Positions 1 to 64,000 of a stretch of 64,000 nt of DNA are shown piece after piece; positions within the stretch are counted from its first letter, which is position 1, and every line of letters begins with the position of its first letter. Both the position numbers and the translations under genes were made by a program. The stretch is from a virus, in IMG/VR virus record IMGVR_UViG_3300036832_000803, positions 1 through 64,000 of that record, one strand, 5' to 3'. The notes below the pieces were generated by a model. It worked only from the letters and a program-made list of their open reading frames with translations. It ran no database searches and had not been told where the DNA came from.

Positions 1-1
1 G

Positions 2-181
2 CGTGACCCCAATGACCCCAATCGGGTCAACGTGCTCTATCCGCCCGACCTCATCAACCAACTCCGCGTCTTTGCCGTGCTGGCGCAATTCCGCCTGCAA
101 TACGATCGCGGCATCGACTTGCAGATCATCGGGCCGGCGCCCGGTCCGTTCCAGGCGTCGTCAGGCGCGCCGTCGCAGTAA
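2..181 (+). CDS. Tail sheath protein, C-terminal end (Mu gpL-like), partial
   Basis: The frame is open from the window edge for 59 codons and ends in TAA. The peptide contains PPDLINQLRVFAVL, a pattern typical of the C-terminus of Mu gpL-like sheath proteins, where the last strands link neighbouring subunits of the contractile sheath. The tail tube gene starts 38 nt downstream after a GGAG site, the usual sheath-tube order. Only the C-terminus is visible, so identity rests on this short stretch and the context. Confidence 0.75.
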   Translation, partial: RDPNDPNRVNVLYPPDLINQLRVFAVLAQFRLQYDRGIDLQIIGPAPGPFQASSGAPSQ

Positions 182-219
182 ATCCCATCAACCAATCATC
201 GCAATAGGAGAAACACGCT

Positions 220-588
220 ATGGCACAGAGAATAGCCGGCATCGCGTTTCTGACCGTCGACGGCTCGCAGCTGGCGTTGCGCGGCAATTTCACGGTCAGC
301 CCAAGCGCGGTTGAGCGCACCATGCTGGCCGGGCAGGACGGAGTCCACGGCTACCAGGAACTGCCGAGAGTCCCCTACATCGAGGGCGACCTGTCAACGG
401 TGCCGGGGCTCTTGCTCGAAGACCTTGAGGCGCAAACGGACGTGACCGTTGTCGCCCAACTCGCCAACCGCATGCAGTACACGCTGACGGGCGGCACCTG
501 CAAAGCCGGCTTCGACAACAACACCAGGGACGGCCAAGTGCGCGTTCGCTGGGAAGGTCTGGCCTGTCAAGAGATGTCCATCGCATGA
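220..588 (+). CDS. Tail tube protein (Mu gpM-like)
   Basis: A 122-aa protein with the length and pattern of the Mu-type tail tube family: N-terminal strand AGIAFLTVDG, central GDLSTVPG, and a C-terminal GGTCKAGFDNNTRDGQ followed by RWEG. In this family hexameric rings of the subunit stack into the inner tube through which DNA leaves. It follows the sheath gene and its stop overlaps the next ATG by 4 nt, pointing to coupled translation with the assembly chaperone. The ATG is preceded by a GGAG site. Confidence 0.88.
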   Translation: MAQRIAGIAFLTVDGSQLALRGNFTVSPSAVERTMLAGQDGVHGYQELPRVPYIEGDLSTVPGLLLEDLEAQTDVTVVAQLANRMQYTLTGGTCKAGFDNNTRDGQVRVRWEGLACQEMSIA

Positions 589-1067
589 GCCCCGAAATCG
601 TCAAGCCGATCAGGGAGGGCTTCGTGATCGACCCTCCGGCGTCTCCGCTGCCGCGCGACACGCCGCCGGCGCAGCCGCTTCCATCGCAATTGAAATCCGA
701 ACAGCCAACGCCCGAGCCGCCGCTTGCCGAGATCGATCTTGTCCGTAAAGACATTGCCGATGCGGCCGAGCCGTGGCCCATCACGGTCCATTTGCTCTAC
801 AAGTCGATCCGCAACGACAAGGGCGAGTTGGTTGACAAGCTGACGTTCCGCGAGCCGAAGGCCGCCGACATCAACCGGATCGGTAACCCGACGCGCGTGC
901 TGTGGGACAGCGAAGTCATCATCGAAGAACGGAAGATGACATACATCATGGCGACGCTCTGCGGGATTCTCCCGCCGTTGCTGGATGAAATGGACCCGCG
1001 CGACTGGAACAGCTGCGCACTGAGACTGCGGAAATTTTTTTTACCCGATCTTCGGGCGTGGTCCTGA
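585..1067 (+). CDS. Tail assembly chaperone, short (0-frame) product, Mu gp41-like
   Basis: A 160-aa protein whose second half (ITVHLLYKSI, PKAADINRIG, a run over IMATLCGILPP) matches the Mu gp41 type of tail assembly chaperone. These proteins bind the tape measure and control tail polymerisation. The N-terminal 60 residues are Pro-rich and probably disordered. The frame ends at TGA 1065-1067, only eight codons after a run of eight T. That run allows a -1 shift into the overlapping frame. The gene lies between tube and tape measure, the expected place. Confidence 0.85.
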   Translation: MSPEIVKPIREGFVIDPPASPLPRDTPPAQPLPSQLKSEQPTPEPPLAEIDLVRKDIADAAEPWPITVHLLYKSIRNDKGELVDKLTFREPKAADINRIGNPTRVLWDSEVIIEERKMTYIMATLCGILPPLLDEMDPRDWNSCALRLRKFFLPDLRAWS

Positions 1068-1228
1068 CGAACATCGACGACAGCATCATCCTCGATTGCT
1101 ATCGCCTCGCAGCGCACTATCACATTGATCCCCGCATCTTCCTCGAAATGTCCATCAACGAAGTGAGCTTGCATTTGCGGCGCACCGCGCAGCTTTTGCG
1201 TGAGCGCAAGGCAAAGGAAGACGATTAG
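585..1228 (+). CDS. Tail assembly chaperone, -1 frameshift product (G-GT type)
   Basis: Slipping by -1 at 1037-1043 joins the upstream frame to an overlapping frame with no start of its own. That frame runs TRSSGVVLTNIDDSI through to KAKEDD and stops at TAG 1226-1228, one base before the tape measure ATG. The fusion is about 213 aa. The downstream half has the helical character of the T part of tail chaperones. Production of a minor frameshifted chaperone is conserved in long-tailed phages including Mu. The sequence shows the heptamer and the open -1 frame; the efficiency is unknown. Confidence 0.8.
1037..1043 (+). other. Slippery heptamer for -1 ribosomal frameshifting
   Basis: T TTT TTA in the 0 frame fits X XXY YYZ exactly: Phe and Leu codons can both re-pair after a one-base back-slip. 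It lies within GAAATTTTTTTTACCC, eight codons before the 0-frame stop. I did not identify a clear downstream pseudoknot by eye. Confidence 0.8.
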
Positions 1229-4186
1229 ATGGCGACCGAGCAGGACGAACTACGCTTAACCGTTACCCTGGTCGACAATGCGTCGGCCGGGATCGCGTCG
1301 TTGCGCGGCCAAATTTCGCAGCTTGGCAGCGGCAGCACGGCGGCCAATCTTGAGAATTTCAGGCGCAAGCAGGGCGAGCTTGGCGAGCAGATGAAAGAGT
1401 TGACGGCCCTCGCGGTCGGCGGCGATAAGGCGTTGCTCTCGTACATCGGGAAATTTGGTGCTCTCGGCATTGCCGCCGCTGCCGGGATAGACGTGCTGAA
1501 GACTTTTTCCAACCAGATGGCCAGCGTCAGTCGTGAGGCGAAGCTGATTGGCGTCGGTCCAACGAATTTGCAAAACATCGTTGATCAGTTTCGAAAAGTG
1601 GGTGTCGAAGCCAAGGACACTCAGGCGATGATGGCCAAATTCACAACGACGCTGGTCGAGATCGGGCGGGTCGGCAGCGCGCAACGTGAAAAAATACTCA
1701 GCATGGCCGTCGACCCGGCGAGGATGAACAAGACCATCGAGGCATTGGAAGCGGCGACGACCGCGGAGGACAAGCTATCCATCGCCCAAGAGGAAGGGGA
1801 GAAGATTCGAAAGGCGCGTTACGATGAAGAGTTGAAGCGAACGCACAACGAAGCCCAGGCGAAGGCTGATGCGGCTCGCGCAGAGCAGCAATGGTACGAA
1901 GCGCTCGGCTTGAGTGCGGAGGCGATGGAACGGCACACCGGCAAATTCAAAAACCTGACCGCCGCCGAAGAGGCACAGCTGAAAGTGACTCAGGAAAACG
2001 CGGAAAAGGTCACCAAAGCCTGGGAGGACATTGACGCCGCCGCCGCCAAAGCCGGCCAAAGCATGGTCACCGCATTCGGACCAGCGCTAACGAGTGTGTT
2101 GAGTAAAGTGCCGGGCTTCATCTCGGATATCACCACCGCGATGGGTGGGATGGTTAAGCAAAGCAATCAAGACGTTGAGGCATTGAAAAAATGGGATGTG
2201 AAAACATTCTTGTTCGGCAAATCATCGGAACGGCCGGCACCGATGGCCCCGTTCGCAACGCCGCCGAACGTGACTGCGGTCGACGCGGCGAAGGGCGCGT
2301 GGAGTGGCGTTAAGGGGGTCGCTTCAAAACTTTGGCAAGGTTGGGGATCGGCTGATACTCCCGACGTGCCGCACATGCAGCACGGCGGCATCGTCTCGCG
2401 CGCAACGCTCGCCATGATTGGCGAAGGCGGCCCAGAGGCGGTCATTCCGTTGAGCGGCGCCGGTCGCGGCCCCGGCCAGGAACTCGCGAAGGAAATGAAA
2501 GAGAACACCGAGCAGCTTCGGCGATTGAACGACAAGCTGATGCTGATGACCGGCGGTCGCGGCGGCGGTGGGAGCGTTGGCGGTGGCGGCGGTGGCGTGC
2601 CGTATGGCAGCAGCGTCGGACCCGGCACGGGCGCGGGCGCTGGCGAGTCGGGCGGCGGCGGCGGCATGGGCGGCGGCATTGGCGGCATCCTGGGCAGCAT
2701 CGCGGGCGGCGGTATGGGTGGCCTGGGCGGCATGATGCGCGGGCTCGGCGGCCTGCCTGGGTTCGGCGGCGGCGGCGGCCTGGGCGGCATCATGCGCAGC
2801 ATCACGGGCGGCGGGATGGGCGACCTGGGCGGCGGTGGCGGCGGCCTGGGCGGCATGATGCGCGGGCTCGGCGGCCTGCCGGGGCTCGGCGGTGGCGGCG
2901 GCGGCGCACGCCCTTATGGCAACGATGCCGGCCCCGGCACTGGCGAAGGCGCAGGCGCGACGCCAGCGGGCGCCGACGGCGCAGCCGGCGCGGGCGGCGG
3001 CGGCAGGATCAGCGGCGCGGCATCAACTCGCGGCGGGGCCATCTACCAAAAATTGCTCGCGGCGTACAAAGGTTCAGGACTTGTCGGCGTCGTGCCTCAT
3101 GACGGCGCGAAATTTGGAATCAAAACAGGTTCCGCCGAAGAGTGGGCACGGTTCGGCACGGCCGTCGCCAGCGCCGAGTCAGGGTTCAATCCACGATCTG
3201 CCAACACGTCTGATCCCGGCGGTTCGTTTGGTGTGTTTCAATATGCGCATGGTCAAGTGCCCGGCGGGAATGCCTACGACACAGACGCGTCGGTCAAAGC
3301 GTTTGTGAGAGACTCGGTTAGCTCGGCGCAGGGTCGCGGTGGCCTCGAAGGTGGGATACTCGGCAGGCGATTTTCAACCATCGGAAGGCATCCGCAAAGC
3401 GTCGCCCAGAACATGGGCATCGCGAATCGGATCGCCGCCGGGGCGGCAGATGGTGGCACAGGCAAGGGCGGCTCGGCTGGAGAAGCCACTGAGACGAAAG
3501 CCGTCCCTGGTAGGTTTGCGGCTGATCTCACGGCGATGACGCTGGCCGGTGCCAAGCCGCACAACATCCACGCCTACATGATGCAGCACGGCATCAACCT
3601 CAGTGAAGCGACGTGCGGACAATTCATGGCTTCCGTCGTCAAGGATCACGGTGGCGTTCCGCCTAAAAATGCCGAGACAGCGTCCAGCTGGAACAATTTC
3701 GGCAGCCCCGGATATTCAGATGATCCCAACGCGATCAACATCGCGGTCAGGCAAAATGTTCGCTCCGGGGGAGGATCGCACGTCACGGGCGCCATCCCGA
3801 TCAGGGATAAAAGCGGCAAGATAACTGGATTCCGTGGCGTCGGGGCCAATCAATACAATCCACCGGGGGCGGAACATGGGGTGGGCCAATACGGGCGCGA
3901 CGTTGTCTCCAGCCAAAACCTCAACATCGGCACCGGGCCTCGTGATTATGCCATTCGTCACGAGATCGTCGACGATCGCAACGCGGTTGACGAGGCCGCA
4001 GATCGGACCGTCAAAGTGCAAGGCGACGGCACGTTGACCGCGAACATCACGGCCCCGAAGGGAACGGACGTGAGCATGAAAGGCGGCGGCATTTTCCGCA
4101 AGCTCGCGGTCAATAGACAGCATCAGATGGAACAAGCGCGCGGCGGTCAGGTCGACGCCCCGCACGCTGGCGGCGTCGGCAACTAA
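1229..4186 (+). CDS. Tail tape measure protein with Gly-rich linker and two hydrolase-like domains
   Basis: 985 aa, directly after the chaperone as expected for a tape measure. Residues 1-330 are helical/coiled-coil with hydrophobic stretches near 85-100 and 285-310. Residues about 445-590 are almost pure Gly-rich repeats (GGLGGMMRGLGGLPG-like units). Residues about 600-730 look like a lysozyme/transglycosylase fold (ASAESGFNP, then GGSFGVFQY). Residues about 755-890 carry Cys796 (EATCGQF), His851 (GGSHVTG) and Asn874 (GVGANQ), which fits an NlpC/CHAP-like cysteine amidase. Muralytic domains in tape measures are known to help DNA cross the cell wall. The hydrolase assignments are inference from motifs. 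Confidence 0.88.
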   Translation: MATEQDELRLTVTLVDNASAGIASLRGQISQLGSGSTAANLENFRRKQGELGEQMKELTALAVGGDKALLSYIGKFGALGIAAAAGIDVLKTFSNQMASVSREAKLIGVGPTNLQNIVDQFRKVGVEAKDTQAMMAKFTTTLVEIGRVGSAQREKILSMAVDPARMNKTIEALEAATTAEDKLSIAQEEGEKIRKARYDEELKRTHNEAQAKADAARAEQQWYEALGLSAEAMERHTGKFKNLTAAEEAQLKVTQENAEKVTKAWEDIDAAAAKAGQSMVTAFGPALTSVLSKVPGFISDITTAMGGMVKQSNQDVEALKKWDVKTFLFGKSSERPAPMAPFATPPNVTAVDAAKGAWSGVKGVASKLWQGWGSADTPDVPHMQHGGIVSRATLAMIGEGGPEAVIPLSGAGRGPGQELAKEMKENTEQLRRLNDKLMLMTGGRGGGGSVGGGGGGVPYGSSVGPGTGAGAGESGGGGGMGGGIGGILGSIAGGGMGGLGGMMRGLGGLPGFGGGGGLGGIMRSITGGGMGDLGGGGGGLGGMMRGLGGLPGLGGGGGGARPYGNDAGPGTGEGAGATPAGADGAAGAGGGGRISGAASTRGGAIYQKLLAAYKGSGLVGVVPHDGAKFGIKTGSAEEWARFGTAVASAESGFNPRSANTSDPGGSFGVFQYAHGQVPGGNAYDTDASVKAFVRDSVSSAQGRGGLEGGILGRRFSTIGRHPQSVAQNMGIANRIAAGAADGGTGKGGSAGEATETKAVPGRFAADLTAMTLAGAKPHNIHAYMMQHGINLSEATCGQFMASVVKDHGGVPPKNAETASSWNNFGSPGYSDDPNAINIAVRQNVRSGGGSHVTGAIPIRDKSGKITGFRGVGANQYNPPGAEHGVGQYGRDVVSSQNLNIGTGPRDYAIRHEIVDDRNAVDEAADRTVKVQGDGTLTANITAPKGTDVSMKGGGIFRKLAVNRQHQMEQARGGQVDAPHAGGVGN

Positions 4187-4190
4187 AACC

Positions 4191-4715
4191 ATGTCGACGA
4201 TCCTCGATCTGCCAAATACGATTTGGCGCGATCAGCTGTTGCCGGCGACGTTCGCCGCCCAGCAATTTCATTGTCAGGTCAACAGCCGCGACGGCGGGCA
4301 GCGCCTCGTCGTTCACGAATTTCCAAAACGCGATTTGCCCTATGCCGAGGCGATGGGGCGTCACGCCATGACGTTCACGGTCCGAGGCTATTGCATCGTC
4401 TATCCGTTCGACACGTCACTGCCGCTCTATCGTCGCGACTACCGGATCGCGCGCGACAATCTCATCAAGGTGCTGGATGCGGGCCAGCCGGCCGTGTTGC
4501 AATTGCCGACGCAGGCGCCGATGTGGGTCGCATGCTCGCAATATCGGATGACCGAGGAAGAGCGGTTCGGCGGCTATTGCGTCTTCGACATGACCTTCAT
4601 CGAGTACGGCAAGACCTTAAACGTCGCACCCAACGTCACCGCGCAATTGCTCGCGAGCGCGACGACGGTCCAGGACATCGCGCAGGCGATTCTCGAACAG
4701 GGATTCCCGCTATGA
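4191..4715 (+). CDS. DNA circularisation protein N-terminal domain (Mu gp43/N-like)
   Basis: A 174-aa protein with the hallmarks of the DNA_circ_N family: WRDQLLPATF near the N-terminus, GGQRLVVHEFP, then PYAEAMGR and FTVRGYCIVYP. In Mu-like phages this protein belongs to the tail/baseplate hub module; its older name comes from a role in protecting or circularising injected DNA. Here the family's usual C-terminal half is encoded separately by the next gene, whose ATG overlaps this stop by 4 nt. Confidence 0.8.
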   Translation: MSTILDLPNTIWRDQLLPATFAAQQFHCQVNSRDGGQRLVVHEFPKRDLPYAEAMGRHAMTFTVRGYCIVYPFDTSLPLYRRDYRIARDNLIKVLDAGQPAVLQLPTQAPMWVACSQYRMTEEERFGGYCVFDMTFIEYGKTLNVAPNVTAQLLASATTVQDIAQAILEQGFPL

Positions 4716-5380
4716 AAAAACCGGACTCGACCGAGGCCGGTGGATTGGTTGAGCGCTTGGTCAAGCGACTCGCAGTCACCATCTCGGCGACCGACCAGAG
4801 CGGAGCGACGGCGCGCGCGGCGCTCGGCGATCTGAGGGCGAACAGATTCGCCTATCTCGCCGCCGACACGCTCGGCGCCCCGATGCGAAATTGCTTCGAC
4901 CTCGTGCGTCAGGCCGGCGCGACCCAGGCGAAGATCGCCAACGTGCTAAGCCTGACCGAGGCCGAGACACCCGTCACGCTCGGCGCGACATTGGTGCAGA
5001 CTTCGGCGATTTACTTCTGCCTTGCAACGCAAGCGCAGATCATCGCAAGCATGACGTTCACGAGCCGGCAGGATGTCGATGCATTGCGCGCGGCGCTGCT
5101 GGCGCCATTCAGCACTGCCGAAGAGACCGCCGCCGATGGCATGGCGCAAGCAAGCTTTATGGCGCTGATCCAACTCGACGCCGCGGTGATGAATTTTCTC
5201 ATCACGTCGGCGTCGCCGCTCCCGCGCATGGTCGCCTACCAATTCGCCGACATCCTGCCCAGCTTGGTCGTCGCCTATCGGCTCTATCAGGACGCGGGCC
5301 GGGCCGATCAGATCGTGCAGGAAAACAAGATCGTGCATCCGGCATTTTGCCCAACGGCCGGGCTGGCGCTGTCGGCGTGA
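4712..5380 (+). CDS. Baseplate-associated protein, probable C-terminal half of the DNA circularisation protein
   Basis: 222 aa, starting at an ATG that overlaps the upstream stop (ATGA). It is mainly helical, with a hydrophobic stretch around LVQTSAIYFCLATQAQIIA and an Ala-rich middle. I recognise no catalytic motif. Its position between a DNA_circ_N protein and the gp44-like hub, plus the shortness of the upstream gene, suggests that the roughly 490-aa Mu protein is split into two polypeptides here. That relationship is inferred from order and combined length, not from visible similarity. Confidence 0.65.
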   Translation: MKKPDSTEAGGLVERLVKRLAVTISATDQSGATARAALGDLRANRFAYLAADTLGAPMRNCFDLVRQAGATQAKIANVLSLTEAETPVTLGATLVQTSAIYFCLATQAQIIASMTFTSRQDVDALRAALLAPFSTAEETAADGMAQASFMALIQLDAAVMNFLITSASPLPRMVAYQFADILPSLVVAYRLYQDAGRADQIVQENKIVHPAFCPTAGLALSA

Positions 5381-5381
5381 C

Positions 5382-6620
5382 ATGGTCGTCAGGATCGTCG
5401 ATCAACCGGACCAGCCGTCCTTCGATCAACGTGCCGGCAGCATGTTCGACACGTCGACGCCAAAGCCGGGACAGTCGGCGCCCGACACGCCAGCGCCGTG
5501 GGTCGACAGCCGGTTCCCGCCAACCGAGATCGCTATTCTCGAAGTCAACGGCCAGCTGTTCACGGATTGGGAGCAGATTTGGCTGCAATTTCGCTGGACC
5601 GAGGCGTTCGCCTATTTCCGGTTCATCGCGGCCGAGCGCATGCCGACGCCGGCCGATTGGAAGTTGTTGCAATTCAAGCCCGGTGACTCGTGTACGGTTT
5701 GGCTGGCCGGCCAGCGAGCGTTGACCGGCATCATCACCGATCGCCAAGTCAGCTATGACGCCAATCGCCATCAGGTGCAGCTGATCGGCAAGACGTGGTC
5801 GCGCTGGGGCTACAAGTCCAGCGTCGACACGCCGACCGGCAGTTTCGACGGCAAGACGTTGTCGCAGGTCTATACCGAAGTGATGGGCGTCTACCCGGGC
5901 GAAGCAAAGATCATCGGGGTCGTCAATCCGATTCCATTCACGAAATTGCAGAACGAGGTTGGCGAACTGACGTGGGATTTTCTGGAACGGATATCGCGCC
6001 CGCGCGGCGCCGTTCTCGGCTCGGATCAATTCGGCAACTATCTGTTGATCGGTGATCATGAATATCGCGTCTCGGCCGTACTGAAAGAGGGCGAAAACAT
6101 CAAGGCTTGCGAGTGCGTCATCAGCCATGATTTCTTTCACCAAATTTTCGAGTCGCGAGGACAGACGGCCGGCGACGATGAGCAGTCGGGCGCGGCAGCC
6201 AATGAACTGAAGTGCATCCTCGCCGGCCAACCGACCCTCTATAGCAAGCTCATCACGCAGCTGGATCATCCGGTCAAGACGACGGCCGAGGTTTGCGATC
6301 ACGCCCACAACGTCGCGAAGTGGCACGCCGGCACCGAGATCACGGCGAACATCGTGGTCTATGGATGGACCTATGACGGCGTGCATCTGTGGGAATGCGG
6401 TCAGAACGTCTACGTCGACTCGCCGATGGCGATGTTGAACATGACCTTGAAAATCAGAACCGCGACATTCGAGCAGAACAACAGCGTCGGAACGCAAACC
6501 ACGCTTGAGCTTGTCGCGCCATGGATGCTGAACGACCGCAGGGTTTTCGGCGAACCGGACGCCCCGGTCGCGCCGGCCCCCAGCCCTGAAGGCACACCAC
6601 CGCCAAATCTGGAAGAGTAG
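5382..6620 (+). CDS. Baseplate hub protein (Mu gp44/P-like, T4 gp27-type)
   Basis: 412 aa. The N-terminal region has alternating strand patterns (AILEVNGQLF, WLQFRW, FKPGDSCTVWLAG), then QLIGKTWSRWGYKSS and a central TWDFLERISRPRGAVL, which is characteristic of phage late control D/gp27-like hubs. The C-terminus is Pro-rich. The hub trimer links the tube to the spike, and the next gene encodes the spike. The ATG sits one base past the upstream stop. Confidence 0.82.
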   Translation: MVVRIVDQPDQPSFDQRAGSMFDTSTPKPGQSAPDTPAPWVDSRFPPTEIAILEVNGQLFTDWEQIWLQFRWTEAFAYFRFIAAERMPTPADWKLLQFKPGDSCTVWLAGQRALTGIITDRQVSYDANRHQVQLIGKTWSRWGYKSSVDTPTGSFDGKTLSQVYTEVMGVYPGEAKIIGVVNPIPFTKLQNEVGELTWDFLERISRPRGAVLGSDQFGNYLLIGDHEYRVSAVLKEGENIKACECVISHDFFHQIFESRGQTAGDDEQSGAAANELKCILAGQPTLYSKLITQLDHPVKTTAEVCDHAHNVAKWHAGTEITANIVVYGWTYDGVHLWECGQNVYVDSPMAMLNMTLKIRTATFEQNNSVGTQTTLELVAPWMLNDRRVFGEPDAPVAPAPSPEGTPPPNLEE

Positions 6621-6624
6621 ATCA

Positions 6625-7587
6625 ATGCATCGATCGACGCCGATGAACTCATCGTTCCGCAGTTACACGGCCGGCGGCGCTCGCTCGGCCGTGCATCAGG
6701 CCGACGACAGCAAGCTCATGCAGGAGATGGGTGGCAACTTCATGCATGGCGAGACCCGCAAAGGAGTCGAGTCGCCGCAAAATTACGGCTTTACCAGCGT
6801 GGTGATGGACGCCGACAAAGACCAGGACGGCAACGTCACCGGCAGCGCCGAATGCATAGTTTCGTTCATGGGCGGCAATCGTTCGTTCCCGGTCGCCGGG
6901 CCGATGGACGATCGCCGGCATCGCCTCAAAGACCTCGATAAAGGCGATGTCGCCATGTTCAGAACCAACAAGGATCAACTGCAATTCCATCTCACGCAGA
7001 CTGGCGCTTTCTTGACGGGGCCAACCAACAAGAAGCTGCGCATGCAGCTTGTCGATCCCGACCAGCAGGGTAGCGGCGGCGGCAGCCAGCAGAAAGGGCA
7101 GAAGGCGCAGTACAAAAATAATTCCAAGAAATATTTTGAGCAGACCAATGACAACACCAACCTAGTCCACGACCAAACAATCAACTACAAGACCGGCTTG
7201 CACAGTTTCCAGCCGCCCGAGGGCGGTGGCTCCGCCAGAGCCGCCGGTGGCCCGCTGGTTCAGATTTTCGGCGACAAGTTTACTAATGGTCTCGGTTACT
7301 TCATGAAACAGGTGACCGCGGCACCGCCGACATCGTCGATGCATGTAACGACCAAGGGTTATGTCGACAGCATCATCCAGGGGCTTGGCTTCAATATCCC
7401 ATCAATTCCCTCGCTGCCGATGCCGCCGTTGCCGCCGGGAGTGACCTTGCCTCCGGGTGTCTTGCCAACGGAAACGGTGCAATCAGCACCACGGGAACCG
7501 GATTCGACCACATGGGTCGATACACTCTTCCGCAGGCTGGATGCTATCGAGGCGAGATTGGCCTCGCTCGAAGCGAGGATGGGATGA
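6625..7587 (+). CDS. Baseplate spike protein (Mu gp45-like)
   Basis: 320 aa. Residues about 1-140 match the Mu gp45 OB-fold region (QNYGFTSVVMDADKDQ, then GDVAMFRTNKDQLQFHLT). This is followed by a Gln/Ser-rich linker, strands with SFQPPEGG, and a C-terminus with a Pro-rich segment and a short coiled coil (RRLDAIEARLASLEARMG). Gp45-type trimers form the membrane-piercing spike. The coiled-coil tail beyond the spike domain is an addition relative to Mu. An alternative start at 6643 would remove six residues. Confidence 0.82.
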   Translation: MHRSTPMNSSFRSYTAGGARSAVHQADDSKLMQEMGGNFMHGETRKGVESPQNYGFTSVVMDADKDQDGNVTGSAECIVSFMGGNRSFPVAGPMDDRRHRLKDLDKGDVAMFRTNKDQLQFHLTQTGAFLTGPTNKKLRMQLVDPDQQGSGGGSQQKGQKAQYKNNSKKYFEQTNDNTNLVHDQTINYKTGLHSFQPPEGGGSARAAGGPLVQIFGDKFTNGLGYFMKQVTAAPPTSSMHVTTKGYVDSIIQGLGFNIPSIPSLPMPPLPPGVTLPPGVLPTETVQSAPREPDSTTWVDTLFRRLDAIEARLASLEARMG

Positions 7588-7588
7588 C

Positions 7589-8119
7589 ATGGGCCAAGCA
7601 AGCCCCGTCCCAGATATCCGAACCGCGCAAGTATTCGGGGCACCTTATTTCGAAGTAACGATCGACTGGACGCTGCTCGGCGACGGTACGCTCGACGATA
7701 CGCAGGCGCTCGCGACCGCCGTCGTCGTGGCGCTCGGAACCAACATGCTCGCCAATATCGACGAGCCGTTGCCCGATCCGGATTCGACCGATCGCGGCGG
7801 ATGGTGGGGCGACCTCGACGCTGACACGATTTGGAACGGATGGGACATCGGATCAAAGCTCTGGCTGTTGCGTCGATCGGCCATCGAGTCGGTTGCTTCG
7901 CGCAGCGGATCGACCGTGGCGCGCGTGCTGGCCTACATCTCGCTCGCCATACAGCCGTTCGTCGATCAAAAAGTCTGCTCCCGGTTCGATGCCACTGCCG
8001 AACGCGTCGACAAGCAGCGCATCGATGCCTTGATCACGGTCTATCGCGGCCCCGTCACGGCGATCCAGTTGCGATATCAAATTCTTTGGAACGAACTCGT
8101 CGACGCGTCGCGAGGGTGA
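7589..8119 (+). CDS. Baseplate protein, Mu gp46-like
   Basis: 176 aa, beginning at the ATG two bases past the spike stop. The pattern DWTLLGDGTLDDTQ near residue 25, a Trp-rich GGWWGDLD, then GSKLWLLRR and a C-terminal RYQILWNEL are the signature of phage GP46 family proteins. GP46 is thought to be a wedge or connector component comparable to T4 gp25. It lies between the gp45 and gp47 homologues as in Mu. Confidence 0.85.
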   Translation: MGQASPVPDIRTAQVFGAPYFEVTIDWTLLGDGTLDDTQALATAVVVALGTNMLANIDEPLPDPDSTDRGGWWGDLDADTIWNGWDIGSKLWLLRRSAIESVASRSGSTVARVLAYISLAIQPFVDQKVCSRFDATAERVDKQRIDALITVYRGPVTAIQLRYQILWNELVDASRG

Positions 8120-8126
8120 AACACAA

Positions 8127-9272
8127 ATGCCATGGCAGACGCCGACACTCAGCACCGTTCGCGGCCTCGTGCGCGACAGCATCCACGCCAAGCTGCCCGG
8201 GTCGGACGCGGCCGTGCCCAACAGCGTCTTGCGCGTTCTTTCCGATGCGATGGGCGCGCTCTGTCACCTTACATTGCAATATATTGATTGGTTGGCGCTT
8301 CAACTTCTGCCAGATACGGCAGAGACGGTTTGGTTGGACCGGCACGGCCATATCTGGTTGACCAACGCCGATGGGTCGACCGGGCGCAAGCTCGCGACCC
8401 AGGCCAGCGGCACCGCGAATTTCGTCACTACGAGCGGCACCGTGCTGGTACCAAGCGGCACGATACTCTCCTACAGCACCGGCATGGGTTATCAGACCAG
8501 CGCCGACATCCAGACCGACGCAAGCGGCCTTCCGACACCGGCGCCGATCTTTGCCCTCGACCCCGGCATGATCGGCAATCTCGATCCCGGCACGCAACTC
8601 GCCTTGCAGACGCCGCTTGCCGGCGTTGTCGACTCGATCACGGTCGTCACGCTCGTCGGCGGCACCGACAACGAAACCGATGACGAACTTCGCGCTCGCG
8701 TGCTCCGGCGTATCCAGCAGCCGCCGATGGGCGGCGATGCCACGGACTACGAGGCATGGGCGCTCGCCGTGCCCGGCGTCACCCGCGCGTGGTGCGCGCC
8801 GATGGAAATGGGCATCGGCACCGTGTCGGTGCGTTTCATGATGGACGATGTCCGCGCCGACAATGCCGGGTTTCCGTTGCCGTCGGACATCGACGCGGTC
8901 TCGGCTTATCTCGACACCGTGCGTCCGGTGACCGTGAAGGAATGCTATGTGCTCGCGCCGCTCAAGCAACCGATCGATTTCGATATCGTCAATCTCAATC
9001 CTGACACGACGGCGGTGCGTGCGGCGATCGAGCAATCGATCCTCGACATGCTCTACATCTACGCATCGCCTGGGCAAACGATCTTCGCGGCCTGGAAATT
9101 TGGTGCCGTGCTGAATGCCTCCGGCGTGATCTCCTTCGACATGACGACAACCGAAGACGATGTCATGCCGGACGCCGGCCACATGGCGACCTTGGGCGAT
9201 CTTTACTACAGCACCGCGGCCGTGCCCCCGCCGGTATCGCAGCAAAGCATCGCCCATTCGAGTCATGGCTGA
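8127..9272 (+). CDS. Baseplate J-like wedge protein (Mu gp47-like)
   Basis: 381 aa with the classic Baseplate_J layout: an N-terminal TLSTVRGLVRDSI, an Ile/Leu-rich helix, DGSTGRKLATQASGTANF, then GGTDNETDDELRARVLRRIQQPPMGG and YEAWALAVPGV, the best conserved motif of the family. The C-terminal part includes TVRPVTVKECYVLAP. The protein builds the periphery of the contractile baseplate. It overlaps the next gene by 8 nt. Confidence 0.92.
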   Translation: MPWQTPTLSTVRGLVRDSIHAKLPGSDAAVPNSVLRVLSDAMGALCHLTLQYIDWLALQLLPDTAETVWLDRHGHIWLTNADGSTGRKLATQASGTANFVTTSGTVLVPSGTILSYSTGMGYQTSADIQTDASGLPTPAPIFALDPGMIGNLDPGTQLALQTPLAGVVDSITVVTLVGGTDNETDDELRARVLRRIQQPPMGGDATDYEAWALAVPGVTRAWCAPMEMGIGTVSVRFMMDDVRADNAGFPLPSDIDAVSAYLDTVRPVTVKECYVLAPLKQPIDFDIVNLNPDTTAVRAAIEQSILDMLYIYASPGQTIFAAWKFGAVLNASGVISFDMTTTEDDVMPDAGHMATLGDLYYSTAAVPPPVSQQSIAHSSHG

Positions 9273-9993
9273 ACCTGACGTTCATGCTCGACGCAGCGGC
9301 GCCGATTATGCTCAAGCCTTTCTTGCTCTGTTGCCGCACGGAGCGGCTTGGCCGCGGCATGCATGGTCGACCTTGGTCAAGACGTGCATGGGCTTGGCTG
9401 ATTATTGGGGCTTCGTCGACAGCCGCGCCGCCGACTTGTTGGAGATCGAGTCCGACCCGCGGCTGACGGTCGAATTGCTGCCCGATTGGGAACGCGCCTG
9501 GGGTCTGCCCGATCCTTGCGTGAAAGCACCGCAAGGCATCGTCGCGCGCCGGCAGGCGTTGTTGTTGAAGATGACGATGCTGGGCGGGCAGTCGCGCCAG
9601 TTCTTCATCGATGTCGCGGCGTCGCTCGGCTACACCATCACGATCACCGAATATCTGCCCTACATCTGCGGCATCTCGCGCGTCGGCGACACGCGATGGG
9701 CGAAGGACAATCCCGACGATCCGACGCATTTCATGTGGCAGCTGGGGCCGCCGGAGATTCGCTACTACTGGACCGTCCACGTCAACGCGTTGGCGCTCAC
9801 CTACTTTCGCACCGGCATCAGCGAGTGCGGCGTCGACCGACTGTTGGCGATCGGTGTCCCCGAAGACCTTGAATGCGTGCTCAACCGCTGGAAGCCGGCG
9901 CACACCGTCATCGTCTACGACTTCTCGTCAGTCGCCTCGCTCGATTTCTCCCAGACGTTCAACAGCTGCTATCTCGGTTTGGGGATGATGTAG
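9265..9993 (+). CDS. Baseplate protein, Mu gp48-like (YmfQ/DUF2313)
   Basis: 242 aa. The N-terminus reads YAQAFLALLPHGAAWPR, the conserved opening of the gp48/YmfQ family, followed by LTVELLPDWERAWGLPDPC and RRQALLLKM; the C-terminal part has FRTGISECGVDRLL and LNRWKPAHT. The start is an ATG inside the end of the gp47 gene; a longer in-frame start would overlap much more. In Mu-like modules this protein caps the gp47 ring and the fibre genes follow. Confidence 0.88.
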   Translation: MAEPDVHARRSGADYAQAFLALLPHGAAWPRHAWSTLVKTCMGLADYWGFVDSRAADLLEIESDPRLTVELLPDWERAWGLPDPCVKAPQGIVARRQALLLKMTMLGGQSRQFFIDVAASLGYTITITEYLPYICGISRVGDTRWAKDNPDDPTHFMWQLGPPEIRYYWTVHVNALALTYFRTGISECGVDRLLAIGVPEDLECVLNRWKPAHTVIVYDFSSVASLDFSQTFNSCYLGLGMM

Positions 9994-10674
9994 ATGGACA
10001 ACAAGCAAATCAAAGACGGCGTCGGCGACGTATTCGACCTGCGCATGCGCGATCTTTCGCCGGGCGGCGACGGCTCGCTGCAACGATCGATGATCCTGGC
10101 GACGGGCTATCCGCTCGACTACCAAACCGGCGGCATGTTCCAGCACTGCGCCAAGAGCGGCATCATGGCCGCCGGACTCGCCGCCAACGCGCCGATCTAT
10201 TCGTTCTACTGGCCGGCGACATTGATCGGCTTGGTGCGGCGCGTGCGGTTGAATGCCTGGACGCTCGGCACACCATTTGCTGCTGGGCTCGCGACCTTCG
10301 ACCTTTTCGCCGCCCGCAATTTCACCGCGAATTACGGCGGCGGCAACGCGGCCGATCTCAGCGGCGAACACGCGCAGCTGCGCACCAGCATGGGCTCGTC
10401 GCTGGCGAACATCACGGTCGCCGCCACCGCGGCGCTGACGCCGGGAACGCGCACGCTCGATCCTGATCCGCTCGACTCGCGCACCGTCAACGCGCCGGTC
10501 GCCGGCAACACGACGTTCACCGCTGGCGCCATGACGCTCTTTGAAAAGCTCCAGGACGAGCATCCGCTGATGCACGTCACCAACGAGGGCTTCGTGATCC
10601 GCGCCACCGTGCCGGCGACGGGCGTGTGGGGATTCGCGGTGACGACCGAATGGAACGAAGTGACGATTTTCTAG
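9994..10674 (+). CDS. Putative tail/fibre-associated structural protein
   Basis: 226 aa with no motif I can name. It looks like an all-beta structural protein: many Gly/Thr/Ala residues, GSSLANITVAATAALTP in the middle and a C-terminus rich in strands (GVWGFAVTTEWNEV). It lies between gp48 and the fibre gene with no gap upstream, so it is probably part of the baseplate or fibre attachment. This is inference from position and composition. Confidence 0.6.
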   Translation: MDNKQIKDGVGDVFDLRMRDLSPGGDGSLQRSMILATGYPLDYQTGGMFQHCAKSGIMAAGLAANAPIYSFYWPATLIGLVRRVRLNAWTLGTPFAAGLATFDLFAARNFTANYGGGNAADLSGEHAQLRTSMGSSLANITVAATAALTPGTRTLDPDPLDSRTVNAPVAGNTTFTAGAMTLFEKLQDEHPLMHVTNEGFVIRATVPATGVWGFAVTTEWNEVTIF

Positions 10675-10687
10675 GAGAGGTTCGGCG

Positions 10688-12052
10688 ATGAAATACAATC
10701 AACCGTTCGATCAACCGTCGAATCCGAACGCGCCTTATATCGACGGCAATCCTGCCGCCGGCATCCAAGGCTCGATCGTGCCGGCAGCGGCGGTCGAATA
10801 TCCGCAGCGCGAGATCGTGAACACGATCCAGGCGGCTGGTCTGACCGGCACCAATGCCGATCTCAACCAGCTGCTCGAAGCGCTCAAGATCGTGGACGTG
10901 TTCAATCACTTTAAACTTGGCACGAACAGCGGCAACGCCTCGCAATGGAGTTGCACGATCCCAACGCTGCCGATCATGCCGCCGCCGCGCGGCTGCACGA
11001 TCTGGTTCGAACCGATGCTTGCCTCGGTCAATGGCGGCACCGTTTTTTCCGTCAACGGCAGCGCGTTCGCTCCGGTCAAGATGACCGACGGTTCGGACAT
11101 CGCCATCGGCGACGTGGCCGGACCGGGTTGGTTGTTGTTGTTCTTCGACGGCACCAATTGGGTCATTCTCGCCGGCTCCACGCGCGTCCCCAGCAGCAGC
11201 ACCGGCGGCGGCGGGACACCACCCCCCGGCGGCGGCACGATTCCCGCGCTGCAAAAAAATGCAGATTGGTACGTCAACGGCACGACCGGAGACGACACTT
11301 ACGATGGCACTTCGGCCACCTTTATCAGTGCCAAAGTCGGGCCGTTCAAGACGCTCCAGCGCGCCGCGAACGAAGTCCCCAAGTACAACATGAACGGCTA
11401 CAATCAAAACATCCACGTCGCCGACGGCAATTATGGACCCGTCATATTTGGCAGCCTGAACGGCGCCGGCGAGTGCTATGTGATCGGCAACGCCAACGCG
11501 CCGCAGAACTGCACGATCACGGGGAATACGAGCGTGGTGCCATATTGCGCCATTGCCCAATACGCCGAAGGCAGCAGCTATGATTATACAGGCTTTCGGC
11601 TGTCGACACCTGCTTCCGGGGGCTACGACGGCTTCGCAGGCAACGGCGGATATGCGACGCTGCACACCATGCGGTTCGGCCCTTGCGGCCGCTATCATAT
11701 TTCCTGCAATCAAGACGGCGCTACCGTCGACCTCGAAACCGGTACGATCTTTATCGAGCCGGGTGCCAATGCCGTAGCGCATATATCCGCCGAGCAACTT
11801 GGCTTCGTCACGCACTCGCCGAATTTGCCGACGCTCAACATTCTTGGAACGGTGACATTCACCAACGGCTTCATCCAAGCAGATCATTTGGGCTACGCGC
11901 AGATGCAGTACACGAGCATCACCAATCCACAATACGTCACCGGACCAAAGTTCGCAGTATGGATGAACGGCGTCGTCTCGTCCCTTCATGGCGTGAATTA
12001 CTATCCGGGGAGCGCTGCCGGCACGCAAAACACCGGCGGCCAAGTCGATTGA
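10688..12052 (+). CDS. Tail fibre protein with predicted beta-helical C-terminus
   Basis: 454 aa. Residues 1-70 contain NPAAGIQGSIVPAAAVEYPQ, an N-terminal attachment pattern seen in phage fibre proteins, followed by GLTGTNADLNQLLEAL. Residues about 170-190 form a Gly/Pro/Ser hinge. From about residue 195 there are repeated short strands with Asn and Gly at turns, as in pectate-lyase-like beta-helices (DWYVNGTTGDDTYDG at its start). It probably binds a surface polysaccharide; no catalytic residues could be assigned. GGAG precedes the ATG. Confidence 0.75.
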   Translation: MKYNQPFDQPSNPNAPYIDGNPAAGIQGSIVPAAAVEYPQREIVNTIQAAGLTGTNADLNQLLEALKIVDVFNHFKLGTNSGNASQWSCTIPTLPIMPPPRGCTIWFEPMLASVNGGTVFSVNGSAFAPVKMTDGSDIAIGDVAGPGWLLLFFDGTNWVILAGSTRVPSSSTGGGGTPPPGGGTIPALQKNADWYVNGTTGDDTYDGTSATFISAKVGPFKTLQRAANEVPKYNMNGYNQNIHVADGNYGPVIFGSLNGAGECYVIGNANAPQNCTITGNTSVVPYCAIAQYAEGSSYDYTGFRLSTPASGGYDGFAGNGGYATLHTMRFGPCGRYHISCNQDGATVDLETGTIFIEPGANAVAHISAEQLGFVTHSPNLPTLNILGTVTFTNGFIQADHLGYAQMQYTSITNPQYVTGPKFAVWMNGVVSSLHGVNYYPGSAAGTQNTGGQVD

Positions 12053-12064
12053 GGATCAACAACA

Positions 12065-12442
12065 ATGGCTGGCCCAGCTTATTACACCGGCACGATGAAC
12101 ATCGCGATGAACGATGATTGGATCGTGCCGTTCCTCTATGCCTCACTCAACTCGGACGGCGTCACCACGACGCCGATCGATCTCACCGGATCGACGCTCA
12201 AGATGGAAATCAGAACCAGCGAAAGCGATCACAATGTCGCGGTTTCTGTCTTCTCCCCCGACAATGGAATTCTAATCACCGATGCGCCCGGTGGCGCATT
12301 CACCGTCACCTTGGATCGCAATCGCTTGAGCCAACTACAACCGGGAAGCTACGTCAGCGACATCGTGCGGCTGATGCCGAACGGCTGGCAGGAAAGACTC
12401 TGGGAAGGCACCGCCACGGTCGTCGAGGGCACGACACGATGA
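12065..12442 (+). CDS. Small beta-sandwich baseplate/fibre protein (BppU-N-like)
   Basis: 125 aa. The pattern of a short N-terminal segment, [14 protein letters not shown], a central [20 protein letters not shown], then [11 protein letters not shown] and [10 protein letters not shown] resembles the Ig-like N-terminal domain of upper baseplate proteins. It sits just before three collagen-like adhesins and its stop overlaps the first of them by 4 nt, so it may anchor them. The relation to BppU is a fold-level guess from motif spacing. Confidence 0.65.
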
Positions 12443-13371
12443 GCGTGCAACTTCTCACGGTCGCGCCGCCGGGGCCGGCTGGCCCGGTGGGACCGATGGG
12501 ACCGCAGGGCATTCAAGGCCCGCCCGGCCCGCAGGGTCCAGGCGGCTCGGGCCAGCAAGGCGAACCCGGCCCTCCCGGTCCGCAAGGTCCAGGCGGCACC
12601 GGGCCGGCGGGACCGCCGGGACCGCCTGGACCGACTGGCCCGCAAGGCCCGCCCGGCGGGGTGCCCGAAGCGCCAAACGATGGTTCGATCTATGCGCGCA
12701 AGAGCGCGGCATGGACCGCGCTGATCCCACCCAAGGTTACGGTCATCACGACCAGCGGCCCGTTCGTCGCGTCCACCAACCCGAGCCCCTTATATTCTGT
12801 TGTTGAATGCTGGGGCGGCGGCGGCGCTGGCGGCGGCACAGCAGCGGCGGCAACTAGCGTCAATCAAGGCGGCGCGGGCGGCGGTGCTGGCGGTTATTCG
12901 AGGAAACTTGTTTCCGCCGAAGCAATGGGCGCATCGCAGGCCATCACTATCGGCGCCGGTGGAGTGGGCGTGGTCGCCGGCGTAGGTGGAGCGGGTGGCG
13001 ATACGTCTGTCGGTACTCTTTGCGTCGCTAAAGGCGGCGGCGGTGGCCAGGGATGCAACGGCTTTTGGACTCAAGGCGGGGTCGGAGGTGCTGCGGCAGG
13101 TGCTGTTGGTGACATCATTGGAACGGGTATGCATGGCTTTCCCGGTCAGGTGAGCGGCACCCTAACAGGCAACAACAACTGTGGATCAGGCGCCGGTGGT
13201 TCAAGCTCCATAGGCGGTGGCGGCCTCGCTTTTACAGGCAACATGGGGGCCAATCCTGGGGCTGGACACGCATCAGGCGGCGGCGGTGCTACTTCCTACA
13301 ACGGATATGCTGCTTCAGCAGGCGGTGCCGGGACGGCTGGTCTTGCCGTGATTACGGAGCACTTCCACTAA
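12439..13371 (+). CDS. Collagen-like tail adhesin 1 with Gly-rich C-terminal domain
   Basis: 310 aa. Residues about 10-75 are Gly-X-Y triplets rich in Pro and Gln, which should form a trimeric collagen-type helix. A short linker ([17 protein letters not shown]) follows, then a Gly-rich domain from about residue 95 with [14 protein letters not shown], repeated GGAGG runs and an ending AVITEHF. This C-terminal domain is typical of receptor-binding tips of phage fibres. The start is the ATG overlapping the previous stop. First of three tandem paralogues. Confidence 0.85.
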
Positions 13372-14597
13372 TGGCCGGCGAACGATTCAATCTCGCCGAC
13401 GGCACGCCGCGCATCTTGCTCGTTCAGAGCGCAACGGCGGAAGATAAAACACTTGCGGTCGCCCCGATCGGGCCGGCGGGACCGGTAGGACCGGAGGGGC
13501 CGGAAGGCCCGCAGGGAGCGCAGGGAGCGCAAGGCAACACAGGGCCGCCGGGGCCAGTAGGATCGCAAGGTCCGATCGGGCAGACCGGACCGCAAGGACC
13601 AATCGGCGATACGGGTGCGACCGGCGCGCAAGGGCCGACCGGCAATACGGGCGCGACCGGTCCGCAGGGACCGATCGGAAATACGGGGCCGGCCGGGCCG
13701 ACCGGTGCGACGGGCGCGCAAGGTCCACAAGGGCCGCCCGGCCCGGTGCCCGAAGCGCCGACCGACGGCAACCGCTATGCGCGTCAAAACTCTGCCTGGA
13801 TCGGGCTCAATGGCGTGGTCGCGCCGCTCGCCTCGCCGATCTTCACCGGCGATCCGCAAGCGCCGACGCCTCCAGCCGCCGACAACGACACCTCGATCGC
13901 AACGACCGCCTTCGTCAAGACGGCGGTCGCCTCGGTCGCGACTCCGACTCCGACCGCACCAAAAGTAACGGTTTTCACGAGCAGTGGAACTTACACTCCT
14001 TCCACTGGACCGAGTCCAGTGTACGCCGTCTTAGAGTGCTGGGGTGGTGGTGCCGGTGGAGGGGGTTGTCCTGCGTCGGGGGCAAATAACGGCGGTGCCG
14101 CTGGGGGTGGCGGCGCAGGCGGTTACTCTAAAAGAACCGTGACATTGGCACAGATAGGTGGTGGTCAAACCGTGACCGTCGGAGCCGCTGGCGCAGCTGG
14201 CCCAGCTGGAGCGAATGCCGGTGGGAATGGTGGGAATACTTCTGTGGGTTCGTTGTGTGTCGCGAATGGAGGTAGTGGGGGCGGTGCTGGAGTTATGGGA
14301 CTTGGATTTGGTGTCGGTGGGCTTGGTGGACTTGCTGGAACTGGTGACATTGCTGGAACTGGTGCGCCAGGAGGTTGGGGCGCTGGATCAGCGAACACTG
14401 CTGTGATCCAGGTCATAGGTGGCAATGGCGCGTCTACATCAATCGGTGCTGGTGGTCGCGCATCCGGTTATCCAGGACAAAACGCGAGTGGGTACGGAGG
14501 AGGTGGCTCTGGTGCGGCGTCTCAGTATTCCGGTGCCGCATACCCCGGCGGCATTGGGTCTGCCGGTATTGCTGTCATCACGGAGTACTTCTCCTAA
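13371..14597 (+). CDS. Collagen-like tail adhesin 2 with Gly-rich C-terminal domain
   Basis: 408 aa, overlapping the previous stop by one base. A 20-residue head ([17 protein letters not shown]) precedes about 90 residues of Gly-X-Y repeats. Then comes a short domain with [14 protein letters not shown] and [14 protein letters not shown], as seen in fibre repeats that trimerise. The Gly-rich tip ([13 protein letters not shown] through AVITEYF) resembles that of the first adhesin. The 3' half (from about 14030) looks lower in GC and uses more T at third positions than its neighbours, suggesting a separately acquired tip. Confidence 0.85.
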
Positions 14598-15803
14598 ATG
14601 AACGACGGCGATCAATTAAATCTCGCCAGCGGCATCCCGCGCATCACGCTGATCAAGAGCGTCGCGGACGTTCAAACACTGACGGTTGCTCCGATCGGGC
14701 CGGCGGGACCGGTGGGCGCGCAAGGGCCGCAAGGCGTCCCGGGGCCGCCGGGACCAATGGGGAACCCCGGCATCGGAATGCCGGGCGTGGCGGGACCGCC
14801 GGGACCGCCAGGAGCGACGGGCGCGCAGGGACAGACCGGTGCGACCGGTGCGACAGGTCCGCAAGGCACGACGGGCTCGACCGGGCCGGCAGGGCCGCAA
14901 GGACCGCAGGGTCCGCAAGGGCCGATCGGCAATACGGGCGCCACCGGCGCGCAAGGGCCGCAAGGCAATACCGGGCCGCAAGGGCCGATCGGCAATACGG
15001 GGCCAGCGGGACCGCAAGGGCCGCAGGGGCCGCAGGGACCGGCCGGCGCCTACACTCCGAGCGCCGGGCGGCTGGTCTGCTCCAGCGCCACCCTGATCCA
15101 ATTTCTGCCGTTCAATGGCGAGTACATCAAGATCAATGGCGCGATCTACAACATTCCGCCGAGCGGGATAAATGCCGCGAACACGGGCGTCTACATCAAC
15201 GGCGTCGTCGGGAACCTAGCGGCGTCCACCACCTATTACGTCTATGTGTTCAATAACGCCGGGGTACTCACGATTGATTTCTCGACGACGGCGAGAACGT
15301 CGAGCGGTACTGCCGGGAACGTCGGTGTTCAGATCAAGAACGGTGACGACACACGCTCTCTCATCGGAATGATCCGCACGAATGCCTCCGCGCAATTCGT
15401 GGATAGTTCTCAGCTTAGGTATACGTTGTCGTGGTACAATCAGCAGGACAAGGCCCTACAAATTGGTCTGTCAAACAATTCGACTACGGCTACTGGTCCT
15501 GTTCAAATTGGTACGGCCCAGGGCGAGGCGTTGAATTGGGCCAATCAGCCAGTCAACACGCTGCTGTTCGGGCAGGTTCAGATGACGGGGTCATATGCTG
15601 CTTTCGGTGTCTGGTTGGACGGCGTTCAGTCTGGGGCGATTCAATTCGCTTACAATGGAACTTTCGCGGTTCCAGCGGCCGGTGGTGGATGGTTGTTTCC
15701 TGCGGAAGGGAATCACGTTTATGCCGGGTACTACGGAGCATCAAGCGGGAGCGGTACGGTCACTTTCAACAATGCCACGCTTATGGCGCTGACCAAGGGA
15801 TGA
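14598..15803 (+). CDS. Collagen-like tail adhesin 3 with a different beta-rich tip
   Basis: 401 aa. The head ([19 protein letters not shown]) is clearly paralogous to that of adhesin 2. About 110 residues of Gly-X-Y repeats follow. The C-terminal 245 residues are unlike the other two: they have Asn/Thr/Ser-rich strands ([30 protein letters not shown]) and no CWGGG motif. The gene starts immediately after the previous stop, and a terminator follows about 140 nt downstream, so this ends the tail operon. The swapped tip suggests a change of receptor range. Confidence 0.83.
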
Positions 15804-15945
15804 TGGCGATGTCCTGCCGATCTCTGCTCCCTTTGGCGGCGCTCGAAGCCCGCAAACCCTAAATTTGATTTCGGCGCCTCGGCGCCGTCCGGCGTTCGCC
15901 AAAGCTGTTTCCCTTTGGCGGACAACGCTGACGACCCCTAACCTC

Positions 15946-15973
15946 GCCCCGGCTTCGGCCGGGGCTTTTTTTT
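15946..15973 (+). terminator. Rho-independent terminator at the end of the tail operon
   Basis: An 8-bp GC-rich stem GCCCCGGC with a TTCG tetraloop is followed by eight T. The hairpin is perfect. It is nearly identical to the terminator at 16302-16331. Confidence 0.9.
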
Positions 15974-16033
15974 GTGTCCCAAATCGCTAGGTTAGACGGA
16001 TTAAACCTCCAAGTGAGCAAAAGGAACCGCCCG

Positions 16034-16297
16034 ATGGTCACACGTGACGAGCAAGAACCGGAGCACGCCTATCCGAGCGGCGATAATGATCCGCGCGTGC
16101 GTGGCGCCCCGCCGGCCCTGGTCGCAGCGTTCTCGGTGATGAACCACATCAAGCCCGGCGCGATCAGCGACGCGGTGCGCTTTTATATGGCGGCCGTGAT
16201 TGTTGGGCTGATCGAGCGGGCCTATGAGCAAGGCCGCGCCGGCAAGCCGCTGCAATTGAATATTCGAGACTTGAGACCAGAGATAGGCAGCGAGTGA
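16034..16297 (+). CDS. Small helical protein, paralogue of the C-terminal domain of the 60.4-kb gene
   Basis: 87 aa from the ATG preceded by AAAGGA; a GTG start at 15974 would begin inside the terminator and is unlikely. The segment from EPEHAYPS through KPGAISD to IERAYEQGRAGKPLQ matches the last 75 residues of the protein encoded at 60360-60992 closely, residue for residue in most places. Function unknown in both. It forms its own unit between two terminators. Confidence 0.78.
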   Translation: MVTRDEQEPEHAYPSGDNDPRVRGAPPALVAAFSVMNHIKPGAISDAVRFYMAAVIVGLIERAYEQGRAGKPLQLNIRDLRPEIGSE

Positions 16298-16301
16298 GCC
16301 G

Positions 16302-16331
16302 CGCCCCGGCTTCGGCCGGGGCGTTTTTTTT
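16302..16331 (+). terminator. Rho-independent terminator after the 16.0-kb gene
   Basis: A 9-bp stem CGCCCCGGC, TTCG loop and eight T. It shares its core with the 15946 terminator and lies 5 nt past the stop codon. It also separates the + strand module from the converging minus-strand operon. Confidence 0.9.
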
Positions 16332-16360
16332 GTGCCCGCGGCCGAAGTCGGGTGCCCAGG

Positions 16361-16762
16361 TCAAAGCGTCTTCAGGAACCGCTCGGCCTCACGGCCGGCG
16401 AGCGGCATGCGCTTGGTTTCGCCCGACTTGGTCGCCAAGAGCTTCGCGATCCGGCCGCGCGCCTTGCGTTTCTTTTTGTCGACGACCTCGGCCTTGATCT
16501 CGGCAGCGGCCAGCTTGTCGCGTTTCAGGAAGGCCGGAATGCCGCCGTCAGGCGCCGATGCTGGCGTCGCCGCCGGTGCAAGCGCTTCCTTGGTGATCTT
16601 GTGTTTGCGCTTGACCAGTCGGACTTCCTCGCGCGCCAACCGCTTCAGTGCGGCCTCTTGCGTGATCAGCATCTTGATCGCCTTGTCACGGTTGGCGGTC
16701 GCCGTCGTGATCCTTCTGGAGACCTCGACGAGTTTCGTGGTCGCACGTTCTAGTGCAGTCAT
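16361..16762 (-). CDS. Lys/Arg-rich hypothetical protein
   Basis: 133 aa, highly basic and helical. Residues 1-50 form a likely coiled coil (RRITTATANRDKAIKML, REEVRLVKRKHKI), followed by an Ala/Pro linker and a basic C-terminus (KKRKARGRIAKLL). The charge suggests nucleic-acid binding, which is not proven. AAAAGGAGT lies upstream of the ATG, and a TATAAT box lies 53 bases upstream, so it may be a separate unit at the 3' end of the minus-strand block. Confidence 0.6.
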   Translation of the reverse strand: MTALERATTKLVEVSRRITTATANRDKAIKMLITQEAALKRLAREEVRLVKRKHKITKEALAPAATPASAPDGGIPAFLKRDKLAAAEIKAEVVDKKKRKARGRIAKLLATKSGETKRMPLAGREAERFLKTL

Positions 16763-16814
16763 GATGACTCCTTTTCAAACAGCCCGTCGCGATGGCTTCC
16801 CATCCGACGAAGCT

Positions 16815-16820
16815 ATTATA
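16815..16820 (-). promoter_or_regulatory. Putative -10 box for the 16.76-kb minus-strand gene
   Basis: On the minus strand the bases read TATAAT, 53 nt before the ATG at 16762, inside the only non-coding gap (about 150 nt) in this part of the block. I see no strong -35 at 17 nt. Confidence 0.35.
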
Positions 16821-16910
16821 GCAAACCGACTTTTCGAGATTGCTGGAAACGGCCTGTTTCAAGGCACTTGGGAGTGTTTTCTATAATCCGCTCAACGTAA
16901 CAAATCGTGA

Positions 16911-17204
16911 TTAGGTGCCGTTTTTGTTTGTTTGTTGGTCGCGCGATTTACGCATCTCATTGAGGATGAATTCGGCGATCCCGGCCTCGCTTCGCCAGCG
17001 GATTGTGGCCCACGTCATTTCGATCGTAAGGACTTTGTCATCCATCACGACGGCGAACCGGATGCTGTCCAGGCCGCGGGCTTTCTGGATTTTTGCGCCC
17101 GGATCGCTGGCGATGATCTCGCCGCGCTCGGCGGCCTTGAGCGATGCCGCCATCCGGTCGGCTTGCGCTTTCAGAACGCGAAGTGGGGAATGCGCGGTTG
17201 TCAT
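16911..17204 (-). CDS. Hypothetical protein, last gene of the long overlapping minus-strand operon
   Basis: 97 aa. The N-terminal third is a charged helix (RVLKAQADRMAASLKAAERG), followed by strands (IRFAVVMDDKVLTIEM). The ATG overlaps the upstream stop by 4 nt, which supports it as a real gene. No family recognised. Confidence 0.6.
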   Translation of the reverse strand: MTTAHSPLRVLKAQADRMAASLKAAERGEIIASDPGAKIQKARGLDSIRFAVVMDDKVLTIEMTWATIRWRSEAGIAEFILNEMRKSRDQQTNKNGT

Positions 17205-17608
17205 CTCAAGTCCGGCAGCAGCGGTTGAACCTCGCCGGTCTCATACGCGATGGCGACCCGCTCGTGCGTCCACTCGTAGATCGTGCGTCCATCCGGCATG
17301 ACGATGTTGGCATAGAACGCTTCCTCCAAGGTCTCGATGCCTGTATCGACGGATTCGAGCTTGGCCTTGATGACCAGCAGCAAGGCGCGCCACCGCTGCC
17401 GCGCCTCCTGCTTTTCCTTCTCGCTGGTGCCGGTCGGCAGCGGGACCGTGATCTTGATGTGGCGCCCTTGCGCCTCGAAGGCAATGATCGCGCGCCCAGC
17501 TTTGGTCATGTAGGCGAACGCGGTCGCGCCGTAGCGCGACAACGTGCGCTCGATCTCGGTGCGGGTCTGATCGACTCCTACGCTGGTCCGGGCGGCAAAT
17601 CTGGCCAT
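17201..17608 (-). CDS. Conserved phage protein of unknown function
   Basis: 135 aa from an ATG preceded by AGGAG. The start ARFAARTSVGVDQTRTEIER followed by RYGATAFAY, IAFEAQGRHIKITVPLP and an Arg/Lys-rich EKEKQEARQRWRALLLVIKA is a pattern I associate with small proteins common in alpha- and betaproteobacterial phages. The order is a helical N-terminus, a beta-hairpin core and a long C-terminal helix. Role unknown. It overlaps the upstream gene by 31 nt. Confidence 0.72.
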   Translation of the reverse strand: MARFAARTSVGVDQTRTEIERTLSRYGATAFAYMTKAGRAIIAFEAQGRHIKITVPLPTGTSEKEKQEARQRWRALLLVIKAKLESVDTGIETLEEAFYANIVMPDGRTIYEWTHERVAIAYETGEVQPLLPDLR

Positions 17609-17829
17609 GTGGTTGCTCCTATGCGGCGGCGACGTTTGGGGGTGACGCCCTCGACCAGGATGCATGCGCGCCGGATTTCCTCGCCATCGCGCCGCTCCAT
17701 GCGGGCCATGAACCGCCCCCACACCACCCGTCTCACCCGAAAGCCGCCGCGCTCCTGCCGGCCGAGCGCGTAGGCATCGGCGTTGCGCGCGCGCACGGTC
17801 TTTGCCGGCTTAAGGTGATAGTCACCCAT
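17578..17829 (-). CDS. Small basic protein, intact paralogue of the frameshifted copy at 56.1 kb
   Basis: 83 aa from the ATG one base past the previous stop. DYHLKPAKTVRARNADAY, then ALGRQERGGFRVRRVVWG and EEIRRACILVEG are nearly identical to the product of 56068 onward until a frame break there. It is Arg-rich and may bind nucleic acid. Function unknown. A longer frame back to 17898 would overlap the upstream gene fully and is less likely. Confidence 0.6.
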   Translation of the reverse strand: MGDYHLKPAKTVRARNADAYALGRQERGGFRVRRVVWGRFMARMERRDGEEIRRACILVEGVTPKRRRRIGATTWPDLPPGPA

Positions 17830-17830
17830 A

Positions 17831-18031
17831 TCAATCATCCGGCGGATCGGGCATCGGCTGCCAATGTGTCGGCGGTTCCTTGATGCGGAATCCGCCATCC
17901 CACGAAACCCATTGCGCCGGGCTCGATCCTCGCTTTTCTGCCCAATGCCCGCACGTCACGCGTTTCCCACGCCGCAAAATCTTGAGGGTGTCATCAAGCA
18001 GGGCCGTCTCTATCGGTCGCCAATCATTCAT
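17831..18031 (-). CDS. DUF551-like small protein
   Basis: 66 aa. It opens with NDWRPIETAL, contains an internal GHWAE and WDGGFR, and ends PPTHWQPMPDPPDD. This matches the common phage family in which a Trp-Pro-Ile start and a THW.P.P end bracket a small domain. Function is unknown. The ATG overlaps the upstream stop. Confidence 0.72.
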   Translation of the reverse strand: MNDWRPIETALLDDTLKILRRGKRVTCGHWAEKRGSSPAQWVSWDGGFRIKEPPTHWQPMPDPPDD

Positions 18032-18267
18032 ATCCAGACCTCGACAATCACCGGATCATCGTCAGGGTGGCGATCGAGCCGATAGAGCCCGCCCGGCAAT
18101 TGGCTGCGCAAGTCTTCGAGCGTGGCGGCGGTGATGATCTCCCGCGTCGGGGCAAAGCCGTCAACCGAGACAAGCGACATGCGCGCGATGAAGCAATCCG
18201 GGAAGTCGGACGGATGGTCATAGACCGTCCAGATGGCGAGCGCGCCGTGCTCATCCTGGTGGGCCAT
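18028..18267 (-). CDS. Hypothetical protein
   Basis: 79 aa from the ATG at 18267; the longer reading to 18294 would need a TTG and overlap the upstream gene by 44 nt. It has a short alpha/beta pattern: ALAIWTVYDHPSDFPDCFIAR, then TLEDLRSQLPGGLYRLDRHPDD and VIVEVWI at the end. No family recognised. It overlaps both neighbours. Confidence 0.6.
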   Translation of the reverse strand: MAHQDEHGALAIWTVYDHPSDFPDCFIARMSLVSVDGFAPTREIITAATLEDLRSQLPGGLYRLDRHPDDDPVIVEVWI

Positions 18268-18658
18268 TGCGATCGTCCGACCGATAGATTTCAACGTCCT
18301 CGCGCTTGCTGAATTTGGCGAGTCGGATCGGCTTGCGGAACACCGTCACCATCTCTTTGGCGACCTTGATCAGCGAATCGAGCCGCTTCTTGTCGGCCGC
18401 GATCAGCGGCACCACGCTGCCGTCTCCGAGCAATGGCGCGGCCACGACACCCTCGCCGCCGTCGTCGATCGACAGGAAAGCCCAAATGTTATCGATGCGG
18501 CCGAGATAGTTGGGCGGCGAGACGGCGACCGCGGCTCGCGGCCTCTGCGCCTCGATCGCGACGTTGATGCATTCGAGAATGAAGTCGCGTTCCTCTGGCT
18601 TCCATTCCGGCGAGATCGCGATTCGTTCCTTGATGTCGATGATGCGCGTCAAATTCAT
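18251..18658 (-). CDS. Hypothetical protein
   Basis: 135 aa. The N-terminal half has RIIDIKERIAISPEWKPEERDF and a helix ILECINVAIEAQ; the C-terminal half is mixed (FLSIDDGGEGVVAAP, KRLDSLIKVAKEMVTVF). No catalytic or metal-binding motif is visible. The ATG overlaps the upstream stop, in keeping with coupled translation through this block. Confidence 0.58.
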   Translation of the reverse strand: MNLTRIIDIKERIAISPEWKPEERDFILECINVAIEAQRPRAAVAVSPPNYLGRIDNIWAFLSIDDGGEGVVAAPLLGDGSVVPLIAADKKRLDSLIKVAKEMVTVFRKPIRLAKFSKREDVEIYRSDDRNGPPG

Positions 18659-18831
18659 TGCGGCAATCCTATGTCGGCGATCAGCCGTTCGGCCTCTTCG
18701 CGGGGGATAACGATATGGCCGAGCGGCTTGCCGCTCTGCGGCATTCGGAACGCGAGATCGGCGCGTATCTTGGCAAGCACGGGGCTGGCATCGATCCGAT
18801 CGAGCCGCGCCTGCATTTCAGCCTCGGTCAT
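18655..18831 (-). CDS. Small helical hypothetical protein
   Basis: 58 aa from an ATG 4 nt after GAGG; the longer TTG reading is less likely. TEAEMQARLDRIDASPVLAK is followed by a short strand LGHIVIP and a final helix REEAERLIADIG. No known family. It overlaps genes on both sides by 4 nt. Confidence 0.58.
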   Translation of the reverse strand: MTEAEMQARLDRIDASPVLAKIRADLAFRMPQSGKPLGHIVIPREEAERLIADIGLPQ

Positions 18832-19028
18832 GACTTCCTCTGACAGTTCCAAACTTGACCCAACGGCGGGCAGCCAACTCGCATAGCGGCGCCGTCAAGC
18901 AAATCCCATTGGCGAAGCCGGCGTGTGTTGCCCGCCTCTTGCATCCGCACCAACACCGCCGTCGAGTTTGCGTCGGCTGCATATAGCGTCGGTGCTCCGT
19001 CGCGGATGCTCGTCCGCCCCCAGGTCAT
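18828..19028 (-). CDS. Hypothetical protein
   Basis: 66 aa. TLYAADANSTAVLVRMQEAG followed by LRQWDLLDGAAMRVG suggests a small beta-rich domain. No family recognised. The start is the only ATG that fits, 8 nt past the previous stop, and its own stop overlaps the next ATG. Confidence 0.5.
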   Translation of the reverse strand: MTWGRTSIRDGAPTLYAADANSTAVLVRMQEAGNTRRLRQWDLLDGAAMRVGCPPLGQVWNCQRKS

Positions 19029-19036
19029 TTGCGTGC

Positions 19037-19480
19037 CTACTTGTCCCGGCAGGGCGCGATCCTCGGATCGTCCGGTGCCACGCCGTTCGCGATGGCCATC
19101 GCTCGATAGCTCCGGTAAAGCCGCAGCCCCGCGCGCTTGATCCTGCCGAAATCGAGCCGCCCATCGGCGAGACGCATCCGCACGACAAGGTTATGTAGGG
19201 CGCCCGGCGAAAGCAGGAAGCCGGCGCACGTCTGCGGAGCGCTCGCCGGGCTCATGTGGCACGCAAAGGTGCTCATGGCCGCATCATAGGCGGTCGGCGC
19301 CGAGAGCCGGAACGCCTCGGGCGGAAACTGTCCGCGCCGATCGCAACGCCAGGGACATTGCGCGCACGGCTCGACGCGGTAGCCGCGCCCCTTGCCGGCG
19401 CCCTCGACCGTGATGACGGCATGATGGCGCCCGGCCGGCCGGCGCCGCGTGATCCTTGGCCGCTTGCGTGGCTTCGTCAT
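19037..19480 (-). CDS. DUF6283-like Cys-containing protein
   Basis: 147 aa. After a basic N-terminus comes CAQCPWRCDRRGQFPPEAF, then TFACHMSP and CAGFLLS, and a C-terminal helix pair. Paired CxxCPWR, ACH and C.GF elements are the signature of the DUF6283 family of phage/actinobacterial proteins. The Cys/His set probably binds a metal. The start overlaps the upstream stop. Function unknown. Confidence 0.75.
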   Translation of the reverse strand: MTKPRKRPRITRRRPAGRHHAVITVEGAGKGRGYRVEPCAQCPWRCDRRGQFPPEAFRLSAPTAYDAAMSTFACHMSPASAPQTCAGFLLSPGALHNLVVRMRLADGRLDFGRIKRAGLRLYRSYRAMAIANGVAPDDPRIAPCRDK

Positions 19481-19689
19481 ATCGTTGCCGCCGCCGCCTT
19501 GATGTCGGCCGCGCATCGCATCGCGGCATGTTCGGCCTCGGCGATCTCGTTGTTCAGCGTGGTGAGACGGGTTTTCGGCTCGCCATCGGGCAGCCCTTCG
19601 ATGAACGATTTGGCGATGGTGGCGGCCGCGCTGATGCGGCTCAACTCGTGCCAGAGACGATCGGTGTGAGTCTTCGCCGGCTGTTTCAA
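19477..19689 (-). CDS. Small helical hypothetical protein (TTG start)
   Basis: 70 aa, mostly helix (DRLWHELSRISAAATIAKSF; RLTTLNNEIAEAEHAAMRCA). The frame can only begin with TTG at the right place, which is 5 nt past a strong GGGGAGA site, so TTG is the likely start. It overlaps its neighbours by 4 nt on both sides. Confidence 0.58.
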   Translation of the reverse strand: MKQPAKTHTDRLWHELSRISAAATIAKSFIEGLPDGEPKTRLTTLNNEIAEAEHAAMRCAADIKAAAATI

Positions 19690-19949
19690 TTCGGTCTCCC
19701 CTTATCGGCGTGAAGTAAGCTCACGGCTTGGCGCGTGAGGGTGATGCGCGGATCGGCCATCAGCGTCCGCAATTCATCCGAGCGCGGCTCGCGCAGCTTG
19801 CCGCCGCGCGTGAAGATCGCGACGTGATTGCACTTCAGGCAGATCGAAGCGTCGCCGCGCTTTGGTTGATCATCGCCCGTGACCGATGTCGCGGCATCGA
19901 GCAATTCGTTGCAGCGAATGCATCGAGTGGCCTTAACGCGATAGGTCAT
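19686..19949 (-). CDS. Zinc-ribbon protein
   Basis: 87 aa. CIRCNELL at residues 10-17 and CLKCNHVAIF about 30 residues later give two CxxC knuckles, probably one zinc site. The C-terminal part, with DELRTLMADPRITLTRQ, looks helical. It may bind DNA or protein partners; partner unknown. It overlaps the upstream gene by 17 nt. Confidence 0.62.
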   Translation of the reverse strand: MTYRVKATRCIRCNELLDAATSVTGDDQPKRGDASICLKCNHVAIFTRGGKLREPRSDELRTLMADPRITLTRQAVSLLHADKGRPN

Positions 19950-20118
19950 TTTTCTGCGGCTCGATCGTGATGGTTTTCAGGTCTTGGTCCTCGTGGAACC
20001 GCTTGCAAAAGCCGCAATAGCGGTGCGCGACATCGTTGCTGTTGTGGCTCGTCATCCCGCAGCGATGGCATGTGATCGAGCGGCCGTCGGGTGCGATCGT
20101 GCAACCTTCGTCGGTCAT
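19933..20118 (-). CDS. Small zinc-finger protein
   Basis: 61 aa from the ATG that overlaps the upstream stop. CHRCGMTSHN and YCGFCKRFH form two CxxC-type knuckles with nearby His, a common arrangement in tiny phage-encoded zinc fingers. The rest is polar. Function unknown. Confidence 0.6.
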   Translation of the reverse strand: MTDEGCTIAPDGRSITCHRCGMTSHNSNDVAHRYCGFCKRFHEDQDLKTITIEPQKNDLSR

Positions 20119-20681
20119 CCCAGGATCACCTTCCGAGCCTTGGCGAGATTGGCGATGACATCGTGCGCATAGCCGACCTCGGTTGTGCGGGCTTCCGACT
20201 TGAAGGCGTTGCCGTGCTGTTCGTGCCATTGCCCGTCTTCCGCCATCGCGGGCGGGATGATCGAAAATCCGGCTTCCGACGAATAGCGCACCAGGGCGGC
20301 AATGCCTTCCTCGCCGCGCCGCGCCAGATACGCGCGCAAGTCAGGATCACGGTGCGCGTCGGGATAACGCGGGTCGCACCAAATCTGCACGACCTCTATG
20401 GTGATCGGTTCGCCGCCGTCGCCCGGCACCAGCTGGATGTAATCCGGCATGATATCGATGACGTAGTGCGAATGATTGGGTCGCCTCATGCGCCCGGTGT
20501 CGTTATTGACCAGCCAGCGACAATTCCAGATCGCGCACGATGGCGGCATGCCGGCCTTGTGGTAGACGCCGCAGCCCTTCGCGAAAGTCTGATGCCGGCA
20601 TTTCGTGTTCGCAGGCTTGTCCAACTCGCGCACCGGCAGCAATCGACAGCACAGCTGACAGTCACCGCATTGCCGCATCAT
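20115..20681 (-). CDS. Cys-cluster protein (YkgJ-like zinc/iron-binding N-terminus)
   Basis: 188 aa. Residues 4-60 contain CGDCQLCCRLLPV, then KCRHQTFAKGCGVY and PPSCAIWNCRWL. This run of Cys residues is the pattern of the YkgJ/CxxCxxCC family, thought to chelate zinc or iron. The C-terminal part, GDGGEPITIEVVQIWCDPRYP onward, has no visible motif. The ATG overlaps the upstream stop. Confidence 0.7.
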   Translation of the reverse strand: MMRQCGDCQLCCRLLPVRELDKPANTKCRHQTFAKGCGVYHKAGMPPSCAIWNCRWLVNNDTGRMRRPNHSHYVIDIMPDYIQLVPGDGGEPITIEVVQIWCDPRYPDAHRDPDLRAYLARRGEEGIAALVRYSSEAGFSIIPPAMAEDGQWHEQHGNAFKSEARTTEVGYAHDVIANLAKARKVILG

Positions 20682-21283
20682 GGTCGTGCCTCCCGTTGCC
20701 GGCCACCATCGTCAGCCCAGCGGCTATAGTGATCGCGAGCCCCGAGCCATTCGTCGATCCAGGCAACCGTCAGCTGGTTCGCCCGTTTGGTCTTGCGATC
20801 AAACAAACTCGCGAGCCAATGATAGCCGTCGGCCGTCATCTCCGCGTCTTCGCTTACTCCGATCTCAAACATGCGGTCGCCCCAGGCGGTGAACATCGAG
20901 CGCCCGTCGCGATCGGGCATGCCGTGCATTTCCATGACGCCGCCGCAGCCGATCAATGGCGCCATGAACCATGTGTGAAACTTGCCCGACCGGATGGCCG
21001 TGCGGAGATCGGCCGCAAAGCCCGCCGGCATCAGATCAAGCAATGCAAAGAATGACAGGCGGATGCCGGTTCGCTCGCCCGGCAGCCAGCCGACCCCGGA
21101 GCCGCACCACTCGAAATCCTGGTTCTGGAACACATGCCGGCAGTGATTGTCGGCATCTTCCTCGCTGCGGCAGATTTTGCACCGGATCACGTCGCCGTCG
21201 CACTCCTCGCAGAGGCCGGTGTCGGGATAGACCTCGCGTTGCTCTTCGCATCGGCGGCAGATTCCTGTCTTCATGTCGTTCAT
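20678..21283 (-). CDS. Protein with N-terminal zinc ribbons
   Basis: 201 aa. Three knuckles occur in the first 50 residues: CRRCEEQ, CEECDGD and CKICRSEED, followed by HCRHVF. The rest is a mixed domain with WCGSGVGWLPGERTG and a Trp-rich end (TVAWIDEWLGARDHYSRW). No enzyme family recognised. It is the second largest gene type in this Cys-rich run and translation is coupled on both sides. Confidence 0.62.
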   Translation of the reverse strand: MNDMKTGICRRCEEQREVYPDTGLCEECDGDVIRCKICRSEEDADNHCRHVFQNQDFEWCGSGVGWLPGERTGIRLSFFALLDLMPAGFAADLRTAIRSGKFHTWFMAPLIGCGGVMEMHGMPDRDGRSMFTAWGDRMFEIGVSEDAEMTADGYHWLASLFDRKTKRANQLTVAWIDEWLGARDHYSRWADDGGRQREARP

Positions 21284-21456
21284 TTGAGCACCACGCGCGC
21301 GAGATTCCTTGGTAGATCATATTCGACGCGATGGACCGTAAGCTGCGTCGCGTCATCGACGATGACTTCCTCGCCCTCACGCGGGACGGCATCCCATTCA
21401 ACGGTCTTGAACACGTGCCGCTCGCCCGGCTTCCTCAAAATAAATTCGATCGTCAT
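21280..21456 (-). CDS. Small beta-barrel-like hypothetical protein
   Basis: 58 aa: alternating strands TIEFILRKPGERHVFKT, AVPREGEEVIVDD and LTVHRVEYDL. The spacing recalls small SH3- or PUA-like barrels with a Pro-x-x-Gly-Glu-x-V element. Function unknown. It overlaps both neighbours by 4 nt. Confidence 0.58.
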   Translation of the reverse strand: MTIEFILRKPGERHVFKTVEWDAVPREGEEVIVDDATQLTVHRVEYDLPRNLARVVLK

Positions 21457-22550
21457 TCCGCTACCTCGTAGGCTTCGCGCGTCGGCATCGGGCGGCTGGC
21501 GTCGCCGCGCTCGAAATCGTGCCACCAGTAGATTCCTGTGCGTCTGATCTTGAAATGACCGCGAACCTTGTGGCCGCGCGCCTGCTCGCGGCTCAAACCG
21601 TGCGCACCGCCGCGCCGGGCCTCGCTCATCGACAGCGACAGATCGGTGACGTAGTGGGTCAGGAACGGCGCGCGGCCGAGCCGCACGCGCTTGCGATTGA
21701 GCCGCGTCAGATCGGCCGGCTTGCTCTCGACCGCGTTACGCGAATTCATCAGGGCGAGGACAGCTTCCATGAACGGCCCCTCGCCGACCGTGTCGGCTTC
21801 CCAGCCTGTTAGGATGCGCGCGATATCTGGAGCGCGCATCATTATGCCACCGGCGAGCGCAAAGAATTTCCAGGCGTGGCGCGACACCCAGCGCGCCGAT
21901 CGCTTGGTCAGGACGCGCAGCGCCTCGACCTCGCGCGGCATGTTCGCGAACTTGTCCCAGCCGGGGCGGCAATCGGTCATCACCATTTTCAGAGTCTCGT
22001 CGCCCAACTCGCGAAGCCATCGGCCCTTGCCGGCCTCGATGATCAGATCGAGCATGCTTGACCGTTGGTGCTGCGCAAGCCATTCGTCCGCAAAGACGTT
22101 CAACAGCGCCGGAATGTCGCCCTCGGGACGCCAGTCGAACACGAGCCCGAACGGGCAGACGTTGACGGAAGCGCCCGGCATCTCGGGCAGATCGAAATGC
22201 ACCCAGGCCCACGTCATGGTGCCGATCTGGTCGGCAATGCCCTCGATCAGGCAGCCCATCTTGGCCGGCGGCGGCGCGTTGATGCGCGACTGCGGAGCGC
22301 CGACCCGCCCGCCCTTCCACTCGATCCACATGGTTTGATAGGGCAGGCGGCAGAGCGGCAGCGCTGTGACCAGGGTGGACGGTTTCGAGCGGATGATGTT
22401 GGCGGCCGCGTCGCTGGCGTGATCGGTCAGGACGAAGCGCTCGGCGCGCTCGATCCCGGCGCAGACCGAAGTCACGATGCCATGAATGTCGCTGATGCCA
22501 CCGCGCGCCTCCATCAGATGATCGGACAGTCTCACGGCATCTCTCCCCAT
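21453..22550 (-). CDS. Large hypothetical phage protein
   Basis: 365 aa from the ATG at 22550, 19 nt inside the previous gene. Mostly helical in the second half (WLRELGDETLKMVMTDCRPG; LTKRSARWVSRHAWKFFALAGG), with strands before it. The C-terminus, GHKVRGHFKIRRTGIYWWHDFERGD, resembles a small nucleic-acid binding hairpin seen at the end of several phage proteins. I cannot assign a family. It is the longest gene in the small-gene block, so probably the one with an enzymatic role. Confidence 0.6.
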   Translation of the reverse strand: MGRDAVRLSDHLMEARGGISDIHGIVTSVCAGIERAERFVLTDHASDAAANIIRSKPSTLVTALPLCRLPYQTMWIEWKGGRVGAPQSRINAPPPAKMGCLIEGIADQIGTMTWAWVHFDLPEMPGASVNVCPFGLVFDWRPEGDIPALLNVFADEWLAQHQRSSMLDLIIEAGKGRWLRELGDETLKMVMTDCRPGWDKFANMPREVEALRVLTKRSARWVSRHAWKFFALAGGIMMRAPDIARILTGWEADTVGEGPFMEAVLALMNSRNAVESKPADLTRLNRKRVRLGRAPFLTHYVTDLSLSMSEARRGGAHGLSREQARGHKVRGHFKIRRTGIYWWHDFERGDASRPMPTREAYEVAE

Positions 22551-22783
22551 TTCTCGCCGGCATTCCCCTTGTGGCGATCGTTGACGATCTTCTGGCAATC
22601 CTCCAGCGTGTATGGCGCCTTGATCTCATACAGGAACAAATAAAATCCAGGCTGGCGCGGATTGAGTAATCGTTCCTCCAGGCGCGTGACCATGCCGCAG
22701 AATTCGAGCATGGTCGTGCAGCCGACGCACAACGGAATGATCTTTCTGTCCCGCAGGAGCGCGGCCAGGACTGGTTCTTTCAA
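22532..22783 (-). CDS. Hypothetical protein (TTG start)
   Basis: 83 aa. GGAGG lies 10 nt before a TTG that itself overlaps the upstream stop (TTGA), so TTG is the probable start. CVGCTTMLEFCGMVTRLEERL shows a Cys-rich patch; RQPGFYLFLYEIKAPYTLEDC follows. No family recognised. Confidence 0.55.
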   Translation of the reverse strand: MKEPVLAALLRDRKIIPLCVGCTTMLEFCGMVTRLEERLLNPRQPGFYLFLYEIKAPYTLEDCQKIVNDRHKGNAGEKWGEMP

Positions 22784-22995
22784 TGTTTATGCCCCTCCGT
22801 TATCGGGGTGCCGCAGGAATCGCAGCGCACCGCCATCGGTTCTGCCAATGTGAGATCGACGACTTTCGTATTGCAGGTCGCGCACCACACGCGGACGACG
22901 GTCGGCGCGATCAGCCCGACGCTCAATTTGTACCGACGTTGCGATGTCACGCATCGACGGCAGGCTAAAAACGCGAGGATGCCGCTTTCGCTCAT
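22780..22995 (-). CDS. Zinc-ribbon protein
   Basis: 71 aa from an ATG preceded by GGAG and overlapping the upstream stop. CRRC, CATCNTKVVDL and CDSCGTPITEG give three knuckles in a chain, followed by His residues at the end. This looks like a double zinc ribbon. Partner unknown. Confidence 0.6.
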   Translation of the reverse strand: MSESGILAFLACRRCVTSQRRYKLSVGLIAPTVVRVWCATCNTKVVDLTLAEPMAVRCDSCGTPITEGHKH

Positions 22996-23210
22996 TCCAA
23001 CTCCGCTTCGTCGCACGCCTCATAGGCACCGGGCAGGATCGAGTGCGGCGGCATGCCGGCCGCGAGTCGCTTCGCGTTGATCAGCGCCATGCAGCGCTCA
23101 CAGATCGGCTCGCGCGATCCGTTGACGGGAAAGCTCGGCACACGCATCGGGTTGAAGATGAAGGGCACGGTGCAACACACGCACGGCCCTATGCAAAACG
23201 CGACGCCCAT
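22992..23210 (-). CDS. Cys-rich small protein
   Basis: 72 aa. CIGPCVCCTVPFIFNP at the N-terminus and CERCMALINAKRLAAG in the middle provide a possible zinc site: a ribbon with a helix, as in small anti-repressor or nuclease-accessory proteins. No function can be assigned. Confidence 0.58.
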   Translation of the reverse strand: MGVAFCIGPCVCCTVPFIFNPMRVPSFPVNGSREPICERCMALINAKRLAAGMPPHSILPGAYEACDEAELE

Positions 23211-23223
23211 CGCTTTGCTCCCA

Positions 23224-23850
23224 TCATCCGGGCGGCGTCAGATTGACGACCAGCCGCAGATTGCGATCGAGCACGAAGCGCATGTGCGTGCGCTTTTCCA
23301 TCGCTTGGATGATGGCGCGCGCCTCGGCGAGTTTGATGCCGAGATCGGTTTGCAGCTTCATGAAATCAGCATCGGCCGGCACCTGATAGGCCGGCGCCTG
23401 CGGCTTGGGCAGCGGCGCGGTCGGCGAGGCGCCATTGCCGGGATTCGGCTCGATGTGAACCTCGCGGATGAATTCCTCATGCGCGTCGATCCAGGCCGGC
23501 GGCAGCGGCGGCAGCCGCATGTTGGAGTTGTCCTTGGAAAACTCGGGCCGCATATAAATCGCCCTGCGCGCGCGGTGCGACAGATCGAAATTCGTGATCG
23601 TGGTGGCGAGATAGATCAGCGAACTCTTGGCCAGAGGTTGAGGCTTTAGTCCCTTGGGATCGCCCGCGATGATGAAGCCGTTCGCCGGCTGACCACGTAT
23701 CGAGAGCTTCTTGGGATTGCCGATCCGCTCCAGCATCGGCTTGCGGATATGCAGCCGCAGGAAAAAATAGTCGTTTGCTCCCGAGAAAACCGAGACGCCG
23801 ACCAGACTATCCTTCGGGTCCGCCGGCTTGTTCGTCGTAACATCCAACAT
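23224..23850 (-). CDS. Hypothetical protein, possible recombination or DNA-binding accessory
   Basis: 208 aa. N-terminal part: GVSVFSGANDYFFLRLHIRK, a beta-rich segment; then MRPEFSKDN, a Pro-rich linker, and a C-terminal helix (LQTDLGIKLAEARAIIQAME). The start at 23850 is chosen because GGAG lies 8 nt before it; an in-frame ATG at 23955 would add 35 residues (including a Lys-Pro repeat) and overlap the upstream stop. A GGGTTT-type short repeat lies in the extra part. No family recognised. Confidence 0.55.
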   Translation of the reverse strand: MLDVTTNKPADPKDSLVGVSVFSGANDYFFLRLHIRKPMLERIGNPKKLSIRGQPANGFIIAGDPKGLKPQPLAKSSLIYLATTITNFDLSHRARRAIYMRPEFSKDNSNMRLPPLPPAWIDAHEEFIREVHIEPNPGNGASPTAPLPKPQAPAYQVPADADFMKLQTDLGIKLAEARAIIQAMEKRTHMRFVLDRNLRLVVNLTPPG

Positions 23851-23951
23851 CGCTCTGCTCCGTTTGGGTTTGGGTTTGGGTTTTTGTTGTTGGTTGCATG
23901 GGCGCACCGTCGCGCCATTTATCGACTCAGTCATGATGAAGGTCTTTGCCA

Positions 23952-24182
23952 TCATCGTATTGCCAGCGCCAGCAATTGGGCGACGCAAACACACGCGAGC
24001 AGGAAGATGCCCCATATCAGGCGGTCGATGATGCGGCTCGCGGTCTGCACCGCCTTGGCCGCGGCATCGATCGATTGCAGAAGAAGCCGAAACGCATCGG
24101 CAGTATCTTGATTGTTGGGAAAATGCTTGGCCAGTTCCGCGATGATCGGATCGAGCGGTTGCGCCGGTGTTTCATGGGTCAT
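23952..24182 (-). CDS. Small membrane protein with one C-terminal TM segment
   Basis: 76 aa. An acidic/helical N-terminal half (LDPIIAELAKHFPNNQD, RLLLQSIDAAAKAVQ) is followed by one hydrophobic segment LIWGIFLLACVCVAQLLALA, so the soluble part probably faces the cytoplasm. Placed between two soluble proteins in the operon. Function unknown. The ATG overlaps the upstream stop. Confidence 0.6.
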   Translation of the reverse strand: MTHETPAQPLDPIIAELAKHFPNNQDTADAFRLLLQSIDAAAKAVQTASRIIDRLIWGIFLLACVCVAQLLALAIR

Positions 24183-24823
24183 GATGCGGTGCTCCTTTGC
24201 GCTGGCGCGTCTTCCCAGGCGCCGAACCTCTCGACCAGGGCGGCCACCACCGGCATCCGCCGAAACTGGTCGTTGCCATCGGGGCCGTATTGCCAGCTTT
24301 TGTTGCGCGGGTTGTCGAACCATCCCAGCATGACATCGTCGCCGTAAGCGGTGCTCGCGATCACGTCGAGGTTCCACCATGCGCGCATGCGTTCGTCCGA
24401 AAGCGGCAGCGCCAGCATGCCGGGCAAGTCCCGCCATTGCGGCCGTCGCACCGGATAAAGCGTCGTGTCGATCAGGAATTCGCGGCCACGCGTCTTGACC
24501 GTCACGACCATGTGGCCCTTCCAATTATCCTTCAATACCCGCTTGTCGTGCGGCGCACCGATCGCGAGCGAGTGCATCAGCTTGCCGTCGCGCTCGGCCC
24601 AGATCACGGTCGCGCACGGCCGCACGACCGCGTTGAAGCCGACCCGTACCAGGAAATCGCGCACCGTCAGCGAGGACAGGACGCAAGCGTGCCGCGAATA
24701 GAACGGCTTGATATCGGGGCGCAGATCAAAGCCGGGATGCAACGCATCGGCGATGACCGCGAGCGCCTTGATGAGCTTGGCCGGCGGATACGGCTGCAAG
24801 ATATGAAGGTCGCCCAGGTTCAT
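24179..24823 (-). CDS. Putative transglutaminase/papain-like protein
   Basis: 214 aa. The order of Cys in YSRHACVLSSLTVRDFL (about residue 47), His in WKGHMVVTV (about 104) and Asp in FLIDTTLYPVRRPQW (about 118) is that of the papain/transglutaminase catalytic triad. Spacing and the strand before the Asp fit. I recall similar uncharacterised proteins in alphaproteobacterial prophages. Activity is inference. It lies 4 nt past a small membrane protein gene. Confidence 0.6.
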   Translation of the reverse strand: MNLGDLHILQPYPPAKLIKALAVIADALHPGFDLRPDIKPFYSRHACVLSSLTVRDFLVRVGFNAVVRPCATVIWAERDGKLMHSLAIGAPHDKRVLKDNWKGHMVVTVKTRGREFLIDTTLYPVRRPQWRDLPGMLALPLSDERMRAWWNLDVIASTAYGDDVMLGWFDNPRNKSWQYGPDGNDQFRRMPVVAALVERFGAWEDAPAQRSTAS

Positions 24824-24827
24824 CCCA

Positions 24828-24947
24828 TCAATCCCTTACTCCCGCGTCCCGGTCTGCCTTCTTTGCCAATGCGACGCAGGCGATCAGGATGACGCCACCG
24901 ATGGCGCCGACGACGAGTCCAAGGAACATCCCAGCTGCGAAGGTCAT
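24828..24947 (-). CDS. 39-aa single-span membrane protein
   Basis: A 39-codon frame with GGAGG 6 nt before the ATG, overlapping the upstream stop by 4 nt. Hydrophobic from the N-terminus (FLGLVVGAIGGVILIACVAL), then a charged tail AKKADRDAGVRD. One membrane span with a cytoplasmic C-terminus is likely. Too short for most gene callers, but start signals and overlap support it. Confidence 0.6.
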   Translation of the reverse strand: MTFAAGMFLGLVVGAIGGVILIACVALAKKADRDAGVRD

Positions 24948-25159
24948 TTTGAGCCTCCTGTTTCAGGGTTGCGTTCCATAGGGGTCCGAAGTTTCGAAAA
25001 GTCCATTCCGACTGTTTGCTTGTTGAGAACGCGGTTGACATCGTGCGCCGCGCGCACGACCGACGTTCCGCAAGCGGCGGCGATGTCGTCGAGATTGGCG
25101 CCGCCGCGCCAGAGCGCCAGGATGGCGTCGTCATCGGCAGCGCTTTGGCCTTTGCCCAT
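24944..25159 (-). CDS. Small helix-turn-helix-like protein
   Basis: 71 aa. AILALWRGGANLDDIAAACG followed by TSVVRAAHDVNRVL has the spacing of a helix-turn-helix of the kind found in phage regulators that recognise DNA with a short tri-helical domain. AGGTG precedes the ATG. Regulatory function is inferred only. Confidence 0.55.
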   Translation of the reverse strand: MGKGQSAADDDAILALWRGGANLDDIAAACGTSVVRAAHDVNRVLNKQTVGMDFSKLRTPMERNPETGGSK

Positions 25160-25172
25160 GACACCTGTTCGC

Positions 25173-25451
25173 TCATGCGTGCCCCGTCACGTCCGGCTGG
25201 CCTTCGAAGCGTTTGATCTGTTCCTTGAAGAGCGTAACGATGTCCTTCCGATCGGCGCCGTTTGAGATGTAATTGCAACGGCCTTCCTTCTCGCCGAACG
25301 GAAAGACCAGCAGCACAAAGCCCACGTCGCGATCTGGGCCGCGCTTGTCGCCATTGAACATTTCGTCCAGCGCGTGAGCCATCCGATTCATCATGTCGCT
25401 GTATTGCGGATCGATGGGCGCGTCGCCAAGCCGTTCCGGTTTCTCTGCCAT
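25173..25451 (-). CDS. Hypothetical protein
   Basis: 92 aa from an ATG preceded by GGAGGG. RDVGFVLLVFPFGEKEGRCNY and a final helix KDIVTLFKEQIKRFEGQ give a compact alpha/beta domain that I have seen in phage hypothetical proteins. No function known. The upstream zinc-finger gene runs 61 nt into it. Confidence 0.6.
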   Translation of the reverse strand: MAEKPERLGDAPIDPQYSDMMNRMAHALDEMFNGDKRGPDRDVGFVLLVFPFGEKEGRCNYISNGADRKDIVTLFKEQIKRFEGQPDVTGHA

Positions 25452-25615
25452 TGCGTCCCTCCATCTTCCGGTTGCGCTTGCATCCCGTCGCAGCAATGTG
25501 CGTGCCCGCAGCCACCACAATCGGCGCAGGGCACCGCGATCGGCATCGTGTTGCCCTTGCGGTCGACGTACATCACCACGGCCAGGAGCCTTCCCTTGCA
25601 GGTCTCGCAGATCAT
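25391..25615 (-). CDS. DnaJ-type Cys-rich zinc finger protein
   Basis: 74 aa. CETCKGRLLAVV and CADCGGCGHAHCCDG resemble half of the DnaJ Cys-rich domain (CxxCxGxG). These small proteins are common in phage accessory regions. The C-terminal 25 residues overlap the next gene and look unordered. ATG overlaps the upstream stop. Confidence 0.6.
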   Translation of the reverse strand: MICETCKGRLLAVVMYVDRKGNTMPIAVPCADCGGCGHAHCCDGMQAQPEDGGTQWQRNRNGLATRPSIRNTAT

Positions 25616-26232
25616 GGGCTCGCTCCCATCCGCTTCGCCGGCACGGGCTCGACGCCGACCTTGCGGCACAGTGCTTCGCCCTCCGCGCGCTCCAGCCGCA
25701 CGCCATGCTGCCAGTATTCGACCGAGATGTAGGGGCGCGCCGGAATGATGACGCTCGTATCCGGTGCCACGCGCTGATTGCGTGCGAGCACCGCGACGAA
25801 CAGCGCCGGCCGCACTTCGTCGACGGTCGACGGCGAAATGATCGCAGTCGGATTGACGACATCGGTCGGATCGTTCGGCGGCAACGTGCTGCCATTGATC
25901 AGCTTGGCGTAGCTCGGCGATGCCAGATACGGACAGACGCGGAGCGCATAGTGCGCGCAGGGGCCGTGCATCGGCGGATCGATATAGGCGCCACGCGGAT
26001 CGAAGGCCGACTTCCCGCCGCCGACGAACCAGCGACCGCGCGCGAGGCCGCGGCCGCAGATCGAGCAGAGGTTTTGACGGATCACCCGCTGCCGGACACC
26101 TTCGTCATTGATCGTGAAATGCGCGCGGCCGTGCGCGTCGCGGTAGGCCATCACGAAGATCGGGAAGCCGCGATGATCTCGCGGCAGATGATCCATCAGC
26201 GGTGGCACCGGGATCGCGCGCCAGTCATCCAT
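25612..26232 (-). CDS. Protein with a CxxC zinc knuckle
   Basis: 206 aa. DDWRAIPVPPLMDHLPRDHR at the N-terminus, FVMAYRDAHGRAHFTIND, then CSICGRGLARGRWFVGGG and CAHYALRVCPYLA suggest one zinc site formed by two Cys pairs. The C-terminus is mixed alpha/beta. I associate the CxxCG...W.VGG pattern with phage-encoded hypothetical proteins of actinobacterial and alphaproteobacterial phages. Function unknown. Confidence 0.6.
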   Translation of the reverse strand: MDDWRAIPVPPLMDHLPRDHRGFPIFVMAYRDAHGRAHFTINDEGVRQRVIRQNLCSICGRGLARGRWFVGGGKSAFDPRGAYIDPPMHGPCAHYALRVCPYLASPSYAKLINGSTLPPNDPTDVVNPTAIISPSTVDEVRPALFVAVLARNQRVAPDTSVIIPARPYISVEYWQHGVRLERAEGEALCRKVGVEPVPAKRMGASP

Positions 26233-26434
26233 CGCAATGGCACTCCTTGATGTGACGGCGCACGCTGTCGGAATCGGTCGGCAATTTGTCAACGTCGGAA
26301 CCCTTGAGCCCGTGCAGCGCGATGCAGAAGCGGCACCCGAAATGCATCCCGTTGCCCAACGCCACGCGGATGGGCTCGCGCCACGGGATCACCGGATAGC
26401 GCTGTTCAAGATCGTGGTCCGGTCGCGCGCTCAC
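26225..26434 (-). CDS. Small C2H2-like protein (GTG start)
   Basis: 69 aa. GTG overlaps the upstream stop (GTGA). CRFCIALHGLKGSD and a distal HIKECHCDG give a possible C2H2 site. No partner or function known. It overlaps the next gene by 8 nt. Confidence 0.58.
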   Translation of the reverse strand: MSARPDHDLEQRYPVIPWREPIRVALGNGMHFGCRFCIALHGLKGSDVDKLPTDSDSVRRHIKECHCDG

Positions 26435-26784
26435 GGCGGATCATCCCGGTGTTTGCTCATGTCATGATCGAACGGCTCTTGCGGCAGATCGGCGATCGGC
26501 ACGCGCCCGTCGCTCGCCGGATAACCGCGACAAGCGAAGCGCAGCGCACTGTCGTTGGCTTGATAGACCACCATGCAGAAATCGCAGAGCACGACGACGG
26601 CGCCGTCGCACGGCAGGTCGCACTCGACACAGCCCCAGCCGTGGCCTTTGACGATGGCCCGCTGATGCAGCATCAGAATGTTGCGGACGCCCTCAGTCGT
26701 CTCGCAGATACAGCACGGCCCGAGCCTTGAAAGATCATCGGCATGGGGTTCATCGTCGAACAGGTGATGATGGTGGCGGATCAT
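26431..26784 (-). CDS. Cys-rich protein with several zinc knuckles
   Basis: 117 aa from the ATG overlapping the upstream stop. CCICETTEGVRN, CVECDLPCDG and LCDFCMVVYQA are three Cys pairs within 65 residues, preceded by a His-rich start (RHHHHLFDD). This suggests one or two zinc sites. Function unknown. Confidence 0.6.
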   Translation of the reverse strand: MIRHHHHLFDDEPHADDLSRLGPCCICETTEGVRNILMLHQRAIVKGHGWGCVECDLPCDGAVVVLCDFCMVVYQANDSALRFACRGYPASDGRVPIADLPQEPFDHDMSKHRDDPP

Positions 26785-27185
26785 TTCGCCCTCGCATAGG
26801 TGACGATGGCGCGGCTGCCGCGCTCGGTCTCTTCCCAGGTCACTTCCGGCACGATGCGCCCGAGCCATTCGATATCGTTGCGCAGCACTGCAATCGGTAT
26901 CCGCGGCGCGCAGGTACGCCCGATCTGATCGGCGCCGATCACGACCGCCGTGCCGGCATAGGGGTCGCGCTGGATCGGCAGCTTGAATGCATAGACCGGC
27001 TCGCCACGCTTGAGGCCGTCATCGGCGACCCAGATGGTGTCGTGGTCACTGCTGATCATTTGGTGATCGAGCGTATCGGCGCCGATCAGCCGGTGCATCT
27101 CGATCGAGAGCGCGCGGTCGTTGGGCGCGTCGATCTCGATCTCGCGAACCTCGCGTTTGAACGGGTCAATTAGAATCGCTTTCAC
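26781..27185 (-). CDS. DUF3846-like protein (GTG start)
   Basis: 134 aa. It opens KAILIDPFKREVREIEI, then MHRLIGAD, DTIWVADDGL and an internal AVVIGADQIG. This order of a short strand, a helix with LIGAD or LIGC, then DDGL matches a frequent phage family. Function unknown. GTG is chosen because it overlaps the upstream stop. Confidence 0.65.
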   Translation of the reverse strand: MKAILIDPFKREVREIEIDAPNDRALSIEMHRLIGADTLDHQMISSDHDTIWVADDGLKRGEPVYAFKLPIQRDPYAGTAVVIGADQIGRTCAPRIPIAVLRNDIEWLGRIVPEVTWEETERGSRAIVTYARAK

Positions 27186-27685
27186 CGATGCTCTCCGTGC
27201 TGGCGGTCTTTGACCGCCTTGCGGGTGTCGTCGAACGTAATGCCGGGCGCCGTGACATAGACGCCGAGCGCGTCGAGAACGAGCAGGCCCGTGTCGAACA
27301 GATAGCCGGTGCAGTCCGAGCAGCATCGGCTGATCGAGCCGTCAGGCATCCGCATCAGCGGCAATTCGGAGATCGCGGCGGCGTGACGGATCACGTCATC
27401 CTCGGTCATTTCCCACGTCCGATCGCGCGCCAGCGGCGTGATGACCTTGAATTTGAAACTCTGATGCAGCGCCACCGCGGTCGCATCGCGGCGCGTCGCA
27501 TCGGCCAGCAGCGCCAGCGCCAGCTGCGCCGGTCCCGAGCCGGCATAGCCCCATTCGAAGCCGGTCGGCGAGTGGTTGGCGAGATCGAGCCGCAGCCGCA
27601 GGGGGCGTATCTCACCGTCGGGAAGCTCGATTTTGACATGGGCGCCATCGGCAAGGCGCCAGCCGCGATAGAGTTTGGTCGGCAT
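27182..27685 (-). CDS. DUF6166-like protein
   Basis: 167 aa. Diagnostic elements in order: KLYRGWRLADGAHV, LRLDLANHSPTGFEWGYAGS, GPAQLALALLAD, LHQSFKFKVI, and RDRTWEMTEDDV. NHSPTGFEWGY followed by GPAQLALA is the DUF6166 signature. A CCSDC cluster near residue 130 is an addition of unknown use. The gene starts after a GGAG site. Confidence 0.8.
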   Translation of the reverse strand: MPTKLYRGWRLADGAHVKIELPDGEIRPLRLRLDLANHSPTGFEWGYAGSGPAQLALALLADATRRDATAVALHQSFKFKVITPLARDRTWEMTEDDVIRHAAAISELPLMRMPDGSISRCCSDCTGYLFDTGLLVLDALGVYVTAPGITFDDTRKAVKDRQHGEHR

Positions 27686-27718
27686 TTCACGGCTCCTTTC
27701 TCAATGCTTTGCGGTTTG

Positions 27719-28162
27719 TCATGCGTGGCCTTCCTGCCGCGGCACGATCAGTTTGAGCAAATTGATGGCGTGACGCCCAGGCTCGTATTCCTCCATCCAG
27801 ATCAAGCCCTGTTGGATCGCGGTCTGGTAATCGATGCCGAACTCGGCCGCGATGCCGATGATGGCTTCGACGCTCGGCATCAGCTTCGGATCGGCGCGCT
27901 CGACCGAGATCGACAGGTGTAGGAAGAGGCCGGCCGGCTGTTCCTCGACGCTGACGGCGGCGCGGTAGCCGATCGGGATCAGCACTTCTTCCGGACGGTG
28001 CGGGCGCCGGAATCCCGGCTTACGATCGGCGAGCTTGACGACCGCCTTGTCCTCGACCCGGGCTTCCCGAATGAAGCTCAATGGCACCGGATGCGTGCGC
28101 GCCCGCTCCATCGCTGCCGCTATCGCTGTCTTCTCTCTCGATCCAATCAACAGGACTGCCAT
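27719..28162 (-). CDS. Hypothetical protein
   Basis: 147 aa. N-terminus GSREKTAIAAAMERARTH; middle RPEEVLIPIGYRAAVSVEEQPAG, a beta region; C-terminus IAAEFGIDYQTAIQQGLIWMEEYEPG. No family recognised. It overlaps the 3' end of the XRE regulator gene by 143 nt in another frame, which is unusual in this block. Confidence 0.58.
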   Translation of the reverse strand: MAVLLIGSREKTAIAAAMERARTHPVPLSFIREARVEDKAVVKLADRKPGFRRPHRPEEVLIPIGYRAAVSVEEQPAGLFLHLSISVERADPKLMPSVEAIIGIAAEFGIDYQTAIQQGLIWMEEYEPGRHAINLLKLIVPRQEGHA

Positions 28163-28610
28163 TTTTCCCTCGTTTTCGAAGGTCGGGCCGCGCTGCCATC
28201 GAGCGGGCCAGGGCATGCAATGCAATCTGACAGCTTGGCCGCAGCGCCGCATAGGCGCGCGCCATCCCCACCGCACCGAAAGACCCCATCAGCGCATAGA
28301 TATCGCCGCCGCCGTTGTCGCTGCGTTGGCGATCCATGCTCGGATAGAATTTGGCGACCGATACGCCGACAGCGTCGGCGATTTTCTGCAAGCGCCCAGG
28401 CGCCACGCGGTTCCTGCCCTTCTCGTATTTCTGAATTTGCTGGAAGGTGACGCCGACCGCCGCTGCGAGCTTGGTCTGCGACATCTGTCTCATGACGCGG
28501 TGGGCGCGGATGCGCCGGCCGATTTCGGCGTCAAGCTCGTCAGAACGGGCGCGCAGACCCAGGCTGGTGCGCTTGTCTTTGTCTTTGCCTGATTTGGTGA
28601 TTCTGCTCAC
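28020..28610 (-). CDS. XRE-family transcriptional regulator with extended C-terminus
   Basis: 196 aa from a GTG preceded by GGAGG. Residues about 30-90 form a HTH_3 domain: RIRAHRVMRQMSQTKLAAAV, GVTFQQIQKYEKGRNRV, LQKIADAVGVSVAKFY. The type is close to alphaproteobacterial regulators of this size, which usually end near residue 140. The last 45 residues (from WIEREDSDSG) are Gly/Ser/Asp-rich and overlap the next gene, suggesting that a stop was lost. It probably controls the accessory operon around it. Confidence 0.78.
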   Translation of the reverse strand: MSRITKSGKDKDKRTSLGLRARSDELDAEIGRRIRAHRVMRQMSQTKLAAAVGVTFQQIQKYEKGRNRVAPGRLQKIADAVGVSVAKFYPSMDRQRSDNGGGDIYALMGSFGAVGMARAYAALRPSCQIALHALARSMAARPDLRKRGKNGSPVDWIEREDSDSGSDGAGAHASGAIELHSGSPGRGQGGRQARRS

Positions 28611-28652
28611 GTTTCCTCCGTTCGGGTTGAAATCCCCTCGATTGTTTCTTTT

Positions 28653-29117
28653 TTAGGAGTGCGTCGCGCGCCAGACCGCCATGCAGCCATCGCAATTCAC
28701 AACGCCGCGAAGGTCGGAATCTTCGGCGCCGACCCACTTGTGGTTGGGCGGCCAGTCGACCGGCATGGCCCGCGTGAACAGACACAGCGGCAGTCCGAGA
28801 TTGAGGATATGCACGACGGCTTCGCGCTCGATGACTCGGTTGAACGAGAAGCCAGGATTGAGCTTCATCATCTCGACGATCTCGGCGAGCGTCTGGTCGG
28901 GCGCATCGCCGAGAATTTCGAAGTGGCAGCCCGGGTGCGCGCTATCGAAGTCGCGCATGTGCTGCAACCATGCCTGCCCGAGTGCGGCCGGCAGCTTGGC
29001 GCGTGCGAAGATCGTGATGTCGCTCAACGGGCTATCTCCAAGGTTATAGCCATATGTCGTCCCGCCATATGTTTGGCGGGTTGCTGTCGCGAGGATGGGG
29101 AATCCCCCGTATGTCAT
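28653..29117 (-). CDS. Hypothetical protein, first gene of an accessory transcript
   Basis: 154 aa. An N-terminal Tyr/Gly-rich segment is followed by LGDSPLSDITIFARAKLP, a helix WLQHMRDFDSAHPG, and a C-terminal DCPxxC-like DLRGVVNCDGCMAVW. A CDGC knuckle may bind zinc. No family recognised. It sits just downstream of the 29153 operator-like site. Confidence 0.55.
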   Translation of the reverse strand: MTYGGFPILATATRQTYGGTTYGYNLGDSPLSDITIFARAKLPAALGQAWLQHMRDFDSAHPGCHFEILGDAPDQTLAEIVEMMKLNPGFSFNRVIEREAVVHILNLGLPLCLFTRAMPVDWPPNHKWVGAEDSDLRGVVNCDGCMAVWRATHS

Positions 29118-29152
29118 TTGACAGGCTATCCTTCATCGTTTCGTCGCACAAC

Positions 29153-29162
29153 GGTTAAATCC
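29153..29162. promoter_or_regulatory. Operator-like site, one mismatch to the phage operator
   Basis: GGTTAAATCC within ACGGTTAAATCCGTCG. It differs by one base from GGTTAAAACC found in three other promoters and lies 36 nt upstream of the minus-strand gene ending its 5' end at 29117. A clear -35/-10 pair is not visible here. Confidence 0.5.
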
Positions 29163-29217
29163 GTCGACCTAAACAACAAGTGCGTGAGTGGTGCGATGCT
29201 GCCAGTCGTATGATTCA

Positions 29218-29838
29218 TTAGCTCCAATGATTGGTGTCGGGCAGCCGTGTTTGTCGGGAAGCTGTCAGCAAACCCATCGCAACGGCGAGCAGCGCCGCGA
29301 TGGCGAGCGCGAGCGCGCCGATGCGGTGATCGTTATCAAGATTCGGACTCACGATCGTCGTATTGCGCAGATTTGTCGGCGCTTGCTCACTGAGTCGATC
29401 CCCCTTGGTGGGATTGGCATCGATCGCCAGAAACGTCCGCTCGTCGACAAGCGATGCGACCATGGTCGACGGCGCGGCCGGCGGCTGGTCAGAGATCATC
29501 ACCGGCGGCGGCGGTGATTGCGGTGCTGCCGGCGCTGATGGGACTCTGTCCCACGGGACATCGCGGGCTCGCGAGACAGAAAGTCGCACCGTTTTGTCCA
29601 ACCGGATGGCATGCGGGACGTGGCGAGCCTGGGCGACGGCGCCGCGCCCGCGCTCGCCTTCGACGTACCAGCAATGGCGGCCGTCGACGATGCGATAGCG
29701 GCGCCAGCCGTGATCGGACGGCAGGCTGTGGTAGTCGGTGACGCATGTGTCGGCCGCGCGCGCCTCGGCCTTCGCTGGCGTGCAGGCGGCGAGCGCCAGC
29801 GCCAGGATCGATCCGGCGATGCATGAGAGGGTTTCCAT
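29218..29838 (-). CDS. Exported protein with signal peptide and C-terminal TM
   Basis: 206 aa. Residues 1-26 are a signal peptide (SCIAGSILALALAACTPAKA; a lipobox-like AAC is also possible). The next part has TCVTDYHSLPSDHGWRRYRI and HCWYVEG, with Cys residues that could pair in the periplasm. A Pro-rich linker follows, and a hydrophobic segment ALALAIAALLAVAMGLL near the C-terminus. The YRIVDGRHCWY element is common in secreted proteins of Bradyrhizobiaceae, so this may be a captured host gene or lysogenic-conversion factor. Confidence 0.65.
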   Translation of the reverse strand: METLSCIAGSILALALAACTPAKAEARAADTCVTDYHSLPSDHGWRRYRIVDGRHCWYVEGERGRGAVAQARHVPHAIRLDKTVRLSVSRARDVPWDRVPSAPAAPQSPPPPVMISDQPPAAPSTMVASLVDERTFLAIDANPTKGDRLSEQAPTNLRNTTIVSPNLDNDHRIGALALAIAALLAVAMGLLTASRQTRLPDTNHWS

Positions 29839-29839
29839 T

Positions 29840-30337
29840 TCAGGTATGGGCCGCGCGCGTCTCGGCCACTCCCTGTTCGAGGATCACGCGCGGCTGCTCT
29901 TGCAGACCTGCGTCAAGCGCGCGCACGGTTTCGAGCACCTGGGTCGCTTTGCAAACGAAGTTTGCGGTATGCTCGCTCGCGATCCGGCTGTGGCCGCGGA
30001 TCGCTTCAGCGAGCTTCTCCAGGCCGGCAGCGACCTCTTCGGCGCCATTGCGAATCTCGGCAGCGGCTTGGTCGATCTCGGCGGCGGCTTGCGCGCCGAT
30101 CTGATCGACGGCCCGAATCGTAATCTGGCCGATCGTCAGCGGGTCGGCCGCGGACGCGGGCTTGGGCTTGGGCGAGATGGTGGTCTCGGGCTGCGGATCG
30201 CGCGGCGCCTTGGGAGCCGGCGGGCGGCGTTTCACCCGCTCCTCGGGGTGACCGCGCGAATCATTCTGTAACGCTTCGTGAACCGCCGCAACGCCGCGGC
30301 GCTCGGCATCGTTCGGATGATTCGTCGTGTCAGTCAT
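29840..30337 (-). CDS. Coiled-coil hypothetical protein
   Basis: 165 aa from an ATG preceded by AGGAG. N-terminal third is polar and Pro-rich (KRRPPAPKAPRDPQPETT); the C-terminal two-thirds are helical with heptads (AAAEIDQAAAEIRNGAEEVA, GLEKLAEAIRG). No TM segment. It is the first gene read from the 30.3-kb end of this block and may be cotranscribed with the exported protein gene 1 nt downstream. Confidence 0.6.
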   Translation of the reverse strand: MTDTTNHPNDAERRGVAAVHEALQNDSRGHPEERVKRRPPAPKAPRDPQPETTISPKPKPASAADPLTIGQITIRAVDQIGAQAAAEIDQAAAEIRNGAEEVAAGLEKLAEAIRGHSRIASEHTANFVCKATQVLETVRALDAGLQEQPRVILEQGVAETRAAHT

Positions 30338-30420
30338 CGGCTCATCTCCTTTGTTTGTCCGCACGCAAAGGCCCTATGGCGTCATGCCGGTGCTTTTGGC
30401 GCGCGTTTGTCAAAAAAGAT

Positions 30421-30503
30421 GAGGAAAATCAAAGGGAAAGGGCGGACTCTGACTCCGTCAATCTAGGTTCGAATCCTAGTCCCCCAGCCAATTGATTTTC
30501 CTC
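30421..30503. repeat. 12-bp perfect inverted repeat bracketing the attP core
   Basis: GAGGAAAATCAA at 30421-30432 is repeated inverted as TTGATTTTCCTC at 30492-30503. The arms flank the tRNA copy and may be integrase or excisionase sites, or a hairpin that blocks read-through. Confidence 0.7.
30443..30490 (+). other. attP: attP core: 3' half of a tRNA-Gln(CTG)
   Basis: 48 nt identical in layout to a tRNA 3' half: anticodon arm CGGA-CTCTGAC-TCCG with anticodon CTG, a T arm CTAGG-TTCGAAT-CCTAG, acceptor strand TCCCCCA, discriminator G and CCA. The 5' half of a tRNA is absent upstream, so this is not a working gene. Phages that integrate into a tRNA carry exactly such a copy. The integrase gene is 450 nt away. 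Confidence 0.88.
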
Positions 30504-30539
30504 GGTTTTCCCAAAATCTAAGCCAGAACAGGTAGGCCA

Positions 30540-30627
30540 GTTTACAGGGCAGTTTACCGACGCTCGATCCATTTTTGCCCACTTGTCCTTGTGCCACGGG
30601 CGTTTCTTGCATTTTCGCGGTTTACAG
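30540..30627 (+). promoter_or_regulatory. Three GTTTAC(A/C)G repeats, putative integrase arm-type sites
   Basis: GTTTACAG at 30540-30547, GTTTACCG at 30552-30559 and GTTTACAG at 30620-30627, all in the same direction next to attP. The first two are 12 bp apart (start to start), about one helical turn. The rest of 30338-30667 outside these sites and attP shows no gene. Confidence 0.5.
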
Positions 30628-30667
30628 TTGGCCCCCGGCCAGAACTACGGAGCAGCACTCCGTCAGC

Positions 30668-30943
30668 CTATCGCCGCCGCGCCTCATGCGCGGCAACGGA
30701 GATGTGCCGCTGCTCGGTCGGCTCGTCGAAAACAAGCTTACACACTTGGAAGCGAACTCCCTCGATCTCGCCATTGGCCTCGTCGATCTGTCCATCAGCA
30801 AGGCGTTGGATTTTGGCCGCCGCCTCGTCCGCATCGCCCGCCACCACCGACACCGCGAACGTCGCCGTCACCAAGCCGGCATAGACCTTGCGCTCCGCCG
30901 GCGGCCGTGGCGGCACCACCGTCGGTTTCCAGCGCTTGCTCAT
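30668..30943 (-). CDS. Small protein downstream of the integrase
   Basis: 91 aa whose ATG overlaps the integrase stop by 4 nt. A basic N-terminus (SKRWKPTVVPPRPPAERK) precedes strands (LVTATFAVSVVAGDADEA) and a helix (KIQRLADGQIDEANGEI). Its place between int and attP would suit an excisionase, but no winged-helix is evident and I do not assign that role. Confidence 0.6.
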   Translation of the reverse strand: MSKRWKPTVVPPRPPAERKVYAGLVTATFAVSVVAGDADEAAAKIQRLADGQIDEANGEIEGVRFQVCKLVFDEPTEQRHISVAAHEARRR

Positions 30944-32223
30944 TTCGCCCTCCCGAGATTCTGCGTCGCGAGCTTGGCGAGCCGCGCCTCGCGCTCGGCC
31001 CTCGCCCGCTGCCGCGGCGTCAACGGCCGCGCCCGCTTCGCCTTGCCCGGCTTGAGCCGCACCACATTGTTCGGAAGCACCGTCGGTACCTTGCGCGCTG
31101 CCGCTGCATTGAGCCGCCGAATGGTGTCCAGTTCGAGCTTCTCAATCGCACCGCGCACCATCTCGTCGTCGCGTTTGATGTAGTTGGCATCGAGAATCGA
31201 AGCGATCTCCTTGAGGCTGTGGCCGGTGATCATCGCAATGGTGCGATCCGGGTTGCCGGCGAGCGCCAGCCGCGTTGCCGCCGTTCCGCGCAGATCGTTG
31301 AAAGTCAGATTGTCCACATTGTCGCGCGGTTGCATCAGCCCCGCCTTGATGCTGTACGTGCGCCAAGACGAGCGCAAACCGTTGGGGCCGTCCCGTTTGC
31401 CGATCTTCCACGGCTGCCCGTGCTCATTGAGCAGGATATGCGTGGCGTCGCTGTAGCGCTCTTTTTTGGCGTCGAGCAATGCCTTCAACGGGCCGCCTAC
31501 CGGGATCGAGACGGGCACCGGATCGCGGCGCTTGCCGATGCTCTTGTGTTGCACGAGGTTGAGATGGCTGCCGTCGTAGGCCGCGAGCCTGACGCGCACC
31601 AAGTCGCCTTGCCGCTGGCCGGTCCATAGCGCCAGGATCAGCGCCTCTTGCAGATGGGGCGGCGCCACGTCGAGGAAACATTTCTCGTCGTCGAGCGACC
31701 ACACCTTGTCGCGCCGGTTGCCGCGATAGCTCTTGTGGCGGCCATGGCAGGGATTGAAAATCAGATCGCCGTCGTCGACCTTGAGCGAGAGGATCGCCGA
31801 CAATACCGAAAGCGTCATGTCGGCCTGCCGCGCGCCAATCTGGTCGACCAGTTTCGCATGCCAGCGCCGGATCACGCCGCGAACGACCGGCTCGCGGAAG
31901 AGCCGCACCGGCGCTTCGCCGAACTCCGCTTCGATGCGTGGCATCACCTTGATGTAATCATGCCGCGTGCGCTCGGCGTTGTCCTTGAACTCGCGACTGT
32001 CGCAATACTCGCGCATCCAGAGCAGGAAGCGGCCCGGCGGCAGCGTCTTGCGGTCCGTCACTTTCTGCCAGAACTCGGCGACGAAATCTGCCGTGCCGTG
32101 CGGTGCCAGAATGCGCGGCGCCCCCTTGCCGCGCCACGCAAAATAATAAATGGCCTCGCGGCCGCCGGCCAAAATCTTCGGGACGGCATGGAGCCCCTTC
32201 AACGGTTTGCATTTCTCGCACAT
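30940..32223 (-). CDS. int: Tyrosine recombinase / phage integrase
   Basis: 427 aa. The N-terminal part has an arm/core-binding region with a WHAKLVDQIGARQADMTL helix. The catalytic domain shows Arg in WTGQRQGDLVRV, Lys in QHKSIGKRRD, the second Arg in FNDLRGTAATRL, His in MITGHSLKEI and the nucleophile Tyr in DANYIKRDDE. The first His of the usual HxxR box is Asn here, as in some active relatives. A basic C-terminal tail follows (RARPLTPRQRARAERE). Integrates the phage at tRNA-Gln, next to the attP copy. Confidence 0.93.
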   Translation of the reverse strand: MCEKCKPLKGLHAVPKILAGGREAIYYFAWRGKGAPRILAPHGTADFVAEFWQKVTDRKTLPPGRFLLWMREYCDSREFKDNAERTRHDYIKVMPRIEAEFGEAPVRLFREPVVRGVIRRWHAKLVDQIGARQADMTLSVLSAILSLKVDDGDLIFNPCHGRHKSYRGNRRDKVWSLDDEKCFLDVAPPHLQEALILALWTGQRQGDLVRVRLAAYDGSHLNLVQHKSIGKRRDPVPVSIPVGGPLKALLDAKKERYSDATHILLNEHGQPWKIGKRDGPNGLRSSWRTYSIKAGLMQPRDNVDNLTFNDLRGTAATRLALAGNPDRTIAMITGHSLKEIASILDANYIKRDDEMVRGAIEKLELDTIRRLNAAAARKVPTVLPNNVVRLKPGKAKRARPLTPRQRARAEREARLAKLATQNLGRAK

Positions 32224-32225
32224 TT

Positions 32226-32417
32226 TCAGTCGTGTTCCTTTAACCAGCGCTTGACTTCATCGTCCTCGTCCGCGAGCGTCGCGCCGTCAGCCGTGACGAC
32301 GACGATCTTGCCATCGGTGTCGATCTCGACGCGGGAGACTTTCGCACCCGCGGCCGCGACCGCCTTCATGGCCCGAACCACGTCGCTATGCTTGAATTTG
32401 CAGCGACCGCGACTCAC
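32226..32417 (-). CDS. Small DNA-binding-type partner of the integrase (GTG start)
   Basis: 63 aa, ending 2 nt before int. SRGRCKFKHSDVVRAMKAVA, then GAKVSRVEIDTDGKIVVVTAD matches small proteins regularly found just upstream of integrases in Bradyrhizobiaceae prophages. The GTG at 32417 is preferred over an ATG at 32432 because that ATG touches the -10 box and a GGAGG lies between them. A regulatory or excisionase role is inferred from position. Confidence 0.65.
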   Translation of the reverse strand: MSRGRCKFKHSDVVRAMKAVAAAGAKVSRVEIDTDGKIVVVTADGATLADEDDEVKRWLKEHD

Positions 32418-32432
32418 GCACGCAACCTCCAT

Positions 32433-32461
32433 AATATACGGTTAAAACCTTCACGCCACAA
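32433..32461 (-). promoter_or_regulatory. Integrase-operon promoter with operator in the spacer
   Basis: On the minus strand: -35 TTGTGG, a 17-nt spacer ending GGTTTTAACCG, and -10 TATATT. The operator half-sites GGTT and AACC (32440-32449) lie inside the spacer, so a bound repressor should block the polymerase. Confidence 0.65.
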
Positions 32462-32475
32462 GAGGCGAACCTTGG

Positions 32476-32901
32476 TCACGATCTTCGCCGACTTTGCCGT
32501 TTGGGCTTCGGCTTGGGCGCCGCGGCCGGGCTTTCGGCGAGCGCCGCATTGCGTGCGGCCGGCGACATGCCGTGGTCGTAGCGATCCCAGGCGTCGACCG
32601 GCGCGTCGGCGAGCGTGCCGCCACCGCGCTCTTCGGCGCTGCGACCGTCGACCGTATCGAAGTGTTCATCGGCAAAGCGATCGAGATCAGCCAGCACGTT
32701 GCGGATCGGCGATACGCTCTTGACGATCTCCGACCACAGCGCCGAAAAACTGTTGACGCCCATCGCAAAGGCGCGATCGAAGCCGCGCCGGAATTCACTC
32801 TGCGCCTCGGCGCGCGCCACGGCGAGTTGGTTTTCCAGATCGGCAATCCGCCGCTTGAGCGCCACCACGTCGTCGGCCATGACATTGTCCATCGCGATCA
32901 T
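32476..32901 (-). CDS. Coiled-coil hypothetical protein
   Basis: 141 aa. N-terminal heptads (DVVALKRRIADLENQLAVAR) predict a coiled coil; then RGFDRAFAMGVNSFSALW and an Ala/Pro/Lys-rich basic tail (AAPKPKPKRQSRRRS). An overlapping frame of similar length (32451-32885) is less protein-like. It lies 3 nt after the 563-aa gene. Confidence 0.6.
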   Translation of the reverse strand: MIAMDNVMADDVVALKRRIADLENQLAVARAEAQSEFRRGFDRAFAMGVNSFSALWSEIVKSVSPIRNVLADLDRFADEHFDTVDGRSAEERGGGTLADAPVDAWDRYDHGMSPAARNAALAESPAAAPKPKPKRQSRRRS

Positions 32902-32904
32902 CCT

Positions 32905-34596
32905 TCATCGTTCGTATTTTTCTTCCAGAGCGACCAGACGCTCGGCAAGCTCGGGCATCAAGACCCAATCGCTTTTGTCTTTGGGGTCCATCCAATATTC
33001 GTCGTGACTGCCGACATCGAAATCCCTGATCGAGAGATCGGGGCGTGGCACCGTGATCCGCACGTGATACCCCGCCCAATCAAACTCGCGCAGGCCGCGG
33101 AAGTGGAACGGGACCGTCTTCTTGCCTTCCTTGGTCATCCGCTCATGCGGCCGCACGATATGGAAGATGCGCTTTTTGACGCCGGTCTCGGTTAGCTCAA
33201 TGTCGCGGTCCTGGAAAAAATAGCCGAGCCGATGCACGTCGACACCAAACACGGCGGTCATGTCGTCCTTTTGCACGTGTACCTTGATCATGGAAAAACC
33301 GGCCTGTTCCCAGCGTCTCATGGTGTCGCAGAACAAGCCGATAAAGAACTGATCCGGTGTTTCGTTGTGAATTTTCGCCCAGCGAACGAAATCCTTGGGG
33401 ATGCTCCAAGCACGGATCGGAATGGATCGCACGTCCAAGCTCCGCTTCAATCCGCGTTTGCCGCCACGGCGGTTGCGCTTGGCGTACAGCTGCATGGTTT
33501 CGGTCTTCAGGCTTTTAAGCAGCGCCAGATCGTCGCCGTCTCGGCTCACAAATACGCCGAACTCATAAGGATGGCCGCCCCCCATCCGCTTCGCCATTTT
33601 TGGGTCATGCGTGTCGAACCAGATTGTCAGCTTGTAGATGTCGCCACCGCTCATCGGCTGCAACTCCGGAGGCGGGCTCGCATACTTGCAAAAGTACATG
33701 AACCGTGGATGCCATTTACGCCGGCCGGGCCGCTCCTTCGATTCCTCGTCCTCAGTTTTTTCGAGATAGGAATTTGTGCCGAAAGCAAAACAGCCAAATG
33801 CCGGGCGAACCTGCTTGAACCAAGACGGCAAGGTCGGGGGGTATTTCCTCGGCGATTTATCCTCCGGATCGTGCTTGCCGCGAAACTGGACATCGGTCAT
33901 GAAGGTCGACGCGAGCGGCAGCAGCGTGATCCCGACCTTCTTATAAAACACGTAGCTGTCAGCATCGTGCTTTTTCATCCGTTTCAAATAAACGAAATAT
34001 CGCTCCAGTTGATCGAGGATGGTGTCGCGGAAAGTGAACTCGCCGTATATCTCCTGCTCTTTGATCAGAACCTCATCACCGCGCTTGGTCTCTTCCGCGA
34101 TCAACAACTCAGGATAATCAAGCGATGGCGTCGGCTCGGGCGGCGGCACGATTTGGAGTTTGGGCCGCGGCGGTGCCGGCGCGCGCGTTTGCTTTTCCAG
34201 CGCCGGTCCCTTGGGCTCGACGAAGATGTCATAGCGCAGCCGATTGCGTTCCAGGCGGCGCCGCATCTTGTCTCTTTCCTCCCGGCGCGGCTTCGCTGCG
34301 ATCTTGACCGCCTCGACCGCGGCATCGACCGCCTCGACCGCGGTCCCGACTGCCGCCTTTGCCGCCTCGATCGCGTCGACCTGGGCGAGGGGCTCGCCGG
34401 CTGCGCTGGGCGCTTGCGGTCGGACGATGTCGAGCGCGCCAGCCAGCAGGGCTCGGTCGCTGACCTTGCGCACTTCGATCGGATACGCCGTAGGCGCCGG
34501 CGTCGAGGGCGCGCCCATTGACGGCGTCACGGGCGGATGGCGGCGCTCGAAAAGTGCGCGAATGTTTCGGAAGAGGCGGCGCAGCCTATCAAACAT
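32905..34596 (-). CDS. 563-aa protein of unknown function
   Basis: The N-terminal 150 residues hold a basic start (RRLFRNIRALFERRHPP), an Ala-rich helix and Pro-rich linkers. From about residue 175 there is one large domain rich in aromatic and charged residues: DTILDQLERYFVYLKRMKK, PTLPSWFKQVRPAFGCFAFG, then IYKLTIWFDTHDPK and PYEFGVFVSRDG. The C-terminus (FDWAGYHVRITVPRPDL, KSDWVLMPELAERLV) looks structured. I recognise no family, metal site or NTP motif. Its size and company (Acb2-like, GcrA-like) suggest an accessory role. Confidence 0.65.
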   Translation of the reverse strand: MFDRLRRLFRNIRALFERRHPPVTPSMGAPSTPAPTAYPIEVRKVSDRALLAGALDIVRPQAPSAAGEPLAQVDAIEAAKAAVGTAVEAVDAAVEAVKIAAKPRREERDKMRRRLERNRLRYDIFVEPKGPALEKQTRAPAPPRPKLQIVPPPEPTPSLDYPELLIAEETKRGDEVLIKEQEIYGEFTFRDTILDQLERYFVYLKRMKKHDADSYVFYKKVGITLLPLASTFMTDVQFRGKHDPEDKSPRKYPPTLPSWFKQVRPAFGCFAFGTNSYLEKTEDEESKERPGRRKWHPRFMYFCKYASPPPELQPMSGGDIYKLTIWFDTHDPKMAKRMGGGHPYEFGVFVSRDGDDLALLKSLKTETMQLYAKRNRRGGKRGLKRSLDVRSIPIRAWSIPKDFVRWAKIHNETPDQFFIGLFCDTMRRWEQAGFSMIKVHVQKDDMTAVFGVDVHRLGYFFQDRDIELTETGVKKRIFHIVRPHERMTKEGKKTVPFHFRGLREFDWAGYHVRITVPRPDLSIRDFDVGSHDEYWMDPKDKSDWVLMPELAERLVALEEKYER

Positions 34597-34602
34597 CGGG
34601 CG

Positions 34603-34812
34603 CTATCCCTCGCTTTTGAACGCCGCGGCGCGGACGGCGCAATCGCGCGCTTCGACGAGCTTGCGCAATGCGACGGTGCGCTCGGGATTGCGCGGCAGCA
34701 CGTCGACGATCTGCTTGGCGAGCGCATAGAATGACGCGGATAGGTCGCGCATCGGCGCTGACTGATCGAACGTAAAGAATTGCAACATCGGCTCATGCGT
34801 GTTGTTGTTCAT
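34603..34812 (-). CDS. Acb2-like anti-CBASS cyclic-nucleotide sponge
   Basis: 69 aa, the right size for Acb2. LQFFTFDQSAP is followed by a helix ASFYALAKQIVDVLP and then NPERTVALRKLVEARDCAVRAA, very close to the signature helix of the Acb2 family (LRKLLEAKDC.VRA). Acb2 hexamers sequester cyclic di- and trinucleotides and so block CBASS (and Thoeris-like) signalling. The first helices are shorter than in well-known members. The ATG lies 20 nt inside the GcrA-like gene. Confidence 0.78.
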   Translation of the reverse strand: MNNNTHEPMLQFFTFDQSAPMRDLSASFYALAKQIVDVLPRNPERTVALRKLVEARDCAVRAAAFKSEG

Positions 34813-35284
34813 TGGACTTTCTCCCCATGATGGTGTGCGTGCGGCAATAAGGGCTGCCATGCATCCGCCCGGCGCCGCAAAACCCCCACGGCCGCGACAG
34901 CGTTACGGGCCAGCGGCAATGATCTGGCAAGAGATCGGGCACCTGCACCGGCACTTCCGGTCGGGGCCGCGGCCGCGACGTTGCGGGGAAAAGCCAACCC
35001 ATATCGGGTCCGCTCTCATATCTGGGCCGCGGCGTGGTGTTGCGCGCGCGCTTGGGTCGCCCGCCGCTGCGCGTCGTCAGCACGTTGGATCGCGCGGCCT
35101 CGCCGACCGGCGTGCGGGGAACCGAAAGCCCGAGCCGCCAGAGCCGCCCGAGCACGGCGTTGCGGGTCACCGGGAAGTCGTCAAACTCGCTGGCCAGCAC
35201 GGTCGCGACTTGCTCGGCCTTGTTGCCTGCGCCGTGTAGCTGGCGCAGGCGCATGTCGCGGTCGTTGGACCATTTGATGGTCAT
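34793..35284 (-). CDS. GcrA-like cell-cycle regulator
   Basis: 163 aa. The N-terminal DNA-binding domain reads WSNDRDMRLRQLHGAGN, then FPVTRNAVLGRLWRLGL. The C-terminal HCRWPVTL, WGFCGAGRMHGSPYCRTH is the region by which GcrA contacts sigma70. GcrA acts at methylated GANTC promoters and links the cell cycle to CcrM methylation in alphaproteobacteria. The phage copy may retime host genes or drive phage promoters. The ATG overlaps the upstream stop. Confidence 0.85.
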   Translation of the reverse strand: MTIKWSNDRDMRLRQLHGAGNKAEQVATVLASEFDDFPVTRNAVLGRLWRLGLSVPRTPVGEAARSNVLTTRSGGRPKRARNTTPRPRYESGPDMGWLFPATSRPRPRPEVPVQVPDLLPDHCRWPVTLSRPWGFCGAGRMHGSPYCRTHTIMGRKSNEQQHA

Positions 35285-35577
35285 TGCGTGCGCGCCTCGG
35301 GCTCGGCCTTGCAACGGGCGGCGGCGATCACAGCTAGGTCGACCATGTCGCGAAACGATTCCGGCGTTCCGTTGTGGCAGAACGCGGCGACCAGGAGCGC
35401 TTCGGTGGTGATCGCCGACATGACACACTGATCCGGCACGCCGCTTTGCTGGCCCGCATCGATGGCGGCCTGCACGATGACGGCAAATTCAAGCTTCAGG
35501 CGGTCGCCGATCTTCATCGAAAGATCGATCTCCTGATCGTCCATCTGGACGAACCGTCCGTCAGCGGTCGGTTTCAT
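35281..35577 (-). CDS. Hypothetical protein
   Basis: 98 aa. DGRFVQMDDQEIDLSMKIGD is followed by helices RLKLEFAVIVQAAIDAG and ESFRDMVDLAVIAAARCKAE. No motif. It overlaps the GcrA-like gene by 4 nt, so they are probably expressed together. Confidence 0.58.
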   Translation of the reverse strand: MKPTADGRFVQMDDQEIDLSMKIGDRLKLEFAVIVQAAIDAGQQSGVPDQCVMSAITTEALLVAAFCHNGTPESFRDMVDLAVIAAARCKAEPEARTQ

Positions 35578-35924
35578 GCGCGTTGCCTTTCGAGATGGCG
35601 CAAAAAAATATGTGCGGACCAGCAGCCTTGAACGAGAAATGCCTGGAGAAGAGAAGCGCTCGCAGGCTGCCTTTCTGGGAGCGACCGATCTCCGCACTGA
35701 CCGACCGAGAAGTCCCGCTTCCCTCCAACAAATGGCGCACGGTGCGCGAGACCCGTCCGTGCCCGGTTTATCTGACCACCCCGCGCTGCTAAGCCAACGG
35801 CATTGCAGTCCTTTCCGATGGCCCCGACCTTCTCGGGTGCGTACTTTCCGGCTGCGCATATCCACGTCAGCGGAGCCGGGGTTTTCGGCGGTCGAACCTT
35901 GCTCAGTGGGGAGAGGTTCAACAT
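35574..35924 (-). CDS. Doubtful 116-aa reading frame
   Basis: The stop overlaps the next ATG in the ATGA manner of this operon and the start is an ATG after AGGG. But the composition is mixed and unlike neighbouring genes, no domain is visible, and a + strand frame (35583-35792) covers part of the same DNA. The 390-nt stretch 35578-35966 may simply be non-coding. Confidence 0.3.
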   Translation of the reverse strand: MLNLSPLSKVRPPKTPAPLTWICAAGKYAPEKVGAIGKDCNAVGLAARGGQINRARTGLAHRAPFVGGKRDFSVGQCGDRSLPERQPASASLLQAFLVQGCWSAHIFLRHLERQRA

Positions 35925-35966
35925 GCCCTGTGCTGCGGTCGATGATCTCCTTTGTTTGTTTGCTCG

Positions 35967-36072
35967 TGGCTCTCCCGCGAGGACTCGAACCTCGACCCTC
36001 GAAAGGACGGCGCCCTCTGGACCCCTATGATGCCCGAAGGCTCCGCGCGTCTACCAATTCCGCCACGGGAGA
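35967..36072 (-). tRNA. tRNA-Leu-like gene with an oversized middle
   Basis: Read on the minus strand: acceptor TCTCCCG pairs perfectly with CGGGAGA, followed by G and an encoded CCA. The D arm GCG-GAATTGGTAGA-CGC is Leu-type, and the T arm CGAGG-TTCGAGT-CCTCG is perfect. The region between D and T arms is 51 nt, about 20 nt longer than in usual tRNA-Leu, and I could not fold a proper anticodon stem with U33. So the anticodon is unassigned; it may be interrupted, degenerate, or folded atypically. Confidence 0.6.
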
Positions 36073-36079
36073 AAACACG

Positions 36080-37288
36080 TCACACCAACTTGTTCTGTGC
36101 CGGCTTGAGCTTGGCGACGGCGCTGCGCACCCATTCCTGCACGGCGTCGAAATCTGGTTTGGTCACGCCGCAGGCATTGCGCATCGATCGCTGGGCGTCG
36201 GAGTTGAACCAAGCTTCGAGCGCATCGGCGCTCTTGGCGTCGTCAACGACTTTGCGCGCGAACCGCTTGTAAGACTCCGCATCCTTCGGCGGACCTTCGT
36301 CGCCGCCGCCCGGCGCGGGTGATCCCGGCTTCGCAGAGTCGGCGGCGTTTTCTGATCCGCCGGCCTCTGGCGTTCCCGGTTTTCCCGCGCCGGGTGGCTC
36401 CCCCCGAGTCGGTGGCTTCGGCAGCGACTTGCCGCCGTTGCCTTCGGTCTCGTCGGTCAGTGACGGGTCGGCGCCGAAGTGATCGAAAGCGGCCGCAATG
36501 TTTGCTGGTCTTTGCGCGGTGACGGATTCGGCGTCCTGACGCGCGCGCTGGAAATCGTACAACTCGTCGTCACGGTGCAGCACGCGATCCAGATCGGTCG
36601 ACTTCGGCAGCACCTTCGAATGACGCCGCGCGACTGTTTTCTTGGCCATCTCGCCGTAGCTGGCCGGGTTCGACCAGGGGCCTTTCTTCGCGCGCGAGAA
36701 CGCCTTGCGGATGTCCTCGATCTCATCGATGTTCATGACATCGCGCGAGAGTCCGCCGTCCTTCAGCCGGCAAACGCTGTAAGCGTGCGTGATCTTGCGG
36801 TGGAGTCCGCCGCTCGGCGCCGGCTTGTGTTTGATGAACGGCTCATCGCCAAGCTCGTAAGCGAATTGATCGCCCTCATAGACAAGGCTCACGTCCCACG
36901 TATCAATCTCGCCCGAATTGCGGGCGATCTTGCGCAGGCCGGCGATCATTGGCATCCACGTGGCCTTCGCTCCATCGGTGCGACGACGGCCGCCGTCTTC
37001 GTCATCCTCGCCGAATGGCACGATGGCGCCCTCGCGGCCGTCCGGCAGCAGCCCATCTTGCGCGGCCTTCATGCAGGCGTTGAAAAAGCTCTGCCGATCG
37101 CAGGCCAGGAGCTTCGGCGTGTTCTGCACCGCGGTCATCACGACGCGCATAAACCGCTCCACCGGGATGTGCGCCGGCAGCGCCATTTTGAATTGGGTCT
37201 CCATCTTCCCGAGATCGGCGCGGAACTGTTGGATGATGGCGGGAAGCTTGGTCTCTTGGCCGGTGGTGACTTGGTTGGGCGTCGTCAT
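36080..37288 (-). CDS. recT: RecT-family single-strand annealing protein
   Basis: 402 aa. The first 240 residues are RecT-like: PVERFMRVVMTAVQNTPKLL, FFNACMKAAQDGLLPDGREG, WMPMIAGLRKIARNSG, YGEMAKKTVARRHSKVLP. RecT anneals ssDNA produced by an exonuclease. From about residue 260 a Gly/Pro/Asp-rich linker leads to a small C-terminal helical domain (KRFARKVVDDAKSADALEAWF) not found in the shortest family members. The exonuclease is encoded two genes upstream. Confidence 0.92.
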   Translation of the reverse strand: MTTPNQVTTGQETKLPAIIQQFRADLGKMETQFKMALPAHIPVERFMRVVMTAVQNTPKLLACDRQSFFNACMKAAQDGLLPDGREGAIVPFGEDDEDGGRRRTDGAKATWMPMIAGLRKIARNSGEIDTWDVSLVYEGDQFAYELGDEPFIKHKPAPSGGLHRKITHAYSVCRLKDGGLSRDVMNIDEIEDIRKAFSRAKKGPWSNPASYGEMAKKTVARRHSKVLPKSTDLDRVLHRDDELYDFQRARQDAESVTAQRPANIAAAFDHFGADPSLTDETEGNGGKSLPKPPTRGEPPGAGKPGTPEAGGSENAADSAKPGSPAPGGGDEGPPKDAESYKRFARKVVDDAKSADALEAWFNSDAQRSMRNACGVTKPDFDAVQEWVRSAVAKLKPAQNKLV

Positions 37289-37992
37289 TGGAGCGGTTCC
37301 TTTGTCCTGGTCTTGCGATAGCGCTTGCCGTCGCGCCCGAGCCGGCCCCCGTCAGGTGCAACATCAGGTGCAACATCGTCGGGCGTTGCCGCCAAGGCAG
37401 CCCGAGCCCGCTTAACCGTTTGAGCGCTCACGCCAATCTCGGCGGCGATGGCCCGATCGGAGCGGCCCGGGTCGGCCGCCAGGGCGGCGGTGGCGCGGTC
37501 GAATGCCGTCGCTGGCGCAGGCGGTGGCGCCGGTGCCGGCGCTGCCCACGGGTGCGCGACCACATAGGGCGCCCCGCAACCGCACTGGCAGACGGCGTGG
37601 GCGCCGCAGCCCATGCATTCCAGCGCGCCGCCGCGGAACAGCACCTTGCCGATCAGCCGTTCGATGGCGGCCGGCTCGACCGCCGGCAGACGCGTCGCAA
37701 TGAATTGCGACCACGTGCGACCATCGTCGCCGAACGCGCTCGGGTCCGATGCCTCGTACCAGCGGCGAAGCTCGATCAGCCCGAGCCCGGCCGCGGCCAG
37801 ACGGTCGCAACGGAAGGATTCGCCGATGTGCGCGATGCGATCGTCGACCGAGAAGACAACCTCGTCGGCGCGCGCCGGCAACGGCGGCAGCGGTTCCTTG
37901 CGCGGTCGCAGATCATCGATCGCCGCCTTCATGCTGATCTCGCCTTGGGCGAGCGCGGTCTTGGCCGCATCGATGATTTCCTTCGTGCTCAC
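37285..37992 (-). CDS. Protein with C-terminal helix-turn-helix (GTG start)
   Basis: 235 aa. GTG at 37992 follows AGAGGGTG. Residues 55-110 are a mixed domain (RIAHIGESFRCDRLAAAGLG). A Cys-rich patch CMGCGAHAVCQCGCG near residue 130 may bind zinc. The C-terminus has SDRAIAAEIGVSAQTVKRAR, a clear helix-turn-helix, and ends RLGRDGKRYRKTR, as in phage and actinobacterial regulators. Placed between exonuclease and RecT genes. A role in DNA binding is likely; the target is unknown. Confidence 0.65.
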   Translation of the reverse strand: MSTKEIIDAAKTALAQGEISMKAAIDDLRPRKEPLPPLPARADEVVFSVDDRIAHIGESFRCDRLAAAGLGLIELRRWYEASDPSAFGDDGRTWSQFIATRLPAVEPAAIERLIGKVLFRGGALECMGCGAHAVCQCGCGAPYVVAHPWAAPAPAPPPAPATAFDRATAALAADPGRSDRAIAAEIGVSAQTVKRARAALAATPDDVAPDVAPDGGRLGRDGKRYRKTRTKEPLQ

Positions 37993-37996
37993 CGAT

Positions 37997-38209
37997 TCAC
38001 CCTCTCGACGCCGCCGTCTCGTCCGACTCCCGCACGTGCGCCGGGTCGTCGAGCGGCCATGTTCCGTGCTCAAGCTGGTCGTGGATGATCTCGCCGCGGC
38101 AGCCATTGCCGGCGTCGTCGAGCGCGACCAGGATTTCCGCGGGCGCCAGCGATACGGCCGCGCGCGCAACCAACTCGAATAGCTGGAGGCGGAATTCACC
38201 GAGCGTCAT
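37997..38209 (-). CDS. Small hypothetical protein
   Basis: 70 aa. TLGEFRLQLFELVARAAVSL followed by ILVALDDAGNGCRGEIIHDQ. No domain recognised. The ATG overlaps the exonuclease stop by 4 nt, so it should be coexpressed with the recombination genes. Confidence 0.6.
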   Translation of the reverse strand: MTLGEFRLQLFELVARAAVSLAPAEILVALDDAGNGCRGEIIHDQLEHGTWPLDDPAHVRESDETAASRG

Positions 38210-39150
38210 GCGTCCGGCTCCTTGTCCTTGGTGATCCGCAACACGCGATAGCTCGTTTCCCGCACCACATATTCCCGGCGGTGCTGTTCCTTGAAGGTGA
38301 TCCGCCAGCCGCCGCTTACGACCGCCGCTTCGGCGTCGCCAAGCTTCGCTTTGACCTCGTTGTTGCAGGCTTCCAGCGCTTCCTTGAGGCGGTCGACGGA
38401 AGCGGCCAGACTGACGCGCTCTTCCAACAATTCGAGAATGCGGTTGTCGCCGCGCAGATCGCTGATCTTGCCGGGAGTTTCGTGCGGGTACAGCGCGGCC
38501 AGCAGCGCCCCGTCGCGCTCATAATCGATCGTCGGCGGCGCGCCGCTATCGACCTTGCGCCAGAATTCAGCCACCGCCTCGCGGATACGTTTTTCGGTGG
38601 CCGCATGCCGCGGCACGTCGATCAGATGGGTCGAAAATGCGAAGTCGCCGACCACCAGTGCGGCAACGACGCCGAAGTCCGCGTCGTCCAGCATCATTTC
38701 TGTCACGCATTGCAGGCCGATCCAGAACGGCATCCCGCCGGATTCGAGCCAAGTCTTTTTGTAGATGGAACTTGCCACGGTCTTGGTTTGTAGAATGCCG
38801 CGCCGGCCGTTGTCGTCGATATAGAAGTCGGGCGTCGCCCCGATGCGCCGCTTCGTGTCACGCAAGTAATTGTTCGCCTTCGTGATCTTCCACTCTGGCC
38901 GCTTGCGTTGCACTTCGCTCGCGACCACACCTTCCAATGCGCGGCCGCGCCGGATGACATCGGTCTCGGCGTGCGCCGGCAATTCGATGCCGGATTTTTC
39001 CACGTGAAGCTCGCCAACGGTTTTGTAGGGATGCAGCGCAAACAGCGCCGCGATCGTCGAGGCCGTCACGTCATGCTTGCGCAGCGCGTGCCACTGATCG
39101 TCGTCGACGATCGTGATGCTCTCAATATCGGCGGGCACGTGACGCGTCAT
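38206..39150 (-). CDS. YqaJ/lambda-exonuclease-like nuclease
   Basis: 314 aa. The N-terminal region reads WHALRKHDVTASTIAALFALH, the TAS motif of the YqaJ family; GRALEGVVASE gives the first Glu; GATPDFYIDDNG gives the catalytic Asp; the last motif is GILQTKTV, where the usual Glu of ExK is Gln. A C-terminal helical extension follows from about residue 225. Such exonucleases resect dsDNA for RecT. First gene of the transcript started at 39.2 kb. Confidence 0.85.
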   Translation of the reverse strand: MTRHVPADIESITIVDDDQWHALRKHDVTASTIAALFALHPYKTVGELHVEKSGIELPAHAETDVIRRGRALEGVVASEVQRKRPEWKITKANNYLRDTKRRIGATPDFYIDDNGRRGILQTKTVASSIYKKTWLESGGMPFWIGLQCVTEMMLDDADFGVVAALVVGDFAFSTHLIDVPRHAATEKRIREAVAEFWRKVDSGAPPTIDYERDGALLAALYPHETPGKISDLRGDNRILELLEERVSLAASVDRLKEALEACNNEVKAKLGDAEAAVVSGGWRITFKEQHRREYVVRETSYRVLRITKDKEPDA

Positions 39151-39173
39151 AGGGAACCGCCTCCATCGGTCTA

Positions 39174-39203
39174 AGGTTAAAACCGTGGCGACGGCAATGT
39201 CAA
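39174..39203 (-). promoter_or_regulatory. Promoter of the exonuclease-recT operon with overlapping operator
   Basis: On the minus strand: -35 TTGACA (39198-39203, perfect), 18-nt spacer, -10 TAACCT. The operator GGTTAAAACC (39175-39184 as read on +) covers the -10. Located 24-53 nt upstream of the exonuclease start. Confidence 0.65.
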
Positions 39204-39347
39204 CCCGTTTGGCGAGTTGGCGCGCGGTTGCACGCCGCGGCCAATGCGCCCCTAGGCTAGAAAAGCGCAGAAATTTATTTTGTGGATACGTGACTTACCG
39301 GCAACGCTGCGAATCGGAAAAAAGGCGCGCCGAGCGTGGATTAAAGA

Positions 39348-40076
39348 TTAGTCGTGATCTTGCTGGGTGCGAACAAGACGACCAAGAACAAACAAAGACT
39401 TGTTCTGGTCGCCGTCAAGATCAGCCGGCGCGCTGATCTCTGGCGCCAGCTGGGGGTCAGTCGATTCTGTCAGTAATGCGTAACCGCGGGGCCGCTGCAC
39501 AAGGCGGCGCAAGCTCGTTTCCTCGCTGCCGTCCGGCAGCCGGCGGCGGATCGCGTAAATGCGGCCATCCAGAAGCGGCTGCGGCGTCTCGTTGAAATCG
39601 CGGCAGATCGCATAGTCGCCCGGCTCGATCCGCTTCGGTTTGGCGGCATCCATCTCGCGCCCGCGCACGAGCAAGCCGAAATAGCTGCCTGCGGGCAGGT
39701 CGCAGTCGACCGGGACTTTGATCTCGCGTGGCAAGCCTTTGGGACGCTTCGCCGATGGCATGACGAAGACTCCACCTTGAGCAATTCCGATGACCTTCAC
39801 AGTGAGGATTCTAAGATCGGCAGAAATGACAATATCGCCCTCACCGATCAATTGCGCAACGGAGACGCCCAATACTTCGGCTATTCTTTGCAGAGTATCG
39901 ATACTCGGGTTTTTAATTCGAAGGTTCAGAATGTCGTTGACGGCCGATAAACTCAGGCCGGCTTGCTCAGAAACGCTGGTTGGGGAACGTCGGCGGAAAC
40001 GCAGTATCGCGTGCAGCGATTCTGCGAGTATCTCGTAATTCCTTTTAATTTTCTGGCGGTTAGCTGAATGTGGCAT
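39348..40076 (-). CDS. CI-like repressor: XRE domain plus inactive S24-type domain
   Basis: 242 aa from the ATG at 40076. Residues about 25-80 are a HTH (VSEQAGLSLSAVNDILNLRI, TLQRIAEVLGVSVAQLIG). Residues about 100-220 resemble a LexA/CI S24 domain: VIGIAQGGVF at the possible cleavage loop, then GSYFGLLVRGREMDAAKP and EPGDYAICRDF. Where the catalytic Ser (GDSM) is expected there is GREM, and the Lys position is Arg (TSLRRLVQ), so self-cleavage is unlikely. It probably dimerises on the GGTT/AACC operators. No SD is evident. Confidence 0.85.
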   Translation of the reverse strand: MPHSANRQKIKRNYEILAESLHAILRFRRRSPTSVSEQAGLSLSAVNDILNLRIKNPSIDTLQRIAEVLGVSVAQLIGEGDIVISADLRILTVKVIGIAQGGVFVMPSAKRPKGLPREIKVPVDCDLPAGSYFGLLVRGREMDAAKPKRIEPGDYAICRDFNETPQPLLDGRIYAIRRRLPDGSEETSLRRLVQRPRGYALLTESTDPQLAPEISAPADLDGDQNKSLFVLGRLVRTQQDHD

Positions 40077-40120
40077 CAAGTTGTATTCTAAAACAGATTC
40101 TAAATGACGGTTGAGCGCGC

Positions 40121-40154
40121 CGACGGTTTTAACCGTCGAACGGCCCTAGGTCAA
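40121..40154 (-). promoter_or_regulatory. Repressor promoter with palindromic operator
   Basis: CGACGGTTTTAACCGTCG (40121-40138) is two perfect 8-bp arms around TT. On the minus strand -35 TTGACC (40149-40154), 17-nt spacer and -10 TAAAAC (40126-40131) overlap it, so the repressor should regulate its own gene. Confidence 0.65.
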
Positions 40155-40196
40155 GTGGGCCGATGGCAGCGGCAGAACGCCCAGAATTCAAAAAAT

Positions 40197-40225
40197 TTGC
40201 GCTTAGGTTAAAACCGGGATAGCCT
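40197..40225 (+). promoter_or_regulatory. Early rightward promoter with operator in the spacer
   Basis: -35 TTGCGC, 17-nt spacer containing GGTTAAAACC (40206-40215), -10 TAGCCT. The next ATG is 8 nt past the -10, so the first gene is probably translated from a leaderless transcript. Confidence 0.6.
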
Positions 40226-40233
40226 TGCGGGCT

Positions 40234-40497
40234 ATGGGCAGCATCCCTTACCCTACCGAGCGCGAAATCCGTGCGGCGCTGATCGAGCGCATGAAGGCGT
40301 TTTGTGCCGTGACCGGGACCGCGCCATCGACGGTCTGTCGGGACGTTATCAACGACACGACCTTCTTCAGCAAAGTCGTCGGCGGCGGCAACTTCACGGT
40401 CTCGACCTATAAAAAATTCCAAGCTCACTTCGACAAGAAATGGCCGCGCACAGCGTCCGGGCGTTTGCGTTATTCCAGGCGCAACGGCGCGGCGTAG
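40234..40497 (+). CDS. Cro-like early regulator
   Basis: 87 aa, divergent from the repressor. ERMKAFCAVTGTAPSTVCRD, then FFSKVVGGGNFTVSTYKKFQ has the spacing of a helix-turn-helix of the type found beside repressors in alphaproteobacterial phages. The ATG lies 8 nt past the -10; a TTG start at 40225 would fall within the promoter. As the first gene of the rightward early operon it may act as the Cro counterpart. Confidence 0.7.
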   Translation: MGSIPYPTEREIRAALIERMKAFCAVTGTAPSTVCRDVINDTTFFSKVVGGGNFTVSTYKKFQAHFDKKWPRTASGRLRYSRRNGAA

Positions 40498-40572
40498 CTT
40501 TATCTGCTTTGCACAATGCAGCGGCGCGTCCGTCCTCACAGGCGGTCCGATAACCTGGAAAGGAATCAACCA

Positions 40573-41142
40573 ATGGCGAAGAAGAAGACGACGACGAAGG
40601 GCAAACCATCGGCGGCGCCAAAGCGCGCACGCGTCGGCGACAACACCCTTGAAGGGCGCGCGCTGCCATATGTGAAGCGGATCGAAAGATTGTTGGACGA
40701 TCTCGACAGCGAGCGCGGACGCTACATGGCGAATTGTCGGCCGATCCACGAGGACGTTCGCGAAGTGTATGGCGAAGCCAAAGAACACGGCATCCCCGTG
40801 AAGGCGCTCAAGGGCCTCATCAAATGGCGCGAGTTGGAAAAGAAACAGGCCGGCATCGGCGCCGACTTCGCCGATCTCGACGAGAAGGCTTCCTACGATC
40901 AACTGGTCGAAGCGCTCGGTCCGCTCGGCTTCGCGGCGGCGGTCGCGGCCGGCCATCGCAGCGCCGATGAGCAGGAGCAAGATGTGCGCCCGCGGCATCT
41001 GCAACAGGCCGAGCACGAGCGCGCCAACGGCGGCGAGCATCCCGAGGGCGAGCGTCCCGACGCCGATGCGCTCGCGCATGTCGGCCGCGGCCCGGCGCCG
41101 CCCGATGAGCCCGAGCCGCCCGAGCCGCCGCTTGCAGCCTAG
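40573..41142 (+). CDS. GapR-like (DUF2312-type) chromatin protein
   Basis: 189 aa. After a Lys-rich start comes YVKRIERLLDDLDSERGRYM, then EDVREVYGEAKEHGIPVKALKG and KWRELEKKQAG. This coiled coil plus a short helical bundle is the GapR/DUF2312 pattern, with the family's KALK motif. GapR binds overtwisted DNA ahead of replication forks in Caulobacter. The C-terminal third is extended and rich in Glu/Pro/His, unlike chromosomal GapR. The ATG follows an AAAGGAA site. Confidence 0.75.
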   Translation: MAKKKTTTKGKPSAAPKRARVGDNTLEGRALPYVKRIERLLDDLDSERGRYMANCRPIHEDVREVYGEAKEHGIPVKALKGLIKWRELEKKQAGIGADFADLDEKASYDQLVEALGPLGFAAAVAAGHRSADEQEQDVRPRHLQQAEHERANGGEHPEGERPDADALAHVGRGPAPPDEPEPPEPPLAA

Positions 41143-41217
41143 ACCAAGACCAGAAACCCGCACGCGGCCGGCGGCGAAGGCAGGCGCCGCCCGGCTGCCA
41201 AGCGAAAGGGTCGCCCC

Positions 41218-41799
41218 GTGTTCATCGACTTCCCGCCCGGCGGCCGGGTGCTTGCGCTCGATCCGGCGACCAAAACCGGATTCGCGTTCGGCGCGCCATC
41301 CGATGCCGCACCGGAGATCGGCACCATCGATCTCGGCCGCGAGCATGACGGGCCGGGCGACGTTTTCGGTCGCGCACTGCGCTGGGCCGAGCCCAGGATC
41401 AAGCGCGTCCATCTTCTGGTGATCGAGCCGCCCATCCCGCCGGGCCAGCTTTGGCACGATAGCAACTATCAATCGACCGCCATCCTGCACGGGCTGCACG
41501 CGATCTTCGTCGGTCTCGCGGTGGCGCGCAAAGTGCCCGTGCTCGAAGCGCCCACGCGGACGTGGCGCAAATACTTTCTCGGCAACGGCAACCTCAAGCG
41601 CGACGCGGCCAAGCTCGCCGCCAAGCGCCTCTGCCGCGCGCTCAAGTGGGGCAATCCGGAAACGCTCGACGACAACGCCGCCGACGCCGCCGGCATGTGG
41701 GCCTGGGGCTGCGCGATGGCCGCGCCCGCGGGTGTGCGCCGTCGCATCGAGCCGCTGTTCACTCAATCAACACTGTTTGGACGGGGAGCAAGCGAATGA
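41218..41799 (+). CDS. RuvC-like Holliday junction resolvase (GTG start)
   Basis: 193 aa. GTG after AAAGGG. RVLALDPATKTGFAFG carries the first Asp, HLLVIEPPIPPG the Glu, and ETLDDNAADAAGMWAW the paired Asp residues near the C-terminus: the RuvC-type RNase H fold active site. A RTWRKYFLGNGNLKRDAAK segment matches phage resolvases. It probably resolves branched DNA before packaging. The stop overlaps the methylase ATG. Confidence 0.87.
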   Translation: MFIDFPPGGRVLALDPATKTGFAFGAPSDAAPEIGTIDLGREHDGPGDVFGRALRWAEPRIKRVHLLVIEPPIPPGQLWHDSNYQSTAILHGLHAIFVGLAVARKVPVLEAPTRTWRKYFLGNGNLKRDAAKLAAKRLCRALKWGNPETLDDNAADAAGMWAWGCAMAAPAGVRRRIEPLFTQSTLFGRGASE

Positions 41800-42923
41800 C
41801 CGCCAAAGCATCCACCGCCGTAATCGCGCGGTCGGCGCCGCCGCGAGCGCAGAAGCCTGTCGCTGATCTGGCCGATTTCAAACGGCAGATCAAGAAAGTG
41901 CGCGCGCAAATCCCGTTGGCAGAGACGGTCGAGGACGCCTTGCGGCTGGTCGGTATTGCCGACACGATCGAGGACGCGCTGTGCGCGGCGGGCTACCGCA
42001 CGAACACCGAGGCTATTCGCCCGGCAAACGAAACCCGCTTCGAGGCGCGCTGGCGGCTCGGGCAGCTGCTGGCGAAAGTGGAGCGCGGCACAGGTCCAGG
42101 GCGCGGTAAAAAGGCGTCGCAAGCCGCGACATCTTTTCGCGCCTACCTTCGCGAGGTCGGCCTGCAAAAGGACCGCGCCAACGAGTGCGAGCGCATCGGG
42201 GCGATTCCCAAGGAAAAATTGACCAAGGCGTTCAGCGAGACGGAGCGCGAGGGTGTGCTGAACACCAGGGAAAGCATGTTCCTGTTCGCGCGGCCGTTCT
42301 GGAAGATCAAGGTTCGCTCGAAACGGCATCGCGCTATTCGGGAGGCGGCGAGCACCGCAGCGATGCCCGAACAGATCGGGCCGTTCACCGTGCTTTACGC
42401 GGACCCGCCGACGGAATTCCAAACCTATACCGAGGGCAGCTATCGCGGCCCCAATCAGCATTACCCGACGATGTCGTGGGAGCAGATCGAGAACCTTGTC
42501 ATTGCCGGCAAGCGCATCGAGGCCATCGCGCACGAAAATGCCGTGCTGTTCCTGTGGTCAACATCGTCGAATCTCGATCGTGCGCTCAAGGTGATGTCGG
42601 CTTGGGGCTTCACCTTCAAGGCCAGCGCGGTGTGGGACAAGGCGAAGATCGGCACCGGGTTGATCTTCCGCAACATGCATGAGGTTCTTCTATTTGGTGA
42701 TCGCGGCAAGATGCCTGGCCCGGTGCACGTGCCGCCTTCCGTGTTTCGCTATCCGCGCGGTGTGCACAGCGCGAAGCCGGCAGAAATCCGCACCGAGATC
42801 GAGCGCATGTATCCCGACTATGACGCGAGCAGCAGGCTTGAGTTGTTCTCGCGTAACGATGCGCCGGGCTGGACGCACTGGGGGTTCGAAGCAAAAGTGA
42901 ATTTGACTGACGCGGCGGAATAG
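41796..42923 (+). CDS. MT-A70-family adenine methyltransferase with N-terminal helical domain
   Basis: 375 aa. The first 190 residues are helical and Arg/Lys-rich (RWRLGQLLAKVERGTG, GLQKDRANECERIGAIP), as seen fused to phage MT-A70 enzymes. The catalytic part begins FTVLYADPPTEFQTY: the family's DPPW is DPPT here. It then has NAVLFLWSTSSNL, KASAVWDKAKIGTGL, and a C-terminal SRLELFSRNDAPGWTHWG. These enzymes methylate N6 of adenine in DNA. The DPPT change may alter specificity or activity. Confidence 0.85.
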   Translation: MTAKASTAVIARSAPPRAQKPVADLADFKRQIKKVRAQIPLAETVEDALRLVGIADTIEDALCAAGYRTNTEAIRPANETRFEARWRLGQLLAKVERGTGPGRGKKASQAATSFRAYLREVGLQKDRANECERIGAIPKEKLTKAFSETEREGVLNTRESMFLFARPFWKIKVRSKRHRAIREAASTAAMPEQIGPFTVLYADPPTEFQTYTEGSYRGPNQHYPTMSWEQIENLVIAGKRIEAIAHENAVLFLWSTSSNLDRALKVMSAWGFTFKASAVWDKAKIGTGLIFRNMHEVLLFGDRGKMPGPVHVPPSVFRYPRGVHSAKPAEIRTEIERMYPDYDASSRLELFSRNDAPGWTHWGFEAKVNLTDAAE

Positions 42924-42926
42924 CAA

Positions 42927-43511
42927 ATGCCATCCCATAGCGCCACCGCCGGATCGATCATTCTTCAAGAGGCTTACGCCTTGGGCAAGATGATGGATAG
43001 CTCTAGCTGGAACGGCTTGCTGCGAAGTGGAATCACTCCTTCGGACATCGATCTCCCAGGTGTCCAAATGGTGTTCGACAATCGCGGTATGATCATCTTT
43101 TGCGACTTCTCGTCCAGCTTCACCAAATGGCAAACCGCGCTCACGGGGCAGCGGCTACTCTACGAGGGTTTGATAAATTACAAGCCGCATTGCGCTGTCT
43201 TGTGCAGACACAACGTCAAGCCGGAGTTGGGACGCCCGATAAATACATTGCATGACGTGGAGCATTTCCAGGTGATGATTTGGGACTTTGAGCCCGTGAT
43301 AACGAAGATTTTTGACGGAGCCGAGTTGTGGAAGCGCTTCGTGATCAAATGGGTAAATGAGCCCAGCGGGCCGCTTGAAATCAGGCGGCGCATTTTAGGT
43401 GAGAAAGTTGGAATGCAGGTGGCGCAACAAGTACGCCCGGCGCCGCCGTCGTCGCGCGATGCGATCGATGGTGGTCATGTTGCCGACTACGTGATGGGAC
43501 GATCGCCATGA
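42927..43511 (+). CDS. Hypothetical protein with possible nuclease-like core
   Basis: 194 aa. VQMVFDNRGMIIFCDFSSSF is followed by QRLLYEGLINYKPHCAVLCRHN and DVEHFQVMIWDFEPVITKIF, then a C-terminal helix. The order of D, strand and long helix recalls PD-(D/E)xK folds, but no complete motif is visible. I recall similar uncharacterised proteins in Bradyrhizobium phages. It lies 3 nt past the methylase gene. Confidence 0.6.
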   Translation: MPSHSATAGSIILQEAYALGKMMDSSSWNGLLRSGITPSDIDLPGVQMVFDNRGMIIFCDFSSSFTKWQTALTGQRLLYEGLINYKPHCAVLCRHNVKPELGRPINTLHDVEHFQVMIWDFEPVITKIFDGAELWKRFVIKWVNEPSGPLEIRRRILGEKVGMQVAQQVRPAPPSSRDAIDGGHVADYVMGRSP

Positions 43512-43533
43512 CCGACCGCAAGGAGCAACAAGC

Positions 43534-43869
43534 ATGATCAACAAACCCATCTTGAATTCACTATGGCGCGATGATCCGGCGACGCCGGAAGGCAAGTATC
43601 TGGTCAAGCGCCGCGATGGATCGGTGCCGGAATGGCCGAGCTTCGTGCTCGGCGCCCGCGATCCGGCGGCGCCCGCGGCGTTGCGCGCCTATGCCAGTGC
43701 GGCGGAAGCCCTGCATATGCCGCGAGGCTTCGCCGACAGCGTGCGCAAGCTCGCCGATGAATTCGAAGCCTATCGCCTGAAGCATGGACGCGGCGACCCG
43801 GAACGCGGCAAGCACCGCGTCGACGATCCAGCAATCATCGCGGACATGCGACGGGGAAGATCAGCATGA
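43534..43869 (+). CDS. Hypothetical protein
   Basis: 111 aa after a GGAGC site. The N-terminal part (WRDDPATPEGKYLVKRRDG, WPSFVLGARDPAAP) is beta-rich and the rest helical (AEALHMPRGFADSVRKLADE). No known function. The stop overlaps the next ATG. Confidence 0.6.
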   Translation: MINKPILNSLWRDDPATPEGKYLVKRRDGSVPEWPSFVLGARDPAAPAALRAYASAAEALHMPRGFADSVRKLADEFEAYRLKHGRGDPERGKHRVDDPAIIADMRRGRSA

Positions 43870-44042
43870 CCGAGCGTCGCTACATCCTGCCACCGCCAGC
43901 CGGCTTTGCTGATGAGAGCAATCAGCCGCCCGATCTACAGGAATGGATCGCACGATATGGCTGCTATCAAAACATACCCTGGGATGCATGGGACCGTGCC
44001 CATGCGAAATATCAGGCACGCTATCGGAGAAAGCCAGCATGA
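43866..44042 (+). CDS. 58-aa hypothetical protein
   Basis: ATG overlaps the upstream stop and the stop overlaps the next ATG. TERRYILPPPAGFADES is followed by an aromatic-rich helix (LQEWIARYGCYQNIPWDAWD; RAHAKYQARYRRK). Short, but clearly part of the coupled series. Confidence 0.6.
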   Translation: MTERRYILPPPAGFADESNQPPDLQEWIARYGCYQNIPWDAWDRAHAKYQARYRRKPA

Positions 44043-44380
44043 CCGATCGCCACATCCTGCCGCAACGCCGTTCGACCTTCACGCTCGACATGCGCGACGA
44101 TAGCGGGCGCGTCGATTTGACGGTGGCCTATTCGACCTTTGAGCCGCCCGGCGCGCCGCCGCCGCACACGGTCGCGGAAATCTTCGTGACCGCGCGCAAG
44201 ATCGGCAGCAGCATGGAGGCCATCGCGCGCGACGCTGCGATCCTGCTCAGTCTCGCCCTGCAATACGGCTGCCCGATCGACACCATCAGGCACGCCCTGA
44301 CGCGCAACCAGGACGGCTCGGCGCAGAGCTTGATGGGGCGCGTCGTCGACCGCGTCACAACGGAGGCCCAGCAACAATGA
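44039..44380 (+). CDS. TSCPD-domain-like protein
   Basis: 113 aa. HTVAEIFVTARKIGSSMEAI followed by ARDAAILLSLALQYGCPIDT and IRHALTRNQDG is the arrangement of the TSCPD domain found at the end of class II ribonucleotide reductases and as free small phage proteins. What the free form does is unknown. Coupled to both neighbours. Confidence 0.7.
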   Translation: MTDRHILPQRRSTFTLDMRDDSGRVDLTVAYSTFEPPGAPPPHTVAEIFVTARKIGSSMEAIARDAAILLSLALQYGCPIDTIRHALTRNQDGSAQSLMGRVVDRVTTEAQQQ

Positions 44381-44688
44381 AGGACAGTATTGATCTGATG
44401 CAAGACGCCGGCTGTACCGGACCGATGCCGGACGGCAGCCCGTGCCACGCCTGTCGCATTTTCGAAGCGCTGATGGAAGCCGAAGCGGCGCTCGGGAATG
44501 ACGACAATCTCGATGACGCGCGTTGCGCGGCCGCGCTCTATCAGGTGGCGGCCTATTTTGTCGCCGGGCTCGAGGACGACCGTGCGCTGGCATTCGTCAC
44601 GGCGCTTTACGCCTTAAGCCGCACGCGTCGCGCGGAGATGGAGGCCGGCGATGACGGCCCGCTCGCACACACGGAGGGCAATGCATAA
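44377..44688 (+). CDS. Hypothetical protein
   Basis: 103 aa. CTGPMPDGSPCHACRIFEAL near the N-terminus may bind a metal through Cys/His; the rest is helical (AAALYQVAAYFVAGLEDDRA). No family recognised. Overlaps both neighbours by 1-4 nt. Confidence 0.58.
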   Translation: MKDSIDLMQDAGCTGPMPDGSPCHACRIFEALMEAEAALGNDDNLDDARCAAALYQVAAYFVAGLEDDRALAFVTALYALSRTRRAEMEAGDDGPLAHTEGNA

Positions 44689-45191
44689 TGTTCAAAAGAG
44701 CATCAGAGAACAGTCAATCACGCACGGATCGGGCCGCCGTTCACAACCGCACCAACGAAAGCGGCGTCGACCCAGCAGCCTTTGCAGCAGCGCACGCTGA
44801 TCCAGAAGTCGATCGCGCCAAGCTCATTCGCGACAAAACCGACGCGGAAGCCAAGCTGGCGCTGATCAATGCACAGCTGCGCCGCGCCAAGGGCGCATTC
44901 ACTGGCAACACGCGAAATCAAAGCGGTCATGAGATTGTCGCCAAGTGGGAAAGCCAGCGCGCCACCCTGGTCGGCCGGCTCAACCGCATGAACGCCTTGC
45001 TGTCGCAGATGAACTTCGACCGCAAAACCAAGCACGCGGATGATGAAGCCCAGCACGACAACTTGCCGAAAGTCTTTATGGCCATGGCGCGCGAAATGCT
45101 GGCCGATGAAATCTATAACCGCGTCTTCGTCGCCGCCGTGCATCGGATGCGCGACGCGGCGGACGACAGGCGGCGGAAGCACACCGAGTAA
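44688..45191 (+). CDS. Coiled-coil hypothetical protein
   Basis: 167 aa. Heptads in RAKLIRDKTDAEAKLALINA and SQRATLVGRLNRMNALLSQM predict a coiled coil; the C-terminal helix includes VFMAMAREMLADEIYNRVF. It precedes the primase-helicase and may assist it, which is inference from position only. Confidence 0.6.
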   Translation: MFKRASENSQSRTDRAAVHNRTNESGVDPAAFAAAHADPEVDRAKLIRDKTDAEAKLALINAQLRRAKGAFTGNTRNQSGHEIVAKWESQRATLVGRLNRMNALLSQMNFDRKTKHADDEAQHDNLPKVFMAMAREMLADEIYNRVFVAAVHRMRDAADDRRRKHTE

Positions 45192-45201
45192 AGAACGATC
45201 A

Positions 45202-47307
45202 ATGACGCCAGAGTTTCGCGCATGGGTCGACGAAGCAAAGCCGGTGACGATCGAAGCGATCGTGGCCCAGCGCGGAGGGCTGCACCTTAAGCGCTCCGGG
45301 CGCGAGCTTGCCGGCCCGTGCCCGCACTGCCAGGGCGACGATCGGTTTGCCATCAACATCAACAAGGATGTCTTCAATTGCCGCGGCTGCGGCGGCAAAG
45401 GCAAGGGCGGGATCGCTTTCCTGCAATGGATAGACCAGATCGAGTTTATCGACGCCGTCGAGCAGATCACCGGCAGAGCGCCGCCGCACGAGAAGAAAGA
45501 ACGCGCCGCCAAGCGCAGCAAAAAGTCGGGGCCGCTCGGGCCGATCAAGGAAACATACAACTACATCAACGAGCTTGGCGAGCTTGTCTTCCAGGTCGTG
45601 CGCCATGAACCGAAAGCGTTTCGGCAACGTCGCCCGTCGCCGAACGAAGACGGCGTCTGGATCAACGGCCTCGACGAAGGCGAGTACATGCGCCGCGGGC
45701 CGCTCGCCGATTGGTTTCACTTCGACGAAGAGAACTTCGCCAAGTGGCAATGCACCGAGCGCGCCCACTTCGATGCGACGCCGTTGGTGCTCTACCACTT
45801 GCCCGATCTGATCGAGGCCATCGCGTGCGGCCAGATGGTGCTGGTCGTCGAGGGCGAGAAGGACGTTGCGACCGCCGTCGAAAAACTCGGGCTGGTCGCC
45901 ACCACCAACCCCGGCGGCGCCGGCAAATGGAAAGGGCGCGGCTACGCGCAATTTTTCCGCGACGCCGACGTGGTGATCATTCCCGACAACGACGAAGACC
46001 CCAGGAAGGGGCTCAAGCACGCCAACGAGATCGCGCAAGACCTCTATGCCACCGCGGAGCGCGTGCGCATCGCCAAGCTGCCGGGCGGATTCAAAGACTT
46101 GACGCAATGGCACGACGCGGTCGGCACCCGCGAAGACCTCGACCAGATCATCGCCACCGCGCCGCGCTATTTGAACGGCCATGATCCCGGCGGCGAAGCC
46201 GGCGCCAAACCCGACGCGCCGCCGACCATACCGACGAAACAGTTTCGCCTCATACCATGCATCGAATTCATCCTTGGCTTCAAACCGCCGAACTATCTGA
46301 TCGACGGCATATTGCAGCGGAAGTTTATCTACAGCCTGACCGGCTTGACCGGACACGCCAAGACCGCCGTCGCGCTCTTGCTGGCCGAACTGGTCGCGTC
46401 GCGCGACATCAACACGATGCTGGGCAACAACCGCGTGCGCAAGGGCAAGGTGATCTACTTCGCCGGCGAGAATCCCGATGACGTGCGCGCACGCGTAAAG
46501 GGCAGCTTCGAGGACTACGATTGCAATCTGTCATTCGTCGAGGGCGTGTTCAATCTGAAAGAGATCATGTTGTTGGCGCACCAGGGCGCCGCCGCGCTCG
46601 ACGGGGTCGATCTTGTTGTGATCGATACCAGCGCGGCCTACTTCCTTGGTGATGACGAGATCAACAATACGCAGATGGGCGCGCACGCCCGCCTCTTGCG
46701 CTCGCTCACCGATCTACCCGGCGCCCCGTGCGTGCTCGTACTCTGCCATCCGGTGAAGCATGCGACCGAACCGGAGCAGTTGATCCCGCGCGGCGGCGGC
46801 GCGTTCCTCAACGAGATGGACGGCAACCTCACGCTCTTCAAGATCGACGACGAGACCGCCGAACTGAGCTACACGAAGATGCGCGGTCCGGGCTTTCAGC
46901 CGATCCGCTTCATTATCGAAACCGTCAAGACCATGAAGGTCGTCGACGCCGAGAACCGGCCGATGCCCACGGTGCGCGCCCGCGCGCTCTCGCGCCCGGA
47001 GGAAGAGCAGAAGGACGTGGAAATGGCGAGCGACCGCGATCTACTGCTGGTCGCCATGCTGCAAAACCAGGGCGCAAGCTATGCCGCGCTCGCCGACTTC
47101 CTCGACTGGCGCGTCGACAGCGGCCTGCCCAATAAGCAGAAGGTCGACCGCACCATCAAGGACATCGAGAAGTATTCCAAGCCAGCCCTCATCAAGCGGA
47201 ACATGAAAAAGCCATTCCTGACCCACGAAGGCGAGGCCGCGGCCCAGCGCGTCGAGGGCGCGCGGCAAGCAAGAGAACGAGAACGGTCGCAAGGGAAACT
47301 GTTTTGA
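45202..47307 (+). CDS. Primase-helicase: CHC2 zinc finger, TOPRIM and RecA-like ATPase
   Basis: 701 aa. A zinc finger at C40/C43/C60/C63 (CPHC, CRGC) fits CHC2 primases. TOPRIM residues follow: VLVVEGEKD with E218 and PDNDED at 262-266. A RecA/RepA-like ATPase has Walker A GLTGHAKT (381-388) and Walker B VVIDTSAAY (D475), then a CHP motif (LVLCHPVKH) and GGGAFLNEMD. The C-terminus is a winged-helix-like region with ADFLDWRVDSGLPNKQKVDR. It would prime and unwind phage DNA. The last Lys-rich residues may bind DNA. Confidence 0.9.
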   Translation: MTPEFRAWVDEAKPVTIEAIVAQRGGLHLKRSGRELAGPCPHCQGDDRFAININKDVFNCRGCGGKGKGGIAFLQWIDQIEFIDAVEQITGRAPPHEKKERAAKRSKKSGPLGPIKETYNYINELGELVFQVVRHEPKAFRQRRPSPNEDGVWINGLDEGEYMRRGPLADWFHFDEENFAKWQCTERAHFDATPLVLYHLPDLIEAIACGQMVLVVEGEKDVATAVEKLGLVATTNPGGAGKWKGRGYAQFFRDADVVIIPDNDEDPRKGLKHANEIAQDLYATAERVRIAKLPGGFKDLTQWHDAVGTREDLDQIIATAPRYLNGHDPGGEAGAKPDAPPTIPTKQFRLIPCIEFILGFKPPNYLIDGILQRKFIYSLTGLTGHAKTAVALLLAELVASRDINTMLGNNRVRKGKVIYFAGENPDDVRARVKGSFEDYDCNLSFVEGVFNLKEIMLLAHQGAAALDGVDLVVIDTSAAYFLGDDEINNTQMGAHARLLRSLTDLPGAPCVLVLCHPVKHATEPEQLIPRGGGAFLNEMDGNLTLFKIDDETAELSYTKMRGPGFQPIRFIIETVKTMKVVDAENRPMPTVRARALSRPEEEQKDVEMASDRDLLLVAMLQNQGASYAALADFLDWRVDSGLPNKQKVDRTIKDIEKYSKPALIKRNMKKPFLTHEGEAAAQRVEGARQARERERSQGKLF

Positions 47308-47628
47308 TGCCGATCCGTGAAAGTATCACTTTAACAAACGGCGCTAAAGCCGTCCGTTTTCTGCGGACGCGAGCAAACAAACCAAAATCGCACTTAGCTC
47401 CCGTCCGTCCGGAATCTGGACAGCCGCGGACGCGAACACGAAAAATGGAGCCAACCTATTGAGTAATCAACACATAATTCCGTCCAGAGAGAGCGTGGAC
47501 GAGTTTGGACTGCGTGTATGCCAAGGAACGCAGATTCCAAACGTCCGTCCGCTTTCTCTTCCTATATGGAAAGGAGTCCAGAGGAAAACCAAATCGCTCG
47601 GTTTTTCGACGATGCCAAAGGTGGCGCC
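47308..47628. other. Non-coding region with GTCCG/CGGAC repeats, candidate replication origin
   Basis: 321 nt without a convincing gene. GCGGACGCGA occurs twice (47363-47372, 47426-47435) as direct repeats, and CGTCCGT or CCGTCC occurs in the other orientation at 47351, 47401, 47480 and 47542, in places next to AT-richer DNA. The position immediately after the primase-helicase gene fits an origin. The motifs could also fold into hairpins (CGTCCG with CGGACG). Confidence 0.45.
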
Positions 47629-48312
47629 ATGAGCAAGCGCCCACCCCGTCAGCGCGCCAAGCCGGTCCGCAAGCACGACCTGCGGCACCTGTACGGTAAC
47701 CTGCCGGGCAAGCACCGGGTCGCCATCGCCATCAGCGAGCCCGGCGGCCTGCTCTCGTCGGATAGCGCAACGCTCGAAATCGGTCGCAGGCGTAACGGAA
47801 CGCTGGCGCATCCACGCGCCGCGCCCGAATGGGTGCCACCGGAGCGACCGACCATCATCGTGGCCCAGAGCGTGCGCAACGATCCGCTCGGCCAGATGTA
47901 CGCGCGCCACCAGATCGAATACGTCTGCTACATCGCCGGCCGTGGCTACCAGGAGCTTTCCGAGATCGCGGCCATCGGCAACTACGGCAGCGGCGACCCG
48001 TCACGCCCATCAAGCCACGCCAACGGAACCGCATCCGGCGACGCGCTCGATCGCCAGCGCCTCGCCGGCATGCGGCTGCGCAAGATCGATCTCGCCATCC
48101 GCACCGATCTCGGCAAAACCGGGTTGACGATCACGCACGCTGTTCTGATCGCACGCAGGACCACCAGTATCACCGGAAAAACCAAACGCGAGAAACAGGT
48201 CTTCGCGTACATCTTCCGATCCTGCCTCAAACTGATCGCCGTGCAGCTTGGGCTCGCGACCCGAACAATTCGGTCACCACGCGCATCCACACACATCGAG
48301 CCAACCGCATGA
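47629..48312 (+). CDS. Conserved phage protein of unknown function
   Basis: 227 aa from an ATG preceded by AAAGGTGG; an earlier in-frame ATG at 47518 has no ribosome site and would extend into the repeat region. DPLGQMYARHQIEYVCYIAG, then RGYQELSEIAAIGNYGSGDP and DRQRLAGMRLRKIDLAIR form a pattern I associate with proteins in Bradyrhizobium and Methylobacterium phages, located where late antiterminators often lie. No experimentally known role that I can cite. Confidence 0.65.
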   Translation: MSKRPPRQRAKPVRKHDLRHLYGNLPGKHRVAIAISEPGGLLSSDSATLEIGRRRNGTLAHPRAAPEWVPPERPTIIVAQSVRNDPLGQMYARHQIEYVCYIAGRGYQELSEIAAIGNYGSGDPSRPSSHANGTASGDALDRQRLAGMRLRKIDLAIRTDLGKTGLTITHAVLIARRTTSITGKTKREKQVFAYIFRSCLKLIAVQLGLATRTIRSPRASTHIEPTA

Positions 48313-48650
48313 CGCAGCACGTCGACGACTTCGAGCCCATGACTGATGCGCAGCTGATCGCCTACGCGAGCGCGTTCCGTCTCGGCATCATTGGTCGCGG
48401 GCCGTCAGCCGGAAGATGCTTCATAGTCTGCGCACCGCTCGCCGCCTTGCTCTCGACCATCGGCGTCAAAGCCGATCTCGTCGAAAGCGATCTTGGTTGG
48501 ATAAATCATTTCTGGCTGCGGCTTGCCGACGGCCGCGCGCTCGATCCGACCGCAGATCAGTTCAACAATGTCGACGACGCAAAATTGCCGGCGGTTTATC
48601 TCGGGCCGCCGCTGACCAAGTATCACAAGCAGAAGGAGACGCGACCGTGA
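48309..48650 (+). CDS. Papain/transglutaminase-like small protein
   Basis: 113 aa. Cys in GRCFIVCAPLAALLSTIG, His in WINHFWLRLADG and Asp in RALDPTADQFN are in the order and spacing of a small transglutaminase-like triad. No signal peptide, so it acts in the cytoplasm. Function unknown; it resembles, at fold level only, the 24.2-kb gene. It overlaps both neighbours by 4 nt. Confidence 0.58.
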   Translation: MTQHVDDFEPMTDAQLIAYASAFRLGIIGRGPSAGRCFIVCAPLAALLSTIGVKADLVESDLGWINHFWLRLADGRALDPTADQFNNVDDAKLPAVYLGPPLTKYHKQKETRP

Positions 48651-48946
48651 GCGTGTCGAGCGCACATCTGCGCGCGGTGCTCCAATTAAAGGCGCCACTT
48701 TCCCCTGATGAGGCTGCGCGCTTTCGGACTCGCTGGCGTGAGATGATTCGCGACGGCGGTCAAACGATCATTCTAGAACCAGGTGAGCGGGTTGATCTGT
48801 TCCAACCATCAGGCATCAGTCGAGTGCCTATCGTCCGTCCGGCGCCGTTGCCCTGGTACTACGCTTGCGATCCTATGATCCTGCTTGTGGTGATCACGGG
48901 TGTCGTCATGGTGCCGATCGCGCTGATCATCATCGCTGGAGGCTGA
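48647..48946 (+). CDS. Small membrane protein, paralogue of the 53.1-kb gene (GTG start)
   Basis: 99 aa. GTG after AAGGAG overlaps the upstream stop. SVSSAHLRAVLQLK starts a soluble part; the C-terminal PLPWYYACDPMILLVVITGV continues as one membrane span (VVMVPIALIIIAGG). The start and the WYYxCDPMILL span are shared with 53140-53382, while the middle differs. Function unknown. Confidence 0.65.
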   Translation: MSVSSAHLRAVLQLKAPLSPDEAARFRTRWREMIRDGGQTIILEPGERVDLFQPSGISRVPIVRPAPLPWYYACDPMILLVVITGVVMVPIALIIIAGG

Positions 48947-48947
48947 C

Positions 48948-49391
48948 ATGGTCGCGTATTCGTTCCAGCGCCGTTTCGTCAATCCGATCCGCGTCGGGCT
49001 CGGGCTCGATCCACTGGCGCGCTTCCCGCCAGCGCACGGTCCCAAGCGTCACACCATCCGCGCACCCAGACTTCGTGATCATGCGCGTGAAGGCCAGCGG
49101 CTCCAATTGTATTTCGCGCAAAGGACGCAGCATTGCTTCCTGATCGCACACACCGTCTGCATCGGCGTCGCGCCCATCACGCTCGTCTTCGATAGCGACC
49201 CGGAATCCGAAGGCGTGATCTCGCCGGGCCTAGGAATCATGGAATGGGGCTATGCTTCGCTCGATGCGTTCGCGGTCGGCGACGGTTTCGAAAGTTGGGC
49301 CGCACTGCGACAGTTCTGGCTGGTCGAACGCGGCTGCGATGAATTCGCGTTCAAGGGCAACATCATTTTTTGGGAGACCAACAATCGATGA
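48948..49391 (+). CDS. ASCH-domain-like protein
   Basis: 147 aa. YSFQRRFVNPIRVGL, then PKRHTIRAPRLRDHAREGQR, LQLYFAQRTQHCFLI and CIGVAPITLVF is the pattern of phage ASCH domains, a PUA-like fold thought to bind RNA. It may modify or sense tRNA or mRNA during infection. The C-terminal part (FWLVERGCDEFAFKGNI) completes the domain. Confidence 0.75.
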   Translation: MVAYSFQRRFVNPIRVGLGLDPLARFPPAHGPKRHTIRAPRLRDHAREGQRLQLYFAQRTQHCFLIAHTVCIGVAPITLVFDSDPESEGVISPGLGIMEWGYASLDAFAVGDGFESWAALRQFWLVERGCDEFAFKGNIIFWETNNR

Positions 49392-49588
49392 CGGCGCACA
49401 CGATCAAAGGCACGATCGCGTTCAGTTGCGATGAATGTCCCGAGAGCATCGAAACCAACGAGCAGGATTTCGCCGACGCGTGGAATTACGCTCGCAGTCT
49501 GGGATGGCGCGCCCAACGAAATGCGCGTGGCCACTTCGAGCACGAATGTCCCAGCTGCGCCGGTTCCGTCACGACCGCCAAGCCATGA
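49388..49588 (+). CDS. Zinc-ribbon protein
   Basis: 66 aa. CDECPESIETNE and CPSCAGSVTTAKP provide two Cys pairs around a helix (DFADAWNYARSLGWRA), a standard small zinc ribbon. The ATG overlaps the upstream stop. Partner unknown. Confidence 0.65.
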   Translation: MTAHTIKGTIAFSCDECPESIETNEQDFADAWNYARSLGWRAQRNARGHFEHECPSCAGSVTTAKP

Positions 49589-49788
49589 TCGAGATTCTTG
49601 CCCAGGTCAGAGCACAGAATTTTTGCGCCGGTCTGGTGCTCTGGGACGACAAGGTGATCGAGACCGCGCCCCTCCTGCGCCGGATGAAAGGCTGGAGCCG
49701 CGCCCATGTGCGCGACTACTGCCGAGGAAAAGGCTGGAAAGTCGAAGTCATCCACGCCCTGCAACGCGCCAGACCGGTACCCGGTTAA
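49585..49788 (+). CDS. Small hypothetical protein
   Basis: 67 aa. IEILAQVRAQNFCAGLVLWD then RRMKGWSRAHVRDYCRGKGW and a final strand. The last half suggests a small basic nucleic-acid binding domain. Coupled to the zinc-ribbon gene by a 4-nt overlap. Confidence 0.6.
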   Translation: MIEILAQVRAQNFCAGLVLWDDKVIETAPLLRRMKGWSRAHVRDYCRGKGWKVEVIHALQRARPVPG

Positions 49789-49902
49789 ACCCTAAAAAGA
49801 CCATTGACGCATGGCCCGCCATGGGCATAGGTTCCCTACCCAGGTCGAACTGCGTTCGGAACGGCCTACCTCTTTCGGAAACCTCCCCAGGGTTTTGGAC
49901 CT

Positions 49903-49936
49903 CATCGTCGCCGTGGCACGCACCACGGCGACGATG
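49903..49936. repeat. Perfect 14-bp hairpin upstream of the HNH gene
   Basis: CATCGTCGCCGTGG and its exact inverse CCACGGCGACGATG enclose a 6-nt loop CACGCA. Four T follow after one A. It could be a weak terminator, a protein site or part of a packaging region. The rest of 49789-49964 shows no gene. Confidence 0.75.
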
Positions 49937-49964
49937 ATTTTGGGAGCGACCATTTGGTTGATTG

Positions 49965-50303
49965 ATGACAAACCCAATCCTGCCACCAGCAGCCCAGCGT
50001 CACTGGAGCACTTGGTACACCACAAGGCGCTGGCGTAGACTGCGAGCCCAACAGCTGCTGCGCTTCCCACTCTGCGCGTTCTGCCTCGCTCGTGGCATCA
50101 CCACACCCGCAACGATCGCTGATCACATCAAGCCGCACAGTGGAAACTGGAACGACTTCCTGCTCGGCAAGCTGCAATCACTGTGCAAGCCGTGTCACGA
50201 TATCACCAAGCGTTGCCTCGATCTGCATGGTTATACGGCCGACATCGATAGCGATGGCTGGCCAACCGATCCGCGCCATCCAGCAAATCAAGGTGGCTTA
50301 TGA
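49965..50303 (+). CDS. HNH endonuclease
   Basis: 112 aa. WYTTRRWRRLRAQQLLRFPL is the usual N-terminus; CAFC and CKPCH form the zinc site, and IADHIKPHSGNWNDFLLGKL carries the catalytic His pair with the Asn. Such small HNH nucleases lie next to terminase and cos in many phages and help the terminase cut DNA. No terminase is seen nearby here. The start is weakly supported (no clear SD); a TTG at 49962 is possible. Confidence 0.85.
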   Translation: MTNPILPPAAQRHWSTWYTTRRWRRLRAQQLLRFPLCAFCLARGITTPATIADHIKPHSGNWNDFLLGKLQSLCKPCHDITKRCLDLHGYTADIDSDGWPTDPRHPANQGGL

Positions 50304-50605
50304 TCAAGGTCGTGGTCCAGGTGTCAGCCAAGGCCGGCCTATGGCATTGGTCCGCCATGGGGATGATAGGTCGATCCGCAACGCCATTGTTGGACGCCTC
50401 CCGGCGCGTCCTCGCAGAGCATCCCCACATGGCCAACGAGCCGATCGAGATGTGGCACCGTGGCTGCGATCACGTCGCATTGCAGAGCACAGTCGCGCAC
50501 GCTGCCACCTTGGCCGTGTCGGATCGCAGTCCTAGACGCATACGGTTCGAGCCGTGGCAGTCCTATCCGAGCGAACTTCGAGGACGCCAAACCGAGCCGA
50601 ATTAA
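50300..50605 (+). CDS. Hypothetical protein
   Basis: 101 aa overlapping the HNH stop by 4 nt. IKVVVQVSAKAGLWHWSAMG then RVLAEHPHMANEPIEMWHRG and HVALQSTVAHAATLAV: mixed alpha/beta with several Trp and His residues. No family recognised. Last gene before the non-coding stretch. Confidence 0.55.
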   Translation: MIKVVVQVSAKAGLWHWSAMGMIGRSATPLLDASRRVLAEHPHMANEPIEMWHRGCDHVALQSTVAHAATLAVSDRSPRRIRFEPWQSYPSELRGRQTEPN

Positions 50606-51275
50606 AATTCCCCCGCTTTCGCAAACGTCGCCAATCCTGGGAAGGCCATTGCGTAGGGCATAGGGAAGCCCATGGACGCGCGGGGATCACCTGGGCTGGG
50701 GAGGATGCCCCGCCGGGGAGACGCCCACGGGCGGCCTCGGGAGGGGGGGGGATGGGGAAATAATTATCTCCCCCACGCGGCAGCCGCGGCGGCGGTCCGA
50801 TTTTAGCGGCCGCAAAATACGACAGACCCCCACTCCGAAATCGGCCCATAGGCGTGCGCGGTGGCGCCGTGGGTGCGTTTTTTCGAGGGGGGCCTATGTC
50901 TGGGAGCGCGCGACCTGGGAAAACGCGTATGGGCGGGCGTCTGAAATGGCTGGTTTTTAGACGGGTGGCCGTTTAGCCGACTTTTGTCCCGTGATAATAC
51001 GTTGATTTTATTGCCTTTTTTCGCACCCTTTTGGCGGCCTTGGGGAGCCCCGTGGGGGGCCTTCCAGGGGAGCCGTATGAGGGTAGCCCGGCGGCCCGGG
51101 CGCCGGTTGGGCGCCGTTTGGGGCGGGTTTTGGCGGGGGTTCCGGGGCGGTCGAGGGTCGGAAGGCGCGCGTTTGGCAGGGTTTAGGGGCTATTTGGCAG
51201 GGGGTTCGGGAAAGGCGCGGCGAGGGTAGCGGGGCGGTCCGATTGGCCAATGGGGCGCCCCGGGGTCGACGCCGG
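50606..51275. other. 670-nt non-coding G-rich region
   Basis: No frame here has a ribosome site and protein-like composition. The DNA has runs of G (eight at 50744-50751), CCCCC tracts, and an AT-rich pocket near 50990-51020 (GATAATACGTTGATTTTATTG) in a GC-rich setting. It lies between the HNH gene and higBA. A packaging (cos/pac) or other cis site is possible; nothing proves it. Confidence 0.5.
51229..51265. repeat. Direct repeat copy 1 at the higBA module
   Basis: Starts GCGGGGCGGTCCGATTGGCC and continues AATGGGGCGCCCCG. It matches the copy at 51896-51932 with a few changes. It lies just past the higA 3' end. Confidence 0.65.
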
Positions 51276-51560
51276 CTACGCCACCGCCTCGACGTGCTGG
51301 AGCAGCCGGGCGGCGCTCTTGCGCGCTATCGCAAGATCATAGGCCGCCTGCAAATTGATCCAATATTCCGGCGACTGCCCGAGCGCCTTTCCGAACAACA
51401 GTGCCAGTTCGGCGGTGACGGGTCGCGAGCCCTTCACCACATGCGAGACCCGCATGGCCGATACGCCGATCGCGCGCGCGAATGATGCCTGCGACAGGTC
51501 AAGCTCGGCGAGAATTTCCGCCAAAAATTCTCCTGGGTGGATGGGCGCAAGTCCACTCAT
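51276..51560 (-). CDS. higA: HigA-family antitoxin
   Basis: 94 aa from an ATG 7 nt past AGGAGG. PIHPGEFLAEILAELDLSQA is the hallmark start, followed by the HTH (SFARAIGVSAMRVSHVVKGS) and SPEYWINLQAAYDLAIAR. HigA neutralises the HigB RNase and represses its own operon. It follows the toxin gene by 13 nt, the usual higBA order. The palindrome at 51866 is its likely operator. Confidence 0.92.
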   Translation of the reverse strand: MSGLAPIHPGEFLAEILAELDLSQASFARAIGVSAMRVSHVVKGSRPVTAELALLFGKALGQSPEYWINLQAAYDLAIARKSAARLLQHVEAVA

Positions 51561-51573
51561 ATTGCAACCTCCT

Positions 51574-51855
51574 TTAGTGATAGTCCGTGATTTCAACATC
51601 AAACGCATCGCCGTCGACGAACCGAAAACAAATACGCCATTGATCGTTGATGCGAACCGAACGTTGTCCCGCCCGATTGCCTTTCAACAATTCAAGCCGA
51701 TTGGACGGGGGCAAACGCAAGTCTTCGATGTTCTTCGCGGCGTTCAATTGCAGTAGACGCATCGTCGCTCGCCGCAGAATTTCGCGAGGGAACCGTCGAC
51801 TTTTGCCGGTGACGACAAATCTCTCGGTTTCAGTATCGGCAAACGACCGGATCAT
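51574..51855 (-). CDS. higB: HigB-family toxin (RelE-like mRNA interferase)
   Basis: 93 aa. IRSFADTETERFVVTGKSRR, a helix RRATMRLLQLNAAKNIEDLR, then PSNRLELLKGNRAGQRSVRI and NDQWRICFRFVDGDAFDVEI. This is the full HigB pattern including the RIN..WR.CF core. It cleaves mRNA at the ribosome unless bound by HigA. The ATG is 7 nt past the -10, suggesting a leaderless message; an upstream in-frame reading to 51891 begins before the promoter. Confidence 0.9.
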   Translation of the reverse strand: MIRSFADTETERFVVTGKSRRFPREILRRATMRLLQLNAAKNIEDLRLPPSNRLELLKGNRAGQRSVRINDQWRICFRFVDGDAFDVEITDYH

Positions 51856-51862
51856 CACCGTC

Positions 51863-51891
51863 CATATAAACAGACTGTTTATGGTAGTCAA
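51863..51891 (-). promoter_or_regulatory. higBA promoter with palindromic operator
   Basis: On the minus strand: -35 TTGACT (51886-51891), 17-nt spacer, -10 TATATG (51863-51868). ATAAACAG-A-CTGTTTAT (51866-51882), a perfect 8-bp inverted repeat, fills the spacer, the normal place for HigA autoregulation. Confidence 0.8.
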
Positions 51892-51895
51892 GGGC

Positions 51896-51932
51896 GCGGG
51901 GCGGGTCGATTAGCCAATGGGCGCTCCGCGGC
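51896..51932. repeat. Direct repeat copy 2 at the higBA module
   Basis: GCGGGGCGGGTCGATTAGCC then AATGGGCGCTCCG. With the copy at 51229 it brackets the toxin-antitoxin genes and promoter in the same orientation. Confidence 0.65.
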
Positions 51933-51969
51933 TGGCGCCCGGAAGGGGGCGGAAAGGAAAGAGGCCGGC

Positions 51970-52563
51970 ATGTTGCCCGAGACGATGCGATCAGAGCTTG
52001 GCGTTCGGCCGATCGACTGGCTGGGACTCCATCGCGAGTATCAGAACGCAGGCGAGATGGAAATTCTGGTCGCCCTGGCGCGCTCGATCGACGCGCGCAG
52101 CATGCTCGAAATTGGTTGCCGCGACGGCCGCACGGCGCGGCTCGTGCTCCGCAACGTCGAGACGCTGGAACGATATGTGGGAATCGATGTCGCTCCGGGT
52201 TACGAGCCGCGGCTTGAGTGCCAGCGCAGCGAAGTGACCGAGTGTCCCGGGACGCTCGCGCTTTCCGACCCACGCTTCGATCTGATGCTTCGCAAACGCG
52301 GGTCGCTCGATCTGACGGCGGTGGATTTCGCGGAGCGCTTCGATATTTGCTACATCGACGGCGACCACAGTGCGGCCGCGGTCCGGCATGATAGCAGTCT
52401 CGCGCTCGCCATCACGCGGGGCCTGATCGTCTGGCACGACTACGGCAACGCGGCGGTCGAGGTCACCGGCGTCCTCGATAGCCTCGATCTTCCGCTCCGC
52501 CGGATTTCCGGGACTTGGTTCGCCTTCCTGCCGCTGCCGGTCGATCAGGAAAGGCGCGCATGA
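51970..52563 (+). CDS. Class I SAM-dependent methyltransferase
   Basis: 197 aa after an AAAGGAAAGAGG site. ARSMLEIGCRDGRTARLVL is motif I; YVGIDVAPGYEPRL motif II; RFDICYIDGDHSAAAVRHDS and GLIVWHDYGN resemble the Methyltransf_24 group that acts on sugars or small molecules. Substrate unknown. The stop overlaps the ParB-like ATG. Confidence 0.8.
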   Translation: MLPETMRSELGVRPIDWLGLHREYQNAGEMEILVALARSIDARSMLEIGCRDGRTARLVLRNVETLERYVGIDVAPGYEPRLECQRSEVTECPGTLALSDPRFDLMLRKRGSLDLTAVDFAERFDICYIDGDHSAAAVRHDSSLALAITRGLIVWHDYGNAAVEVTGVLDSLDLPLRRISGTWFAFLPLPVDQERRA

Positions 52564-53132
52564 AGGTCGCGGTTGAATACCGGCCGCTCGCGGCCTTGAA
52601 GCCGGACCCGCAGAACGCGCGGCTGCATTCGGACGCCCAGGTCGCCGAGATCGCGCGCTCGATCCAGCGCTTCGGCTTCGTCAACCCGGTGCTGGCGCGC
52701 GAGGACGGCCAGATCATCGCGGGCGAAGGGCGCTGGCGCGCGGCGACCAAGCTCGGGCTGATCGAGCTTCCGGTCATCGAGCTACGCGGGTTGACCGATG
52801 CGCAGTGTCGCGCGCTCGGGCTCGCCGACAATCGCATCGGGCTCAATTCGTCCTGGGATGAAGAGTTGTTGGCGAAGTCGATCGAAGAGTTGACCGCGGC
52901 CGGCGAGTCGATGGCCGATCTTGGTTTCGATCGCGATGAGCTTGCAGCGCTGATGAACCCAGGCACCGTGTCGGTCGAGGCGGTCAACGTCGGCCCGCTC
53001 GAAGATCGATTCTGGATCGCGGTGCGCGGTCCGCTGAAGGATCAGGCGCACGCCTTGCAGCGCATCCAGATCGTCATGGCGGAATTCCCCGCCATCGAAG
53101 TCGAGCTTGGCACCGTCGGCATCGAGGATTGA
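52560..53132 (+). CDS. ParB/sulfiredoxin-domain protein
   Basis: 190 aa. VEYRPLAALKPDPQNARLHS, then IARSIQRFGFVNPVLARED and GQIIAGEGRWRAATKLGL is the ParB N-terminal (CTPase/nuclease) domain, with GEGRWRA as the conserved phosphate-binding motif. No HTH follows, so it is the short phage type, often found near DNA-modification or packaging genes. The last 60 residues are an unrelated small domain. Confidence 0.87.
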   Translation: MKVAVEYRPLAALKPDPQNARLHSDAQVAEIARSIQRFGFVNPVLAREDGQIIAGEGRWRAATKLGLIELPVIELRGLTDAQCRALGLADNRIGLNSSWDEELLAKSIEELTAAGESMADLGFDRDELAALMNPGTVSVEAVNVGPLEDRFWIAVRGPLKDQAHALQRIQIVMAEFPAIEVELGTVGIED

Positions 53133-53139
53133 AACCCGG

Positions 53140-53382
53140 ATGAGCATGTCGAGCGCCCATCTACGCGAAGTTCTATCGAGGCCGCCGATGGGATATCAGC
53201 CGCGATCGTCGGGCATCGATCGGCCGCCGCCGCCGTGGCCCGCGCGAGGCTGGAACCGCGCGCCCGTTCGGCCGCCTCCGCCGCTTGCTTGGTACTACGT
53301 TTGCGATCCCATGATCCTGCTCGCACTGATCGCGGGCGCTGTCATGGTGCCGATTGTGTTGATCGTCGCGGTGGCCGGGTGA
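53140..53382 (+). CDS. Small membrane protein, paralogue of the 48.6-kb gene
   Basis: 80 aa. SMSSAHLREVLSRP, a Pro/Arg-rich middle (RPPPPWPARGWNRAPVRPPP) and LAWYYVCDPMILLALIAGAV with a further hydrophobic run. Both ends match 48647-48946 while the middles differ. One TM span with a cytoplasmic N-terminus is likely. Confidence 0.65.
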   Translation: MSMSSAHLREVLSRPPMGYQPRSSGIDRPPPPWPARGWNRAPVRPPPPLAWYYVCDPMILLALIAGAVMVPIVLIVAVAG

Positions 53383-54005
53383 TTGGGTCGGTCAGCAAAT
53401 TCAAACTCGGGCGCGTCGGCCAGATCAAGAACGCGCATGCGAGCAAGCCAGCCAAGATTGGACTCCGCAGCCACGTGCTCGAAGCGGTCGGCCGCGACGC
53501 TGCGGTGTTCGATGCGTTTGCCGGGGCCGGCGAGATGTATCGCGGCATCTGGTACGTCGCCCGCGCCTATGTGGGCTGCGATCTGGAATGGCATCGCGAC
53601 GGCCGGCTGGCCTATGTGGCCGACAACCGGCGCGTCATGCGCTGCATCGATCTTACCCAATTCGCGATCTTCGATTTCGACGCGCACGGCTCGCCGTGGG
53701 AGCAGGCCGTGATCCTCGCCGCCCGACGCCCGGTCGCGCCCGGCGAGCGCATCGGCCTCGTCATCACGGAAGGTTCGGGCCTCAATCTCAAGACCGGGAA
53801 GCTCGGCAACGCTCTGGGCCAGCTTATCGGGATGACCGTGCGCGTTGACGGAATGATGCGCTGGCAGGATGAAATCCTGACGCGCGCGATCAACGCCATC
53901 GCCCGCCGCATGAAGTGCGACGTAGAGCTACGCTGGCAGGCAAAGGGAAAAACTGGCGCCGCGGTGGTGTACGCGGGCGTCGTTCTGCGCGGACGGCTGA
54001 ATTGA
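53379..54005 (+). CDS. Trm1-like SAM-binding protein (GTG start)
   Basis: 208 aa; GTG overlaps the upstream stop. AAVFDAFAGAGEMYRGIW is a SAM-binding loop, CDLEWHRDG follows, and IFDFDAHGSPWEQAVILAAR resembles the D-PYGSP motif of Trm1-type tRNA guanosine methyltransferases. The rest of Trm1 is missing, so the substrate is open: RNA, DNA or none. It lies just before the endolysin gene. Confidence 0.65.
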   Translation: MIGSVSKFKLGRVGQIKNAHASKPAKIGLRSHVLEAVGRDAAVFDAFAGAGEMYRGIWYVARAYVGCDLEWHRDGRLAYVADNRRVMRCIDLTQFAIFDFDAHGSPWEQAVILAARRPVAPGERIGLVITEGSGLNLKTGKLGNALGQLIGMTVRVDGMMRWQDEILTRAINAIARRMKCDVELRWQAKGKTGAAVVYAGVVLRGRLN

Positions 54006-54017
54006 AGGAAACGTCAC

Positions 54018-55142
54018 ATGAACATCGTCATCTCGTCTGGTCACGGCTCGAAGGTCCGCGGCGCCAGCGGCTATCTCGACGAAGTCGACGAGGCCCGCAA
54101 GGTGGTCGAGGCCGTCGCCGATCTGCTGCGCAAGCAAGGCGTCGGCGTGAAGACATTCCACGACGACACTTCGGATACCCAGAGCGAAAATCTAGAGACC
54201 ATCGTGGACTATCACAATGATCAGAGCCGCGATCTCGATGTCAGCGTACATTTCAACGCCTATGAGACCACGACGAAGCCGATGGGCTGTGAAGTGCTTT
54301 ACGTCACGCAGGGAGAACTGGCCACGACATTGTCGAAGGCCATTGCGGACGCCGGGAGCCTAACCAATCGAGGCGCGAAATATCGCGACGATCTGTATTT
54401 TCTTGGGAATACGGAAATGCCTGCGGTCCTGCTCGAATGTTGTTTCGTGGATAGCTCGGCCGACGCCGATCTGTACCGGCAGAAGTTCGACGGCATTTGC
54501 GCCGCGATTGCATCGGCGCTCTCAGGGCGTGACGTAAGCGTTCCTCCGTCGCAGCCCGAGCCCGAACCGCCGCCGCCCGATGCAGCGGACAATCGCGTGG
54601 ACATTCTCGGCGCGGTCGAGGGCGATGTCACCGTCATCATCAACGGGCAGCGAGTAACCGGCGGCGCGCGTTGTCTCAACCTCGTCAATCTGAAGATCAA
54701 AATGCAGGGCGAAGTCGTGGTCTCAATCAACGGCCAAGACTTCCACAATGCGCCCACCATTCCCGCCAACCAGAGCAACATCATCGCGACCGTGTTCGGC
54801 GGCGCGAGCGACTACAACGTCAGCGCCTACGATGAAGACAAGGTGCTCAACGACACTGATCTTTATGTCGCGTTGCCAGATCGTTTCGAGGGCGAACGTC
54901 CACAGGTGCGGGTCTACAATTACGCGACTGGCATCAGCGCGACGGCCGAAATCTGGGATGTCGGACCTTGGAATACCGACGATCCGTATTGGGCCACGGA
55001 CACGCGCCCACAGGCAGAGAGCGGCACGGACATGACCGGCCGCACCACCAACGGCGCGGGAATAGACCTATCGCCGGCACTGGCCGAGGCGCTCGGAGTC
55101 GACGGCATGGGCAAGGTGGACTGGCAGTTCATTTCATCTTGA
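54018..55142 (+). CDS. Endolysin: Amidase_3 domain plus double-psi beta-barrel domain
   Basis: 374 aa after AAGGAA. Residues 1-170 are an N-acetylmuramoyl-L-alanine amidase: zinc ligands His9 (SSGHGS), Glu22 or Glu25 and His78 (SVHFNAY), catalytic Glu140 (AVLLECCFVDS). A Pro/Glu-rich linker (about 176-195) leads to a beta-rich part, then from about 275 an RlpA-like barrel ending in a run with DVGPWNTDDPYW, GRTTNGAGIDLSPALAEALG and KVDWQF. It cleaves peptidoglycan at lysis. No signal peptide, so a holin is needed; small membrane genes follow. Confidence 0.9.
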   Translation: MNIVISSGHGSKVRGASGYLDEVDEARKVVEAVADLLRKQGVGVKTFHDDTSDTQSENLETIVDYHNDQSRDLDVSVHFNAYETTTKPMGCEVLYVTQGELATTLSKAIADAGSLTNRGAKYRDDLYFLGNTEMPAVLLECCFVDSSADADLYRQKFDGICAAIASALSGRDVSVPPSQPEPEPPPPDAADNRVDILGAVEGDVTVIINGQRVTGGARCLNLVNLKIKMQGEVVVSINGQDFHNAPTIPANQSNIIATVFGGASDYNVSAYDEDKVLNDTDLYVALPDRFEGERPQVRVYNYATGISATAEIWDVGPWNTDDPYWATDTRPQAESGTDMTGRTTNGAGIDLSPALAEALGVDGMGKVDWQFISS

Positions 55143-55225
55143 TGGACTCGGACTGGTGGATCGCCATCGGCGTCGTCGTCTTGGTGGTGCTCGTCGTGGT
55201 GTTGTCGAACGGAGCCAACGAGTAG
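55142..55225 (+). CDS. 27-aa membrane peptide in the lysis cassette
   Basis: ATG overlaps the endolysin stop by 1 nt (TGATG). DSDWWIAIGVVVLVVLVVVL followed by SNGANE: a charged start, one strong TM helix and a short tail. Size and place fit a lysis regulator or holin-like peptide. Function inferred. Confidence 0.5.
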   Translation: MDSDWWIAIGVVVLVVLVVVLSNGANE

Positions 55226-55229
55226 CGCA

Positions 55230-55412
55230 ATGGTCAAGCAGCTTATCGGCAACGTGGTCGACAACCTGCGCAGTCAGCCGCTCGCGCTGGCGCTGGTCGT
55301 CGTGAACGTCGCGTTCCTGGTCGGCTTCGCCTTCATGTTCCACGAGATCGCCAACTCGGTCGAGCGCAAGGACGCGCTCGTCGTGTCGCTTCTCCAACAA
55401 TGTGGGAAATAG
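55230..55412 (+). CDS. Putative holin or antiholin, one TM
   Basis: 60 aa. VKQLIGNVVDNLRSQPLALA, then ALVVVNVAFLVGFAFMFHEI: amphipathic N-terminus and one membrane span, with a charged C-terminus (NSVERKDAL). Such single-span proteins next to the endolysin gene are good holin candidates. Not proven. Confidence 0.6.
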   Translation: MVKQLIGNVVDNLRSQPLALALVVVNVAFLVGFAFMFHEIANSVERKDALVVSLLQQCGK

Positions 55413-55416
55413 CACC

Positions 55417-55575
55417 ATGCAGAACATCGGCCTGATCTTGTTGGTCTTCGCCTTCGTGATCGCATGCATCGCGACGCGGATTCAGAACGTCGGCCCCTGG
55501 CACCTGGGCTGGCTCGCGCTCGCGTTCTGGATCGCGAGCGAGGTCATCGGCGGCATCGCGCGCATCGCGCATTGA
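55417..55575 (+). CDS. 52-aa two-span membrane protein of the lysis cassette
   Basis: QNIGLILLVFAFVIACIATR is TM1, a short loop NVGPWHLG, then WLALAFWIASEVIGGIARIA is TM2. Both ends probably face the same side. I have seen similar short proteins beside endolysins in alphaproteobacterial phages. Holin (class II) is possible. Confidence 0.6.
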   Translation: MQNIGLILLVFAFVIACIATRIQNVGPWHLGWLALAFWIASEVIGGIARIAH

Positions 55576-55598
55576 TTTGAAAACCAAGGGAGGCAACC

Positions 55599-55949
55599 AT
55601 GACGCTTGAAGTTCTCAACGGCCCGATCATCCAGGCAGGCGAGTCGCTGTCAGACGCGCTCGATTGCACCGGCGGCACCATCGTCCGCATCACCATGCCG
55701 GGACAATGGACGCCCGCCAATCTGACGTTTCAAATTTCGTCGGACGGCGAATTGTTCAACGATCTCGTGGACCGGCAAGGCGACGACATCATGGTTGTAG
55801 TCGTGCCCGGATCGGCGTTGGTGGTCGCGCAGTTTGGCGATTTTCTCAAAGCCGTTGCGTTCCTCAAGGTGCGCTCGGGCACGCGTAGCAATCCCGTCGT
55901 GCAGCAAGAGCTACGCGAATTCGCCATCGCCATCGAGCCGGCGGCGTAA
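55599..55949 (+). CDS. Beta-rich hypothetical protein
   Basis: 116 aa after AAGGGAGG. SLSDALDCTGGTIVRITMPG, then FQISSDGELFNDLVDRQGDD and a C-terminal strand-rich part: a jelly-roll or Ig-like small structural domain of the kind found in phage decoration or baseplate proteins. No assigned role. Confidence 0.65.
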   Translation: MTLEVLNGPIIQAGESLSDALDCTGGTIVRITMPGQWTPANLTFQISSDGELFNDLVDRQGDDIMVVVVPGSALVVAQFGDFLKAVAFLKVRSGTRSNPVVQQELREFAIAIEPAA

Positions 55950-55954
55950 GCCGT

Positions 55955-56068
55955 TTGCGACGAATAGATCAGATACCGATTCCGGTTCTCCTGCTCGCCA
56001 CCTTCGCCCTGATTGCGTTGGCGGTCGCGATCCTGCATCCGTGGTCCAACGTCGGGGTCAACCCCTGA
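55955..56068 (+). CDS. 37-aa single-span membrane peptide (TTG start)
   Basis: TTG start; RRIDQIPIPVLLLATFALIA continues LAVAILHPW. Positive N-terminus, one TM. Its stop overlaps the next ATG by 1 nt. No strong ribosome site, hence low confidence. Confidence 0.4.
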   Translation: MRRIDQIPIPVLLLATFALIALAVAILHPWSNVGVNP

Positions 56069-56361
56069 TGGACTATCATCTCAAGCCACCGAAGACCGTG
56101 CGCGCTCGCAACGCCGACGCCTACGCGCTCGGCCGGCAGGAGCGCGGCGGCTTCCGGGTGCGGCGGGTGGTGTGGGGCCGACTGATGGCGCGGGCCGAGC
56201 GGCGCGCGCAGCGAGGAAATCAGGCGCGCATGCATCCTGATCGAGTCCGGCAAGCGCTCGCACAAACAAGTAACTACCTGAATATCTGCCACCGAATCAC
56301 TTCAGCCCCTACCTGCTCGCGCGTCTTGGCTCCGAGCTTGCGCATCGTGCTGGCAGTGTAA
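56068..56361 (+). pseudogene. Frameshifted second copy of the 17.8-kb gene
   Basis: DYHLKPPKTVRARNADAYAL and GRQERGGFRVRRVVWGRLMA match 17578-17829 (minus) almost exactly. After the codons for AERR the copy has one extra base (near 56208-56214), so the annotated frame runs on into unrelated residues up to 56361. In the paralogue's frame the following residues EEIRRACILIE still match and end at TGA 56280. A one-base insertion therefore broke this copy, or the new ending is in use. Confidence 0.6.
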
Positions 56362-56645
56362 GTCCCGACGACGCGCTCCTTGATGCCAAGATTGCGTGCG
56401 ATCAGCGTATCGCTGTGCCCTTGCAATTGGCACCACAGTATCTTGAGTGCCCGCGAACTTAGGTCCGGCTGTACCGCCTTGGCGCGCGTGGAAGCATCGC
56501 GCGGCAACGGCGGCCACGCCCCGTTTAATCGCGCGGTAAGTCGGTTGATGGCCTCGGACATGCGGCGCATCTCGGCGCGCAGCTTCACGATCTGGTCGCG
56601 CTTCTGCGGTTTTGATTTCTTGCGCCGGCGAGTTGCGCGGGCCAT
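56274..56645 (-). CDS. LuxR-type helix-turn-helix protein
   Basis: 123 aa. A basic N-terminus (ARATRRRKKSKPQKRDQIVK) and helical linker lead to LSSRALKILWCQLQGHSDTL, IARNLGIKERVVGTYTASTM, RKLGAKTREQVGAEVIRW, the GerE/LuxR-type HTH. There is no sensor domain, so it probably acts as a free DNA-binding protein. Last gene of this minus-strand operon. Confidence 0.8.
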   Translation of the reverse strand: MARATRRRKKSKPQKRDQIVKLRAEMRRMSEAINRLTARLNGAWPPLPRDASTRAKAVQPDLSSRALKILWCQLQGHSDTLIARNLGIKERVVGTYTASTMRKLGAKTREQVGAEVIRWQIFR

Positions 56646-56653
56646 TGCCGCGT

Positions 56654-56839
56654 TCAGCCGAAATACTTGATGGTGGCCAGCGCCACGCCGCCGGCCACAA
56701 GCATGACGGCGAAGCGGATCGTGAGAACGCGCACGGCCCAATCGATCTTGGTTTCGAGCGTGCGGAAGGCGTCAGAGATGTCGGGCTTGGTAATCCCTGC
56801 AACAGCTTCACGCGCAAGCTTCTCGCGGACATTGATCAT
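56654..56839 (-). CDS. Small DUF1640-like membrane protein (short paralogue)
   Basis: 61 aa. DISDAFRTLETKIDWAVRVL then TIRFAVMLVAGGVALATIKY: a short coiled coil and one TM. The last 30 residues match the protein at 56848-57120; the N-terminal half of that protein is missing here. The two genes are adjacent and likely arose by duplication. Confidence 0.65.
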   Translation of the reverse strand: MINVREKLAREAVAGITKPDISDAFRTLETKIDWAVRVLTIRFAVMLVAGGVALATIKYFG

Positions 56840-56847
56840 CGCGCGCG

Positions 56848-57120
56848 CTATCCGAAATATTTGATGGTGGCGAGTATCCCGATGATCGCCGCGGCCATGG
56901 CGCCGCTGCGGATTGTCATATCACGGACAGCGAGATCGATCTTGGCATCGACCCTAGCTATATCGCTCTTGAGTGCTGCGATGTCGCTCTTGGTCGCCAC
57001 CGCCTCGCGCAGCGCAGAGTCGATCGCATCGGCGTGGGCGCGGGCCTGATCCTCGCCGATGCCGGCGCCTTTCAGTTTGTCGATGTAGCGCAGTCGATCG
57101 AATAGAATTTGCTCGTTCAT
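56848..57120 (-). CDS. DUF1640-like coiled-coil membrane protein
   Basis: 90 aa. LRYIDKLKGAGIGEDQARAH, then AALKSDIARVDAKIDLAVRD and TM segment MAAAIIGILATIKYFG. This matches the DUF1640/CCDC90 type of trimeric coiled coil anchored by a C-terminal TM. Phage and bacterial copies are common; function unknown. Confidence 0.75.
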   Translation of the reverse strand: MNEQILFDRLRYIDKLKGAGIGEDQARAHADAIDSALREAVATKSDIAALKSDIARVDAKIDLAVRDMTIRSGAMAAAIIGILATIKYFG

Positions 57121-57308
57121 GGGGACCGCTCCGAACCTTCGTCAAGAGTTGGCTGACCTTGCGAGCGCAGCCGTACCTCGACGGTCAGGCCGTCAATCGC
57201 GCCCTCCAGCCGGATCGCGAGGCCCCTGATGTCCTTACGCAGCGAGCCCAACTCGGTCAGAATGCGCTCGTTCTGGCACGTCAGGAAATTGAAATCAGGT
57301 TCGGTCAT
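57117..57308 (-). CDS. Short coiled-coil protein
   Basis: 63 aa, overlapping the next gene by 4 nt. CQNERILTELGSLRKDIRGL and EGAIDGLTVEVRLRSQG form heptads like those of the membrane-bound neighbour but without a TM segment. The two may form a mixed coil. Confidence 0.6.
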   Translation of the reverse strand: MTEPDFNFLTCQNERILTELGSLRKDIRGLAIRLEGAIDGLTVEVRLRSQGQPTLDEGSERSP

Positions 57309-57340
57309 GTGACGGTTTTATCCTGAAGTCGGCCGGAACG

Positions 57341-57763
57341 CTAGCGCCCTGTTGGCTGGCCTTGCGACGAGGCGCGGCCCATGACGTTGCCGCGCGCGTC
57401 ATAGAGCGTCGTCGTGCCGCCAGTCGTCGTCGTCGTGCCGATGGTGCGCCCCTGGGCGTCGCGGAACGTCGTGGTGCTGCCAGAGCTATCGGTTGTGGCC
57501 GTGCCGACGCTGCGCCCGTCCGGCCCATAGAGCCGCGTCTGTTCGCCGGTCATCGCGGTGCCGGCCGCGAATAAGACGGCGCCGATCGCCATCCCTGCCA
57601 AGACGGCGAGCCACGGCGCGCGCGTCTTAGGACGCCGGTCGTCGTCGTCGTGCCTGACCGTTACGTGGACCCGGTTCATCGCCCGGGCCAGAATGACACT
57701 CACGAGCACTGCTAACACGCAGAGGCTCAATATGACCAACCAACCAAGCAATTCCGATTTCAT
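57341..57763 (-). CDS. Two-span membrane protein with YD-like periplasmic repeats
   Basis: 140 aa. TM1 LLGWLVILSLCVLAVLVSVI, a charged loop (RHDDDDRRPKTR), TM2 WLAVLAGMAIGAVLFAAGTA. After it come three repeats of about 22 residues around LYGPDGRSVG, FRDAQGRTIG and LYDARGNVMG, resembling YD-repeat turns outside the membrane. Proteins with this repeat occur in Bradyrhizobiaceae. Function unknown. Confidence 0.65.
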   Translation of the reverse strand: MKSELLGWLVILSLCVLAVLVSVILARAMNRVHVTVRHDDDDRRPKTRAPWLAVLAGMAIGAVLFAAGTAMTGEQTRLYGPDGRSVGTATTDSSGSTTTFRDAQGRTIGTTTTTGGTTTLYDARGNVMGRASSQGQPTGR

Positions 57764-57939
57764 TTTCCTAGCTCCGTTTGTGGAACGCGCGCGGCGAAAT
57801 CTGCCGCGTCGATCATTTGGATCACCGGCTCACTGTGCCCGCATTTGCAGGCGCGACCGTTCCAGGAATCGGCGCCGCCTTTGCGCCAGCCGCATCGCAT
57901 GCAGTACGGATGCAACGATCGCGTATTCTCGTGGTTCAT
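57760..57939 (-). CDS. 59-aa zinc-finger-like protein
   Basis: ATG overlaps the upstream stop and TGA overlaps the next ATG. CMRCGWRKGGADSWNGRACK followed by CGHSEPVIQM gives CxxC and CxCxH motifs, a small zinc site. A coupled gene too short for most gene callers. Confidence 0.6.
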   Translation of the reverse strand: MNHENTRSLHPYCMRCGWRKGGADSWNGRACKCGHSEPVIQMIDAADFAARVPQTELGK

Positions 57940-58271
57940 TGGAGCGCTCCCTTTGCGAGTTGCACGGCGGCGGCGTGGCCGGCTTCGGCTTCGTCATAGG
58001 TCGCATAGCGCCATTGTGTGAGATCGCGCACGCCGCCGAAGATCATGGTTTCAAACAACATGGGGCGCCCTGAATGCACGGCGAAGCCGATGAAAATGGT
58101 CGACACGCACGCGTCGCCTACATCGGTTTGCCAAAGCCGGTCTGACAGCGAGCCGCGCTCGCCGACAACCTTGATCCATTCAGAAAATTCGACGCGCACC
58201 GGCACGCGATCTTTGAGAATGTAGTGGGCGCCGAGCGCGTTAAATTGGTCGCGCAATGTTTCATCGATCAT
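57936..58271 (-). CDS. Hypothetical protein
   Basis: 111 aa. LGAHYILKDRVPVRVEFSEW, CVSTIFIGFAVHSGRPMLFE, then TYDEAEAGHAAAVQLAK. Beta-rich with a final helix; the pattern FETMIFGG...W.YAT.DEA.AGH is frequent in phage hypothetical proteins. Function unknown. Coupled to both neighbours. Confidence 0.62.
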   Translation of the reverse strand: MIDETLRDQFNALGAHYILKDRVPVRVEFSEWIKVVGERGSLSDRLWQTDVGDACVSTIFIGFAVHSGRPMLFETMIFGGVRDLTQWRYATYDEAEAGHAAAVQLAKGALQ

Positions 58272-58438
58272 CGTGCTGCACTCCGCAGTAATTCGGCGAG
58301 CGTGCGCTTGGCGCGGTCGAGTTGGTCGCGGGTGACGCCGAGCACGTTGCGGTTCGGATCGTCGGCTTGCGCTGCAAGCCGCGCTACTTCGGCGATCATG
58401 TCGGCGACCGCGTCGTAAAGATCAGGACTCTGGTTCAT
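58268..58438 (-). CDS. 56-aa helical protein
   Basis: LYDAVADMIAEVARLAAQAD then NVLGVTRDQLDRAKRTLAEL. Two helices separated by DDPNRN. ATG overlaps the upstream stop. No function known. Confidence 0.58.
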   Translation of the reverse strand: MNQSPDLYDAVADMIAEVARLAAQADDPNRNVLGVTRDQLDRAKRTLAELLRSAAR

Positions 58439-58689
58439 CGGCGGTGCCTTATGATGCTGCCGTGCTGGATGATGTAGGACTCGGGCGCGAACGCGATGGC
58501 GACCGTCGGGATCGGCGGCTTGGCGTTGCGCCCGTCGTCGACCGTGGTCGCCGTCATGTGGGCGCTTACGATCTTGATCGCGTTTTCTTCGGTCGCCGGA
58601 TAGATCGCGGCGCAGACCTCGCCGTCGCACAGTACCTCGACGATTTCCTTGTCGTGGAACGCGGTCGCCAGTCGAAACGTGATCGTCAT
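58435..58689 (-). CDS. Hypothetical protein
   Basis: 84 aa. FHDKEIVEVLCDGEVCAAIY followed by AIKIVSAHMTATTVDDGRN and IAFAPESYIIQHGSI. A compact alpha/beta fold; no motif. Overlaps both neighbours by 4 nt. Confidence 0.58.
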   Translation of the reverse strand: MTITFRLATAFHDKEIVEVLCDGEVCAAIYPATEENAIKIVSAHMTATTVDDGRNAKPPIPTVAIAFAPESYIIQHGSIIRHRR

Positions 58690-58922
58690 GTCGGCGCCCT
58701 CTCGATCTCGATCGGTTCGTTGTTGGGCAGGCAGCGATAAACCCCGGCGTCGTCGAGCAGCAGCGGCATCGTGCCGATGCAGCCGGCGATCATGGCCTCG
58801 GTCGCGAACACGTCCCACTCGATGAACAGCGAGCGCTCGTTCTCCGACGCGATCATGATCCGGCCCGGTACTTCCTTGCCGCGCCACCTGATGATGATGG
58901 AGTCGCCGGTGCACAGCGTCAT
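58686..58922 (-). CDS. Hypothetical protein
   Basis: 78 aa. GDSIIIRWRGKEVPGRIMIA then LFIEWDVFATEAMIAG: small beta barrel. ENERSLF resembles the ENERS element of the 62.4-kb protein, suggesting a distant relation between these two. Coupled to the ParB gene by a 4-nt overlap. Confidence 0.58.
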   Translation of the reverse strand: MTLCTGDSIIIRWRGKEVPGRIMIASENERSLFIEWDVFATEAMIAGCIGTMPLLLDDAGVYRCLPNNEPIEIERAPT

Positions 58923-59818
58923 GTTCCGGTTCTCCGATACGGAAGCACGATGCGGCCTTGCGCGGCGATCTGGCGTAGCTCGCGCTCCATATGGCCGCAC
59001 GTTTTGGCGATGGCGTTGAGTCGATCGGCCATCGTGCCGGCGCGATCAAGGCTGACGCGCGCGGCCACGACGCATTCGCCGTTGCGCCAGCCGGCGCCGA
59101 GAAGCTTCGACGCCTCTTCGATCCGCGCCTCCATCGCGGTGAGCCTGCGCGCCTCTTCGCGCGACGGCTTGGGCGCGGCATCGCCGAAGATGTCGGCTTG
59201 GGTCGCGCCTTCGATGATGGCGTCGACCGCGTTGCGCACCGCCTTCCAGCCTTGCAACTGCCCGCGGCTGATCAGGCGCAGAATGCGATGCTGTGCCCGG
59301 TGATCGGTCAGGCGGGAAATTTCCATCGCCTGTTGCCGGTCGATCTGGTCGGCCTCGAATAGCCGCAAGATCGGCGGCGCCAGATTGAGCAGCTGGAGCC
59401 GCCAGCGCACCCGGAAGACGGCACAGCCGACTTGCTTGGCGATTTGCTCGGGCTCCAACCCGCGTTTTGCCAGTCGCGCAAAGCCCCTCGCCTCTTCGAT
59501 CGGCGAGATGTCCTGGCGCTGAAGGTTCTCGACGATCGCGGCAATGTCGCGGGCGAGATCGTCCAGGCGAACGACGGTCGCCTTGATGGTCGAGAAGCCC
59601 TTGATGCCGCGGTCGGCCAACAGCTTGTGCGCGCGCCAGCGGCATTCGCCGGCGACGATCTCGAAGCGGCCGCGACGGTGCGGGCGCACGGTGATCGCTT
59701 GCAGGAGCCCTTGCGCGCGGATGGATGCGGCCAAGCCTTCGATATGCGCCGCGTCGAACGTCTTGCGCGGCTGATCCGGATTCGGATCGATCTTGGCGAG
59801 GGCGATGTTGCGCGTCAC
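58919..59818 (-). CDS. ParB/RepB/Spo0J-family protein (GTG start)
   Basis: 299 aa. The N-terminal domain LAKIDPNPDQPRKTFDA, SIRAQGLLQAITVRP, GECRWRAHKLLAD and the bridging ENLQRQDISPIEEARGFARL, followed by the HTH EQIAKQVGCAVFRVRWRLQL, is a complete ParB. No parA is seen in the window, so segregation is not implied; single phage ParBs often regulate or load on DNA. A hairpin leader precedes the GTG. Confidence 0.9.
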   Translation of the reverse strand: MTRNIALAKIDPNPDQPRKTFDAAHIEGLAASIRAQGLLQAITVRPHRRGRFEIVAGECRWRAHKLLADRGIKGFSTIKATVVRLDDLARDIAAIVENLQRQDISPIEEARGFARLAKRGLEPEQIAKQVGCAVFRVRWRLQLLNLAPPILRLFEADQIDRQQAMEISRLTDHRAQHRILRLISRGQLQGWKAVRNAVDAIIEGATQADIFGDAAPKPSREEARRLTAMEARIEEASKLLGAGWRNGECVVAARVSLDRAGTMADRLNAIAKTCGHMERELRQIAAQGRIVLPYRRTGT

Positions 59819-59857
59819 AGGTGACTCCGTTTGGTTGTTCGCCGTTTGCAGCGGCGT
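59819..59857 (-). promoter_or_regulatory. Leader hairpin element, copy A
   Basis: On the minus strand: stem CGCCG, loop CTGCAAA, stem CGGCG, then AACAACCAAACGGAGTCACC just before the start codon. Shared with three other genes (copies B-D); stem bases change in a compensating way. Confidence 0.75.
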
Positions 59858-60363
59858 TAGTGGCGCGTCCCGCGGGCCGGAAGGAAGCCGACCATGCGGC
59901 CGTGGGATTGGAACGTGCCGCCGCGCGGGACGTGCGGAAGGTCGGTCAGCATTTCGAGCGGCGCGAGGTACGGGCGCCGATGGCGCGGCCGAATGATGCG
60001 GCGATGCGCGGCCAGCATTCCCGCATCCAGGTCTTCGCCCAGGATCGAAACGACTTCGACCCGATCCGGGTGCGCGGCGACGCCGTGTTGTTCGATAAAG
60101 GCAATCTCGTCGTCGGAGATCAAGCGCGCAAGCGTCCAGGATTCAAAGACGAATATATAGCGCACGACATCGCGAAGCTCGAAGTAGGCGCGGACCATCG
60201 CGACGGCCATGTCTTTGTTTGGGTGCGGCGGCTCCAATTCGAAATATTCGCTGGTCGCCGTGACGCCGTGCCACGTCGGGGAGACCACGCCGGTTTTGTT
60301 GAATAAGCGTTCGCTCCCGGTGGAAGCAAACGCGATCATGTCGCGCAAATCTTTTTCGCTCAT
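59857..60363 (-). CDS. Hypothetical protein
   Basis: 168 aa from the ATG overlapping the upstream stop (a start at 60378 is possible). LRDMIAFASTGSERLFNKTG, then DMAVAMVRAYFELRDVVRYI, FVFESWTLARLISDDEIAFI and a loop with HPDRVEVVSILGED. The order matches phage proteins with a DEIAF...H..R.E.V...ED core. Function unknown. Confidence 0.62.
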   Translation of the reverse strand: MSEKDLRDMIAFASTGSERLFNKTGVVSPTWHGVTATSEYFELEPPHPNKDMAVAMVRAYFELRDVVRYIFVFESWTLARLISDDEIAFIEQHGVAAHPDRVEVVSILGEDLDAGMLAAHRRIIRPRHRRPYLAPLEMLTDLPHVPRGGTFQSHGRMVGFLPARGTRH

Positions 60364-60992
60364 GTCGGCCTCGGCCATTTTTTCGAGCGATTGAATTGCA
60401 GCGGCTCGCCGTCGCGGCCCTGCTCATAGGCGCTCTCGATCACCCCGGCGATCAGGCCCGCCAGATAGATGCGCGCCGTATGGCTGATGGCGCCGGGCTT
60501 GAGCAAGTCCATGATCGCGAACGCCGCGACCTGGGCCGGTCGGGCGTCTGGCGCGCGCGGATCATGCAGGCTCGGATAGGTGTGTTCTGGTTCCGGGTCG
60601 GGCGCTTTGCCTTGCGCGAAGGTGGCGCCCATGCTGGCGAAGCCGGCCTGATAGATACGGCCAAGCTCGGCCATGCCCTTGGCATGCTCGCGCAAGCCGG
60701 GTTCGGCCGCGCCCTTGGCGATGAAATCGAAAGCATCGGCCTGCGAGCGCATCACCGCCAGCATGCCGGGATGCGCGTTGACGAAATAGAGCGCAATGTC
60801 GCGATCTTCCTCGCGCTGGAAATTGGCGATCAACATTCCAACGTCGTCAGCCCTTGCAATGCCGTAATCCCCGAGCGACCCAGGCGCCTTTTGCCACGGC
60901 GTCGACGAATGCTGGCCGCCAGTCGGGTTGGCGGTATCAATCAAATGCCGGATGTAGGCGGCTTCGGCTTCGATCTGTTCACGCGTGACCAT
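60360..60992 (-). CDS. Helical protein whose C-terminal domain is duplicated at 16.0 kb
   Basis: 210 aa. N-terminal part: EAEAAYIRHLIDTANPTGGQ, REEDRDIALYFVNAHPGMLA, then AKGMAELGRIYQAGFASMGA. The last 75 residues (EPEHTYPS, LLKPGAISH, YEQGRDGEPLQF) match 16034-16297 closely. Function unknown. The ATG lies 14 nt past the radical SAM stop. Confidence 0.65.
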   Translation of the reverse strand: MVTREQIEAEAAYIRHLIDTANPTGGQHSSTPWQKAPGSLGDYGIARADDVGMLIANFQREEDRDIALYFVNAHPGMLAVMRSQADAFDFIAKGAAEPGLREHAKGMAELGRIYQAGFASMGATFAQGKAPDPEPEHTYPSLHDPRAPDARPAQVAAFAIMDLLKPGAISHTARIYLAGLIAGVIESAYEQGRDGEPLQFNRSKKWPRPT

Positions 60993-61006
60993 GTCCGTTT
61001 CGCCTT

Positions 61007-61813
61007 TCAATGGTGCTGCGGGACGCGCAGCGGGTTGGGATAGCCGGCGGGCAGGTAGGATTGCAGATCGCGCTTGATGTAGTGGCGCGCGTCGAGCCAA
61101 TTGAGCACGGCGACCATGCGGTGCGTGTAGTCGCACCAATCGGTCGTCTTCGTCATTGGCAGATAGTTGACGCGGCCGACCTTGTAGAGATCGACGAATT
61201 CGTGCGTCGCCTTGACGATCGCAATCGACGCGTCAACGTCCAGCGTCGGTTCAAGCGAAACCCAAGTGAAGATGCCGCGATCGTGGAACGCCTTGATGGC
61301 CGCGATCCGATCGGCCGGGAGCGCGGCGTTGCGTTCCCATTTTTTCGAAAAGCGTTCGTCGAGCGACGTGAGCGTGGAAGCGAAGGCGTCGCGATCCGCG
61401 CGGAATAGATCGATGTCGCGGAGCGCGCGCGTGCCGCCCTTGGTGAGCGTGCAGATGCCGAGCCCGGCGCCGATCAGTGTTTCGAGCGTCGCCCGCGTCA
61501 GGCTGTTGTCGCCCGGATGGTACGGGTCGGTCGTGAACGAAAGCATGACCTGGGCGCGCACGCCCGCGGCCTTGTACTTGGCGGCGTCGGAGCGCAGTAC
61601 GTCGAGATAGTCACGGCGCGGGACAGCGCCCGCGTCGAATTCCGCGCGGGGCTGATGCGTGACCAGCGGCACGTAGCAATAGGCGCAGCCGTGGCCGCAG
61701 CCGCGATAGGGATTGGTCGCGAGCGGCGAGTATTCGCCGGCCTGCCCTTTCGGGGCGTAGATGATGCGGCAACCCCGAACGGAGACGCCGTCGTCATTTA
61801 GTGTCGGTTTCAT
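61007..61813 (-). CDS. Radical SAM protein (SplB/PA0069-like)
   Basis: 268 aa. The cluster motif is CGHGCAYCYVP, preceded by SPLATNPYRG as in the spore-photoproduct-lyase-like group. Further on: MLSFTTDPYHPGDNSLTRAT, LTKGGTRALRD, STLTSLDERFSKKWE and FTWVSLEPTLDVD. These enzymes bind a 4Fe-4S cluster and SAM; roles in the group include DNA photolesion repair and unknown reactions. It is adjacent to a regulator gene by a 4-nt overlap. Confidence 0.87.
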   Translation of the reverse strand: MKPTLNDDGVSVRGCRIIYAPKGQAGEYSPLATNPYRGCGHGCAYCYVPLVTHQPRAEFDAGAVPRRDYLDVLRSDAAKYKAAGVRAQVMLSFTTDPYHPGDNSLTRATLETLIGAGLGICTLTKGGTRALRDIDLFRADRDAFASTLTSLDERFSKKWERNAALPADRIAAIKAFHDRGIFTWVSLEPTLDVDASIAIVKATHEFVDLYKVGRVNYLPMTKTTDWCDYTHRMVAVLNWLDARHYIKRDLQSYLPAGYPNPLRVPQHH

Positions 61814-62016
61814 GCGATCCTCTTCGATGCGCGCGGGCGGTCGACCAGCAGCGTGATCGCAACGCGGGTCTGTCGCTTTATCGGCTGCTCGCCTTGCTCC
61901 CAGCGGATGACGGTGCGTTTCGATACGCCGAGTCGCGCGCCGAATTCGGTCTGCGTAAGGCCGAGACGTTCACGCGACTGGCGGACGAATTCGGCGTCGG
62001 TTGGGTGCGGTGTCAT
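61810..62016 (-). CDS. XRE-family regulator
   Basis: 68 aa. RQSRERLGLTQTEFGARLGV then SKRTVIRWEQGEQPIKRQTR is a complete HTH with a short tail. It is the first gene after the promoter at 62.05 kb and probably controls it through the upstream direct repeats. CGGAG precedes the ATG. Confidence 0.85.
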   Translation of the reverse strand: MTPHPTDAEFVRQSRERLGLTQTEFGARLGVSKRTVIRWEQGEQPIKRQTRVAITLLVDRPRASKRIA

Positions 62017-62048
62017 GGGGTCTCCGGTTCATATTGGTCCCTAGCGTT

Positions 62049-62077
62049 TATATGTGCCAAACTGTCACCTGCGTCAA
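62049..62077 (-). promoter_or_regulatory. Promoter of the 62.0-kb minus-strand operon
   Basis: On the minus strand: -35 TTGACG (62072-62077), 17-nt spacer, -10 CATATA (62049-62054). Directly upstream of -35 lie two 18-bp direct repeats. It lies 33 nt from the XRE start codon. Confidence 0.65.
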
Positions 62078-62086
62078 TGTGTTTTG

Positions 62087-62134
62087 GTCGGCAAAGTGTT
62101 GGGCCAGCTTTCGCAAGTCGGCAAAGTGTTGGGC
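62087..62134. repeat. Two 18-bp direct repeats upstream of the XRE promoter
   Basis: GTCGGCAAAGTGTTGGGC at 62087-62104 and again at 62117-62134, perfect, 30 bp apart (about three helical turns). Likely protein-binding sites for a regulator. Confidence 0.7.
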
Positions 62135-62323
62135 AGACTTTCCCTTGACCCGACTCGATGCGGGCGCCATATCGATTTGCGCCCGCCGCATTCTCCCGCC
62201 CAGGCGATGCTGTGGCGTCCGGGTCTTGCAACGGCTCGGTTTTTGTTTCGATCGCTGGGGAGTTTGTTTCCGTTTGTTTGGCTCCCCCCTGGGGCCGGCT
62301 TTGCAGGCGCGGTCCCGTCGAAC
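62135..62323. other. Intergenic stretch with no recognised element
   Basis: The remainder of the 360-nt gap between the XRE gene and the 62.4-kb gene. I see no frame with a start signal and no further repeats. Confidence 0.5.
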
Positions 62324-62362
62324 AAAAAAAAGCCCCCGGCATCTCTCGCGGATGTCGGGGGC
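62324..62362 (-). terminator. Terminator of the 62.4-kb gene
   Basis: On the minus strand an 11-bp stem CCCCCGACATC with GATGCCGGGGG (one mismatch), short loop, then eight T. It ends the transcript before the XRE promoter. Confidence 0.85.
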
Positions 62363-62376
62363 GGTTGTTTCCAGAT

Positions 62377-62841
62377 TCAGTGCGTCAATCCCTTCGCCGG
62401 TTCCGGCCGGGCGATGTTCCAGCCGGGCGACTCATCGTAGCCGGGCAGGCGCATGATCGCGCGCTTGCGGATGGCATCGATGATCGTGCAGGCGATCGAT
62501 GATTTGTAATCGTCCGTTTCGCACGCCTGATAGTCGAAGCATTCGCAAGCCTTCAGGATCACGAGCGGCGACGGCGTTCGCGCGAACGGCCGGAACGTGT
62601 AGCCCGCGGCGTCGTCGCCGATCGAGCCGGGCAGATCGCCCAGCGCGTCGTCGGGATAGCGGTGGCGAACGCTGCGCTCGTTTTCGGTGAGCAGGATGCG
62701 ACCGATCTCGGTCGCGTTGGTGCTGACGATCTCGATCAGCGTTTCGTTAGCCGTGTAGACGACGCCGCGGCCGTAGCTCTTGCACAAGGCGAACGTAAGC
62801 AAGGCGTCGATATGATCGTGATCGACGATGTAGGCAGACAT
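62377..62841 (-). CDS. Hypothetical protein with conserved alpha/beta core
   Basis: 154 aa. SAYIVDHDHIDALLTFALCK, then TANETLIEIVSTNATEIGRI, LLTENERSVRHRYPDD and KACECFDYQACETDDYKSS. The strings YIVD..HI and LL.EN..SV.HRYPD are typical of a phage family of unknown function. A hairpin leader (copy B) precedes the ATG and a terminator follows, so it forms its own unit. Confidence 0.72.
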   Translation of the reverse strand: MSAYIVDHDHIDALLTFALCKSYGRGVVYTANETLIEIVSTNATEIGRILLTENERSVRHRYPDDALGDLPGSIGDDAAGYTFRPFARTPSPLVILKACECFDYQACETDDYKSSIACTIIDAIRKRAIMRLPGYDESPGWNIARPEPAKGLTH

Positions 62842-62881
62842 TGGTGACTCTCCGTTTGGTTTGACGCCGTTTGCAGCGGCG
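62842..62881 (-). promoter_or_regulatory. Leader hairpin element, copy B
   Basis: Minus strand: CGCCG, CTGCAAA, CGGCG, then a spacer and ACCAAACGGAGAGTCACC before ATG. Confidence 0.75.
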
Positions 62882-62888
62882 GTCGGGT

Positions 62889-63116
62889 TTAAGCTAGGGG
62901 CTCGGTTGATCGCCAGTAGTGCATCACCTTGAGGCCCGGCGGATTGGCGAAGGTCCGAAGGTGGGAGATCACGAGCCCGCGCGCGACGAGACCGTCGAGC
63001 GTGGCCTGGGTCACGCCGCGCGCTTCGAGCGCTGGGCCGGTGGCGCCGGTGCTACAGGTTGCCAGGAGCGCAAGGGCCTTGCGCTCCGCAGCCGTCAGTT
63101 TTTGATTGTTGGTCAT
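62889..63116 (-). CDS. Winged-helix-like small protein
   Basis: 75 aa. KLTAAERKALALLATCSTGA, then LEARGVTQATLDGLVARGLV and HYWRSTEPLA: helices then a wing, as in MarR-like or phage winged helices. Function unknown. ATG overlaps the upstream stop. Confidence 0.6.
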   Translation of the reverse strand: MTNNQKLTAAERKALALLATCSTGATGPALEARGVTQATLDGLVARGLVISHLRTFANPPGLKVMHYWRSTEPLA

Positions 63117-63544
63117 TGTTTCGGGATCGCCAGCAGCGTCTTGACCCAGCCGAGATCGTTCATCGCGTCATTCAGTTTTTGAATGTACGGAAGCAACGAC
63201 CCATAGGAGGCGCAAAACTTAAGTGGTCCGGCCGCATTAAGTTCCTCTTTGACTTCGCTCGTAACCTCTGCGCCGATCTTGTGGCGTTCGTCTTCGGGGA
63301 TTTCCTTTACAAGGACGTTCAACAAATCGAGGTTATCGACGGCCAAACCATCGCGCTTCCCAACGAACGGGACATCGCAAAAATGCGAGGCGATCATGGC
63401 CTTGGTTAGGACTTTCGAGAACGATGGCAGCTGCTCCCGAATTCCAGGCCATGCGGCGGATGACGTAAGGGCAGAGGGCAGTTCGGCGTGTGCCGGGAGT
63501 GACGCGCAGAGCGCGATTGTCGCGGCGATTAAGGTCTTTCTCAT
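63113..63544 (-). CDS. Exported (periplasmic) hypothetical protein
   Basis: 143 aa. A clear Sec signal peptide (RKTLIAATIALCASLPAHA, cleaved after AHA). The mature part is helical: FSKVLTKAMIASHFCDVPFV, LLNVLVKEIPEDERHK, GPLKFCASYGSLLPYIQKL; two Cys could pair. Not lysis-related in place. A host-changing lysogenic function is possible. It has the copy C hairpin leader. Confidence 0.7.
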   Translation of the reverse strand: MRKTLIAATIALCASLPAHAELPSALTSSAAWPGIREQLPSFSKVLTKAMIASHFCDVPFVGKRDGLAVDNLDLLNVLVKEIPEDERHKIGAEVTSEVKEELNAAGPLKFCASYGSLLPYIQKLNDAMNDLGWVKTLLAIPKQ

Positions 63545-63588
63545 TTTGGTGAACTCCGTTTGGTTGTTCGCCGCTTTGCAGGCGGCGT
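63545..63588 (-). promoter_or_regulatory. Leader hairpin element, copy C
   Basis: Minus strand: CGCCGC, CTGCAAA, GCGGCG, then AACAACCAAACGGAGTTCACC before ATG. The stem is one pair longer than in A and B. Confidence 0.75.
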
Positions 63589-63607
63589 GATGCTGGATGC
63601 ATCAATG

Positions 63608-63627
63608 CTGCGGCCCGCGGGCCGCAG
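63608..63627. repeat. 20-bp perfect palindrome in a non-coding gap
   Basis: CTGCGGCCCGCGGGCCGCAG, in the gap 63589-63680 between two minus-strand genes. Could form a strong hairpin; a terminator without a T run or a protein site. Confidence 0.6.
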
Positions 63628-63680
63628 TGTTTGATGGATCGGCTTTTACAGAACGAAGCGATCTTCACTGGCCTCGCGGT

Positions 63681-63905
63681 TCATTGGGCGATTCCTTTCC
63701 GGTAGCTCACGACCAGATCGAAGGTCGCGGCGTTGAAGACCTGATAGGTGATGGCGGGACATTGCGTGCTGCGCCATTGCGCGATGTCGCGGGCCAGGGC
63801 TTCGTCATAGACGAGCGCGAGCCCTTGCGACTTGGCTGTGCCGCCGATCGCGGAATACGCGACGATGGAAAAGAGTTGGTTGATAGGTTCGTGGTCGTTT
63901 GGCAT
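63681..63905 (-). CDS. Hypothetical protein
   Basis: 74 aa. NQLFSIVAYSAIGGTAKSQG, then YDEALARDIAQWRSTQCPA and FNAATFDLVVSYRKG. Beta-rich; no family recognised. Translation signal is the GGAG in the copy D leader. Confidence 0.6.
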   Translation of the reverse strand: MPNDHEPINQLFSIVAYSAIGGTAKSQGLALVYDEALARDIAQWRSTQCPAITYQVFNAATFDLVVSYRKGIAQ

Positions 63906-63941
63906 TGGTGACTCCGTTTGGTTGGCCGCTTTGCAGGCGGC
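63906..63941 (-). promoter_or_regulatory. Leader hairpin element, copy D
   Basis: Minus strand: GCCGC, CTGCAAA, GCGGC, then CAACCAAACGGAGTCACC before ATG. Confidence 0.75.
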
Positions 63942-63944
63942 GCG

Positions 63945-64000
63945 GTTATCTCAATCTTTCGTCGCCGTACTTTTCGAACAACGCCGCACGTTCCTTATCC
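63945..64000 (-). CDS. C-terminal end of a further minus-strand gene, partial
   Basis: The frame enters from the window edge and ends in TAA at 63945-63947. Visible residues are DKERAALFEKYGDERLR. Too short for identification. Confidence 0.45.

What the first reader, a model, noticed from the sequence alone, without database searches (positions are those of the whole stretch)
59819..63941. Hairpin leader repeated before four genes with covarying stems
Copies at 59819, 62842, 63545 and 63906 share loop CTGCAAA and the ribosome-site segment CCAAACGGAGTCACC directly before the start codon. Stems change in a compensating way (CGCCG/CGGCG versus CGCCGC/GCGGCG). The downstream genes are otherwise unrelated (ParB, a conserved unknown, an exported protein, a small unknown). 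This looks like an undescribed RNA or translational control element that sets these genes as one regulon.
Basis: seen in the sequence. Interest (0 to 1): 0.68.

Follow-up and report, generated by a model that had tools for sequence, protein, structure and literature searches.

The report
Repeated foldable leader before phage genes
A little-known group of environmental phages puts a near-standard foldable RNA leader (one hairpin in the short form, four helices in the long form) in front of most genes of one operon; the pairing is preserved by compensating changes, and cousins of this phage carry self-cutting hammerhead-like ribozymes in the same places, so the leader probably cuts or protects the message and keeps each ribosome site open.

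Summary
All four window copies exist, on the minus strand, each directly before a gene. At least four close copies lie in the last 5.7 kb of the same 69.7-kb virus record, outside the window. The four window copies alone do not show true covariation (the stems differ by an inserted pair), but relatives do: hairpin P4 keeps a GCA-centred loop while its stem changes by compensation. A covariance model finds it in related phages sharing a MoxR-DUF3150-VWA operon; 28 of 28 hits in loci not used to train it lead straight into an open reading frame.

The window hairpin is the last part of a longer leader, parsed in 63 copies: P1, P2, P3, P4, then GGAGTCA and the start codon. P1 and P3 share one strand, so only one can form at a time, and both covary. 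Rfam has no such family. In same-family phages (MoxR 66-68% identical) and more distant ones, hammerhead-like ribozymes occupy the same intergenic places. Best reading: an intercistronic processing and 5'-end module that leaves each ribosome site open. The mechanism is inferred. 'One regulon set by the RNA' is unproven; a shared DNA operator-like site links both transcription units.

The parts
59819..59856 (-). Leader copy 1 (P4 hairpin, linker, SD) before the ParB gene; begins directly after the TAA stop of the upstream gene
   Evidence: CM R1 51.2 bits, E 1.8e-9 (used in training)
58919..59818 (-). ParB-like gene (299 aa, GTG start) behind leader 1
   Evidence: Pfam ParB_N 2.2e-21, HTH_ParB 7.9e-12; PHROG ParB families
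62842..62881 (-). Leader copy 2 before the 154-aa gene
   Evidence: R1 40.9 bits, E 4.8e-7
62377..62841 (-). 154-aa gene behind leader 2, no family match
63545..63587 (-). Leader copy 3 (P4, linker, SD) before the 143-aa gene
   Evidence: R1 34.6 bits, E 1.5e-5 (used in training)
63589..63640 (-). Upstream part of leader 3, type B: P1 5' arm (63631-63640), P2 hairpin (63608-63627), P1 3' arm (63596-63605) sharing bases with the P3 5' arm (63599-63603), P3 3' arm (63589-63593)
   Evidence: sequence; fold -45.1 kcal/mol, z -4.8, 0/200 shuffles
63113..63544 (-). 143-aa gene with signal-peptide-like N-terminus, behind leader 3
   Evidence: no family match
63906..63942 (-). Leader copy 4 before the 74-aa gene
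   Evidence: R1 36.0 bits, E 7.1e-6 (used in training)
63681..63905 (-). 74-aa gene behind leader 4
   Evidence: no family match
62332..62363 (-). Terminator-like hairpin followed by a T-run on the minus strand, separating the ParB unit from the unit upstream
   Evidence: read; the scanner listed this stem only on the other strand, probably because of one A-C mismatch
62054..62068 (.). Palindromic operator-like site GTGCCAAACTGTCAC upstream of the HTH gene; a near-identical site lies at record 68826-68840 inside the predicted operon promoter
   Evidence: 2 matches, 0 in 200 shuffles
61810..62016 (-). 68-aa HTH regulator, candidate to bind that site
   Evidence: Pfam HTH_31 1.4e-9, HTH_3 2.5e-9

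Best explanation
A cis-acting, structured intercistronic mRNA leader that processes and protects the message and sets up the ribosome site. In its full form the long P1+P2 stem (about two helical turns with a small internal loop) forms in the uncut transcript directly after the stop codon of the upstream gene. The stem is cut near its base, most simply by RNase III, less likely by the RNA itself. Removal of the P1 5' arm frees the shared strand, which refolds into P3; P3 and P4 then stand as hairpins at the new 5' end, followed by an A-rich unstructured linker and a uniform Shine-Dalgarno (GGAGTCA). Most leaders of the window phage are the reduced form (P4, linker, SD), which should act as a structural insulator keeping the SD open. 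Shown here: the structure, its covariation, the position before genes, the mutually exclusive helices, and hammerhead-like elements at the same places in relatives. Inferred: cutting, which enzyme, 5'-end protection, effect on translation. The confidence is for the mechanism; that this is a real conserved RNA element I put near 0.93.
For: P4 covariation 0.385 versus 0.091 shuffled, 0/500. 28/28 hits in loci not used for training lead into an ORF start within about 10 nt (random positions 26%), all on the operon strand. Sixty-three full leaders parsed; P1 was not required to pair for selection, yet own arms pair better than permuted arms (0/1000 permutations reach the observed value), while a control pairing is not significant. 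On the alignment of full leaders P1 is 88% paired with 24 double-changed cells (5.8 in shuffles) and P3 95% paired with 15 (2.5 in shuffles), using the same columns 26-31. In the intact RNA the P1 state is the more stable in 56 of 63 (median 3.7 kcal/mol), so P3 needs the P1 5' arm to be removed or occupied. Hammerhead-like ribozymes stand in the same intergenic positions in relatives: in L153 (MoxR 68% identical, four type II matches, E 2.8e-7 to 1.6e-6, just below the Rfam cut-off, before genes with the same GGAGT(C/A)A site), in L161/L162 (66%), and in L198 (one over the cut-off), L202 and L076. In L076 and L202 the stem I 3' strand can refold with downstream sequence after cleavage, the same topology as P1/P3. 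None of the P4 hairpins of the record is in the terminator-like list.
Against: No transcript or cleavage data. Reduced leaders (P4 only) are too short for RNase III, so cutting cannot explain every copy. The conserved loop core of P4 points to recognition by something, which a plain insulator does not need. The upstream stop codon usually lies in or next to the P1 5' arm, equally expected for a ribosome-coupled switch. Minimal leaders are not unusually stable. The hammerhead comparison is by position and topology, not homology.
Confidence: 0.42

Rival explanations
1. Translation-coupled switch: the ribosome that ends the upstream gene sits on the P1 5' arm, opens P1 and lets P3 form; the P1 or P3 state then sets initiation at the next gene, so neighbouring genes are made in fixed ratio.
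For: In most full leaders with a clear upstream ORF (45 of 55 within the 0-9 nt bins) the stop codon lies close to the P1 5' arm, very often as the TGA of TGATCACTA itself. P1 and P3 share a strand and both covary. P1 is the stable state only while its 5' arm is free.
Against: Neither state hides the SD, which lies in an open linker after P4. A type B element also stands before the first gene of the operon in the window phage, some 300 nt after the predicted promoter, with no clear upstream gene. Hammerheads at the same places in relatives need no ribosome.
Confidence: 0.2
2. Translational operator: a phage or host RNA-binding protein recognises the P4 hairpin through its loop (core GCA) and turns the marked genes up or down together.
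For: Loop core conserved (CTGCAAA, CTTGCAA, CTTGCA, CTGCAA, CCGCAAC) while stems vary; the hairpin sits mostly 8-20 nt before the GGAG of many unrelated genes.
Against: No accompanying RNA-binding protein was identified; the loop drifts between lineages; the spacing to the SD varies, and P4 does not overlap the SD as in classical operators; one leader (L182:5083) has P3 in place of P4.
Confidence: 0.18
3. Only a strong ribosome site copied between genes; the hairpin is a passive spacer with no role beyond keeping the SD open.
For: GGAGTCA plus A-rich linker is the best conserved part in the window clade; minimal leaders are not unusually stable.
Against: Compensating stem changes and the conserved loop across lineages, and the extra covarying helices P1 and P3.
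Confidence: 0.12
4. DNA-level element (promoter or protein-binding inverted repeats), as proposed for the ESAS of Cluster K mycobacteriophages.
For: Repeated inverted repeats before genes, one orientation (PMC3203893).
Against: Here the arms vary and covary while the loop is conserved, the reverse of a DNA operator; gaps of about 45 bp in the reduced leaders leave little room for a promoter; promoter-like sites are no more frequent than in shuffles.
Confidence: 0.04

Closest known systems
Start-associated sequences (SAS/ESAS) of Cluster K mycobacteriophages (Pope et al. 2011, PMC3203893)
   Same: A short conserved block with an SD core directly before many phage start codons, about half with an upstream inverted repeat, on genes of unrelated families, in one orientation
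   Different: Other sequence (GGGATAGGAGCCC); the authors found that departures in the ESAS arms do not generally support RNA pairing and favoured DNA-binding sites, whereas pairing here is supported by covariation
Tandem hammerhead ribozymes flanking phage and prophage genes (Perreault et al. 2011, PMC3088659)
   Same: [quoted passage not shown] some of our relatives carry hammerhead-like elements at the same positions
   Different: No CUGANGA/GAAA core and no Rfam hammerhead match in the leaders of the window phage or in the long leaders P1-P4
RNase III processing sites between early genes of phage T7 (own knowledge)
   Same: Intercistronic hairpin of roughly two helical turns with an internal loop, cut to give separate mRNAs with terminal hairpins
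   Different: The shared-strand P1/P3 arrangement and the conserved P4-SD cassette are not part of T7 sites; cutting untested here
5' stem-loops that stabilise mRNA, and ribosome standby sites (own knowledge)
   Same: Hairpin next to an unstructured linker and SD
   Different: Those are not a repeated, covarying family with a conserved loop before many genes

Membership tests
Any Rfam 15 family | Covariance-model score at or above the gathering cut-off | tested here: not met
   Only a marginal tRNA at 30420 in the window; nothing in seven related loci; no credible hit in permissive searches of the leader regions
Hammerhead ribozyme | CUGANGA and GAAA core with three stems | tested here: not met
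   No match in the window record or in leaders of type P1-P4; core scan and Rfam models find such elements only in other relatives
SAS/ESAS of Cluster K phages | 13-bp block GGGATAGGAGCCC before the start codon | tested here: not met
   Consensus here is AAACGGAGTCACC
SAS/ESAS of Cluster K phages | 17-bp inverted repeats whose departures do not keep RNA pairing | tested here: not met
   Stems here covary
Intrinsic terminator | GC-rich hairpin followed directly by a T-run | tested here: not met
   No P4 hairpin of the record in the terminator-like list; the sequence after P4 is A-rich
RNase III processing site | Double-stranded stem of about 20 bp | tested here: inconclusive
   P1 (8-9 pairs, often one mismatch) plus P2 (about 7-12 pairs) approaches this length in full leaders; reduced leaders do not
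RNase III processing site | Cut by RNase III in vivo or in vitro | not testable with these tools
   Needs RNA from infected cells or in vitro cleavage
tRNA anticodon-arm mimic | 5-bp stem, 7-nt loop with U33 | tested here: inconclusive
   CTGCAAA and CTTGCAA fit, but 6-nt loops and loops without U33 (CCGCAAC, TCGCAAC) are common

The most novel reading that the evidence does not exclude
The P1-P2-P3 module is a bistable RNA device that no database describes, possibly an unrecognised self-cleaving ribozyme: it occupies the positions that hammerhead-like ribozymes hold in relatives, has the same product-refolding topology, and keeps a small junction (C or G, then A, before the P1 3' arm) in two unrelated sequence types.
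Probability: 0.09. Interest if true: 0.9.

Novelty: new variant of a known kind. Interest (0 to 1): 0.62.

Why it matters
Start-associated repeats in phage operons have been known for years without a function. This family has real RNA covariation, two competing helices, dozens of natural variants, and relatives where hammerhead-like ribozymes stand in the same slots, so the question 'what are leaders before every phage gene for?' becomes directly testable by RNA end mapping and reporters. It also gives a compact, natural RBS-insulating cassette.

Tried and rejected
Rfam at strict and permissive thresholds: nothing. First viral pattern scan: 33 of 34 hits were chance matches without hairpin or start codon; only L006 was real. 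Second scan: the true hits were MoxR-family phages, six others looked like chance. Named phages: no DNA match; MoxR and DUF3150 proteins at most about 39% identical, so no close cultured relative. Bacterial genome contigs: MoxR relatives at most 51% identical; five of them searched with the model gave no significant hit. ParB as anchor: three distant loci, no leaders. A type A leader pattern scan of viral contigs returned only contigs already known. Terminator idea: rejected for P4, though some R1-negative relatives (L138, L158) do have T-runs after a hairpin. tRNA-mimic idea: not consistent across loops.
Full report
What is there. The window is bases 1-64000 of a 69,726-bp virus record. On the minus strand four genes (ParB, 154 aa, 143 aa, 74 aa) are each preceded by a hairpin with loop CTGCAAA, an A-rich linker of roughly 10 nt and CGGAG(n)TCACC before the start codon. 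The exact pattern has four matches in the whole record, all here, none for the reversed control; hairpin plus GGAG is found 4 times in the window and never in 30 Markov-simulated windows. The last 5.7 kb of the record, not in the window, hold at least four more close copies before a 65-aa protein, a MoxR-type AAA ATPase, a DUF3150-like protein and a DUF2201 metallopeptidase/VWA protein, and diverged ones before two further small genes. The leader is therefore a feature of a leftward operon that the window cuts in two.

Is it an RNA structure? With relatives it holds. Using the MoxR protein, 24 related viral loci were found, later more with the VWA protein and a MoxR alignment. Thirty-eight hand-parsed leaders give 25 different stem-loops in which the four pairs next to the loop never break and flip between G-C and C-G; that set was chosen for pairing. 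On alignment A2 the covariation score is 0.385 against 0.091 for shuffles (0/500), and every slid register collapses. A covariance model built from it finds leaders in loci that did not train it; of 28 such hits with E up to 0.05, all 28 run into an open reading frame of at least 30 codons within about 10 nt, against 26% at random positions. Hits in the related records cluster in the same operon region and on its strand.

The longer leader. In most relatives, and in the window phage before the DUF3150 gene (record 66705, type A) and, in a second sequence type (B), before the 143-aa gene (window 63589-63640) and the first gene of the operon, more helices precede P4. Order: P1 5' arm (type A: TGATCACTA), GC-rich hairpin P2, P1 3' arm (TAGTGTTCA), P3 3' arm (GAACACT), P4, linker, GGAGTCA, start. 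The strand AGTGTTC can pair upstream (P1) or downstream (P3), not both. Sixty-four long leaders from 21 loci were parsed by script after removing obvious noise; one doubtful one was dropped later, leaving 63. P3 and P4 were selected for pairing, P1 was not. Own-arm pairing beats permuted arms for P1, P3 and P4 (0/1000), and a control combination does not. On alignment A5, in which the inner part of P2 was cut out to ease alignment, P1 has 24 double-changed cells (5.8 in shuffles) and P3 has 15 (2.5 in shuffles), both 0/500, both registers sharp. P1 is often mismatched at one pair (18 of 39 at columns 5/29) where P3 is intact. Energies: in the intact RNA the P1 state is favoured in 56 of 63 leaders, by a median 3.7 kcal/mol. 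So P3 is the state expected when the P1 5' arm is cut away or covered. The upstream gene usually ends in or just before the P1 5' arm: in 45 of 55 leaders with a clear upstream ORF the stop codon is within about 10 nt, often the TGA of TGATCACTA.

What stands in the same place in relatives. A scan for hammerhead cores on both strands of all loci held gave seven hits, all shortly upstream of genes in operons of this kind. L153, whose MoxR is 68% identical to that of the window phage, has four type II hammerhead matches (E 2.8e-7 to 1.6e-6, 32-35 bits against a cut-off of 37) before genes with ACGGAGT(C/A)A or GGAGTCA sites; the stem II looks weak by eye. L161/L162 (MoxR 66%) have one before MoxR (E about 1e-4, below the cut-off). 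L198 has one over the cut-off; L202 and L076 have core matches below it. In L076 and L202 the 3' strand of stem I also pairs downstream, so that after cleavage the new 5' end becomes a hairpin. Perreault et al. had already proposed that tandem hammerheads cut long phage transcripts into operon- or gene-length mRNAs (PMC3088659). By position and topology P1+P2 corresponds to the cutting domain, P3 to the hairpin formed by the product. This is analogy, not homology.

How it most likely works. I favour an intercistronic processing and 5'-end module: P1+P2 is cut, P3 and P4 fold as 5' hairpins, and the A-rich linker keeps a uniform SD open. RNase III is the simplest cutter, since the stem is roughly two turns long and conserved sequence is sparse; self-cleavage cannot be excluded. 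The reduced P4-only leaders, which are most of those in the window phage, would then serve mainly as RBS insulators. The main rivals are a switch driven by the ribosome ending the upstream gene, and a protein-bound translational operator read through the loop core GCA.

Regulon. The ParB gene lies beyond a terminator-like hairpin (minus strand, about 62332-62363), so the leaders are in at least two transcription units. Two near-identical palindromes, GTGCCAAACTG(G/T)CAC, lie in the predicted operon promoter (record 68826-68840, between a TTGCAA and a TATATT hexamer) and upstream of the phage HTH gene (window 62054-62068). The promoter prediction itself is no better than chance for a region of this size (2 found, 2.0 expected). 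That DNA site is still the better candidate for common control.

Known or new. No Rfam family, no similar DNA in named phages. The nearest described thing is SAS/ESAS of Cluster K mycobacteriophages, where the authors found little support for RNA pairing; the other neighbour is tandem phage hammerheads. I call it a new variant of a known kind: repeated leaders before phage genes, here with demonstrated RNA covariation and two competing helices.

Limits. All relatives are virus contigs, nearly all from metagenomes and several near-identical, so counts are not independent events. Hosts are unknown. The covariance model was trained on part of the copies it then scored, most of the window copies among them. 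No expression data exist here.

Noticed in passing
L153:3060-3130, 3596-3660, 3889-3950, 4853-4920: Four type II hammerhead-like ribozymes (E 2.8e-7 to 1.6e-6, just below the Rfam cut-off) directly before successive genes of a phage in the same family as the window phage.
   Followed up: partly
L076:9880, 11000, 12020, 13560, 15090, 16450: At least six hammerhead-like cores (CUGACGA..GAAA) before genes, most followed by a shared-strand hairpin and a CGGCGCTGGAA(A)CGCCG hairpin; only three pass the strict core scan and none passes the Rfam cut-off.
   Followed up: partly
L198:6871 and 8957; L202:6879; L161:4316-4466; L075:2029: Further hammerhead-like elements in front of MoxR or other genes in more distant phages.
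   Followed up: partly
window 62054-62068 and L005:12827-12841: Near-identical palindromes GTGCCAAACTG(G/T)CAC, one inside a predicted promoter and one upstream of the HTH gene; a likely repressor operator of the phage.
   Followed up: partly
L143:6870-6986; L158:6850-6968; L163:6200-6321; L138:2140-2260: A third leader type before MoxR by eye: different sequence, P1/P2/P3-like shared-strand layout in some, but the last hairpin is followed by a T-rich stretch, as in a terminator.
   Followed up: no
L005:12346-12530 (record 68345-68529): The first gene of the operon has a type B P1-P3 followed by a very long imperfect stem with CGCAAAGCGG arms (fold -84 kcal/mol over 173 nt).
   Followed up: no
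L005:8184-8220 (record 64183-64219), with L056 and L055 equivalents: Leader with a different hairpin (CCGGGTGGCCTACGGGCCATCCGG, other loop); similar hairpins stand behind the VWA gene in relatives.
   Followed up: no
window 61007-61813: Radical SAM protein (weak photolyase-like PHROG match) in the ParB unit, without a leader.
   Followed up: no
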